Part shown: positions 1 through 36,399 of the stretch, one piece after another | Position numbering within the stretch: the stretch's first letter is position 1 | Layout of the letters: the number at the start of each line of letters is the position of its first letter | DNA from: a virus | DNA: 36,399 bases | Virus record (IMG/VR): IMGVR_UViG_3300002231_000329 | Coordinates: 22,576-58,974 of that record | Strand: one strand, 5' to 3' | Made by a program: the position numbers and the translations under genes | The notes under the pieces: model-generated | The model's input: only the letters and a program-made list of their open reading frames with translations | Databases searched by the model: none | What the model was told of the DNA's origin: nothing

Positions 1-354
1 GGGGATTCTTATCGAAAATCCAATGTCTAAGTACGGTATTGTCAATACTTATACTATCTTTGTTGTCAATTGTATTGTTTTTCCTTGTTTTTAAGGGTAA
101 GTGGTGCATTTGATTCGAATAATAAGGATAACATCATAGATAGTTTAAACAATGTCAGCAGAAGGCTGGATAGCGCTTTTTATGAGAGGAGCTTATTTGT
201 TGATTCTCTAGAAATTAGAATTTTGGAAATGAGTGTTTCTCGAATAGAGGATTCGATTGTTATTAATGAGTTAAAAATAAGAAGAGATGAAGAAATCAAT
301 GCTATTGATACTATGGATCATCACGATCTGTATCTGTTTTTCTCAAACCAATAA
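1..354 (+). CDS. Membrane-anchored coiled-coil protein, partial and frameshifted (possible i-spanin-like)
   Basis: The left edge cuts this gene. Reading from base 3 gives an open frame with a strongly hydrophobic stretch (about bases 27-95, Leu/Ile/Val/Phe-rich) followed by Lys-Gly-Lys-Trp, a typical inner-membrane anchor; it stops at 111-113. The next frame continues without a stop from there to 354 as a charged, heptad-like Asp/Ser/Arg/Glu-rich region. Joining them needs one base removed near 105-112. The product would have one N-terminal membrane helix and a coiled-coil ectodomain, the general shape of phage i-spanins (Rz). Its last 68 bases overlap the next gene in another frame, as spanin genes often do. 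Spanin identity is inference from architecture only; no motif was recognised. It could be any small membrane protein. Confidence 0.4.
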
Positions 355-727
355 TGATACGCTTACTGTATCACTTCAACCAGATAGTGTTTTAACAGAC
401 TCTATGGGTCTTCCTACACATTTTGCATGGAGAGTAAGTGATCAAGTTCCTTTGATAGCTGAACATGTCATTAGATCCAAGGCTAGTAGGGACATAGAGG
501 TAAATCAAGATAGTTCTATAATTAGATGTGATTCAATCATAGATTATCAGTCTTTGTTGATAAGAACTCAGAAATATCAGATCAACAATAGGCAGGAGGT
601 TATTGCTACGAAAGAAAATATTATCTCAGAGACTGAGGATGAGGTGAAAAAATGGAAAATAAGAGCAATATCATGGCCATCTGGTATATCGGGTGGATTC
701 ATATTGCTGTTAATGATATTGATATAA
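287..727 (+). CDS. Small exported protein with N-terminal signal and C-terminal membrane helix (possible lysis accessory)
   Basis: 146 aa from the ATG at 287. The N-terminus is Met-Lys-Lys followed by about 15 hydrophobic residues (Leu/Ile/Cys/Phe) ending near Ser-Gln, which looks like a signal peptide; Cys residues lie near the cleavage region, but the lipobox is not canonical. The middle is polar with a Gln/Arg/Glu-rich coiled-coil stretch, and the last 20 residues form a second hydrophobic helix after a Lys-Lys-Trp-Lys cluster. The gene starts inside the preceding coiled-coil gene and ends in a TAATG overlap with the next. Overlap, size and topology suggest a lysis or envelope role, but that is inference; the function is unknown. 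Confidence 0.5.
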   Translation: MKKSMLLILWIITICICFSQTNNDTLTVSLQPDSVLTDSMGLPTHFAWRVSDQVPLIAEHVIRSKASRDIEVNQDSSIIRCDSIIDYQSLLIRTQKYQINNRQEVIATKENIISETEDEVKKWKIRAISWPSGISGGFILLLMILI

Positions 728-891
728 TGGGAAAAATACCTTCATTAAAAAGCAATAAAAAATACAAAGATGCCCCTCGATATAAGTTGATATACGACTA
801 CGAAGGGGATTTCAAAAAAGCTTTTAAAAATAGCGTAGATAAATCTTTATCTTTAATTGGAAAAAATTTGGCAAAGGAATCTAAGAAATGA
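727..891 (+). CDS. Small basic hypothetical protein (54 aa)
   Basis: I chose the ATG at 727, which overlaps the upstream stop as TAATG, rather than the longer version from 652, because the extra residues are the other frame of the upstream membrane helix. The protein is Lys/Asp-rich and soluble, with no recognised motif. It ends in an ATGA overlap with the minor head gene at 888, so it is translationally coupled to the head operon. Function unknown. Confidence 0.5.
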   Translation: MGKIPSLKSNKKYKDAPRYKLIYDYEGDFKKAFKNSVDKSLSLIGKNLAKESKK

Positions 892-1340
892 TTTTAACAC
901 CTAATCAGATATCGGAAATACTTTCAATACTAGAGGTACAGCAACTAGATTTTATAGGAAGTAATATTGGGTCAGAGGTATTGTCATCCGATGATAAGAA
1001 GATTCTTAAAAATGCTGGTATAGATCCAACTCATTTTTCCAAAGAAGGATTAATAGAGGATGCATATAGATGGGGAATGCTTTCGGATGCCATAGGCCAT
1101 AGTAGAGCAAAAGATATGACCTATGGAGAGTTTAAGAAGTTTGTTTCATCAAAGAACTATATCCCCCTAAACAACAGAGAGCTTACTACTGTAGATCTAT
1201 ATAAGCAGCAAGCCTATAGTGATTCTAAGAACCTATTGGGGAAAATGCAATCAGATGTAAATAGAGCCATCTCAGCATCTGCATTAAACTCAATAGGAGA
1301 TCAAAAGAAATTTGAGTCCCTAGTTAGGAGTGAGGGGTAA
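888..1340 (+). CDS. Minor head protein, Mu gpF/SPP1 gp7-like, N-terminal fragment
   Basis: N-terminal 150 residues of a minor head protein. The start overlaps the upstream stop as ATGA. The fragment is helical and ends at a stop just after a G4 run and before an A7 run. The bridge to the C-terminal fragment needs two added bases, one near 1334-1345 and one near 1362-1370; with both added, the frames join into a continuous charged helix that runs into the conserved C-terminal domain. Family knowledge: these proteins sit on the portal/capsid inside the head and act early in assembly. No protein family is evident in this half alone; identity comes from the downstream half and from the position just before the protease, scaffold and MCP genes. 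Confidence 0.7.
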   Translation: MILTPNQISEILSILEVQQLDFIGSNIGSEVLSSDDKKILKNAGIDPTHFSKEGLIEDAYRWGMLSDAIGHSRAKDMTYGEFKKFVSSKNYIPLNNRELTTVDLYKQQAYSDSKNLLGKMQSDVNRAISASALNSIGDQKKFESLVRSEG

Positions 1341-1389
1341 AAAAATACTGTAATACGACAGAAAGAGTGTAACCGAATTTGCCTCCGTA

Positions 1390-1830
1390 TTGAGAGAGAA
1401 GTCGGAAGACTGGAATAGAGATATGGGGAGAATAGCTGACTTTGTATCCCATCAGGCTTTTGATGCAGGTAGGGCAGCTCATATCTATAAGCAATCGGGG
1501 GAAGATGCAAAGGTTTATAAAAACGTGTACCCCGGTGGATGTAGGCATTGCATTAGGCTTTATTTAACTGGAGGAATAGGTTCAGAGCCTAAGGTGTTTA
1601 AACTATCAACAATAACCTCAAATGGAACCAATATTGGACGAAAACCAGAAGACTGGAAGCCAGTTATAGGTCCAACTCATCCATTTTGTAGATGTACTCT
1701 TCATAAATATGATGAGGGGTCTGAGTTTGATCAAAAAGAAGGAATGTTTAAATTAGTGAAAAAAGAACCAAAGGTGGCTAGAAAGTCAAAAGCTAAAATC
1801 ACTATTGGGGGCAAAACAACGGAGATATAG
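1390..1830 (+). CDS. Minor head protein, Mu gpF/SPP1 gp7-like, C-terminal fragment
   Basis: This carries the diagnostic part of the family: a PGGCRHC segment and, about 50 residues later, the signature PTHPFCRC (Cys-x-Cys after His-Pro), the putative metal-binding core of Mu gpF-like domains. The marked start is a TTG and not a real initiation site; the frame is open from about 1354 and continues the gene that begins at 888. A Lys-rich tail of about 30 residues follows the core. The gene ends 3 bases before the next ATG. Confidence 0.8.
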   Translation: MREKSEDWNRDMGRIADFVSHQAFDAGRAAHIYKQSGEDAKVYKNVYPGGCRHCIRLYLTGGIGSEPKVFKLSTITSNGTNIGRKPEDWKPVIGPTHPFCRCTLHKYDEGSEFDQKEGMFKLVKKEPKVARKSKAKITIGGKTTEI

Positions 1831-1833
1831 GAT

Positions 1834-2892
1834 ATGAAGAATATGTTTGAAAAAGTATGGTCTAAAATGTTCCCTTCGAAGAAGGAAGAGGAGGTATTTA
1901 AGAGCGATCAAGAAGAGATTATTGACCTAGTTAAGGCATTAAGAGTTGCTATTGATAGGGAAAATGATATTATCGCCGATGCTGATCAAAACTATGAGCT
2001 ATTTCACAGTAATACCAAAGATGCAATTAATCGATGCAATGAGGTTGTTTTGGAAAAGGCTGAGGGATATGAGACAGTTGGGAGAACTTTAGGTGTTCTT
2101 GAAGATAAAATAAAGGATTTCCATCATGATCATTTGGTGGTACTACAGAATTCGGCCAACACTATGTCTGCATTAGAAAAACGCAAGGATGATCTAATGC
2201 AGACATTGAAGAAATCCTTTACTACCACTTCAGGTGAGTCTTTATTGAAGTTCAATAAATATATGCATCATAATATCGGAAGAAAGAGAGATACGATGCC
2301 CCAAATCAGTTCTAAAGACATAGATAAATTCTTGATTCATTTTTCAGATAAGGTGAAAGTTGTTCCAGTCAAGGTTAGACTGAATTCAATCAAACCCTCT
2401 CAATCCGAGTTTCTTGAAGATAAGATTTTAGATAAAACTACAGATGATCACTGGAAGACTAGAAGATATATCCTCAGTAAGGATAATTACCTTATTGATG
2501 GCCATCACTCTTGGGCAGCAGGATTAGAGATGCAGGAGGATTATGAGGTTGATGCCTATAGAATTAATTTATCGATCAAAGATTTGTTGAGAAGAACAAA
2601 TTTGATGAAGATATCTAGAAAGGAAGATTTGGAGGGAAATCAATCTAAATTTGAGAAATCAATGATATATGCAAATGTGGATGAATCAGAAGCATCTCAC
2701 TTGAATGATATATTGGATGGATGTGATAACTCAATTATGAACCCCCTCATGTCTTTAGTTTCCCCTCATCTTCGGAAGGCTCATGATGATTTTAATGAGG
2801 GCATGAACACCTCTTATAGTAGTTCATGTAGATTTAATATGGATAATGATGAAAAAAAGTCAATAATATCATATATTGCTATTGATAATTAG
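1834..2892 (+). CDS. Head-operon protein with ParB/sulfiredoxin-like motif
   Basis: 352 aa. Residues 1-125 are highly charged and helical, probably coiled coil. Around residues 150-260 there is a compact domain with a segment that sets out a residue to be replaced (VKVRLNSIKPSQ) and then the motif LIDGHHSWAA at about 220-229. The D-G-H-H-x-x-A-A pattern is characteristic of the ParB/sulfiredoxin-like fold, seen in ParB N-terminal domains and in some phage head proteins. The C-terminal 90 residues are not recognised. It lies between the minor head protein and the prohead protease, so a virion or packaging role is more likely than partitioning. The fold call is by motif reading only; nuclease, kinase-like or purely structural roles remain open. 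Confidence 0.55.
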   Translation: MKNMFEKVWSKMFPSKKEEEVFKSDQEEIIDLVKALRVAIDRENDIIADADQNYELFHSNTKDAINRCNEVVLEKAEGYETVGRTLGVLEDKIKDFHHDHLVVLQNSANTMSALEKRKDDLMQTLKKSFTTTSGESLLKFNKYMHHNIGRKRDTMPQISSKDIDKFLIHFSDKVKVVPVKVRLNSIKPSQSEFLEDKILDKTTDDHWKTRRYILSKDNYLIDGHHSWAAGLEMQEDYEVDAYRINLSIKDLLRRTNLMKISRKEDLEGNQSKFEKSMIYANVDESEASHLNDILDGCDNSIMNPLMSLVSPHLRKAHDDFNEGMNTSYSSSCRFNMDNDEKKSIISYIAIDN

Positions 2893-2912
2893 GGCTTGAT
2901 TATATATATTTG
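2882..2912 (+). promoter_or_regulatory. Bacteroidota-type promoter candidate before the protease-scaffold gene
   Basis: TTG at 2882-2884 is followed after exactly 20 bases by TATATTTG at 2905-2912, matching the Bacteroidota consensus TTG-N(19-21)-TAnnTTTG. It spans the stop codon of the ParB-like gene and lies about 50 bases upstream of the ATG at 2966, leaving a leader of roughly 45 bases. It would drive the protease-scaffold and MCP genes up to the terminator at 6354. Motif match only. Confidence 0.5.
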
Positions 2913-2965
2913 TTTTTGAACGTGAATTTTATGAATGGTTTTATTAAATCTGCATTATCAGATAG

Positions 2966-4519
2966 ATGCGAAATAAACCTGATTTTAAATTCTTCGTTCC
3001 AGCCACTATTGAAAAATCGAAGGGGAAAGATGGAAAAGAGGAAATGCTCATCCAAGGCGTTGCTAGTACTAGGGACGAAGATAGTGATGGAGAATTTCTA
3101 GACCCATCTGGGTATGACCTTGATTATTTTAATAAGTATGGATTTTTTAATTGGCAGCATAGAGCCAAGCAAGATCCTACAGCTATTGTAGGGGAGCCGG
3201 TTGAGGCAAAGATTAAAAACGGTCAATTTTGGGTAAAAGGTAAGTTGTTTGAAGACAACCCACTGGCAGTAGGTATCTATAAGTTAGCTAAAAGCCTTAG
3301 TTCTAGTAATCGCCATCTTGGTTTTTCTATCGAAGGAAAAGCTTTAGAAAGAGACATTCTTAATCCAAAGATTGTTAAAAAAGCTAAGATTACTGGAATA
3401 GCCATTACACCAACACCTAAGAATTCAAATACATTCATGGATATCTGTAAGGGTGAGTATCAAGAATATGATGATGATTACGAGGAGGAGGCATCTATTT
3501 TTGATTCGAAGACCGCCAATGGAGGTACTGAGCATCTACTAGATATAACAACCCCAACGGGTGATAGAATTATAGTTACCAAATCTTATGAGGCAAAAGT
3601 AATTGCAAAATCATTGAACACGGAAAATGGAGCACCTTTAGCTAAAGAATCTTTAGAGGGCTCACCTAAAAATACTTCTTATAGCAAGAAGAAGCCTAGT
3701 AAGGCTTTAACTAAAAGTGAGGTTTATGTAGATATATTCAAGTCTTATCCAGATGTAGAATTAGATGCAGCTAACCAAATTTTTGATCTAATAGTGGACG
3801 TACAAACAAAAATTAATAGTGAAATGAAAACTCCAACTCCAGAAGCAATTGAGGCAGCTAAAGAGATTTTAAAAGCAGCTTCCAATGATATCGAAAAAGC
3901 AGCCCCCCAGGGAAGTGATGCAGATTTTCCGGTACACAACCAAGGAGGTTCAGCCAATCAAGGGGCTACAGACGATGCCAATGGTGCATCTCAGTCAGAT
4001 TTTGACAAAGCATGTGGCCTAATGAAGGCGTGTGCAGCTGATAATAAAGATATGTCTAAGGAAGACATGTACAAAGCCGTTAAGGATAAGATGAAAGACA
4101 TCTCAGAAGACGATATGTCTAAGGCTTACGATAAGTATTCTTCTGATATGAAGAAGTCAGATGAGGAAGAAGAAAAAGCTCCTGATGTTGACGATGAGAA
4201 CAAAAAGGACGAACAAGATAAAAAGGATCCAGAAATGAGTAAATCAGAGGAACTTGAGCTTCTTAAATCGCAGCAAAGCGACATTCAGAGTAGGATCGAT
4301 GCTTTAGAAAAGGCAGAAGATACTACTGATAAGCCTGTTGATGACTTGAATAAGTCGGAGGACAATGACATTATTAAGGCAATCAACGCCCAGTCTGATG
4401 TTATGTCTAAGAAATTTGAGGCTATAGGAACTCTCCATGGTAGTTTAAGTGATAATTTAAATAAAGCCTTTAGAGAGATTAGATGCTTTGGAGTCAGAGC
4501 CCCAACCAAAATCTATTAA
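2966..4519 (+). CDS. Prohead maturation protease fused to scaffold, main fragment
   Basis: The first ~165 residues are an HK97 gp4-like (U35-type) serine protease: His65 in NWQHRA, then Ser121 in GFSIEG, then an ITGIAITPTPKN strand, in the order and at roughly the spacing of the family catalytic His and Ser. After about residue 170 the protein becomes a long, very charged Lys/Glu/Asp-rich helical region, typical of a capsid scaffold. Family knowledge: the scaffold guides shell assembly, and the protease then degrades it and trims the MCP. The frame is lost near 4480, where one base must be removed, and the last ~13 residues before the stop at 4519 are out-of-frame. The true protein continues to 4763 (about 599 aa). 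It sits directly before the MCP. Confidence 0.85.
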   Translation: MRNKPDFKFFVPATIEKSKGKDGKEEMLIQGVASTRDEDSDGEFLDPSGYDLDYFNKYGFFNWQHRAKQDPTAIVGEPVEAKIKNGQFWVKGKLFEDNPLAVGIYKLAKSLSSSNRHLGFSIEGKALERDILNPKIVKKAKITGIAITPTPKNSNTFMDICKGEYQEYDDDYEEEASIFDSKTANGGTEHLLDITTPTGDRIIVTKSYEAKVIAKSLNTENGAPLAKESLEGSPKNTSYSKKKPSKALTKSEVYVDIFKSYPDVELDAANQIFDLIVDVQTKINSEMKTPTPEAIEAAKEILKAASNDIEKAAPQGSDADFPVHNQGGSANQGATDDANGASQSDFDKACGLMKACAADNKDMSKEDMYKAVKDKMKDISEDDMSKAYDKYSSDMKKSDEEEEKAPDVDDENKKDEQDKKDPEMSKSEELELLKSQQSDIQSRIDALEKAEDTTDKPVDDLNKSEDNDIIKAINAQSDVMSKKFEAIGTLHGSLSDNLNKAFREIRCFGVRAPTKIY

Positions 4520-4763
4520 CAATCAAATGTTTTTAGAAAAAGGTATTGATCCTAGTCTTAACGCTGGAAATGATGGTAAGATAGTATTGTCGGCTTCCAG
4601 AAATAAGACAGAGATTCTTAAAGCTCTTGATGAGTGTGTTGATATCGAAAAAGCAGAGCATGAAACTTTGGCCACAAACATGGTCTCATATGAGTCTTCT
4701 GGATATCTAACCAAGGATCTCATTTCTGAGTTAGGAAAAACTGGAATTCAGGTTGTTCAATAA
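4488..4763 (+). CDS. Protease-scaffold protein, C-terminal fragment
   Basis: C-terminal ~90 residues of the protease-scaffold fusion, in the +1 frame relative to the upstream fragment. Taking one base out near 4480 yields a smooth joint from a helical scaffold region into a Glu/Pro/Gln linker. It contains a repeat-like pair of acidic helices and ends in a Gly-Ile-Gln-Val-Val tail. The marked start is not a believable initiation site. In scaffolds the C-terminus usually contacts the capsid protein; that role here is inferred. Confidence 0.65.
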   Translation: MESEPQPKSINNQMFLEKGIDPSLNAGNDGKIVLSASRNKTEILKALDECVDIEKAEHETLATNMVSYESSGYLTKDLISELGKTGIQVVQ

Positions 4764-4833
4764 CAGCCAATAAGATACTGAACGTAGATATTAATAATGA
4801 ACGTTAGTTTATTTCAAATATAAATTTATTAAA

Positions 4834-6330
4834 ATGTCATTAGGTATTACATTAGATAGCTATGCCAATGGTGCTCAAGACAATGTTGGATTCTCGGGAG
4901 AGGCTTCAGTAGAAAGTCTTCAGCAACTTAATAAGGCGTTAGAGGCAGGTGATATTACAGGTGGAGCCTCAAGAGATTCAGCAGTTCCCGGACAGGGTGC
5001 AGCCCTTAAGGTAGAATCTTTAGAGAGAAATCTGAAATTGATCACCTTTAAAGAACAGGATATCCGTCTTTGGAAGGCAATTCCAAAAATGGCTGCAACC
5101 AACACTGTTGAGGAGTATAACCAATTAGAGAGCTACGGTCTTGATCGAGGTGGATTCAACAACGAAGGAGAGCTTCCTGTTGAAGAGGATTCGACTTATG
5201 TTAGACGTGCTCAGTTGGTGAAGTTCATGGGTGTTACCAAGTCGGTTACTCATCCAATGCAACTTGTAAATACTGCAGGTGTTCCTTCTGCTATTCAGGC
5301 AGAAATTAAGGCTGGTACTATGTGGATTTTGAGAAAAGTAGATAAGTCTTTGACTACTGCTGATTCAACTATTATCCCACAGGAATTCAACGGTCTTTAT
5401 GCTCAGCATTTAAGAGCTGATGTTCATGGTTCTCTTGACGCTTGGCAAGATAGTGAGGTTGTTGTCGATTTGAGAGGTGCTTACCTTACTCAGGGAGATA
5501 TTGAGACAGCTAATGAGGCTATCTTGGAAAACTTTGGTTATGGTTCACTATTGTTCGCTCCACCAAATGTTCTTTCGAACTTTGCTAAAGACTATTACGA
5601 AAAGCAAAGAATCTTACTTGGTAACAATGTTAAGAATGATGGTTTCGTTGCTGGAGGAGTTCCTAAGTCTGTATCAACTACTGTTGGTGAGGTTGCTCTT
5701 CAACATGACATCTTCATGAGAAAAGCTTTTAGTAGAGCTTCTGGTGATGGTGCAACTGCTACAAACGCTCCTACTAATCCTACTGCTGGTGGTACTCCAA
5801 CTTCTGTGGTGGCTGCTGCTCCTGGTTCTAGATTTGATTCAGGATCTGTAGGTGATTACATTTATGCAGTAGCTGCAGTTAATAGATATGGAGAGTCTGG
5901 TTTAGTTCAATTAGGTACTGCTGTTTCTATTATTGCTAATGACGCTGTAGATTTATCATTCAATGATGGTGGTGGTGCAAACCCTGCTACTGGATATATC
6001 ATCTATAGAACTAAGAAAGACGCTGCCGCAACATCTATGTACCCTATTATTACTATTTCTACGGCTGAGAAAGCTGCTGGATACGATGGTGCTGCTGCAA
6101 CGCTAGTGAGAGATAAAAACAGATTCCTTCCAGATACTGACTCTGCATTCTTAATTGAGAATACAGATCAAGTTTGGTCATTTAAGCAATTGGCTCCTTT
6201 GATGAAGATGGATTTAGCGGTGCTTTCGCCTGCTTACAGATTCATGATTCTTCTATACGGAACACCAGTTCTTTATGCACCTAAGAAGATGGTTAGGTTT
6301 ATTAATATTGGAATTCCCAATCCTTTATAG
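4834..6330 (+). CDS. Major capsid protein (HK97 fold) with inserted Ig/FN3-like domain
   Basis: 498 aa, intact. The N-terminal ~65 residues are low-complexity (delta-like) and end near the run ALKVESLERNLKLITF. The segment that follows (IPKMAATNTVEEYN, then a GFNNEGELP loop) resembles the N-arm and E-loop region of HK97-fold capsids of myoviruses. The last ~60 residues (QLAPLMKMDLAV...) return to a capsid-like axial domain. Between about residues 300 and 430 lies an Ala/Gly/Thr-rich beta insert with a GDYIYAVAAVNRYGES motif and a GYIIYRT strand, which reads like a fibronectin-III/Ig-like domain facing outward. Position after protease-scaffold and before a strong terminator supports the call. 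Translation lacks a Shine-Dalgarno; the start follows an AAATTTATTAAA stretch. Confidence 0.88.
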   Translation: MSLGITLDSYANGAQDNVGFSGEASVESLQQLNKALEAGDITGGASRDSAVPGQGAALKVESLERNLKLITFKEQDIRLWKAIPKMAATNTVEEYNQLESYGLDRGGFNNEGELPVEEDSTYVRRAQLVKFMGVTKSVTHPMQLVNTAGVPSAIQAEIKAGTMWILRKVDKSLTTADSTIIPQEFNGLYAQHLRADVHGSLDAWQDSEVVVDLRGAYLTQGDIETANEAILENFGYGSLLFAPPNVLSNFAKDYYEKQRILLGNNVKNDGFVAGGVPKSVSTTVGEVALQHDIFMRKAFSRASGDGATATNAPTNPTAGGTPTSVVAAAPGSRFDSGSVGDYIYAVAAVNRYGESGLVQLGTAVSIIANDAVDLSFNDGGGANPATGYIIYRTKKDAAATSMYPIITISTAEKAAGYDGAAATLVRDKNRFLPDTDSAFLIENTDQVWSFKQLAPLMKMDLAVLSPAYRFMILLYGTPVLYAPKKMVRFINIGIPNPL

Positions 6331-6353
6331 GACGGTGTTCTTGAATTGATTAT

Positions 6354-6389
6354 AAAGGAGTAAGTTATTTTTAACTTACTCCTTTTTTT
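6354..6389 (+). terminator. Rho-independent terminator after the MCP gene
   Basis: A perfect 14-bp stem (6354-6367 with 6372-6385) closes a TTTT loop (6368-6371) and runs into a T tract ending at 6389. It begins 24 bases after the MCP stop codon. This is the strongest hairpin-plus-U-tract I found in the window. The stem is A/T-rich at its base but has a GGAGTAAG core. Confidence 0.85.
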
Positions 6390-6429
6390 GTATATTGAGA
6401 ATCTATTAAATAATGAAAATCATTTTGAA

Positions 6430-6909
6430 ATGGCTAAATTAATTTCTGTTAAAGAGGGAAGGGCTAATAAGTCCATATCTCTAGCGATAGTAGGTGAAGT
6501 TAAGTTTAATGAAGACTGCACTGCTGAAATATCTGATTCTCTTGCTGAGAATCTCTCTAATCACCTATACCCACATCCAACTCTTGGATATTACGTAGAT
6601 GGATACCCAACTCAGTTGGTTTCTGAAGAAGAGAATGAAGAGGGGGATCTTGAAGAAGATTTGGATGATGACAATGAAGGTGATGAGGTGTCTGATCCCA
6701 TCATACCAGATGATGCTCCATCTAGTAGTGAAGTAAAGATTGAAGAAGAAGTCAATGAAGGTCCAACCGATGTTGATCTATTAAAGGACATGAATACTGC
6801 AGAGCTTAGAGAATTTGCAAAGACTTCGGGATTTCCTGAGGAAGAGTGGAAAGACAGAAAAAATCCAGCTTCTCTTAGAAAATACCTTTCTGAAAAATTA
6901 GATGATTAA
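6430..6909 (+). CDS. Acidic virion-associated protein with C-terminal HeH domain
   Basis: 160 aa from the ATG at 6430; the longer version from a TTG at 6388 begins inside the terminator tail and is unlikely. Residues 1-65 form a small beta-rich domain. Residues 70-110 are an extremely acidic Glu/Asp linker. The last ~45 residues (DLLKDMNTAELREFA, then EEEW, then a Leu-Arg-Lys-Tyr-Leu helix) match a helix-extension-helix (HeH/SAP-like) fold, common in phage proteins coded next to the MCP. Family role is thought to be nucleic-acid or capsid binding. The gene overlaps the following connector gene by 8 bases. Function in this phage is inferred from position. Confidence 0.6.
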   Translation: MAKLISVKEGRANKSISLAIVGEVKFNEDCTAEISDSLAENLSNHLYPHPTLGYYVDGYPTQLVSEEENEEGDLEEDLDDDNEGDEVSDPIIPDDAPSSSEVKIEEEVNEGPTDVDLLKDMNTAELREFAKTSGFPEEEWKDRKNPASLRKYLSEKLDD

Positions 6910-7291
6910 ATACACCATCAAATACGGCAAGAACAGTGGGCTCGTTATGAGTCCATCTGAGCTTGAGGAAACATATTTCTTTGGAACTCCAATATTGGAT
7001 CCAAATGGGAATCCTATGCCTGATGAAACAATAGCCTTTTATATCGACTCTGCTCAAAAAGAAGTTGAGAAGTGGCTGAATTTGAAATTATCAAAACAAG
7101 TTATTCAAGAAGAGAAAGATTTTTCTTGGAATGATTTTGAGTCATGGGGATACGTCCGAACAACCTACCCAATGGTAGAGCCATATAGTTTGTTTGGATA
7201 CATATCAGACGTACAACAAATAGAGTACCCACCTGAGTGGCTTAGTGCTAGAAAAACTAGTGATGGAGAACTATATCCAAGGCACCTATAG
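6902..7291 (+). CDS. Head-tail connector protein (gp6-like), N-terminal fragment
   Basis: N-terminal half of a connector of about 260 aa. It contains an N-terminal strand, a P-x-E-L-E-E-T-Y-F helix and a helix with a hydrophobic heptad (FYIDSAQKEVEKWLNLKL), the usual core of gp6/gp15-like adaptor proteins that sit under the portal. After about base 7265 the reading frame shifts; one base must be removed near 7262-7268 to continue. The final residues before the stop at 7291 are out-of-frame. It follows the HeH gene with an 8-base overlap. Confidence 0.6.
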   Translation: MIKYTIKYGKNSGLVMSPSELEETYFFGTPILDPNGNPMPDETIAFYIDSAQKEVEKWLNLKLSKQVIQEEKDFSWNDFESWGYVRTTYPMVEPYSLFGYISDVQQIEYPPEWLSARKTSDGELYPRHL

Positions 7292-7682
7292 TCTAGTGCC
7301 AGGTAATAGTTCGGCTAGAACTAATGCAATAGTGTATTCCGGAAAAACCCCTCATTTAGGATATCTAGGGAGAACTCAGATACCCAATTATTGGAGGATA
7401 ACCTACTGTACTGGGTTTAATAAGATACCTAATGATCTCAAGAACTTTATAGGGAAGTTGGCAGCCATTAATATCTTCCATATTTTAGGAGACTTAATAC
7501 TGGGTGCAGGAATCGCAAGTCAGTCCATAGGTATCGACGGATTAAGTCAGTCTATATCAACAACATCTTCAGCTACTAACGCTGGGTATGGTGCTAGGAT
7601 TATAGGGTATAGTGATGATTTAAAGAGGCAAAAAACCACACTAGAAGCTTATTATAGAGGATTTAATATGACCGTTGTTTAA
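7245..7682 (+). CDS. Head-tail connector protein (gp6-like), C-terminal fragment
   Basis: Continuation of the connector begun at 6902, in the next frame; the true reading enters at about 7265. A YWRITYCTGF strand and the following helix (DLKNFIGKLAAINIF) fit the end of the connector fold, and the Gly/Ile/Ser-rich segment after it resembles a flexible loop before a last charged helix. It ends two bases before the ATG of the next gene. The assignment rests on position and fold-like pattern, not on a signature motif. Confidence 0.55.
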   Translation: MLEKLVMENYIQGTYSLVPGNSSARTNAIVYSGKTPHLGYLGRTQIPNYWRITYCTGFNKIPNDLKNFIGKLAAINIFHILGDLILGAGIASQSIGIDGLSQSISTTSSATNAGYGARIIGYSDDLKRQKTTLEAYYRGFNMTVV

Positions 7683-7684
7683 TT

Positions 7685-8536
7685 ATGAAGCCAAAGTCTA
7701 TACGAATAGCTACTCCAGCGAGTACTGCCGGCACTGCCTCCGTATCGCTCAACAAGAAAGAGTTTGATGCTACTATCGAAAACCAAGGGTATAATGTTTG
7801 GATAGATAGAGCTGTGAAGTGCCCATGTAAGGATAAGAACATAAACAACACTCTATCTTCATGTAAAAATTGCGGATCTACAGGATGGGTCTTCATAAAT
7901 AGACTTCAAACAAAAGCCATTGTCTATTCAATGGAGTGGAAGAACTCATATAAAGAGTGGAGTGAGGAGAATTTAGGTAATGTTTACATCACCATAAGAG
8001 ATGAAAACAAGCTTTCCTTCATGGATAGAGTAACCATTATAGATGCGGATACTATTCATAAACAAGTATTATATCCATTTGAGGTAATGGATCAATTGGT
8101 GGCTTTTACTATTTATAGAATAAAGTACATGATTGACATATTTCTATATCAAGGCGACGACAAACCTTTGAGACTACTACAGTCAGATGTAGATTATTTC
8201 TTAGGATCATCCCCCGAGCAGCACGATACATGCAATGGTGTGTATGATAATGTTATTAGGTTTTCAGATGAATTGAAGAATCTATTCAATAGTTGTTCTT
8301 TAACTCAATTACCATTTCATATATCTGTTTCATATAAACACTCCCCTCAATACCACATAACTCACCTTACAAGGGAGGCTATGGTGTCAGTGCAGTTAGA
8401 CAAAAGCCAACAATCCATGCCAGTAAATGCAGTGGGTAGGAGATCTCACTATGTTTTGGATGCTGAGAATTTTGTAGGAGACAGAATTATAGATAATTCA
8501 TATAACCCAAATACAGTTTTTTGTGATACCGATTAA
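7685..8536 (+). CDS. Structural protein with zinc-ribbon, neck/adaptor region
   Basis: 283 aa. Residues 46-66 carry two Cys pairs (KCPCKD ... SSCKNCGSTGW), a zinc-ribbon-like arrangement. The remainder is beta-rich with a Phe-Met-Asp-Arg-Val-Thr strand that reads like a jelly-roll or barrel edge. It lies between the connector and neck genes and overlaps the latter by 14 bases, so it is probably a structural protein of the head-tail interface. Metal-ribbon proteins at this position recur in phages of diverse hosts, as far as I recall; exact family not named. The last ~40 residues are low-confidence in structure. Confidence 0.55.
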   Translation: MKPKSIRIATPASTAGTASVSLNKKEFDATIENQGYNVWIDRAVKCPCKDKNINNTLSSCKNCGSTGWVFINRLQTKAIVYSMEWKNSYKEWSEENLGNVYITIRDENKLSFMDRVTIIDADTIHKQVLYPFEVMDQLVAFTIYRIKYMIDIFLYQGDDKPLRLLQSDVDYFLGSSPEQHDTCNGVYDNVIRFSDELKNLFNSCSLTQLPFHISVSYKHSPQYHITHLTREAMVSVQLDKSQQSMPVNAVGRRSHYVLDAENFVGDRIIDNSYNPNTVFCDTD

Positions 8537-8939
8537 TGTCGACATATCAGAAGTTGCCAATGAATTTCTTCTTTCTGGAGATCAAATAACAACTCTTAGA
8601 GAGAACATAGTAAGTGGTCTTACTTCTTCGCTGTATGAGCAATGGTTGTTGGCTGCTGGCAAGAACTTAAGATCAACTAAAGCCCAATATCAAAGAGGTC
8701 TAGTGATAGTTGATGAGGGGAGGTTTAAAGGAGGTGTGATGCTTACCGGAACTCTTCCTAACATGGTGGAATCCGGAGCAAGTGCTTTTGATATGAAAAA
8801 CGGCTTTTCTAAAAGCTCAAAAGTAAAGAGAACCAAAGACGGCGAATGGTATTTGACTATACCATTTAGGTTGGCATCTCCGGGAGCTCTTAGCAGAATC
8901 AGAGATATTCTCTGGAATTGTTCCCACAAGCATATATGA
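8523..8939 (+). CDS. Neck/tail-completion protein, N-terminal fragment
   Basis: N-terminal part of a protein of about 260 aa. After an N-terminal helix come helices containing LYEQWLLAAGKNLRST and a VMLTGTLPNMVESGASAFDM segment, a pattern typical of HK97-gp10/virion-morphogenesis proteins that complete the neck. The frame breaks near 8887: with one base removed the protein continues into a SGIVPTSIYELVK motif, which is far more natural than the Trp/Cys/His-rich tail ending at 8939. Confidence 0.6.
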   Translation: MIPINVDISEVANEFLLSGDQITTLRENIVSGLTSSLYEQWLLAAGKNLRSTKAQYQRGLVIVDEGRFKGGVMLTGTLPNMVESGASAFDMKNGFSKSSKVKRTKDGEWYLTIPFRLASPGALSRIRDILWNCSHKHI

Positions 8940-8982
8940 GCTAGTAAAGAATAAACCAATTCAGACTTCATCTTCGGGTAGA

Positions 8983-9306
8983 ATGTCCACTAAGGGTCTT
9001 AAAACAAATGAGATTCCATCTGAATTTAGAGCCCCAACCACTAGGACTGAAGTATCTATAGGTAGTCAGAAGATGAAGGCATATAAGAGTAAAACCTCAA
9101 TATATGCTGGTCTAACCAAGACAATGGGCAATAAAGGAGGTAGTGGTCAAAATATGGTGTTTAGAAGGGTTGGACCCAACTCTGATCCATCTAGTTGGAT
9201 ACATACTGGTATTAAGGCTAGGAATTTGGCTGATAAAGCCTTACAGAACATGCAATTTGATCTAAGAGTTGATGCAATAATTGATGACTTCTTAAGTAGT
9301 TTATAA
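8983..9306 (+). CDS. Neck/tail-completion protein, C-terminal fragment
   Basis: Second part of the neck protein begun at 8523. The correct frame is open upstream to about 8887, so the ATG at 8983 is internal. It contains a Lys/Ser/Thr-rich loop, then WIHTGIKARNLADKAL, which fits the C-terminal helix of this class of neck protein. It ends directly before the ATG at 9307. Confidence 0.6.
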   Translation: MSTKGLKTNEIPSEFRAPTTRTEVSIGSQKMKAYKSKTSIYAGLTKTMGNKGGSGQNMVFRRVGPNSDPSSWIHTGIKARNLADKALQNMQFDLRVDAIIDDFLSSL

Positions 9307-10023
9307 ATGAGTGAAGAAAGCAACAATACTGGAAACCTTCTAATACCAGAGCTAATATTATACAATACGATCGATAATGTATTGAATTTAATTAGGGATG
9401 ATTTTCAAAATAAATCAAATGAGAAAGACACTATCTTATATAAGATATTTAATGGTACTAGAGAGGGGGTTTTTGATTTTTACAAACAATCTAAAGTCAT
9501 ATTTCTACAAAAAAACGATAGTCCAAGGAAATTGGAGGTATGTATGTTTTTTAATTCTGAAAGAGCTGCAGTTCCTACCATACACATAAACCTTCCACAA
9601 GAATCCTCAGGTGAAGATGGTATTGGAATAGATGAGGGGTTTGCTTCTCCTCATTACAGCTTTGAGGGCAATACGAAATATACTCCCACTTATACTAGAA
9701 GATTTGATTCTATGTACCATGCCATAGTAACTTCAGATAACACGATGGAGGTAATATTGATATATCATTTTCTGAGATATATTATGATCTCCATATTTGA
9801 TCACATATCCCTGTCGGGATTGGAGAATCCTAAGTTAAGTGGCCAAGATCTGAACATATATAGTGAGATCATACCTGAAAATGTTTTCATAAGGGGATTA
9901 GGTATATCATTTAGTTATGATGTGAAGGCACTATCTTTATTTGATAAAGACATGGTTAAAAATTTGATTTTCTGTCAAAAAGAAGTAAATTCACCCTATA
10001 AAACTGATTATGGGAAAGACTGA
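9307..10023 (+). CDS. Putative tail terminator / head-tail joining protein
   Basis: 238 aa, intact, starting immediately after the neck gene stop. It is an alpha/beta protein with no catalytic motif. The C-terminal half contains a long helix with hydrophobic face (VILIYHFLRYIMISIFDHI) followed by a LENPKLSGQDLNIY loop and a final strand. Position between neck and sheath is where the tail terminator or tail-completion protein is normally found in contractile-tail phages. The identity is inferred from gene order. It overlaps the next small gene by 14 bases. Confidence 0.45.
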   Translation: MSEESNNTGNLLIPELILYNTIDNVLNLIRDDFQNKSNEKDTILYKIFNGTREGVFDFYKQSKVIFLQKNDSPRKLEVCMFFNSERAAVPTIHINLPQESSGEDGIGIDEGFASPHYSFEGNTKYTPTYTRRFDSMYHAIVTSDNTMEVILIYHFLRYIMISIFDHISLSGLENPKLSGQDLNIYSEIIPENVFIRGLGISFSYDVKALSLFDKDMVKNLIFCQKEVNSPYKTDYGKD

Positions 10024-10210
10024 TACAAAAATTAGCTTAAGGGGGCTAATCAATATTGGGGGATTTGACCCTCGAGATAAGTTTGTTATTAGCAAGAAGC
10101 TAAGTGCATATAAGTCCGAATCATTTTCAGTAAAAAAGTGGTCTGAGATTCTCCTCGATAAGGGGGTTTTTGATAGAACTCCAAAGTCTCTTCTGAGACT
10201 CATGAAATAA
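10010..10210 (+). CDS. Small basic hypothetical protein before the tail sheath
   Basis: 66 aa, overlapping the previous gene end. It has a Gly-rich N-terminal loop (INIGGFDPRDK) and a basic C-terminal helix. No family recognised. The conserved-looking order (neck, small protein, sheath) suggests a structural or assembly role. An 81-base gap separates it from the sheath gene; this gap holds a short AGCC-TTA-GGCT hairpin at about 10217-10227 without a T tract and no convincing promoter. Confidence 0.5.
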   Translation: MGKTDTKISLRGLINIGGFDPRDKFVISKKLSAYKSESFSVKKWSEILLDKGVFDRTPKSLLRLMK

Positions 10211-10291
10211 AAATCTAGCCTTAGGCTGGTTGACTGTAAGTACTTTGATTGGTTTTGTTTAAATATTTAAGCAAGAAATGCAATATAGCTT

Positions 10292-11320
10292 ATGGCAACT
10301 AATTTAGTCTTTGGAAATAAGACAATTTCAGAACCGGGTGCTTATTCACGCATCCTGAGTGGAGTTAAAAACCCTACAGTAGACCTTTCTTCTGGAAATG
10401 TACTAATAGTAGATACTGGAAACGGCGCTTTATTTGGCGGTGGTTCAGGTATTTCTGGGGAATTAGCTCAAGGAAAAGATTCTATTTATTCTTTCGATAA
10501 CATAGCCGACTTCCAATCGTTTGTTCGTGGTGGTGTTTACTATCATTTGGCACCCCTATTGTTTCAACCAGATGGACCAACCCTACCAGGTGCTCCTCTA
10601 GTTACTATAGTGAGAGGAGCAACAACAACTGCTGGTACAATTACTTTTACATTTGCCTCTGGAGGTCAAATTGTAATTAAACCAAAAGCAGAGGGATATG
10701 GTGCTAATGGTATATTGGGAGATGAAGTAAGAGCTGTTGGTACAATCGACATCACTGCAGCAGTGGATGATGGAGTTATATCAGCCCAAGTAGATGCAGT
10801 ATCTATTGGTGATTATACTGTTCAGGCAGGAGATACTCCGGCTGATGCAGCAGAAGGCGTAGCAGCAGCTATTGTAGCATCTCAAGGCCCTCAAGGATAT
10901 GCAGCTACTTCAAATGGATCTTTAATAACTATTCTTGGTATTCCAAATGATGGAGCAGCAGCCAATTCTAAAGTTCTTACTGCTTCAATTACGGGTAGCT
11001 CTACTGCCGATGTGGCAACCTTTTCGGGAGGTGTAGATGGAAGTAAACTTACTCAGGGATTTGGTTCTCAATTAGAGTCAGGCATTATCGATACAGCTAA
11101 GTTTAGATTCTCTTTCTATAGAGGGGCTTTTACTGGAGATGCAGCTGATGACCTTCCATATGGGGAGATAGAGCCATCAGAAACACAACCAGTATTGGTG
11201 TCAAGATCATCAGAGATTTCTAGTGTTGATGAGTTTGTTGCATGGGCTGAAAGTGATTTTGAGTTTAATCAAAGCTTTGTGATTTCATCAACAATCACCG
11301 GCGTTATCGCAGGTGGGTGA
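10292..11320 (+). CDS. Tail sheath protein, N-terminal fragment
   Basis: First of three fragments of a sheath protein of about 650 aa. The N-terminus (FGNKTISEPGAYSRI) is the classic sheath opening 'x-x-PGxYxx', followed by beta-rich domains with a GGxxGISG-like glycine segment and an Ala/Gly-rich inserted domain near residues 150-245. The frame ends at a GGG TGA site at 11315-11320; removing one G in this run gives A-G-G-D-L-T-T-Y and continues into the second fragment. Sheath subunits polymerise around the tube and contract at infection. Confidence 0.85.
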   Translation: MATNLVFGNKTISEPGAYSRILSGVKNPTVDLSSGNVLIVDTGNGALFGGGSGISGELAQGKDSIYSFDNIADFQSFVRGGVYYHLAPLLFQPDGPTLPGAPLVTIVRGATTTAGTITFTFASGGQIVIKPKAEGYGANGILGDEVRAVGTIDITAAVDDGVISAQVDAVSIGDYTVQAGDTPADAAEGVAAAIVASQGPQGYAATSNGSLITILGIPNDGAAANSKVLTASITGSSTADVATFSGGVDGSKLTQGFGSQLESGIIDTAKFRFSFYRGAFTGDAADDLPYGEIEPSETQPVLVSRSSEISSVDEFVAWAESDFEFNQSFVISSTITGVIAGG

Positions 11321-11753
11321 TCTTACTACGTATGCTGACATTAATTTATCGGTAGGGGGAGTTGAGAATTATGGTTCAACACAATTGAATGATGTTTTAG
11401 ACAATATTCAAGATGTTGATTTCACATATATTTTAGCTAATGACTATGGAGTAGGTGCTCAGTCGGCAAACAACACCAGAATCCAATCGTGGTTAAATCA
11501 AGAATCTAGGTTTGATAGATTTATGTTTGTGGGAGCTCAAGCTACTCAAACAAACTACAACAACGGGGTTAATAGCTCTGTAGATACAGCCAACTACTAT
11601 GATGATGAAAAGGTTTTAGTAGTTCATGGAGGACCTAGGTTAAGATCTAGAATTACAGGATCAGGATATAGAGAGTACTCTGCTCTATCGAAAGCAGCAA
11701 TGGTTTTGGGTAGAATAGCAGGGCTTGAACCACAAGTACCAGGTTACGTTTAA
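11313..11753 (+). CDS. Tail sheath protein, middle fragment
   Basis: Middle ~140 residues of the sheath. The stretch NNTRIQSWLNQESRFDRFMFVG and the following VLVVHGGPRLRS strand belong to the core sheath domain, where subunits carry a V-h-G-G motif before the C-terminal domain. The frame ends after GLEPQVPG; with one G removed at about 11742-11744 the line reads P-V-T-F-K-T-I-D-I, a typical entry to the C-terminal sheath domain. The ATG at 11313 is not a real start. Confidence 0.8.
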   Translation: MGDLTTYADINLSVGGVENYGSTQLNDVLDNIQDVDFTYILANDYGVGAQSANNTRIQSWLNQESRFDRFMFVGAQATQTNYNNGVNSSVDTANYYDDEKVLVVHGGPRLRSRITGSGYREYSALSKAAMVLGRIAGLEPQVPGYV

Positions 11754-12246
11754 GACCATTGATATTGTGGGTGAAGTTCATGATATGAACGAGAAAGAAA
11801 GAGTTACTGCATTAAGCAATGGTCTTCTTGTGACTAGATTCGATCCTGATATTAATGGATTTAGCATCCTACAGGCTGTGAATTCTCTTCAGGAAAATTC
11901 TTTCTTAATCAACACCAACGGGACTTCTCATGAGCACCAAATAGGTAGAATTAAGGCTCAACTTAATAAGGAGATTACGGTTAACGCAAGAGTTCAGCTT
12001 CTTGGTCAAGAAGAGGGGTCAAACTTGAATACCTTAGCTCCTATTGATGTGAAGCAGTGGTTGGATGGGTATCTTACCACCAAAACAGCAACTGATAATG
12101 ATGATAATTTAATTATCTCATTTGAGAACATCACCGTAGTTCAACAGCAAGACGCTTATAAGATCACTTATGGATTTACTCCAAATGGTCCTGTGAATAA
12201 ATTGTTGTTTACTGGATTTATTTTGGATTCAAACTTATCAGCATAA
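11725..12246 (+). CDS. Tail sheath protein, C-terminal fragment
   Basis: C-terminal ~170 residues of the sheath, correct from about 11744 onward. The recognisable features are the GEVHDMNEKER segment, the LxxGLLVTRFDPD turn and the closing strand pair that links sheath subunits (ending GFILDSNLSA). It ends 16 bases before the tail tube gene, the normal order for contractile tails. Confidence 0.8.
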   Translation: MNHKYQVTFKTIDIVGEVHDMNEKERVTALSNGLLVTRFDPDINGFSILQAVNSLQENSFLINTNGTSHEHQIGRIKAQLNKEITVNARVQLLGQEEGSNLNTLAPIDVKQWLDGYLTTKTATDNDDNLIISFENITVVQQQDAYKITYGFTPNGPVNKLLFTGFILDSNLSA

Positions 12247-12262
12247 TTAAAAGCAACATCAA

Positions 12263-12736
12263 ATGGCAGATAAAGTATTAACAGCACCCCTTGCTATCAT
12301 TAAAGTAGGGGGTATCCCAGTTGGGAAGATGAAGTCCATTAGAGTGACTGAATCTATTCGAAGAGGTAGAGTAGGAGGTATAGGTACGCTTACTCCAGAT
12401 GAACTACCTGCTTTAGAGTGGTCGGGAACTTTGAATTGTTCTTTCTACAATATTGATTTTATTAAATCATCAATTCCTAACGCTATTGTTAGAACAACAG
12501 CTAAGCTTATTACTTGGGTTGACTCTGTTATTCTTCAAGACAATGGGGTTCAGATTGATATCTACAGAAAGGTGAAGGACTCCGAAAGTAATGGAATCAT
12601 CGAAAGTAGATTAGAGGTTTATGCTACTATTAAGGATGTCTTTTTAGATAGAGAGGCATTTGATTTAAGTGAGGGGCAGATTTCTGGTAGAGATCAAGAC
12701 TTTACTTATAAAACACCAATTCTTTTCACTCCTTAA
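12263..12736 (+). CDS. Tail tube protein
   Basis: 157 aa, intact. It follows the sheath directly, has the right length, and is an all-beta protein of the Hcp/tube-like class: a strand at the N-terminus (APLAIIKVGGIPVGKMKSIRVTE), a Gly/Arg-rich loop (RRGRVGGIGTLTPDELPALEW) that fits the subunit-contact loop, and a closing strand. It forms the inner tube through which DNA passes. The stop codon lies in the loop of a hairpin (12718-12752) that probably ends this transcript. Confidence 0.82.
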   Translation: MADKVLTAPLAIIKVGGIPVGKMKSIRVTESIRRGRVGGIGTLTPDELPALEWSGTLNCSFYNIDFIKSSIPNAIVRTTAKLITWVDSVILQDNGVQIDIYRKVKDSESNGIIESRLEVYATIKDVFLDREAFDLSEGQISGRDQDFTYKTPILFTP

Positions 12737-12752
12737 TGGGGTGAAAAGAATT
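12718..12752 (+). terminator. Hairpin terminator overlapping the tail-tube stop codon
   Basis: Arms 12718-12732 and 12738-12752 pair over 15 bp with one G-T pair; the loop (12733-12737, TTAAT) contains the TAA stop. The downstream tract is ATTTATTG, only moderately U-rich, so termination may be partial. It marks the end of the sheath-tube unit. Confidence 0.6.
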
Positions 12753-12787
12753 ATTTATTGTAAATTTATTGTTCAAACGTATATAAT

Positions 12788-13195
12788 ATGCACTCAAAAG
12801 AAAATTTATCAAAAAATAAAGTCATAGTTATCGAAGGCAGTTCTTATACAGTTACTTTTCCAAATGTTGGGGAGTTAAGAAGAATTGAAGCATTAAAGCA
12901 AATGTATTCCACAAACCAGTATGGGGCTATGGCTCGCTCTGGTATGATCTCTTCTTCAAGAGCTTTAGATATTATTGATATGATATCTCATTTCACAGTT
13001 CTTATACCTAAATTTGAGGATGGTCTCCTTAAGGTTAATTCTATCGATGATTTAAATCCTATGGAGGCAATGCCTTTTGTGAAGGCTTATAAAAAGCAAT
13101 TCAAACCATGGTATGATTCGTGGATGAGCGTCATTTATGCAGATGACGAAGAAGATATTATTCCAGAAGAAGAAGACAACACCTCAGAGGGATAG
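12788..13195 (+). CDS. Putative tail assembly chaperone
   Basis: 135 aa. Small, helical, located between tail tube and tape measure, the invariant place of tail assembly chaperones. Contains a Ser/Tyr-rich strand at the start, a Leu-Arg-Arg-Ile-Glu-Ala-Leu helix and a highly acidic C-terminal tail (Asp-Asp-Glu-Glu repeats). The 52-base upstream gap is A/T-rich with a TAAATTTATTG element; no clean promoter match. Followed after 5 bases by the second small gene. The chaperone role is inferred from position. Confidence 0.55.
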   Translation: MHSKENLSKNKVIVIEGSSYTVTFPNVGELRRIEALKQMYSTNQYGAMARSGMISSSRALDIIDMISHFTVLIPKFEDGLLKVNSIDDLNPMEAMPFVKAYKKQFKPWYDSWMSVIYADDEEDIIPEEEDNTSEG

Positions 13196-13200
13196 TATTT

Positions 13201-13560
13201 ATGGCACTTGATGAGGAAAATTCTTCAGATAGTGTAAGCTTCAAAACATTTCAGGGGTATGTATTATGGTGGAATAATACATACCCTATTGATAGATGGT
13301 GGAGGATAAGACATAGTATACCATTTATGTCTCCAGTTCATAAAAGCGCATGTTTGATCGATATGCGTTTTGAGTTTGAAGAGGAGAAGCTTTTGAAGAG
13401 ATTACATAAAATATCTGAACGTAGAAAAAGGGATCTTGAGGAAGCTGAACTTACGGGGAGGATTCTTAAAAAAAGAAGATCTGGGGGAGTTGTATCGGAA
13501 GATGAGTTTGACGATATTGATCTTACTAAAATTGGGGAAGATGGTTCTATAAAAATATAG
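13201..13560 (+). CDS. Putative second tail assembly chaperone
   Basis: 119 aa with a Trp-rich N-terminal half (YVLWWNNTYPIDRWWRIRHSI) and a long basic helix (KLLKRLHKISERRKRDLEEAEL), then an acidic tail. Two small genes between tube and tape measure are the standard chaperone pair, in many phages linked by a -1 frameshift. Here the second gene has its own ATG 5 bases after the first stop and its frame upstream translates into an Arg-rich non-coding-like sequence, so I see it as an independent gene. Function inferred from position. Confidence 0.5.
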   Translation: MALDEENSSDSVSFKTFQGYVLWWNNTYPIDRWWRIRHSIPFMSPVHKSACLIDMRFEFEEEKLLKRLHKISERRKRDLEEAELTGRILKKRRSGGVVSEDEFDDIDLTKIGEDGSIKI

Positions 13561-13566
13561 CTAAGC

Positions 13567-14013
13567 ATGTCTACTACTAATAAGAAGATAGTTTTCGAGG
13601 CCCAAGACTCAGGTGTCTTATCAACCTTTGATCAAATCAATCAAAGTGCTAAGAATCTTACTAGAGAACTAATATCTGGATCTCAATCATACACTACTTC
13701 TGGAAAAGAGCAGCTTAAGTATATAGAGGATCAGATCAAGGCTATTGATCGCAGAAATAAGGCTGACAAGGAACGTGGGGTATTTGAGGCAAAAGAAAAA
13801 TTTGACTCTTCACCTACTTCAGATTTTGGTGGAACCTCATCATCATCCAAAGAGGAATATAATAATCAGGTTGCTGAGTTAGAGAAGATCTACCGAGAGG
13901 ATGAGCTTCAAACCCAGCTGATGAAGCAGCTTGTTGAGGAAATAAAGCTATCATCCCAGCAAGAGATAGTAGAGGATAGAAAGTCGGTAGAGAAGAAGAT
14001 ATACCTCAGATAG
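13567..14013 (+). CDS. Tape measure protein, N-terminal fragment
   Basis: N-terminal 148 residues of a tape measure protein of about 658 aa. It opens with an Ala/Asn/Ser helix typical of tape measures (DSGVLSTFDQINQSAKNL) and continues as charged coiled coil. One extra base near 13998 breaks the frame; after correction the reading runs on into a long helical region with S-D-R-R-S-S-F-F and then the hydrophobic segment of the second fragment. Located just after the chaperones. Confidence 0.72.
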   Translation: MSTTNKKIVFEAQDSGVLSTFDQINQSAKNLTRELISGSQSYTTSGKEQLKYIEDQIKAIDRRNKADKERGVFEAKEKFDSSPTSDFGGTSSSSKEEYNNQVAELEKIYREDELQTQLMKQLVEEIKLSSQQEIVEDRKSVEKKIYLR

Positions 14014-14212
14014 AAGAAGCTCATTTTTCTCTGGAGCCCAAGATGGTGATCCTGAAGAGAACTTAAAAGCAGCATTACAGAAATCACTTATAGGAGAAGC
14101 CAAGGAATCTGAGTATGAAGATGACAGGAAGTTTGCTCTTGGTGAATACGTAAGAGAAAAAGAAAGAGGTATCAATTCAGGTTTAGCTGGCCTTGCTGAG
14201 AACCCTATTGCA

Positions 14213-15541
14213 ATGGCTGCAGCTAGTGTTCCTTTTATTGGAGGGGTGCTGGCATTAATGGCATCCAAGGGAGCTCAATTAGATGCCTCTACAACTCGAT
14301 ATGGTTCGGCACTAGGAACTGAGGAAGGAAGTATAATAGGTGCGGAGAGATACGGTCTTTCAGATGCTGAATTTGCTACTACATCGAAAGAGTTTCAAAG
14401 ATCAAGAGGTATTAGGTCATCGATGTCTGCTCAAGACATGATGGATGTTAGTACTAGATTTGATATAGGAGCCGGATCTTTAGGGCAATTGGCTAGTACG
14501 AGAAGATCTCAATCCGATCAAAGCAGAACTGTGAAAGATGATGTAAGTGATATGCTTGCTCTCTTCATGAAATCCAGTCTTTTTGATATAGGTCCAAAGA
14601 ATTTTACAAACCTTCAAGAGAAGATTGATTTTCAAAATCAATTAAACCAAATGCAGCTTACTCAAACCGGTAGTGTTAGATCTACTGCCGGATCTGCAAG
14701 AGTTCAGCAAGCCTTTGGTGAAATAGGTGGTGCTTTTGAGGGGTCAGAGGGATTGAATTTAATACAAAAAGCAAATCAAGGCCTATCTAATCCTGGTAAT
14801 CAATATCAAGATGCTTTCCTATTATCTGTATTACAGAAACGAAAGCCGGGATCATCTCTATTTGATTTAAGGGAGATGCAGGAGGGAGGTATATTCCAAG
14901 ACAACTTCATGCAGGACACGATGAGTGAGCTTGCAAATAAGTATGGTGGAAAAGATGTTCTTTCTTCAAATAATGCTCAGAAGGAATTATTCATGACTGA
15001 GATTCAAAACATGTTCCAACTTGGTTATCATAACACAAGGGATATGTCTGATGCATTCTTGAATGGAACTGCTGACTTCTCTAGAATTGGGAAGGATGTT
15101 AGTGATGAGGAGAATGCTAGAAATATGGGTGTAGATCTAAATCCTAGAGCTGGTAATATGGATGTGCTTTTAGCTAAAATAAGCAATGAGATTGCAGGTA
15201 GTGGAAAGACTGCCATTGATTTCATATCTCAGGAGATAGCTAAAATGCTGGGTCATGATGATGGTGTTTCTGGTTATATAGGTGATCAGTTTAGTAAGGT
15301 TGGTGATATGATTGGTGAATCCGTTTCTTCTATGGTGGGTAACATTGAGAAGTATTTTACAGATATGGTAGGAAACATCGAGTTGGCCTTTAGAGACATG
15401 CTATTTGAGCTAGGTATAGATGTTGATACACACTTTGGCAATAAAACACCTAGTAACGACTCAACCAATGCTATTAAAAGTAGATTGGATTCTATGATCA
15501 ATCATCCAGTCATTGGTCAAAAATTTAACACTGCTTGGTAA
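14213..15541 (+). CDS. Tape measure protein, main fragment
   Basis: The true frame is open from about 13998, so the ATG at 14213 is internal. The fragment starts with a hydrophobic membrane-like stretch (MAAASVPFIGGVLALMASKG), the element tape measures use on injection, followed by a long Gln/Ser/Asn-rich helical body with repeats of Met/Gln-rich heptads. The C-terminus has regularly spaced IGD/VGN helices (about 15280-15380). At ~658 residues in total it is a fairly short tape measure, predicting a tail of roughly 100 nm by the usual 0.15 nm per residue. It abuts the hub gene at 15542. Confidence 0.72.
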   Translation: MAAASVPFIGGVLALMASKGAQLDASTTRYGSALGTEEGSIIGAERYGLSDAEFATTSKEFQRSRGIRSSMSAQDMMDVSTRFDIGAGSLGQLASTRRSQSDQSRTVKDDVSDMLALFMKSSLFDIGPKNFTNLQEKIDFQNQLNQMQLTQTGSVRSTAGSARVQQAFGEIGGAFEGSEGLNLIQKANQGLSNPGNQYQDAFLLSVLQKRKPGSSLFDLREMQEGGIFQDNFMQDTMSELANKYGGKDVLSSNNAQKELFMTEIQNMFQLGYHNTRDMSDAFLNGTADFSRIGKDVSDEENARNMGVDLNPRAGNMDVLLAKISNEIAGSGKTAIDFISQEIAKMLGHDDGVSGYIGDQFSKVGDMIGESVSSMVGNIEKYFTDMVGNIELAFRDMLFELGIDVDTHFGNKTPSNDSTNAIKSRLDSMINHPVIGQKFNTAW

Positions 15542-16669
15542 ATGGCTAAATCATATATCACCTATACCCATACAAGTCCAGAGATAAATACTTTAGATGA
15601 CTTCATATCAAACCCTCTTTCCTTAGTACCTGGAATGACGGTTCAGGAGCTACTAAATTACTCTGGTGGTGGTCTTGTTCTTAATTTAGATAGGATTTAT
15701 GAGACATATAGTCTAGAAGATCAGGAGAAGTTTAAGGATGCTTATGCGAGTGCATCACTGACTCAATTAGATGCTGGTACCAGACTTCTTCTACCAAAAG
15801 AAAAACTTAACAAAGAGCCTTTGTTGTCTGAGGGTAATTCTGTAGTGGAAAGCATTAGTGCAGCAGCTTTTGTTGCAGAAAAGCTTAGGGACTTAGAGGA
15901 GGACCCCGATTTTACTCAACTGTTTACATCAATTGATGAAAACAATGGGGTGGTAAAAGAGATGTATCCCAATGTCACGGTATGGATATGGTGTAGATCT
16001 TTGTCTCCCGAGTTTGATGACCAACAAGCCCCTTTAAAGGAATTACCAGGTACAATTATAGATGTTTCTCAATTTGTGATAAATCTCTCAACATCCACTG
16101 CAGGAGATGCAGGTAATTTTCAATTATCACTACCTGCTATTACTTGTGAGAAAGATGAGAAATTGGGATGGAGAATAAGAAGGGATTTAATATCTAATCA
16201 CGATACTCTATCTGGTAGAGATTATACCTTTGAGGATATCCTTAATAGGAATGGCGGTAGAAGTAATTTTTACTTTCATAATATATTGGGCGAAAACGAT
16301 GTTGTATTCATTAGATATGAGGTTTTAAAGAACGAAACATTAAGAAGAAACAATCCCAATAATTTTGTAGTAGACAAATCCCAAATACCAAACCAAACAT
16401 ATGATATGATTGGTTTAATCGATAAGGCTCCTCTATCCGTAAATCCAGATACCAATGATGTGTCTATAAATGTTTCCGGAAGGGATTTTATGAAGTTGCT
16501 CATAGATGATGGGTGCTACGTTTACCCAGGTGGGTATGGGACTAATAATTTTGTTGAGAACCAAGACAATACAAAGTTAATCCAAAGGTTGGTTAGTAAT
16601 GGGGGTTTGAATTTATTATCTGCATTTGTCAAGAGACCTATAGATTTCTCTGTTTTATTTATTCATTAA
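15542..16669 (+). CDS. Baseplate hub protein (gp27/gpD-like), N-terminal fragment
   Basis: First of three fragments of a hub protein of about 780 aa. It begins exactly after the tape measure stop. Residues 1-130 are not recognised. From about residue 145 (VTVWIWCRSLSPEF) a beta-rich hub-type domain starts, with a VSQFVINLSTSTAGDAGNFQLSL segment resembling gp27/gpD-like tube-mimicking barrels, and a NVSGRDFMKLLIDDG strand. The frame is lost at about 16660; removing one base (C at 16664) restores the sequence into an N-Q-L-S-S-I continuation. Confidence 0.65.
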   Translation: MAKSYITYTHTSPEINTLDDFISNPLSLVPGMTVQELLNYSGGGLVLNLDRIYETYSLEDQEKFKDAYASASLTQLDAGTRLLLPKEKLNKEPLLSEGNSVVESISAAAFVAEKLRDLEEDPDFTQLFTSIDENNGVVKEMYPNVTVWIWCRSLSPEFDDQQAPLKELPGTIIDVSQFVINLSTSTAGDAGNFQLSLPAITCEKDEKLGWRIRRDLISNHDTLSGRDYTFEDILNRNGGRSNFYFHNILGENDVVFIRYEVLKNETLRRNNPNNFVVDKSQIPNQTYDMIGLIDKAPLSVNPDTNDVSINVSGRDFMKLLIDDGCYVYPGGYGTNNFVENQDNTKLIQRLVSNGGLNLLSAFVKRPIDFSVLFIH

Positions 16670-16703
16670 TCAGCTATCATCTATAGGGGTAGTTCCAAAT
16701 GAT

Positions 16704-17198
16704 TTGTTCTCATTCTATGCAGAGAGAAGAAGTACTACTTATTTGTTGGAGGAAGCTGGTAACCCACAGTCCACCACTGAAACCTTAATGGAGGGGGTGT
16801 GGCAGATATGTAAGTTTGTATTCGATGAAAGCATTGCTAGCAGAAGAGTGGTGGACTCATCGATATCATTTGCACAAGGAAGTCTTATTAACTATATAAG
16901 AAAGGTCTGTCAAGATCCATGGGTTGAGTTTTATGGTGATACATATGGCGATGAGTATGTGTTTATTGCCAGACAGAAACCATTTACAAAAGATTCTTTC
17001 ATAAGCCTGATTCCACCAACCCCCAGTGATGAGGATGTTTACTCCTATGGAAATATTAGAGATGAGGATATTGTAAATGAGGATTTGGATTTCGACAGTG
17101 AGGTTTATTCTTGGTATAGAGTATTGTTGGAGGCTTCTCTTAGTGGGGCTGGAGATGATTCGATTAAAAAGTATTCACCAGCTGTTTATTTTGTATAG
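16704..17198 (+). CDS. Baseplate hub protein, middle fragment
   Basis: Middle part of the hub, open from about 16665. It has a long Glu-Gly-Val-Trp-Gln helix, then an SISFAQGSLINYIRKVCQDPW segment and a VFIARQKPF strand, typical of the second barrel of hub proteins. The stop at 17196 follows a frame break at about 17190-17195, where one base has to be removed so that the sequence continues as Arg-Tyr-Ala-Asp-Ile-Trp-Gly. Its ATG/TTG start is internal. Confidence 0.62.
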   Translation: MFSFYAERRSTTYLLEEAGNPQSTTETLMEGVWQICKFVFDESIASRRVVDSSISFAQGSLINYIRKVCQDPWVEFYGDTYGDEYVFIARQKPFTKDSFISLIPPTPSDEDVYSYGNIRDEDIVNEDLDFDSEVYSWYRVLLEASLSGAGDDSIKKYSPAVYFV

Positions 17199-17892
17199 GT
17201 ATGCAGACATATGGGGATCCAAGCCATTTGATCAGGTTAGTAATTATTTAGATTACACACCTAGGTCTGGAGATAAAGAGATGGTTAAGTTAGGTTATTA
17301 TGATCAGCAGTTAGTTCATGACCTAAAGTACATTATTGACTCTCACGCTTACCTACCCTTTACTAGAACTGGAACCATTACCATCAATGGTGATAGGAGG
17401 TTTAAGAAGGGTACGGTTGTTAGGCATCTGGGAACTGGAGAAGTGTTTTACGTGGATTCGGTTACTCATAATTATTCTATATCAGATAACTCCATAGAAA
17501 GATTGACCACACTTCAAGTAAGTAGGGGAATGGTTGAGAAATATGTATATGGTGGTAAGGCGAAAGATGGTATTCCAGAGTCTAGTGGAAGAAACTCCAA
17601 TGGATCAGATGGTATTCCTTCCAATCCAGCGCCGTCCACATCTAGTGATAGTACTACTGCTGCTAATAGCTTAAGTCAAGATGCCCCTAACTCCAATAAC
17701 TCTACTGGTGGCAGCATTCCTCTTCCAACATACTGGGACATAATAGACACCTCTATAGAGAAAGCCTTTCAGCAAGTAAATCAAGATTCATCTCTAGATA
17801 TACGAGCAGTAGGGGTGAAGATAGCTCAGAACTGGAAAGTTAATGATAGGGTATTTAATTTCTTTTTAAGAAGACAGCAATTCGATGGTTAA
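17077..17892 (+). CDS. Baseplate hub protein, C-terminal fragment
   Basis: C-terminal part of the hub, correct from about 17195 (the residues before are another frame). It contains GTITINGDRRFKKGTVVRH and EVFYVDSVTHNYSI, the usual closing strands of gpD/gp44-like hubs where the spike is attached, then a Ser/Asn/Pro-rich linker (17590-17740) and a C-terminal helical domain. Its last bases overlap the spike gene start by 8 bases. Confidence 0.62.
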   Translation: MRIWISTVRFILGIEYCWRLLLVGLEMIRLKSIHQLFILYRYADIWGSKPFDQVSNYLDYTPRSGDKEMVKLGYYDQQLVHDLKYIIDSHAYLPFTRTGTITINGDRRFKKGTVVRHLGTGEVFYVDSVTHNYSISDNSIERLTTLQVSRGMVEKYVYGGKAKDGIPESSGRNSNGSDGIPSNPAPSTSSDSTTAANSLSQDAPNSNNSTGGSIPLPTYWDIIDTSIEKAFQQVNQDSSLDIRAVGVKIAQNWKVNDRVFNFFLRRQQFDG

Positions 17893-18781
17893 GCGTAGAG
17901 ACATAGGCCCAAAATCAGTTCCCGGTGGACAATTATCTGCAGGAATAGGATATGTTATAGTCCCTGCTGATCAGGATAGAGATATTTACATAAGTCAGTG
18001 CTTTAGTACTGGAACCATTATGGTTTTGGTGGAAGATCAGGATTATGTTTCGGATATCAAGATAGATGTCCATAGATTGCAGTTCATTACATTTCCAGAT
18101 ACTCCAGAAGAGTTGGGTTCTTGCGTGGCTTGGGTATCATCTCCAGTATTTAAGAAACCAATTGTGGTGAGTATTATTACTAAGGGGGATGACTTTGTTG
18201 ATGTAGTGGAAAATCAATTTAAGTTTAGAAGAGAAACTGATAATGCATATGCAGAAATATCTGCAAGGGGAGATAAGGGGCAAATGTTCTTCTCGGTAGA
18301 TTCTGATGAGGAGGACGGCGGTAGGTTGAATGTGTTGGTGAAAAATAGATCCAATAAAGGAGAGTTAAATTTACTTGTAAAGGGAAATGTGAATTTAGAG
18401 TCCACCGACAACTTCAACATTAAGTCTGCAAATAGTTTTAATATATCTATTAAAAATCCTTTGGATGATAACGAGACCATTACAGAGATAAGTTATCATA
18501 GAGATGAGGGGTTTTCATATAAGGATCAGTATGAAAATGAGATATCGATTAACGATGGTCAAATAACCACTAAATCAGAAAAGATAGTTCAAAATGAAGG
18601 TGGGAATCAAGCTGTATTAGGAAACCAATTAAAGGGATACGAGGAGGATAAGTTGACAGAGTTTGATACTCACACCCATCCAACTGCACTAGGTCCCTCT
18701 GGGCCTCCAACAAAGCCTCTCACACCCATCTTTAAACCTCAAATACCGAATTGGCTTTCATCAATATTCTCCTTTGACTAA
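17885..18781 (+). CDS. Baseplate central spike (gpV/gp5-like), no lysozyme domain
   Basis: 298 aa, intact. Residues 1-100 form an OB-fold-like domain (strands around GTIMVLVEDQDYVSDIKIDV). Residues 110-240 are a repetitive beta region (alternating hydrophobic/polar with Asn/Asp/Lys turns) expected for the triple-stranded beta-helix. The end has THTHPTALGPSGPP (near residues 260-275), matching the HxH tip motif of phage spikes such as P2 gpV, where three chains hold a metal ion. The polypeptide is too short to include a lysozyme domain like that of T4 gp5. It follows the hub with an 8-base overlap and ends in a TAATG overlap with the next gene. Confidence 0.8.
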   Translation: MVKRRDIGPKSVPGGQLSAGIGYVIVPADQDRDIYISQCFSTGTIMVLVEDQDYVSDIKIDVHRLQFITFPDTPEELGSCVAWVSSPVFKKPIVVSIITKGDDFVDVVENQFKFRRETDNAYAEISARGDKGQMFFSVDSDEEDGGRLNVLVKNRSNKGELNLLVKGNVNLESTDNFNIKSANSFNISIKNPLDDNETITEISYHRDEGFSYKDQYENEISINDGQITTKSEKIVQNEGGNQAVLGNQLKGYEEDKLTEFDTHTHPTALGPSGPPTKPLTPIFKPQIPNWLSSIFSFD

Positions 18782-19240
18782 TGGCTGTTAGTATTAGTGT
18801 TATTAAAAATGAGATTAGGAAGATAAGTGATTTACTTCTATGAGGATCATGAGGGGTTTCCGGTTTCCACTGAAGAGGCGGCAGTAAGGTGGTCTACTGC
18901 CTTCAATGCATATGCCTCCTCGGTAGTTCCATCAAGCACGACTTCATCATTAGCTAAAAGTGCTTGTGAATCTGTATTGCTATCTCAATTGAGTGCTACA
19001 AATCCATCGGCATTAGAGGTGGGTTTTACTGCATATGTAAATCAATTAGCATTAGGAATGCAGCCCACATTTACAGCGGTGGCACCAATCGGCTTATCAT
19101 TAGCTTCTGCATTTGCTGTAGGCATAGCTGGAGGTAGTGCTGAATCGGTTGCTACTTTGATGTCTGGTTTAATAGATGTGTGGTTTAGAACGGGTACTGC
19201 AACAAATAATTCTTCTGGGGTAACAGTTCCTTGGAGTTAG
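18781..19240 (+). CDS. Hypothetical Ala/Ser-rich tail protein, one frameshift
   Basis: The ATG at 18781 overlaps the spike stop (TAATG) and opens a basic helix; the frame breaks at about 18838 and the next frame (from 18827) continues as Tyr-Glu-Asp-His-Glu-Gly to the stop at 19240, so one extra base is present. The product of about 152 aa is Ala/Ser/Val/Leu-rich, with a long hydrophobic stretch near residues 85-120 (AVAPIGLSLASAFAVGIAGGSAES). No family recognised. Location between spike and a tube-initiator-like protein suggests a baseplate component. The hydrophobic stretch may be buried or membrane-active. Confidence 0.5.
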
Positions 19241-19267
19241 ATTAAAAAATAACTAACTTTAACACAC

Positions 19268-20062
19268 ATGCCAGTGCCTTCACAGCCATTAGGAGCAAAT
19301 AATCCTATAAAGAAACAGTTTCTCAACTTACTTTCCAGCATTGGAAAGGGAGCTCTACATTCGTTATATCCAAATGATTTTGAGTATTATGCTTGTTCTT
19401 TGGAGTTAGTGGATTCTTCAGGAAGAACTATTGATTTTTTCACATTCCCAGTAATGCCAAGCCAAATAAATCAATCTGAAGGAAAGATACTTAGTATTCG
19501 AAAAACAGCTGGAGGGATAACTACATTAAATACTACCACCTTCGAGCCAATAGACATTAATTTATCTGGTAACTTTGGTAGGAGGCTTAGAATACTTATT
19601 GGAGGACAAATAGAAGATATTGCCGGAGTTAGTTTTTCAACTACAGATGGGAAATACACTAGGGAATCTATTAAAGCAGGTGCTGGGCGAATTAAGAAGA
19701 GTAATTTCAATGCTAGGATAAAAACTGGATTTGGTTGCATGAAGATTCTTCAGGCGATATATAGAAAAGCCAACGCTGTTGATGACAGGGGTAATCCATT
19801 TAGATTGATATTCTATAACCCAGCTTTGGGGGAGAATTTCTTGGTTAAGCCAATGAATTTAAAACTAACTCAAGACAAGCAAGAGAATATGATTTGGAAC
19901 TATAATCTCCAAATGAAGGCTATTGCTAACATCGATGGAATCACTAATGGTAGTGATGAAAGATCTATATCTAAAACATTACAGGCAGCATTACTTGGGC
20001 AAGCAGCAAATCAAGTGGCTTCTTCTATTAAGAAAACTGTTTTAAACGGCATAACCCCTTAA
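19268..20062 (+). CDS. Baseplate hub/tube-initiator-like protein (XkdP-type)
   Basis: 264 aa, intact. Residues 30-110 carry the pattern FFTFPVMPSQINQSEGKILSI followed by a GNFGRRLRIL strand, a feature of phage baseplate proteins that mimic the tube and connect it to the hub (XkdP/Mu gp45-like families, from memory). The C-terminal part is helical and Ala-rich with no LysM motif visible. It sits between spike-region and wedge genes. A weak promoter-like element (TTG at 19231, 20 bases, then TAACTTTA at 19254) lies just before the start, but it would leave almost no leader. Confidence 0.5.
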   Translation: MPVPSQPLGANNPIKKQFLNLLSSIGKGALHSLYPNDFEYYACSLELVDSSGRTIDFFTFPVMPSQINQSEGKILSIRKTAGGITTLNTTTFEPIDINLSGNFGRRLRILIGGQIEDIAGVSFSTTDGKYTRESIKAGAGRIKKSNFNARIKTGFGCMKILQAIYRKANAVDDRGNPFRLIFYNPALGENFLVKPMNLKLTQDKQENMIWNYNLQMKAIANIDGITNGSDERSISKTLQAALLGQAANQVASSIKKTVLNGITP

Positions 20063-20064
20063 AT

Positions 20065-21003
20065 ATGGCTACTCCATTAAGTGTTACTGAGAGGTTTGAG
20101 AAATATACAAGCTTTGATATAGTTGGATATTTGTCTGATTATGTGAATTTCATGGAGTTTGATTACCCTAATGTTTCTGGGTTTTACTCAGGGATAATGA
20201 GTGAGCCAAATGTTAACTCCTTCTCAGAGCTAGATAGATTAAGAAAGCTATCATCTACTTTGAATGACAACATAAAGCAAAACAACACAAGATTCCAATC
20301 TACAGAAGACTGGGATTTACTGGAGAAGATAGAGGAAGTTAGAGTTAAGTTAGACACTATCGATAAGTTCTCTAAATGGTTTAGATCTTCTGTTACGAGA
20401 AGTAATTATAATCCTAATCCTGAGATAGATCACTCATTAAAGCAACATCAAACATTGGAGGCTCTATCTAGAGATACCGTGGGAAGTCCAAATCCTCAAG
20501 AGGATTCTGTTGATATAGCATTAAGAAATGATTTGAGGGAAGAAGACTACACCTCCGACGGTGGGGTTTTGTTGAAGGTCTCTCTTCAGGAGTCTGGTGC
20601 TGGTGTTAAAATAAATACCGTAGTTGACAACATGACGGGAGAAAGCCTTTATGGTTTGGATTTGCCGAGAGTATTAGAGTTCTCCCCGGAAGATTCTGAT
20701 TTTGTTGTATTGTCTTTTAAAGACACTGTAAGACAGGCTATAGATATATTGGCTGAACTAAGGAATAATGACAATCCAGAGTTTCCTACAGATGGTATAT
20801 CTCAGGCCAACGCTGTTGGTGTAAGTCAGAATGCAATATTATTTCCATTGCTATTTAGACAACTGTATAACACCTTTCAAAAAGATGATACATTATCCAC
20901 ATTTTCTATTACCAATATACGTAAGGATGAAGATTATGTGGCTGTTGAATATGAGGTTCAAACAAGATTGGGTGAGTTAATACAAAATTCAATATCACTA
21001 TGA
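20065..21003 (+). CDS. Putative baseplate wedge protein with gp25-like C-terminus
   Basis: 312 aa. The first 160 residues are helical and charged with many Asn/Asp/Arg positions and no motif. The last ~95 residues (from TVRQAIDILAEL through ISLFPLLFRQL-type helix and a closing SITNIRKDEDYVAVEYEVQTR strand) resemble the core of gp25/gpW-type wedge proteins. It overlaps the gpJ-like gene by ATGA, supporting a wedge role. The gp25 relation is a pattern-level guess; confidence is low for the name, higher for it being a baseplate gene. Confidence 0.42.
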   Translation: MATPLSVTERFEKYTSFDIVGYLSDYVNFMEFDYPNVSGFYSGIMSEPNVNSFSELDRLRKLSSTLNDNIKQNNTRFQSTEDWDLLEKIEEVRVKLDTIDKFSKWFRSSVTRSNYNPNPEIDHSLKQHQTLEALSRDTVGSPNPQEDSVDIALRNDLREEDYTSDGGVLLKVSLQESGAGVKINTVVDNMTGESLYGLDLPRVLEFSPEDSDFVVLSFKDTVRQAIDILAELRNNDNPEFPTDGISQANAVGVSQNAILFPLLFRQLYNTFQKDDTLSTFSITNIRKDEDYVAVEYEVQTRLGELIQNSISL

Positions 21004-22202
21004 TAACTAGACTAACTACTGTAGATGAGCTTAAGTCTATATTTGCTGAGATTCTATTAAATAAAACTAACAAGATTTCCAAGATCTCTGATAACAGTGT
21101 TGTTAATGGAGTCTCCTTTGGTGTTGCTAAAGTTGCTCAAAAAGCACTTAAGGATCAAGCTCTAGTAGAATCTCACTTATTCCCAGATTCTGCTTTTGGA
21201 CAATATTTAGATCAGGTGGGCGCAAACAATGGTATTGCACCAAGATTCGGCGCAAGCCAAAGCTCAACCTATCTCAGATTGGTTGCTGAAGTAGGAACAG
21301 AGTATTTGCAGGGAACTCACACTTTTACTGGAAGTCATAATATTGTGTTTGACTTGGAGGAGGATATTACGATAGGTGATGAGGGGTTTGCTTACGCGAA
21401 AGTTAGATCACAGGGAGTTGGTGCCAATACAAATGTGGATCCTTTGACTATAAATCAGATATCTCCCACACCAAATGGACATGAGTATGTAATCAATGAA
21501 TATACTGCTGTAGGTGGAAGAGATCAGGAGGATGATAATTTATTTAGAAGAAGAATAAAGGAGGGTCCTAATTTACTGGCAACAGCAACTCTTTCTTCGA
21601 TAGAGCAGGCATTTATGAAAATAAACTCAAACGTAATGAGGGTTTATTATCAGGGAATAAATAGTTCTAGCCAAACCGTTATTGCTATAGCCACTCAAAA
21701 TGGTATAAACCTTACCAATGAAGAGCTTGATGAGCTTATAGATAAGGGTGAGCAGTTCTTTGCGTTAACAGACATTAGATCATATGGATCAACAGTTTCT
21801 GGAGTATTCTTGAGAAACATACAGTGGCAACCAATAGATATTTCATTTAGAGTCGAATTGTTTCCATCATACAATCCAGATGATGTTAGGAAGAATATTC
21901 AGATAAAGATGCAGAAGGAGTTGGATTATAGGTTTTGGAATGCTGGAGATAAGGTGGAGTGGGATAATTTACTTTCAATTGCAAAGAATACTTCTGGCGT
22001 TAAATATGTACCGGATAATTTCTTTTTTCCAAATCAAGACCAAGCTGTAGATTCAAATAAATTGCCTAGAATTAGGGGGTTTTTGATGTTGGATTTAGAT
22101 GGTAACATCCTCGCCAACTTAACAGGAACTCTTTCTCCTATTTATTATCCGCAAGATGCTGATTTTAGCTATCAGCAAACAGCATTAAGAAGTATATCTT
22201 AG
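21000..22202 (+). CDS. Baseplate assembly protein, gpJ/gp47-like
   Basis: 400 aa, intact. Motifs of the P2 gpJ/Mu gp47/T4 gp6 family: an N-terminal helix that leads to an ARG-like FGAS-Q-S-S-T-Y-L-R strand, a beta domain with a GVGANTNVDPLTI segment (in the family, V-G-x-x-G-N), then GGRDQEDDNLFRRRI, the strongest sign of the family, and a C-terminal NPDDVRKNIQIKMQKEL helix. Function: forms the wedge of the baseplate. The gene overlaps the previous one as ATGA, and a short gene follows after 5 bases. Confidence 0.85.
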   Translation: MITRLTTVDELKSIFAEILLNKTNKISKISDNSVVNGVSFGVAKVAQKALKDQALVESHLFPDSAFGQYLDQVGANNGIAPRFGASQSSTYLRLVAEVGTEYLQGTHTFTGSHNIVFDLEEDITIGDEGFAYAKVRSQGVGANTNVDPLTINQISPTPNGHEYVINEYTAVGGRDQEDDNLFRRRIKEGPNLLATATLSSIEQAFMKINSNVMRVYYQGINSSSQTVIAIATQNGINLTNEELDELIDKGEQFFALTDIRSYGSTVSGVFLRNIQWQPIDISFRVELFPSYNPDDVRKNIQIKMQKELDYRFWNAGDKVEWDNLLSIAKNTSGVKYVPDNFFFPNQDQAVDSNKLPRIRGFLMLDLDGNILANLTGTLSPIYYPQDADFSYQQTALRSIS

Positions 22203-22207
22203 GGATC

Positions 22208-22519
22208 ATGCCAATACTAATACCAACCACCACCATAACAACCATTAATGAGCCGGATATAGAAATATTTACTTTCTATGACCCTAATATGGATGTGCTG
22301 CCAAATACCATATTTACCATATTGGCTGATAATGTTGGATCGATCAATGGAGTTTCGTATATTGAAGGACAATTATTAATAGGCATGAAGAATCATCCTC
22401 ATGATATTGATTATGATATAAATTCGAATGGAGAGTTAATAGCATATACCCTTGGTGAGGGTGATGCTGATCGGTATGATATAGACGCTAATGGCGATCT
22501 AACATATACTCTTCCATAA
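22208..22519 (+). CDS. Small beta-rich hypothetical, baseplate/fibre region
   Basis: 103 aa. Starts with a Thr/Ile-rich strand (PTTTITTI). The C-terminal half has two related units, HDIDYDINSNGELI and YDIDANGDLTYT, a short repeated beta motif. No catalytic residues. It sits between the wedge protein and fibre genes and is probably a structural connector. Function not known. Both neighbouring genes follow within 5 bases, so it is clearly part of the structural operon. Confidence 0.5.
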   Translation: MPILIPTTTITTINEPDIEIFTFYDPNMDVLPNTIFTILADNVGSINGVSYIEGQLLIGMKNHPHDIDYDINSNGELIAYTLGEGDADRYDIDANGDLTYTLP

Positions 22520-22521
22520 AG

Positions 22522-23496
22522 ATGGCTCAAGTTAAGAATTTAGGTCTTGTAAAGGCAATACATGTAGGAACCACCCCACCCTCCAACACGAATTTAATAT
22601 GGTATGACAATAATACTGGAGTTAATTTTCATAAGTATTATGATGTGGTTGGTGGAGTTTGGGTCCCATTGGGGGATGGGGAAGATCCAGTTTATACTGG
22701 AGCTACTCCAGTAACAGATTCGGTAGGAGCTATACCAGTAGGCTTTGATCCCACTGGTCTAACTTCTTTGGAATTATGGGAAACAGCTTTAGTTTCTTAT
22801 CAAGAGCCTGCATTTTCTTCTTTTTCTATACAGGGTCAGTCTTCTTTAATAGAAGTAGGGATGGCTCTTTCTGGTATAAAAACTTTTTTGTGGGGAACAT
22901 CAAATCCAACCAACATTCAACCCAATTCAATTGATGTAATTGACGTAAATACTTCCAGTGTTTTGGCTAGTGGTTTGGCTGATGATGGAACTGAAGATAT
23001 TGATATTGGTACTGTAGTAAACACATCCCCAGTATCTCAATCTTATAGAATTGAAGGAATTAATACTGAAAGTGATACTTTTGATCGAAATACTACTATT
23101 AATAGTATTTATCCATATTTCTATGGAAAAGTGGCCTCGGGAGGATCTCCCTCAGGAGGCAATAGACCGGTTGCCAATCAAGCTTTAATTGATAGCGGAA
23201 CTAAGGTTGTTCAAAATAGTGGTGGAACGATAACTGTTGATTTCAATAGTACTCCAGATGACTATATTTGGTTTGCAATTCCAAATACAAGTACATCTAA
23301 GACTGTATGGTATGTAAATGCCTTGAATACGGGGTTAATTGGTGGTGCTGTAAATCCTGGGGGTAATTTATTCCCTGATTTTGATTTAGTATCTATAAAT
23401 TCTCCCGATGTTCTTTGGAATGGTGTCTCATATAAGATTTATATCAGTAACTTCCAATCTGAGGTCACTGATCCAATGCAACTTAGAAATAACTAA
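22522..23496 (+). CDS. Tail fibre / adhesin protein
   Basis: 324 aa, intact. An N-terminal part with HVGTTPPSNTNLIWYD and a KYYDVVGGVWVPL turn reads as a small beta attachment module. The rest is Thr/Ser/Asn/Gly-rich beta repeats, with a Gly/Ser linker (GGSPSGG) near residue 215 and a C-terminal beta module (DDYIWFAIP ... TVWYVNALNTG ... VSYKIYISN) of the type found in tail fibre ends of phages of Bacteroidota, as I recall. No enzymatic motif. Role: receptor-binding or fibre subunit, inferred. Confidence 0.6.
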   Translation: MAQVKNLGLVKAIHVGTTPPSNTNLIWYDNNTGVNFHKYYDVVGGVWVPLGDGEDPVYTGATPVTDSVGAIPVGFDPTGLTSLELWETALVSYQEPAFSSFSIQGQSSLIEVGMALSGIKTFLWGTSNPTNIQPNSIDVIDVNTSSVLASGLADDGTEDIDIGTVVNTSPVSQSYRIEGINTESDTFDRNTTINSIYPYFYGKVASGGSPSGGNRPVANQALIDSGTKVVQNSGGTITVDFNSTPDDYIWFAIPNTSTSKTVWYVNALNTGLIGGAVNPGGNLFPDFDLVSINSPDVLWNGVSYKIYISNFQSEVTDPMQLRNN

Positions 23497-23506
23497 ATTT
23501 GGTTAG

Positions 23507-25960
23507 ATGGCAATCAATTTAAATGATAATATTTACATAAAGGCTGGTAAGCCTTCAGAGGCTAAATACTTAAATGGTGTAGTAGATTATGTAAGTTTGG
23601 TTGAGGTTAACTCATCGATACCTATTGCTGAAAGGCATGTGGGACTTACAGTTAGGATTTCTGGGTTTGAGTATTGGTATAATGCAGGGATTGATGATGT
23701 AGATTTAGTTTTAAAAACTTCTTCTCAAGATGGGGATTTAATAAACATAAGGGGTACTTATGATGAATCTAGTGGGATGGTTCAAGTTGTACCAAACCCT
23801 ACTTTTCAAAATGGAATTGGTGGATGGTTTACAGATGCAGCATTAACAAATGAAGTAACTACTTACGATGGGAACAACCAATGGACTACAACTACTGCAT
23901 ATTTAGATAAAGCGCTATTTGAAGATGGTAAAACATATACAATAGAGTTTACATCAGTAAACGGTCACCCACCAATACCTACGGTTCAATTTGGATCTGG
24001 TGTTTCTCAAATATTTACTGGAGGGGTAACGACAACTTTAGTTGATGTAGTATATACGGATAATCCTGCGGTTTCATGGGGTCTTGCTATAACTGGGTTT
24101 GTTGTTACTTTAGAGAATTTTACTATAACCTCTAATTCTGTAGCCACTTTTCCAACAAACCCTCCAAATGGCACCCAAACTGGAGTAGGATCTGGATCTG
24201 GAGGGGCTATAGAGGAGTATAATTCTTGGAAGGCGCTATCTGATTTGATGATTGGATCAAATGATTTTAGAGTAAAAGAAGGGCAGTTGTTGGTTGCCAA
24301 AGTAGATAACCCATCCCCTACTGATGAAGGGGATTGGAATGTATTGGAGTGGTCTTTTGATTTAAATACCACAATATATGAGAATAAGACTATCAATGTC
24401 GAGGATTCTTCTTTTAGAATAGAAGGGGATGGTGTGTTTTCTAAGCAAAGAGTTGAGTTTGTTAATGATCCAAACTTATTTTCAGAGCCCTATTTTTTCT
24501 TTTACGCATTTACTGATAAAGCTGCAGAGTTTTCTGCTCCGTATTATTTTCAGGGCAATTTTTCTGATTCAGCAAGCATTGGATATAATGATCCAACAAT
24601 GGGTGGGGCTGTGGAGATGAGGATTCAAGGACCTGATCTTTCTTTTAAAAATGAAATAGATGGAACTGGTGTTGGGTATGATCATTCCGATTCTTGGGAT
24701 AGCTTAGATTGGAATTTTGATGACAATAAATTAGCTCCCATTAAGTTAGTAAGAGACAACACTTTGTCTTCTATATCCAATGGATCTGGAACAACATGGA
24801 ATGCTGTAGATGGGGCGGTTGATTTAGGTGGTCCGCAGTCCAACGTTGTTGTAATAGATGGAAATGCTGGTGCACATGGCTTTTTTCTTGTAAATCAGAA
24901 TGATGGTGGAATATCTCCAAATAGCGGTGGATCTTTTAATTGGACTAGTGCAGGTGTTTGGAATATTCAGTCGGGTTCTGGTGCTGAATTAGATTTGGGG
25001 GGTGTTTCTGGAAATGCTAAGCTAAGCGTTGCTGGAGTGGAGATGGAGTGGCATGGCAGTGATGGTATTACGCTTTCTTCAAACGCAAGTGTAGTTACCC
25101 AGAGTAGTGATGCTATATTCGAGCTTGCATCTGACAGTAAGGCAATGATTCTTACTAGAATTGTAGATCCAGCTCTAGATATTAATTCTCCTGAAGAGGG
25201 GATGATTGTTTTCAATAGTACTAATAAGACTTTCGAGGGATATGATGGTGCTGATTGGTCTGCATTTTTAGATCCTTTTAAAGATACAAATGTAGCTTAT
25301 GCTAGTGCTACGCATGGGGATGACACCGAAGCTTTATTGGGGTACTCTAATAAACCCTTCCAAACTCTTACTGCTGCTGCTAATGCTTTGGCTGCTTTAC
25401 CTACAGGGGTAAATAAAGTATTATACGCTTATCCTGATGATTATCCTGAAAACGGAACCGTCACTTTAAGTGGAACCAACAGTAATATAGTAGTAAAACT
25501 TAATGGTTCTACTCTTTTTGGTAATCTTAGAGTTCTTCCAAACACTAATGGAGTTCATATTGATTTAGGTGGTGGAGTTATAGACTCCAGAGGGCAGGTA
25601 GATCATAGAACTTTTTTATGGCAAGGTACTACTAAAATTGACCTCCTTAATGGAAGGCTTATAGATGACAACATTACTCAAACATCTATGCTTAGCGTTG
25701 TTACAGGTACTTCAAGTGGTTTAAATGCAAACAACATTATAGTAGAAGCCTTTAATGATGCTGTTTGTATGTTTAGTGGAGAAAATAACAAATTTACTAG
25801 CTGCGTATTTACTTCAGTAAACAGACAAACTATTAGAGATGGTGCTAATAATGTATATAAAGATTGCATTATTACAACTACTAACGGTGCTGCTGTTGCA
25901 GGTGGTAGGAGATGTAGTTTTGTTAGATTTGTGACATCACTGGTAGTACTAGAGCTGTAG
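23507..25960 (+). CDS. Large composite adhesin (CBM-like + beta-helix), main fragment
   Basis: 817 residues of a protein of about 935 aa. Residues 1-80: adapter-like domain (AERHVGLTVRI ... FEYWYNAGI). Residues 90-210: jelly-roll domain like a carbohydrate-binding module, with VVPNPTFQNGIGGWF and a LEDGKTY-like strand (ALFEDGKTYTIEFTS). Residues 215-590: repeated beta segments, including GLNSPEEGMIVFNSTNK-type strands near 565 (INSPEEGMIVFNSTNK). From about 590: 'SATHGDDTEALLGYSNKPFQT' (a pectate-lyase-like entry) leading to a right-handed parallel beta-helix. The frame fails at about 25928; one base must be added. Likely the primary receptor-binding adhesin or a depolymerase, but no catalytic residues could be assigned. 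Confidence 0.68.
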   Translation: MAINLNDNIYIKAGKPSEAKYLNGVVDYVSLVEVNSSIPIAERHVGLTVRISGFEYWYNAGIDDVDLVLKTSSQDGDLINIRGTYDESSGMVQVVPNPTFQNGIGGWFTDAALTNEVTTYDGNNQWTTTTAYLDKALFEDGKTYTIEFTSVNGHPPIPTVQFGSGVSQIFTGGVTTTLVDVVYTDNPAVSWGLAITGFVVTLENFTITSNSVATFPTNPPNGTQTGVGSGSGGAIEEYNSWKALSDLMIGSNDFRVKEGQLLVAKVDNPSPTDEGDWNVLEWSFDLNTTIYENKTINVEDSSFRIEGDGVFSKQRVEFVNDPNLFSEPYFFFYAFTDKAAEFSAPYYFQGNFSDSASIGYNDPTMGGAVEMRIQGPDLSFKNEIDGTGVGYDHSDSWDSLDWNFDDNKLAPIKLVRDNTLSSISNGSGTTWNAVDGAVDLGGPQSNVVVIDGNAGAHGFFLVNQNDGGISPNSGGSFNWTSAGVWNIQSGSGAELDLGGVSGNAKLSVAGVEMEWHGSDGITLSSNASVVTQSSDAIFELASDSKAMILTRIVDPALDINSPEEGMIVFNSTNKTFEGYDGADWSAFLDPFKDTNVAYASATHGDDTEALLGYSNKPFQTLTAAANALAALPTGVNKVLYAYPDDYPENGTVTLSGTNSNIVVKLNGSTLFGNLRVLPNTNGVHIDLGGGVIDSRGQVDHRTFLWQGTTKIDLLNGRLIDDNITQTSMLSVVTGTSSGLNANNIIVEAFNDAVCMFSGENNKFTSCVFTSVNRQTIRDGANNVYKDCIITTTNGAAVAGGRRCSFVRFVTSLVVLEL

Positions 25961-25977
25961 AACCTAGAGCTAACAAA

Positions 25978-26313
25978 ATGAGTTGTGATTTTACAAATTG
26001 TAAAATAACAGGATTAGCAGATTATGGTCTTCAGTTTTCTACAGATGTAGATGAAGGTTTTACGATAAAAGGATGTGAAATAACTGGGGCAACAGATGCT
26101 ATAGTTGTACCTTCGGCTAATCTAGACACTTCGCAAGATCTTAGATTTATAGATTGTCAACTAAATGCAGGAAGTGGTAATATATTTAATGAACCTGGTA
26201 CTTATGATCCAGGTTTTCTAGGACTTGTTAGAAGTATAAATAACACATATAATAAAGCATTTACACCTAGTGGTGCTGCAAAAATTGTTGAACACAATAA
26301 ATACGAAATATAA
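25978..26313 (+). CDS. Large composite adhesin, C-terminal fragment
   Basis: Last ~110 residues of the beta-helix adhesin, open from about 25927. It continues the rungs with repeats such as FTNCKITG, IKGCEITG and RFIDCQLNAG, in which Cys/Gly/Asn positions recur as in beta-helix turns. The junction needs one T added in TTT at 25928-25930. The ATG at 25978 is internal. It ends in an overlap (TAATG) with the next gene. Confidence 0.62.
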   Translation: MSCDFTNCKITGLADYGLQFSTDVDEGFTIKGCEITGATDAIVVPSANLDTSQDLRFIDCQLNAGSGNIFNEPGTYDPGFLGLVRSINNTYNKAFTPSGAAKIVEHNKYEI

Positions 26314-26660
26314 TGGCTTTAAAAATTAATTCTGAATTAGAAACTAAAGATGGTGGAATTGTTGCATCCGGAGCAGTAGCTCTTTATGGGCTAGAATTAC
26401 CAGCAGTATCGTTTAATGCAGCTAATCTTGATCTCATATTTACCATGAAGATATATAGAGACCAAGATGCTTATGAGACCAATAAGTTTCCTATTAAGGC
26501 AACTAAAATAAGAACTAGATATACAGCATCAGTTCCGAGGTCCAGTCAGTCTTCACTTGGTTTCCCTGAAGTGAATGCAGTTATAATATCTTTGTTGGAA
26601 GAGAGTTTAGATATTGTTGACGAAGGATTAATAGAGATTATACCAGAGGTTTCTGAATAA
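26313..26660 (+). CDS. Small structural hypothetical protein next to adhesin
   Basis: 115 aa, overlapping the adhesin stop by one base (TAATG). The N-terminal half is beta-rich (ELPAVSFNAANLDLIFTMKIYRD), the C-terminus acidic. No enzyme motif. It is placed between the adhesin and endolysin, and could be a fibre-associated cap or chaperone. Function unknown. Confidence 0.5.
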   Translation: MALKINSELETKDGGIVASGAVALYGLELPAVSFNAANLDLIFTMKIYRDQDAYETNKFPIKATKIRTRYTASVPRSSQSSLGFPEVNAVIISLLEESLDIVDEGLIEIIPEVSE

Positions 26661-26662
26661 GT

Positions 26663-27334
26663 ATGAAACTCATAGATTCAATACAGTTTTCAGCACCACA
26701 TAACGATAAGGTTTTTGGTTTAGATCCCGGACATGGTGGTATGGTCGATGGGGTATATCAGATTAGAAAGAAGGGGTCTAAGCAATACAAGCACCCTAAT
26801 TATACTTTCTATGAAGGTGTATTTAATAGAGATCTTGTAAACGAGACAGAAATGTCCTCCTACATAGATGGTTCTATTAATTGCGTAAATTTATCAAACA
26901 TATATGGTCATAGAGAGAAAGATTTCTCTCTCCCATATAGATGTGATATGATTAATCAATTGGATTATGAGCTTAAAAAAGAGGGGTATAATTTGATTGG
27001 TGAAAGCGTTCATGGTAATGCTGGCAAGGGAACTGGAGTAGAGGTATTCACTTCTGTAGGCGACACTCCAGCAGATCCTATTGCTGAGGTATATGCGCAA
27101 GAATACATTAGGGAATTTCCGGAGGAGAAGTTTAGGTCCGATAAATCCGATGGAGACCTAGATAAGGAAAGCCATTTTTATATACTGAAGAATACTACAT
27201 GCCCAATGATATTGACTGAAAATTGGTTTTTTGATAGATATGTAGATGCAGAAAAGATGCGTAATCCAGATTTTAGAAAGAGGATTATCTCAGCTCGAAT
27301 TAAAGCAATGAAAAGAATTGCTTATTCTGATTGA
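26663..27334 (+). CDS. N-acetylmuramoyl-L-alanine amidase (Amidase_3) endolysin
   Basis: 223 aa, intact. Hallmarks of the zinc-dependent Amidase_3 family are all seen: His24 in LDPGHGG, Glu51 in YEGVFNRDLV, His117 in SVHGNAG (three zinc ligands), and the catalytic Glu186 in TENWFF. The enzyme cleaves the bond between MurNAc and the L-Ala of the peptide stem. No signal peptide or cell-wall-binding domain is visible, so access to the wall would need a holin or similar. Its position inside the tail-fibre cluster also permits a virion-associated lysin; sequence alone cannot tell. An inverted repeat lies inside the gene (26901-26939). Confidence 0.9.
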   Translation: MKLIDSIQFSAPHNDKVFGLDPGHGGMVDGVYQIRKKGSKQYKHPNYTFYEGVFNRDLVNETEMSSYIDGSINCVNLSNIYGHREKDFSLPYRCDMINQLDYELKKEGYNLIGESVHGNAGKGTGVEVFTSVGDTPADPIAEVYAQEYIREFPEEKFRSDKSDGDLDKESHFYILKNTTCPMILTENWFFDRYVDAEKMRNPDFRKRIISARIKAMKRIAYSD

Positions 27335-27348
27335 ATTAAGTATTTTCG
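27317..27348 (+). promoter_or_regulatory. Bacteroidota-type promoter candidate before the 27368 gene
   Basis: ATTG at 27317-27320, a 20-base spacer, then TATTTTCG at 27341-27348, one mismatch from TAnnTTTG. It spans the end of the amidase gene and lies 19 bases upstream of the ATG at 27368. Same spacer length as the candidate at 2882. It would start transcription of the baseplate/fibre genes at 27368 onward. Motif only. Confidence 0.4.
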
Positions 27349-27367
27349 TTCAATAAAATGAACTGAA

Positions 27368-27574
27368 ATGAAAGTAAACGTATTAGTAGAATTAAAGGAC
27401 ATTATTACTGGAAAGCCCCTGTTTAAAAAGGACAGGGAGGAAATTATATTGCCTGACGGTCAGAAAGCTTTTAAGCTTACTGATACTAATGAGGTGGTGA
27501 CTTTTAGAAGCTCAGTAGCCCAATATTTGCTGAGTGTTGATGACTCCCTAAAGGATAAAGTCAAAGAAAGCTGA
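27368..27574 (+). CDS. Small conserved-type phage protein, N-terminal fragment
   Basis: First 68 residues of a protein of about 119 aa. A beta-rich N-terminus (VNVLVELKDIITGKPL) is followed by PDGQKAFKLTD and a helix. The stop at 27572 is a frameshift effect: removing one base near 27556-27570 leads directly into the next frame (K-A-D-R-F-A-L-A-M-K-I). The reconstructed protein resembles in outline a small phage protein with a motif like 'ALAMKI ... ITETEAEDI' near its end that I recall from other phages, function unknown. Confidence 0.5.
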   Translation: MKVNVLVELKDIITGKPLFKKDREEIILPDGQKAFKLTDTNEVVTFRSSVAQYLLSVDDSLKDKVKES

Positions 27575-27590
27575 TAGATTTGCACTTGCA

Positions 27591-27728
27591 ATGAAAATCA
27601 TGCTTAACGATGAAATAGAGATCACTGAAACTGAGGCAGAAGATATTAGGAATATTGTAAATAAGCATGAAGGGCCTTTGGTTTATGGCCAAATTCATGT
27701 ACATCTATTAGATTCCGCTAAGTCTTAA
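27591..27728 (+). CDS. Small conserved-type phage protein, C-terminal fragment
   Basis: 45 residues in the frame starting at the ATG at 27591, open upstream to about 27560, so it is the end of the protein begun at 27368 rather than a separate gene. It has a helical ITETEAEDIRNIVN segment and a GPLVYGQIHVHLL end. The pattern 'helix, GPLVYGQ' is that of a family of ~100-residue phage proteins, from memory; role unknown. If it is a real independent gene, the start would be ATG 27591. Confidence 0.5.
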   Translation: MKIMLNDEIEITETEAEDIRNIVNKHEGPLVYGQIHVHLLDSAKS

Positions 27729-27736
27729 ATATATAA

Positions 27737-29695
27737 ATGGCTGTAGTAGACAATAAAGCAACCGCTATAGGTGATTCAATATTAATTGAAGCAGAAGCCC
27801 CAATCATTGGTTTGATTGGGCTTACTGATTTTATAGATACGGTTACCGGGGAGGATGGGAGTAGGTTTTTCTATAAAGAATTCAGATACTCCATTAATGG
27901 AGGTATTACGTTTTCTAATTGGGTAGAACTTACTGACACAAACTTGCAGGAGATATCTGTAAATGTTAGCGATATTTTTAAAGTAGAATACAGATACACA
28001 AGAACAGGTAGTTCATCTCAGGGGGAGTTGTCTTTCGAAGACATAACATTACAAGGAGACATACAGGATCCCTCGTGTGGTCCAGTTTATGAGCAAAGTG
28101 TATTTAGTAAATTCTTTTCTTGCTCAGACACACAAGTATTGGCTTGGTGTATAAATGTTACGGCTAAGCTATACAATAAGGGTATAGTCCCTAATTTCAT
28201 TACTAGAAACCAAGAGGACACAACTCAGGATCAAGATTATTTAGATTTTTGGACATCTGTATCATGCTTCTTTGCATTGTTTGTTTACTATGCAAGGCAA
28301 TATGAGTCATTTGAGACAAACCCAGACTTGATGAAAGAGTATCTTTCTCAAAAGGGGCTATATATATGTGAGTGCTGCACCGATCTTGAAGATCTAGTTT
28401 ATCTAATGGGTAGTTTCTTAGATGAGGTCAGAAAAAGAGGGACTTATGAGATAGTTAAGAAAAAATCAGATGGCAGACCTGTAGATGGCGAGCTACTGAG
28501 GTTGATATGCTATGATGAGAATTGTGATGAGTTTATTTTTCATAATCCTAAGGAGCAGTATGTAGGATGGAAGCTTGGTTTCTGTAGTCCTCTTTATATG
28601 GGGAATATGGGGCAAGAGGAGCTCATAAAAGCTTATGAACTGACTAGAGATGTTCAGGATTTGGATAATTACCCATTATTCAACAGTGCCTATGTGTCTT
28701 TAGAGGAAGATGATCTAGGTAATACTAAATCACAAAAAGATGTTATTGGGATAGATTTCGATTTAGCTCAGATCGATGAATTTGTGAGTATTTCCGTTTC
28801 TGAAGACGGAGCACCTGCGGTAGATATTCAAATCACATATACTGGAAACCCCACTTCAGATTTACTTTCTCTTAAGAGTGCATTCAATAGCTCAGGATTA
28901 TCGATAACCACTGTAGATTGGTCTAATGAGGGGTTTAAATTGACAGGAGATCCTGGGATTAGGTTTGAGTATTATAATAAGAATTTAGTGATTGTTGCGC
29001 CTCTTGAATTTTCAAAAAGGGATGTAATAAAATTGGAGGGCGCTCCTTCAGGAGAACTGTCTGGAATAGGGCCTTCTAATGAGTCTGGCAATTTATTGGA
29101 ATCGGATTCGGATAAAGCTATTGTTGTTGATAATCAATTGGATTATGAGATATCTTTCTTAGTTAAGAAGAATGTGGATTCCAATAACCTTACCTTTGGG
29201 GTGAGATCATATGACTTAAATGGGAATCCAGTGTTCCTTAATTCGATAAATACTGGAAATGCTCAGAATTACTTCTTCTTAAGAAAAACTCTTCCCATTG
29301 TTAGTGAGGAAGATGATTATTATTTGATTAGAGGCATTATTTACTCAACGAACACCGACGTGATCAGTGACCCCAATGGATATCAACTGAATATAGGATA
29401 TGGTGAGCATTTGAGATTTGGTGGGAGGATCTGTAAAATAATACCTGAGGTATACATTGATAACACCCAGAATGGATCAGGTGTTTCTGATGCAGTGTAT
29501 ATACATGATTTTAAGGTAAGAATACTGAGGACACCATATAGTGTTGGTTTCATAAATACAAAAAACTTAACCCAAATATGGCTTAAAAACAATAATACCT
29601 CAAAAACAATAAATCAAGTAGAAGATATTATTAGGAGATTTTTAGTACCTTACAATTCCTCTCTTGTAATTAACGATATAGATAATATTCAATAG
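27737..29695 (+). CDS. Large baseplate protein, gpI/tail-protein-like, with beta domains
   Basis: 652 aa, intact. Residues 1-110 are a beta domain; residues 115-340 a helical domain with several Cys pairs (ICECC at about 212-216) and a EDLVYLMGSFLDEVRKRGTYEI segment, resembling the gpI-like baseplate module that joins the wedge to fibres. Residues 340-600 are beta-rich (carbohydrate-like or fibre-interaction). The extreme C-terminus (IRRFLVPYNSSLVI) looks like the conserved end of such tail proteins. Context before a long fibre gene supports wedge-to-fibre connection. The Cys cluster might bind a metal. Confidence 0.55.
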   Translation: MAVVDNKATAIGDSILIEAEAPIIGLIGLTDFIDTVTGEDGSRFFYKEFRYSINGGITFSNWVELTDTNLQEISVNVSDIFKVEYRYTRTGSSSQGELSFEDITLQGDIQDPSCGPVYEQSVFSKFFSCSDTQVLAWCINVTAKLYNKGIVPNFITRNQEDTTQDQDYLDFWTSVSCFFALFVYYARQYESFETNPDLMKEYLSQKGLYICECCTDLEDLVYLMGSFLDEVRKRGTYEIVKKKSDGRPVDGELLRLICYDENCDEFIFHNPKEQYVGWKLGFCSPLYMGNMGQEELIKAYELTRDVQDLDNYPLFNSAYVSLEEDDLGNTKSQKDVIGIDFDLAQIDEFVSISVSEDGAPAVDIQITYTGNPTSDLLSLKSAFNSSGLSITTVDWSNEGFKLTGDPGIRFEYYNKNLVIVAPLEFSKRDVIKLEGAPSGELSGIGPSNESGNLLESDSDKAIVVDNQLDYEISFLVKKNVDSNNLTFGVRSYDLNGNPVFLNSINTGNAQNYFFLRKTLPIVSEEDDYYLIRGIIYSTNTDVISDPNGYQLNIGYGEHLRFGGRICKIIPEVYIDNTQNGSGVSDAVYIHDFKVRILRTPYSVGFINTKNLTQIWLKNNNTSKTINQVEDIIRRFLVPYNSSLVINDIDNIQ

Positions 29696-29702
29696 TACTA
29701 AT

Positions 29703-30853
29703 ATGTCAGAATTAAAATTCTCAGAAGGAGTTTTCCTTGAAAAGCAAGAATTAGGTAGGTGGCAAAAAATTCATCTTTTTCAGATGGGTTTAAGAGACAC
29801 TTATTGCATAACTCAATTGGGTTTGGTCTTGTGAGGAACTCTAAATTAGATCCCAATTTTACATGGGGGTTAGTAGAGTCTGGCACGAATGCCGAAACTA
29901 TTAAGGTAAATTATCTAAATGCCATAGATAAGGATGGTAATATTGTTGTTAAGGATTTTGAAGACAACATATCTGTTCCTAATGATGGAAATTGGTATTG
30001 GGTTAAAGCTTCTTATGCTACTTCAAATATTGAGGAGGGAGCTGTTTCCATAGATAGTAGTGGTAATCTAACTGGAGTAGGAACAAAGTTCACCGAGGTA
30101 TTGAGAGGTCAACCTAACTTCCCTTCTACGATATCATTTCCAGACTCTGTATCTAATGTATTGGATTACGAGGTGGTTGAGGTGATTGATGATACAAATG
30201 CAAAGTTATCCGGAATAACATTTAGTGCAGAAACCGATATCCCATATAGAGTAATAGGAACATTTACTCCCGGTGAAGTTCCAAGCGCTTCTGAGAAAGG
30301 TATATTCGAATACGATAGCTCTACTATAGAGCTTGTTTTGGAGACTGCTGTGGGTGAAAAGCCGGGGTCATTTGTAGATGATGTAGATTTTGCATTGGCT
30401 AGAGTTACAGTACAGTTGGGGCAAGTGGTTCTTGAGGATAAGAGAAACGACTTATTCACTACTAAGGCTTCCAATGATCTATCATATTTGTCACCAACTA
30501 CAGGCAATCCTTTAATTGGTGTTGAGTCCATTAAGTTTGATAGCACTACCTCTACTAGAGTGGAAAATGCAGTCAATGTTGCATGGGGATTGAGAACTAC
30601 AAACTGGACCACAAACTCTAGTCTTAATACTATCACCATACAATCAGGTAATGGGGGTAAATATAAGGATACTGATGCATTCACAAATGGTGATTTTGAT
30701 GGATGGAGAGCTTATTTATCAGGCTCTGGAGCTCTTTTGAAAATTGTGTCTAGCGTTAAGTCTGGAACTCAGATCAATCTAAAATTAGAGCAAATGGATC
30801 CGGAGCTTCTTTCGGATACAGCCCAACAAATCATTTATTGTTCCAAATGCTGA
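29703..30853 (+). CDS. Long tail fibre, N-terminal fragment(s)
   Basis: The real start is the ATG at 29703, six bases after the previous gene. The first frame (SELKFSEGVFLEKQELGRW) is lost in the A6 run at 29765-29770; adding one A leads into the frame of 29759-30853. The N-terminal ~80 residues (helix then FTWGLVESGT) look like a baseplate attachment domain; the rest is beta-rich with repeated DD/IEN and Gly-turn motifs. A second break near 30832 (one base out) leads into a short bridging frame (30834-30983) that then breaks again at about 30972 into the C-terminal fragment. Whole protein about 925 aa. Confidence 0.62.
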
Positions 30854-30972
30854 GGAAATAGAGCTTTCTTTCATTCCTGAAGACACTACAACAGATTCTG
30901 TAACCACTATATGGCATTTCCCAGTAAATACTGGATTGGCTAAAATAATGGTTCCTACATACGCAGATACAA

Positions 30973-32481
30973 GGTCCATATAAGCTTCAGTTTAGATATA
31001 AGAACAATGACTCATATACTGAGTTATCAAATATCCCTGATGATGAGGATAATGGTTATTATAATGAAGGTGCTTTTGATGATGATGGTGTTTTAATTAC
31101 CCCACTAAATAGAACCACTTACACCAACAGCATAATCACTCTTACTAGAGCTGAGGATGCTTATTCTGAGTTTAAAAATAGAGTAGACTTAGGAGACAAG
31201 TTGGGTTGGATTAATATCAGCAACTTGGAATCCCTAGCAGCAGGACTTGCTGGTCGCACAATCCCAGTAAAGGTTGGTATCGATAAGATTAGGATATTGA
31301 TTGAAGCCTCCTCCACGCTTACTGGAGATGTATATATTGATCTTTCTAAGGAGGATGCTAAGTCTGGAAATAAATTTGAAATAAAGACAATAGGGGCTAT
31401 TGATGAAAATATTCAGTATAGCTTGATTTTTATTCAAGACGGGGATACTTTAGATCCACTTCTTACGTGGAGCAATGAATTGAGGCTCGGTGATCAAATA
31501 TCTAGGTTTATGTTCGATGTTGATGAGGATTCATGGAATGTTATATACGAGAACAATGCGTTTAGGTCTTACAATCATTTTACCCCTAGGCCAACTATTA
31601 TAAATACTTCTACTAACTCGGAGGTTGCCAATGACGGTAAGAGGGTGCTGGTAGTTGAGGGAAATAATAACATGGTTCTTATAAATGATGATGGAGCATA
31701 TGGTGAGTTTGCTTATATTAGGTTCAAAAATCAAATTCCAATCAACGAGCTTTATATTGCCACCAACACTCCATTGATCACGTTAAGAAATGATGGTATT
31801 GAAGCAGAAGATCAGGGAGCCGCTTCCGGAGATCCAAATCTATTTGCATTTAATCCATCCTCAAATCAAGGAACAAGCACAGGCACCACTTTCGTGGAGT
31901 TATCAAACAATAAGCAGTGGATTCATTTGGTTCTTTCCAAAATTGACAACACCCCCGATGGAAGACAAGGGTATTATCTTCAAAGCAATAGTGATTTAGC
32001 TACAATTGACTTAGATGAAAGATTAACTATTCTGGAAGATGATGTTACTGATATTGAGAATAGGTTGGTCATTAACCCAGAGGGTAAAAATATTAGTCCA
32101 AATGGAATTCCACCTGGAACTGGAACCCCAGGTGGGTGGGTAGAGTTGCCATCCACTTTAGCCATACCTAATGATGGGAATGATTATTCCATAGTAATGT
32201 ATGGGACAGTTATAATTAGTCTTACTACAGATGCTTCCGGAGATCCTTATCAATGCTTTGGTAGAGTTCTTTTTAATGGAAGTCAAGTAAGTTCTGGCGA
32301 ATTCACCTCAGATCCTACTGGATCTACTAATTTGAATGAATTTGTTAATACTTTTCATTTATCTTTTGCTGATGATATAACTGCTAATGGACAGATAATC
32401 AGTGTTGAGGTGCAGGCCAATAGGGCATTTGGTACAAACAGTTCAAAGATTGGCTATTTATTAGTTCCTAAATACGATTAA
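30973..32481 (+). CDS. Long tail fibre, C-terminal fragment
   Basis: Frame open from 30973 (G-P-Y-K-L-Q-F) to 32481. A beta body is followed by a short trimeric coiled coil (LDERLTILEDDVTDIENRL, about 32010-32070) and then a Pro/Gly hinge (PPGTGTPGGW). The last ~130 residues form a beta C-terminal knob (SIVMYGTVIIS ... YLLVPKYD) that probably binds the host receptor. The first ATG-like start inside (31201) is not real. The coiled coil before a knob is a standard fibre layout. Confidence 0.62.
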   Translation, partial: GPYKLQFRYKNNDSYTELSNIPDDEDNGYYNEGAFDDDGVLITPLNRTTYTNSIITLTRAEDAYSEFKNRVDLGDKLGWINISNLESLAAGLAGRTIPVKVGIDKIRILIEASSTLTGDVYIDLSKEDAKSGNKFEIKTIGAIDENIQYSLIFIQDGDTLDPLLTWSNELRLGDQISRFMFDVDEDSWNVIYENNAFRSYNHFTPRPTIINTSTNSEVANDGKRVLVVEGNNNMVLINDDGAYGEFAYIRFKNQIPINELYIATNTPLITLRNDGIEAEDQGAASGDPNLFAFNPSSNQGTSTGTTFVELSNNKQWIHLVLSKIDNTPDGRQGYYLQSNSDLATIDLDERLTILEDDVTDIENRLVINPEGKNISPNGIPPGTGTPGGWVELPSTLAIPNDGNDYSIVMYGTVIISLTTDASGDPYQCFGRVLFNGSQVSSGEFTSDPTGSTNLNEFVNTFHLSFADDITANGQIISVEVQANRAFGTNSSKIGYLLVPKYD

Positions 32482-32482
32482 G

Positions 32483-32944
32483 ATGCAATTAACAGTTAAG
32501 ACAAATATCAATCAACAGGTTTCTAAAGCCTTGGGAGATGACATTATACTCAACAACGCCTTTTCAGGTTCTGATATATCTGATGATGGCTTTGTTGTTA
32601 AGAATGTTGATGTGAAGCAGTTTTCTTTCGACACAACATCTGGACCCTTGTTTTCGATTGATTTGTTTGATTACATACAATCTCCACCAGAAGATATTTC
32701 ATTTCTTCATATATATTGCTTCAACTCTACTGTGTCATCTACCTCAGTGGAGTGTCCAATTCCAGTTAGATTTGATATATCGATATCTGATGGAACCAAT
32801 ACAATTGTTTTAGGAAGCATGAGTCAGTATGAAATGGCTAATTTAGATACATTTCCAGCTGCCGGTGAGGTATCTATTTCTAATGTTGATATTAGTGATG
32901 CAGATAATACTGCTGCATTGATTATTATAATCGGATCCAAATAA
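32483..32944 (+). CDS. Small beta-rich structural protein after the fibre
   Basis: 153 aa, starting two bases after the fibre stop and overlapping the next gene by one base (TAATG). Beta-rich with Ser/Asp/Ile repeats and a hydrophobic last strand. No enzymatic or chaperone motif. Probably a fibre tip, connector or chaperone for the long fibre; function unknown. Confidence 0.48.
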   Translation: MQLTVKTNINQQVSKALGDDIILNNAFSGSDISDDGFVVKNVDVKQFSFDTTSGPLFSIDLFDYIQSPPEDISFLHIYCFNSTVSSTSVECPIPVRFDISISDGTNTIVLGSMSQYEMANLDTFPAAGEVSISNVDISDADNTAALIIIIGSK

Positions 32945-33912
32945 TGAGTAGTATCTTAAGACTATATTATACTGGTGCTGAAAAAGCATTTGAGTCACAA
33001 GTAAAACCCTCTCTTTCATTAGGTGGCTATTTTTCAAGTAGCATGATTCCAAATGACTATTTAGGTAATCTATTTGGAGATATCACAAAAACAACCATAG
33101 AAAGAGATACTGGAGAGTATATTGGAGTTGTTTTGAAGAACGAAACTGGACTTAATGTAGAAGATGTTCTTATTACATATGAGTATGGTGATGAACCACA
33201 GGGTAAGATGGAGATATCTGCAATTACTCCTAATATCGATTCTTGTGGCGACCCATTTATGGAGTCAATACCCAATCGATATTCCTCCCCCTTATCAGCT
33301 GCTTTTTCTGAAGCCAATGTAGCGAAGGCGAAGGTTAAAATGCAGATTACTCAGGGAGCCAATGATGGAGATGTTATTGATGTTTTCGCTGATAGCATTT
33401 TAATAGCCACTACAGCACCCTTTGTGGGAACCGTAGGCATAGAGGCCGTAATTGATGCAATAGTGGAAGCATTAAGTGGAGATGCTACTTATACAGCAGA
33501 AAAATCCACTGAAGAAGTTATTACTACAGAGATTGTAAATAATCATGGAGCTCCAGCGCAGCGCAGAACCATATCATATGTTTATTCGGTGATTATTAGT
33601 AGAAATGATTTCGGAGTGAATACAGAGTTAATGGAATTACAGAACTCCTCTACAGATATTACCCCTCCACAAAACATGTCTGGAGGAGCTGATAATACAG
33701 TAAATATTGGAAATATTGAAATAGATGAATACATTGCCATCTGGTTTAAGAGAACCATGACTGATAGAGCAAAGGAGATAGCTGCCGGAAAGGGAGATGC
33801 TAGCTGTGAGTCTTTAGTGGCTGACTTTGTATCAGAGGATCAAAATAAGATCCCAACAGAGGAGGAAATATGCTTGATGATAGACTGGACTGAAATTCCG
33901 GCTGTACCGTAA
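32944..33912 (+). CDS. Tail/baseplate-associated structural hypothetical protein
   Basis: 322 aa. N-terminal YYTGAEKAFESQ, then a beta domain (EYIGVVLKNETG), and a repeat-like region near 130-185 with IDVFADSILIAT. C-terminal part IEIDEYIAIWFKRTM then a helix, as in proteins that wrap tail tips. Only context (last gene of the virion region) supports a virion role. Function unknown. Confidence 0.48.
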   Translation: MSSILRLYYTGAEKAFESQVKPSLSLGGYFSSSMIPNDYLGNLFGDITKTTIERDTGEYIGVVLKNETGLNVEDVLITYEYGDEPQGKMEISAITPNIDSCGDPFMESIPNRYSSPLSAAFSEANVAKAKVKMQITQGANDGDVIDVFADSILIATTAPFVGTVGIEAVIDAIVEALSGDATYTAEKSTEEVITTEIVNNHGAPAQRRTISYVYSVIISRNDFGVNTELMELQNSSTDITPPQNMSGGADNTVNIGNIEIDEYIAIWFKRTMTDRAKEIAAGKGDASCESLVADFVSEDQNKIPTEEEICLMIDWTEIPAVP

Positions 33913-33923
33913 TTATTTATTGA

Positions 33924-34529
33924 ATGGAAAATAAGGATGAATGGATAAAGAGGGTTGTGGTAGATTTGTATGAATATTTCTACGCAGCCTCAACAAATAA
34001 TGTGTCGATGAGATTTATTCCCACTGACAAGCAGCTGAAGATGGTTGATAATTTTCTAAAGCTGATCAAAAAGAAAGGTAAATATCATTCTATTGGATCT
34101 GAGTATTTAGTTCAATACTTCACTTTTCAGTTTAATAGATGGCATGATATTGATAGTGACAAATTCGGTCGAGGTAAGGTTATGCTTAATTGGGTTATAG
34201 GTCCAAAAGCATGGAAGTTATGGTTGGGTAGAAACACTGATTATGATTTCACTATTTACAATCACTCCTTTTTAAAAAAGAAAAGAATAGTTAGATCTGA
34301 GCTATTAGATATATGTCAGCGAAGGAGTCATAGATCTAATATTCCATCTATTGTTGAAGAAAGAGAGAGAGTCAAGTATCTAAACAAAGATATCGGTCTT
34401 GCTTGGTGTATGAGGGAAACATCTCTCTATATTAAGTCATCCCCAAGCTGCATGAAGTGTAGACATAAGAGTGATTGTAAAGAGATATTAAGTTTAGAGT
34501 ACCCTAAATTATATAAGGACAGAGAATGA
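33924..34529 (+). CDS. Cys-cluster protein coupled to helicase, unknown function
   Basis: 201 aa with a basic, Trp/Phe/Tyr-rich, mostly helical body and a C-terminal cluster SCMKCRHKSDCKEI (C-x2-C-x6-C) that could bind zinc or an iron-sulfur-like metal. It has no polymerase or nuclease motif. The ATGA overlap with the DnaB-like helicase suggests translational coupling and a replication role, such as a helicase loader or adaptor. It begins 11 bases after the last virion gene, so this is where the module boundary lies. Confidence 0.5.
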   Translation: MENKDEWIKRVVVDLYEYFYAASTNNVSMRFIPTDKQLKMVDNFLKLIKKKGKYHSIGSEYLVQYFTFQFNRWHDIDSDKFGRGKVMLNWVIGPKAWKLWLGRNTDYDFTIYNHSFLKKKRIVRSELLDICQRRSHRSNIPSIVEERERVKYLNKDIGLAWCMRETSLYIKSSPSCMKCRHKSDCKEILSLEYPKLYKDRE

Positions 34530-35902
34530 GAAGTTTAGAAGGAGATTTTGTGGTTGAGGTTCTTAAGGCTTGTTTGACAAATAGGTCTTTTTTTGACTCA
34601 TGCAAGGATCATGTTAAATACAACTATCTCCCCGGAGAGGAATATAAGTTGATTTGGAAGGAAATATTAGGTGAGGTAGAGGTCAATGATAATTTACCCA
34701 CTATTGGAATGCTCTCCCAGCGTCTTGTAAAAAAAGATGGGGTAAATAGTCTTCTTGGGAAGATTAAGAAGGTTAAGATAAACGATGTTGCCGGTCTCTT
34801 AGTTGATTTGGAAGAGTTTATCCAAATGAGTATGTTTGTCTCATCTTACGATAAGATGGGGGATGCATGGAATAGGGGAGATCAAAACGAGGCATTTGAA
34901 GAGCTAGGAAAGCTTAATGATGAAATCCAGTCTCTTTCACTTAATCCATCCAACACTTACTCAAAAGTCTTTGATGACTTTGAGCAAAGACATAAAGAAA
35001 GGGTGCAAGAGAATGCTGACTATGAGTATGATGAGGTAGGTAATCCTATATTGGGAATAGATGCTTTAGATGATTTTCACAGGGGAACATTAGAGCGTGG
35101 AGATACAGTGTTGTTTTGTGCTCAATCAGGTGTAGGAAAGTCTTTGGGATTGAGATGGGTTGGTATATCAAATGCTAGGAGAGGGTTAAGAGTAGTCCAT
35201 TTTCAGGGTGAGGATACTAAGAAGCTTTGTATGAGGTATTATGACTCTCTATGGAGTGGGCACAAGTTTGGAGATATCGAAAGAGCCAACATATCAGATA
35301 ATAAATTGAAGGAGCTGCTAAAAAACATCAAAAACCTTAAAAGAGGTAGAGGTGAAGTAATAGTGGAGGCATTCGAGCAATTTGGTTCTGCATCTTTATT
35401 GGATTGCCGGCGAATACTGAATGATATTCAAGAGGATCTAGGGGAGATAGATGTTATTATTTGGGATTATTTAGAAAAGTTTGAACCTGGTGATGGCAAA
35501 AGATATAGTACAAATCAAGAGGGTGAGAGAATGCGTAGACAAGCCGTTGGTGATGGTATTAAGAACTTGTCCATGGAATTCAATGCCCTAGGTGTTACAG
35601 CTACTCAGGCTTCTTCTATTAAGAAAGAGGATTGGAATAACCCCGATTGGTATATGACCAGAGCCAATGTTGCCGAATTCAAACAAGTAGTAAACCCTTT
35701 CTCATATTTCTACACATTCAATCAAACCAAAGATGAGTATGAAGATGAAATCATGAGGATCTATGTTGATAAGATGCGTAAGGCCAAGTCAGGACAGTTA
35801 GTTCCTATTGCAATGCATAGAGACAATGGTAGGTTTTATAACAAAAAGAGAACATTAGAAGATCTGTGGGATAATATCAAGAAAAAACCTAGAGACTATT
35901 AA
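34526..35902 (+). CDS. Replicative DnaB-like helicase
   Basis: 458 aa, intact. Residues 1-150 are a helical N-terminal domain. The RecA-type motor begins near 180: Walker A AQSGVGKS with Lys205, motif HFQGED (H1a Glu), Walker B DVIIWDYLEKF (residues 309-319), a TQASSIKKED sensor segment near 360, and a KMRKAKSGQ loop near 415 that fits the arginine-finger region. Function: unwinds DNA at the replication fork using ATP. A compact version relative to the usual ~450-470 aa DnaB, with a divergent N-terminus. Overlaps the upstream gene by 4 bases; two bases separate it from the primase. Confidence 0.85.
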   Translation: MRSLEGDFVVEVLKACLTNRSFFDSCKDHVKYNYLPGEEYKLIWKEILGEVEVNDNLPTIGMLSQRLVKKDGVNSLLGKIKKVKINDVAGLLVDLEEFIQMSMFVSSYDKMGDAWNRGDQNEAFEELGKLNDEIQSLSLNPSNTYSKVFDDFEQRHKERVQENADYEYDEVGNPILGIDALDDFHRGTLERGDTVLFCAQSGVGKSLGLRWVGISNARRGLRVVHFQGEDTKKLCMRYYDSLWSGHKFGDIERANISDNKLKELLKNIKNLKRGRGEVIVEAFEQFGSASLLDCRRILNDIQEDLGEIDVIIWDYLEKFEPGDGKRYSTNQEGERMRRQAVGDGIKNLSMEFNALGVTATQASSIKKEDWNNPDWYMTRANVAEFKQVVNPFSYFYTFNQTKDEYEDEIMRIYVDKMRKAKSGQLVPIAMHRDNGRFYNKKRTLEDLWDNIKKKPRDY

Positions 35903-35904
35903 TT

Positions 35905-36399
35905 ATGGCATCTGATTACGATAAAGAACTGTTGGAGGAGATATTACCAGGAAGTGTTGTTACTTCTGGGTATGCATCAGATCACCTTCAGAGTAATTGT
36001 CCATTTTGTGAAAAGGAAAATCACTTTTACATAAACTGGAAGAGGGCTTTTAAGAAGTCTAGAGGCAACTACCAAGGGTCTTGGGACTGTAAGAAGTGTG
36101 GAGAGTCTGGTGCTATCCCTAAGCTTCTCATGAAGCTTGGTAGACTAGATCTAATAAGTGGTGAATCTCAGGTTTGATCTAAGGGTTAAGTTAGAGAATA
36201 AGATTCGAATTGATGCAGAGAGTAAGGATGATGGTTTTGAGATAGATACTCACGTAAGCACAATCAATCCTCCAGTAGGATGGAAGAGGGTTTATGTGAA
36301 TGATTATCTTGATTCGAGGGGATTTACATCAGAGGAGTATGATGAATATCAGATAGGTGTTACCAAAATATATTCTAAGCTAAAGGGATATGTTGTTTT
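35905..36399 (+). CDS. DnaG-like primase, N-terminal part (frameshifted, truncated by window)
   Basis: Starts at ATG 35905. A CHC2-type zinc site is visible: Cys32-x2-Cys35 (NCPFCEKEN) and Cys62-x2-Cys65 (DCKKCGES). The frame stops at 36175-36177; removing one G at about 36171-36172 continues in the next frame to the window end, with a typical connection to the RNA-polymerase domain (YLDSRGFTSEEY). The rest, including the catalytic TOPRIM core, is outside the window. With the helicase it forms the primosome. Confidence 0.75.

Follow-up and report, generated by a model that had tools for sequence, protein, structure and literature searches.

Extra beta domains have been described in the coat proteins of several tailed phages. 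Excerpts of PMC7602432, PMC10172136 and PMC11476376 report such domains in phi29 (BIG2), P22 (I-domain) and crAss001 (I-domain). The BIG2 insertion domain of the phi29 major capsid protein (MCP) meets the gp8.5 trimer, according to an excerpt of PMC7602432. In an excerpt of PMC10172136 the E-loop domain of crAss001 is said to add wall thickness and stability, and the I-domains of P22 and crAss001 are described as alike. The closest solved relatives of the protein analysed here are the MCPs of SPO1 (gp6.1, 9vel) and phage 812 (5lii), and no paper describing the corresponding domain in either of them was found in a limited literature search.

The DNA analysed here, referred to as the window, is a stretch of 36,399 nucleotides that forms part of a 102,083-base virus record. 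Its MCP gene is found on the plus strand at 4834..6330 as a single intact open reading frame of 498 amino acids. A profile search matched the protein to the major head protein family PHROG 752 over residues 22-493 (E 1.9e-79), and among sequences of solved structures the best match was SPO1 gp6.1 over residues 19-493 (E 1.2e-76), with an alignment that is unbroken through the inserted domain described below. Two further solved sequence relatives, 5lii of phage 812 (E 8.4e-19) and 9row (E 9.5e-19), are also colinear through the insert. By whole-protein homology the window protein is a member of the SPO1-like MCP family, and it has the trait of that family, an HK97 fold with an Ig-like insert at the matching site, both in the comparison with 9vel and in an alignment of 13 MCPs. 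A Pfam scan of the whole protein gave only SU10_MCP at an E-value of 0.0082, below the cut-off of that family. The nearest named phages by MCP identity are five Bacteroides DAC phages (47%), Bacteroides phage SJC03 (46%) and Chryseobacterium phage MA9V-3 (46%), followed by Bacillus phages of Herelleviridae at 40% or less.

An AlphaFold2 model of the MCP, built with 57 metagenomic relatives, has a mean pLDDT of 80.1, and its least confident positions fall mostly within residues 1-70. The HK97 core before the insert (4999..5733, plus strand, residues about 56-300) was delimited by the secondary structure of the model and by the HK97 chain 2fs3_A, which aligns from model residue 67. Judging by the order of the secondary structure elements, this part probably contains the E-loop strands, the spine helix (residues 150-175) and the helices and strands of the A domain. 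The C-terminal core (6142..6327, plus strand, residues 437-498) is modelled as a long beta hairpin. Between them is an Ig/FN3-like beta-sandwich at 5749..6129 on the plus strand (residues about 306-432), delimited by the model, by structure comparison and by 57 of 57 aligned relatives. Seven strands are predicted in it (317-326, 340-349, 358-366, 371-377, 387-392, 402-409 and 424-427), and the mean pLDDT is 90 or higher in 12 of the 13 ten-residue blocks spanning residues 301-430. When the insert was modelled alone, the same seven strands were recovered within one residue, with a mean pLDDT of 91.6 and a pTM of 0.86. The models thus show a separate seven-stranded beta-sandwich placed late in the HK97 chain, between the A-domain helices and the final beta hairpin. 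Because the sandwich sits inside an MCP, it is present in one copy per capsid subunit.

The first-pass annotation had proposed a Gly/Ala/Thr-rich beta insertion at 5745-6150 with ordinary capsid sequence before and after it, and had named a structure prediction with an extra beta-sandwich as the way to check this. The prediction has such a sandwich with high confidence, both in the whole protein and in the isolated domain. Alanine, glycine and threonine make up 52 of 127 residues in the insert and 55 of 245 in the preceding core. Both flanks are standard capsid sequence, as is seen from the PHROG 752 match and from the alignment of 240 of the 280 residues of 2fs3_A to the model over residues 67..494.

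Structure comparison places the whole protein close to the two solved phages. The model aligns with 9vel over 381 residues at 3.2 A (VIA Z 34.2; model 69..498 on chain 53..464) and with 5lii over 371 residues at 3.7 A (Z 25.5). For the insert alone, the best structural match is the domain of the SPO1 capsid itself (9vel, Z 13.8, 118 aligned residues, 2.3 A). SPO1 gp6.1 is like the window MCP along the whole protein, including the insert, with an identity of 32-37% depending on the method, but it lacks the GYDGG loop that precedes the E-like strand in the window protein and its close relatives. In phage 812 the insert is found at the matching place with 16% identity in the structural alignment, and the NRYGES motif is lost there. 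The homology and colinearity of the insert with the domains of SPO1 gp6.1 and the phage 812 MCP are thereby shown. The extra beta domains of the other phages differ from it. The I-domain of crAss001 is located in the E-loop while the window insert follows the A-domain helices, and phi29 has a Big_2 domain in its MCP while Big_2 is absent among the 15 Pfam families matched by 58 members of the window family (the HMMER filters hide most matches above 0.1).

The second-best structural match of the domain is IG1 of the crAss001 muzzle protein gp44 (7qok, chain 155..283, Z 7.9, 112 aligned residues, 4.4 A). This is a domain of a tail protein, inserted between propeller blades and with 13% identity, and with a Z below 8 the match may reflect just a common arrangement, as the structure tool itself warns. 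Chains of alpha-latrotoxin (9go9, 9goa) match at Z 6.4-6.7. FN3 domains account for 24 of the 50 rows of structure matches (19 by title and five known as FN3 scaffolds) at Z 3.2-4.0, with 59-71 residues aligned at 2.2-4.0 A, which is also in the range of the tool's warning. Two rows titled C2, 1wfm (104 residues, 4.4 A, Z 3.8) and 1wfj (96 residues, 4.1 A, Z 3.5), make a C2-like description of the insert possible.

The label Ig/FN3-like given in the first-pass annotation stands in so far as the insert is a beta-sandwich of that type; the domain gives no Pfam fn3 score and its strand order appears to be non-canonical. There was no match to fn3 (PF00041) at an E-value of 1 or lower in the 102-kb record, and fn3 was absent among the 15 Pfam families matched by the 58 members at E-values up to 10, a range in which the HMMER filters hide most matches above 0.1. 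PF24489 (Ig_J_second) was matched by 7 of the 58 members with a best E-value of 0.012, which fits an Ig-like domain. In all 24 FN3 rows the match ends at residue 127-129 of the domain model (MCP residues 430-432), where the final strand stops. In the 12 rows with single-domain FN3 chains numbered from near 1, the match ends at chain residue 61-85 of 92-121, and about 50 residues of the domain model are left out in between. The F and G strands form the C-terminal part of an FN3 chain, and the match ranges therefore leave this part of the FN3 domains unmatched.

The F-G-like hairpin appears to be found early in the insert instead, at 5851..5931 on the plus strand (residues 340-366, motif GDYIYAVAAVNRYGES), before the B-C-C'-E-like strands at 5944..6114 (plus strand, residues 371-427, motifs VDLSF, GYIIYR and VRDKN), which are the strands matched by the 24 FN3 rows. 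The domain profile matched titin over its residues 30-79, approximately, at a whole-sequence E-value of 0.0026, where the best single stretch reaches only E 32, and fibronectin over the same residues at 0.19 (best single stretch E 3.9), where the would-be B-C stretch scores 0.9 bits and is no evidence alone. Isolated F-G fragments from three of five members matched PF24489 at E-values from 0.0036 to 0.13, under the cut-off and not including the window's own fragment, and these matches lie at positions 69-94 of 105, the C-terminal end of that family. None of five B-to-E fragments matched any Ig or FN3 family. Together the FN3 match ranges and the early, weak F-G-type matches favour A-F-G-B-C-C'-E as the order of the strands; relative to FN3, the F-G hairpin would then have been moved between A and B. 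A pure circular permutation of FN3 was also considered, but the VIA ranges suit the order A-F-G-B-C-C'-E better. The apparent rearrangement is possibly shared with the crAss tail domain. The insert is thus like FN3 domains in the structure matches and the weak F-G motif matches, and unlike them in the lack of a PF00041 match and in the early position of that motif. A literature search turned up no title relevant to FN3 domains in MCPs or to permuted Ig folds. A metal site at the invariant residues N350, E354, D418, D427 and N429 was dropped as a candidate because SPO1 lacks D418 and N429; FN3 domains, too, can have G-E-S and D at such positions.

The insert is widespread. An alignment-based scan of viral contigs gave at least 552 relatives, while a single-sequence search of the contigs found nothing. 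Among the best 80 of these relatives, which were kept, all 80 have a capsid reading frame that aligns to the query; 61 are distinct and 57 were aligned. The insert is present in all 57, with a length of 122-137 residues over the region 306-430. Both search patterns, which lie in the NTVEE and VWSFKQ stretches of the window protein, are located outside the insert, so relatives without it could have matched, and the set represents the nearest 80 of at least 552. A wider alignment of 13 MCPs (the window, two metagenomic and ten from named phages) includes phages of Bacteroides, Chryseobacterium, Bacillus, Staphylococcus, Pseudomonas, Aeromonas, Thermus and Leptospira. The domain is found at one shared position in these proteins, and residues A312, V346, R392 and D427 are invariant. 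The most distant seven have 21-25% identity to the window protein, and the Leptospira member is weak with a domain match at E 0.5. A search with the domain only gave 22 phage records at E-values of 1 or lower. In at least 20 of them the domain is in the MCP, as 11 are MCPs by whole-protein match and nine are annotated as capsid or head proteins; the other two (Thermus phage phiMa and Leptospira phage LE1) are unnamed genes of capsid length. The comparison across related phages suggested in the first-pass annotation finds the insert in every relative that was aligned. It is no special decoration of this phage, as it belongs to a wide MCP family for which the SPO1 and phage 812 structures are solved.

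The gene just upstream of the MCP matches the head maturation protease family phrog_1028 (E 2.1e-44). It is located at 2966-4763 and has a long C-terminal extension whose reading frame is broken close to the end. Single protease reading frames of 585 and 613 amino acids are found in two relatives (L015 and L024), and MA9V-3 has a 1.6-kb coding sequence before its MCP (L004:4333-5931). SPO1 differs by having separate genes for the protease (3.2), the scaffold (3.3) and the MCP (6.1), and DAC19 has two genes at the protease position. The length of the broken reading frame suggests a scaffold in the window, separate or fused, and a protease-scaffold fusion is a plausible form of it. Frame splits at about 1340-1360, 4474-4488, 7264-7293 and 8887-8891 occur in genes that are single reading frames in relatives, namely one upstream gene, the protease-containing gene and two genes after the MCP, with the MCP itself intact. 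These splits look like contig indel errors or decay. The gene at 6388-6909, directly downstream of the MCP, has an acidic middle and a C-terminal stretch which, by eye, we take to resemble a HeH/SAP-type helical motif; it has no PHROG or Pfam match. At the corresponding position SPO1 has gp6.2, which matches DUF7349 and gave no capsid chain at E-values of 1 or lower in a search against PDB. The frames at 10292-11320 and 11313-12246 are by position a likely tail sheath region spread over three frames, with a Gly/Ala-rich stretch (VSIGDYTVQAGDTPADAAEGVAAAI) to which a stretch in the protein at 32944-33912 is similar by eye. This candidate (10292-12246) had no PHROG match, and its first part had only a sub-threshold Pfam match. 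In Thermus phage Lalka8 an annotated CRISPR repeat region and a TnpB-family gene follow directly after the MCP gene (L095:3132-5195).

The regions of the MCP differ in their rate of change. Mean identity to the window protein among the 57 relatives is 0.38 in the N-terminal 55 residues, 0.54 in the core before the insert, 0.47 in the insert and 0.69 in residues 437-498, which is the best conserved among the large regions compared. When disjoint pairs were chosen by core distance, the ratio of nonsynonymous divergence (pN) between insert and core had a median of 2.82 (range 1.09-12.11) and exceeded 1 in 21 of 21 pairs, with a pooled pN of 0.196 in the insert and 0.074 in the core. Since selection on core distance biases the ratio upwards, pairs were also chosen by other measures: the median was 2.64 by whole-protein distance (above 1 in 21 of 21 pairs), 2.42 by insert distance (17 of 17) and 1.94 by pS (23 of 25). 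Synonymous divergence was about equal, with a median insert/core pS ratio of 0.95 in the core-distance pairs and 0.89-0.96 across the pair choices. At equal synonymous divergence, amino acid replacement is thus about 1.9 to 2.8 times as fast in the insert as in the core, the factor varying with the choice of pairs. Control blocks of 125 core residues compared with the remaining core gave pN ratios of 0.54-1.81, and the N-terminal arm (residues 1-55) compared with the core gave 1.20-2.03. When all pairs are considered, the arm and the insert are equally variable (mean distance 0.529 for the arm, 0.513 for the insert and 0.362 for the core). The insert was faster than the arm in 18 of 21, 20 of 21, 12 of 17 and 15 of 25 close pairs chosen by core distance, whole-protein distance, insert distance and pS, respectively.

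The pN/pS of the insert was 0.11-0.63 in 21 of 21 pairs, values that are rough because many pairs have a high pS (about 0.6 when pooled, uncorrected), and this suggests relaxed constraint rather than domain-wide positive selection. Insert swapping was rejected as the chief source of the divergence because pS in the insert is not raised. Core and insert distances are correlated (r 0.70, with none of 2000 permutations as high), and core blocks correlate with the remaining core at 0.81-0.89; the lower value for the insert leaves room for some exchange, and an occasional exchange of inserts is possible. The variation is also uneven within the domain. With loops assigned to poles by FN3 geometry, an assignment made after the alignment had been viewed, the mean entropy was 1.24 at the pole with the FG, BC and C'E loops (31 positions) and 2.04 at the pole with the A-F, G-B and C-C' loops (26 positions; Mann-Whitney p 0.0014).

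Whether the stretch is an insertion at all can be judged from capsid folds in which it is bypassed. The HK97 chain 2fs3 (model 67..494 on chain 124..383) has a span 168 residues shorter than the model, and Pa223 (model 62..496 on chain 21..317) one that is 138 residues shorter. The spans are 101-110 residues shorter in four SU10 entries and 153 and 155 residues shorter in the encapsulins 6x8m and 8won. An integral, merely diverged part of the A or P domain would not be expected to give an excess of 101-168 residues over all these folds, nor to fold by itself as confidently as the isolated domain does. Such a reading could draw on the presence of the insert in every aligned member of the MCP family, with no gain or loss seen within it, and on three family 2B encapsulins (9bhu, 9bje and 9bix) with spans as long as that of the model, which are uninformative on insertion. 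It is hardly credible on balance, and the outcome that the first-pass annotation had named as contrary to its proposal, a stretch integral to the P or A domain, was looked for in the prediction and not seen.

The most probable role of the insert is that of an Ig-like structural reinforcement with an apparently moved F-G hairpin. It would sit on the outer face of the capsid once per subunit, where the conserved loop pole (NRYGES, DGGGxNPAT and GYDGG) would dock on its own or a neighbouring capsomer and stiffen the lattice, while the variable pole (C-C', G-B and A-F loops) would face the solvent. An outward-facing insert is plausible given the replacement rate above that of the core and the presence of one conserved and one variable pole, but a domain that tolerates substitutions and points in another direction could change rapidly too. 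A task mainly in assembly or folding instead of stabilization of the mature shell is a less likely alternative that deserves some weight. The I-domain of P22 has been proposed as a folding or capsomer-specifying domain. The late position of the insert in the chain and its retention in all aligned relatives would suit such a task, and an excerpt of PMC10172136 also places the P22 I-domain within the A-domain, but change faster than that of the core is less expected of a scaffold-binding face.

The first-pass annotation had noted that such decorations can bind glycans or mucus and that the domain may face outward on every hexamer. It appears improbable that adhesion is the main role of the insert, with an outward Ig-like domain attaching to glycans on the host surface or in mucus. 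Glycan or mucus binding has been proposed for Hoc-type decoration proteins, and the Ig-like fold, the probable exposure and the faster change than in the core are in line with it. The domain nevertheless occurs in phages whose hosts are as unlike as Thermus, Bacillus, Pseudomonas and Bacteroides, at least 20 of the 22 phage records with a domain match carry it in the MCP, the pN/pS values give no sign of diversifying selection at the level of the domain, and two of the solved sequence relatives, 9vel and 5lii, are titled as capsid structures. Searches for a glycan- or mucus-binding family gave no support: the window's own domain matched no family in Pfam or NCBIfam, and, apart from PF24489, matches across the 58 members were scattered over one or two members each and read as chance. 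The two adhesin-like hits were at chance level, GbpC (glucan-binding protein C) in 2 of 58 members with a best E-value of 0.015 and the NCBIfam antigen I/II adhesin in 2 of 58 with 0.11; others included DUF2761 (1 of 58, E 0.00056) and an MBG domain (1 of 58, E 0.0065). Any Ig-like domain that is exposed could in principle bind glycans.

The insert appears to be a regular component of the shell in a known capsid family rather than a special glycan-binding add-on. This settles a natural misreading, in that the Ig-like insert is common to one broad MCP family and is solved in SPO1 and phage 812, and the apparent rearrangement of the strands may explain why an ordinary FN3 model misses it. A more speculative view, which we consider doubtful, is that the insert belongs to a loop-insertable FN3-like class with F-G before B-C-C'-E that recurs in unrelated virion proteins, such as the MCPs of phages with diverse hosts and the crAss tail muzzle, and that it here forms a fast-changing outer skin that would adapt the capsid to its surroundings. 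The insert differs from the core in its rate, which singles it out as a capsid region that is free to change.
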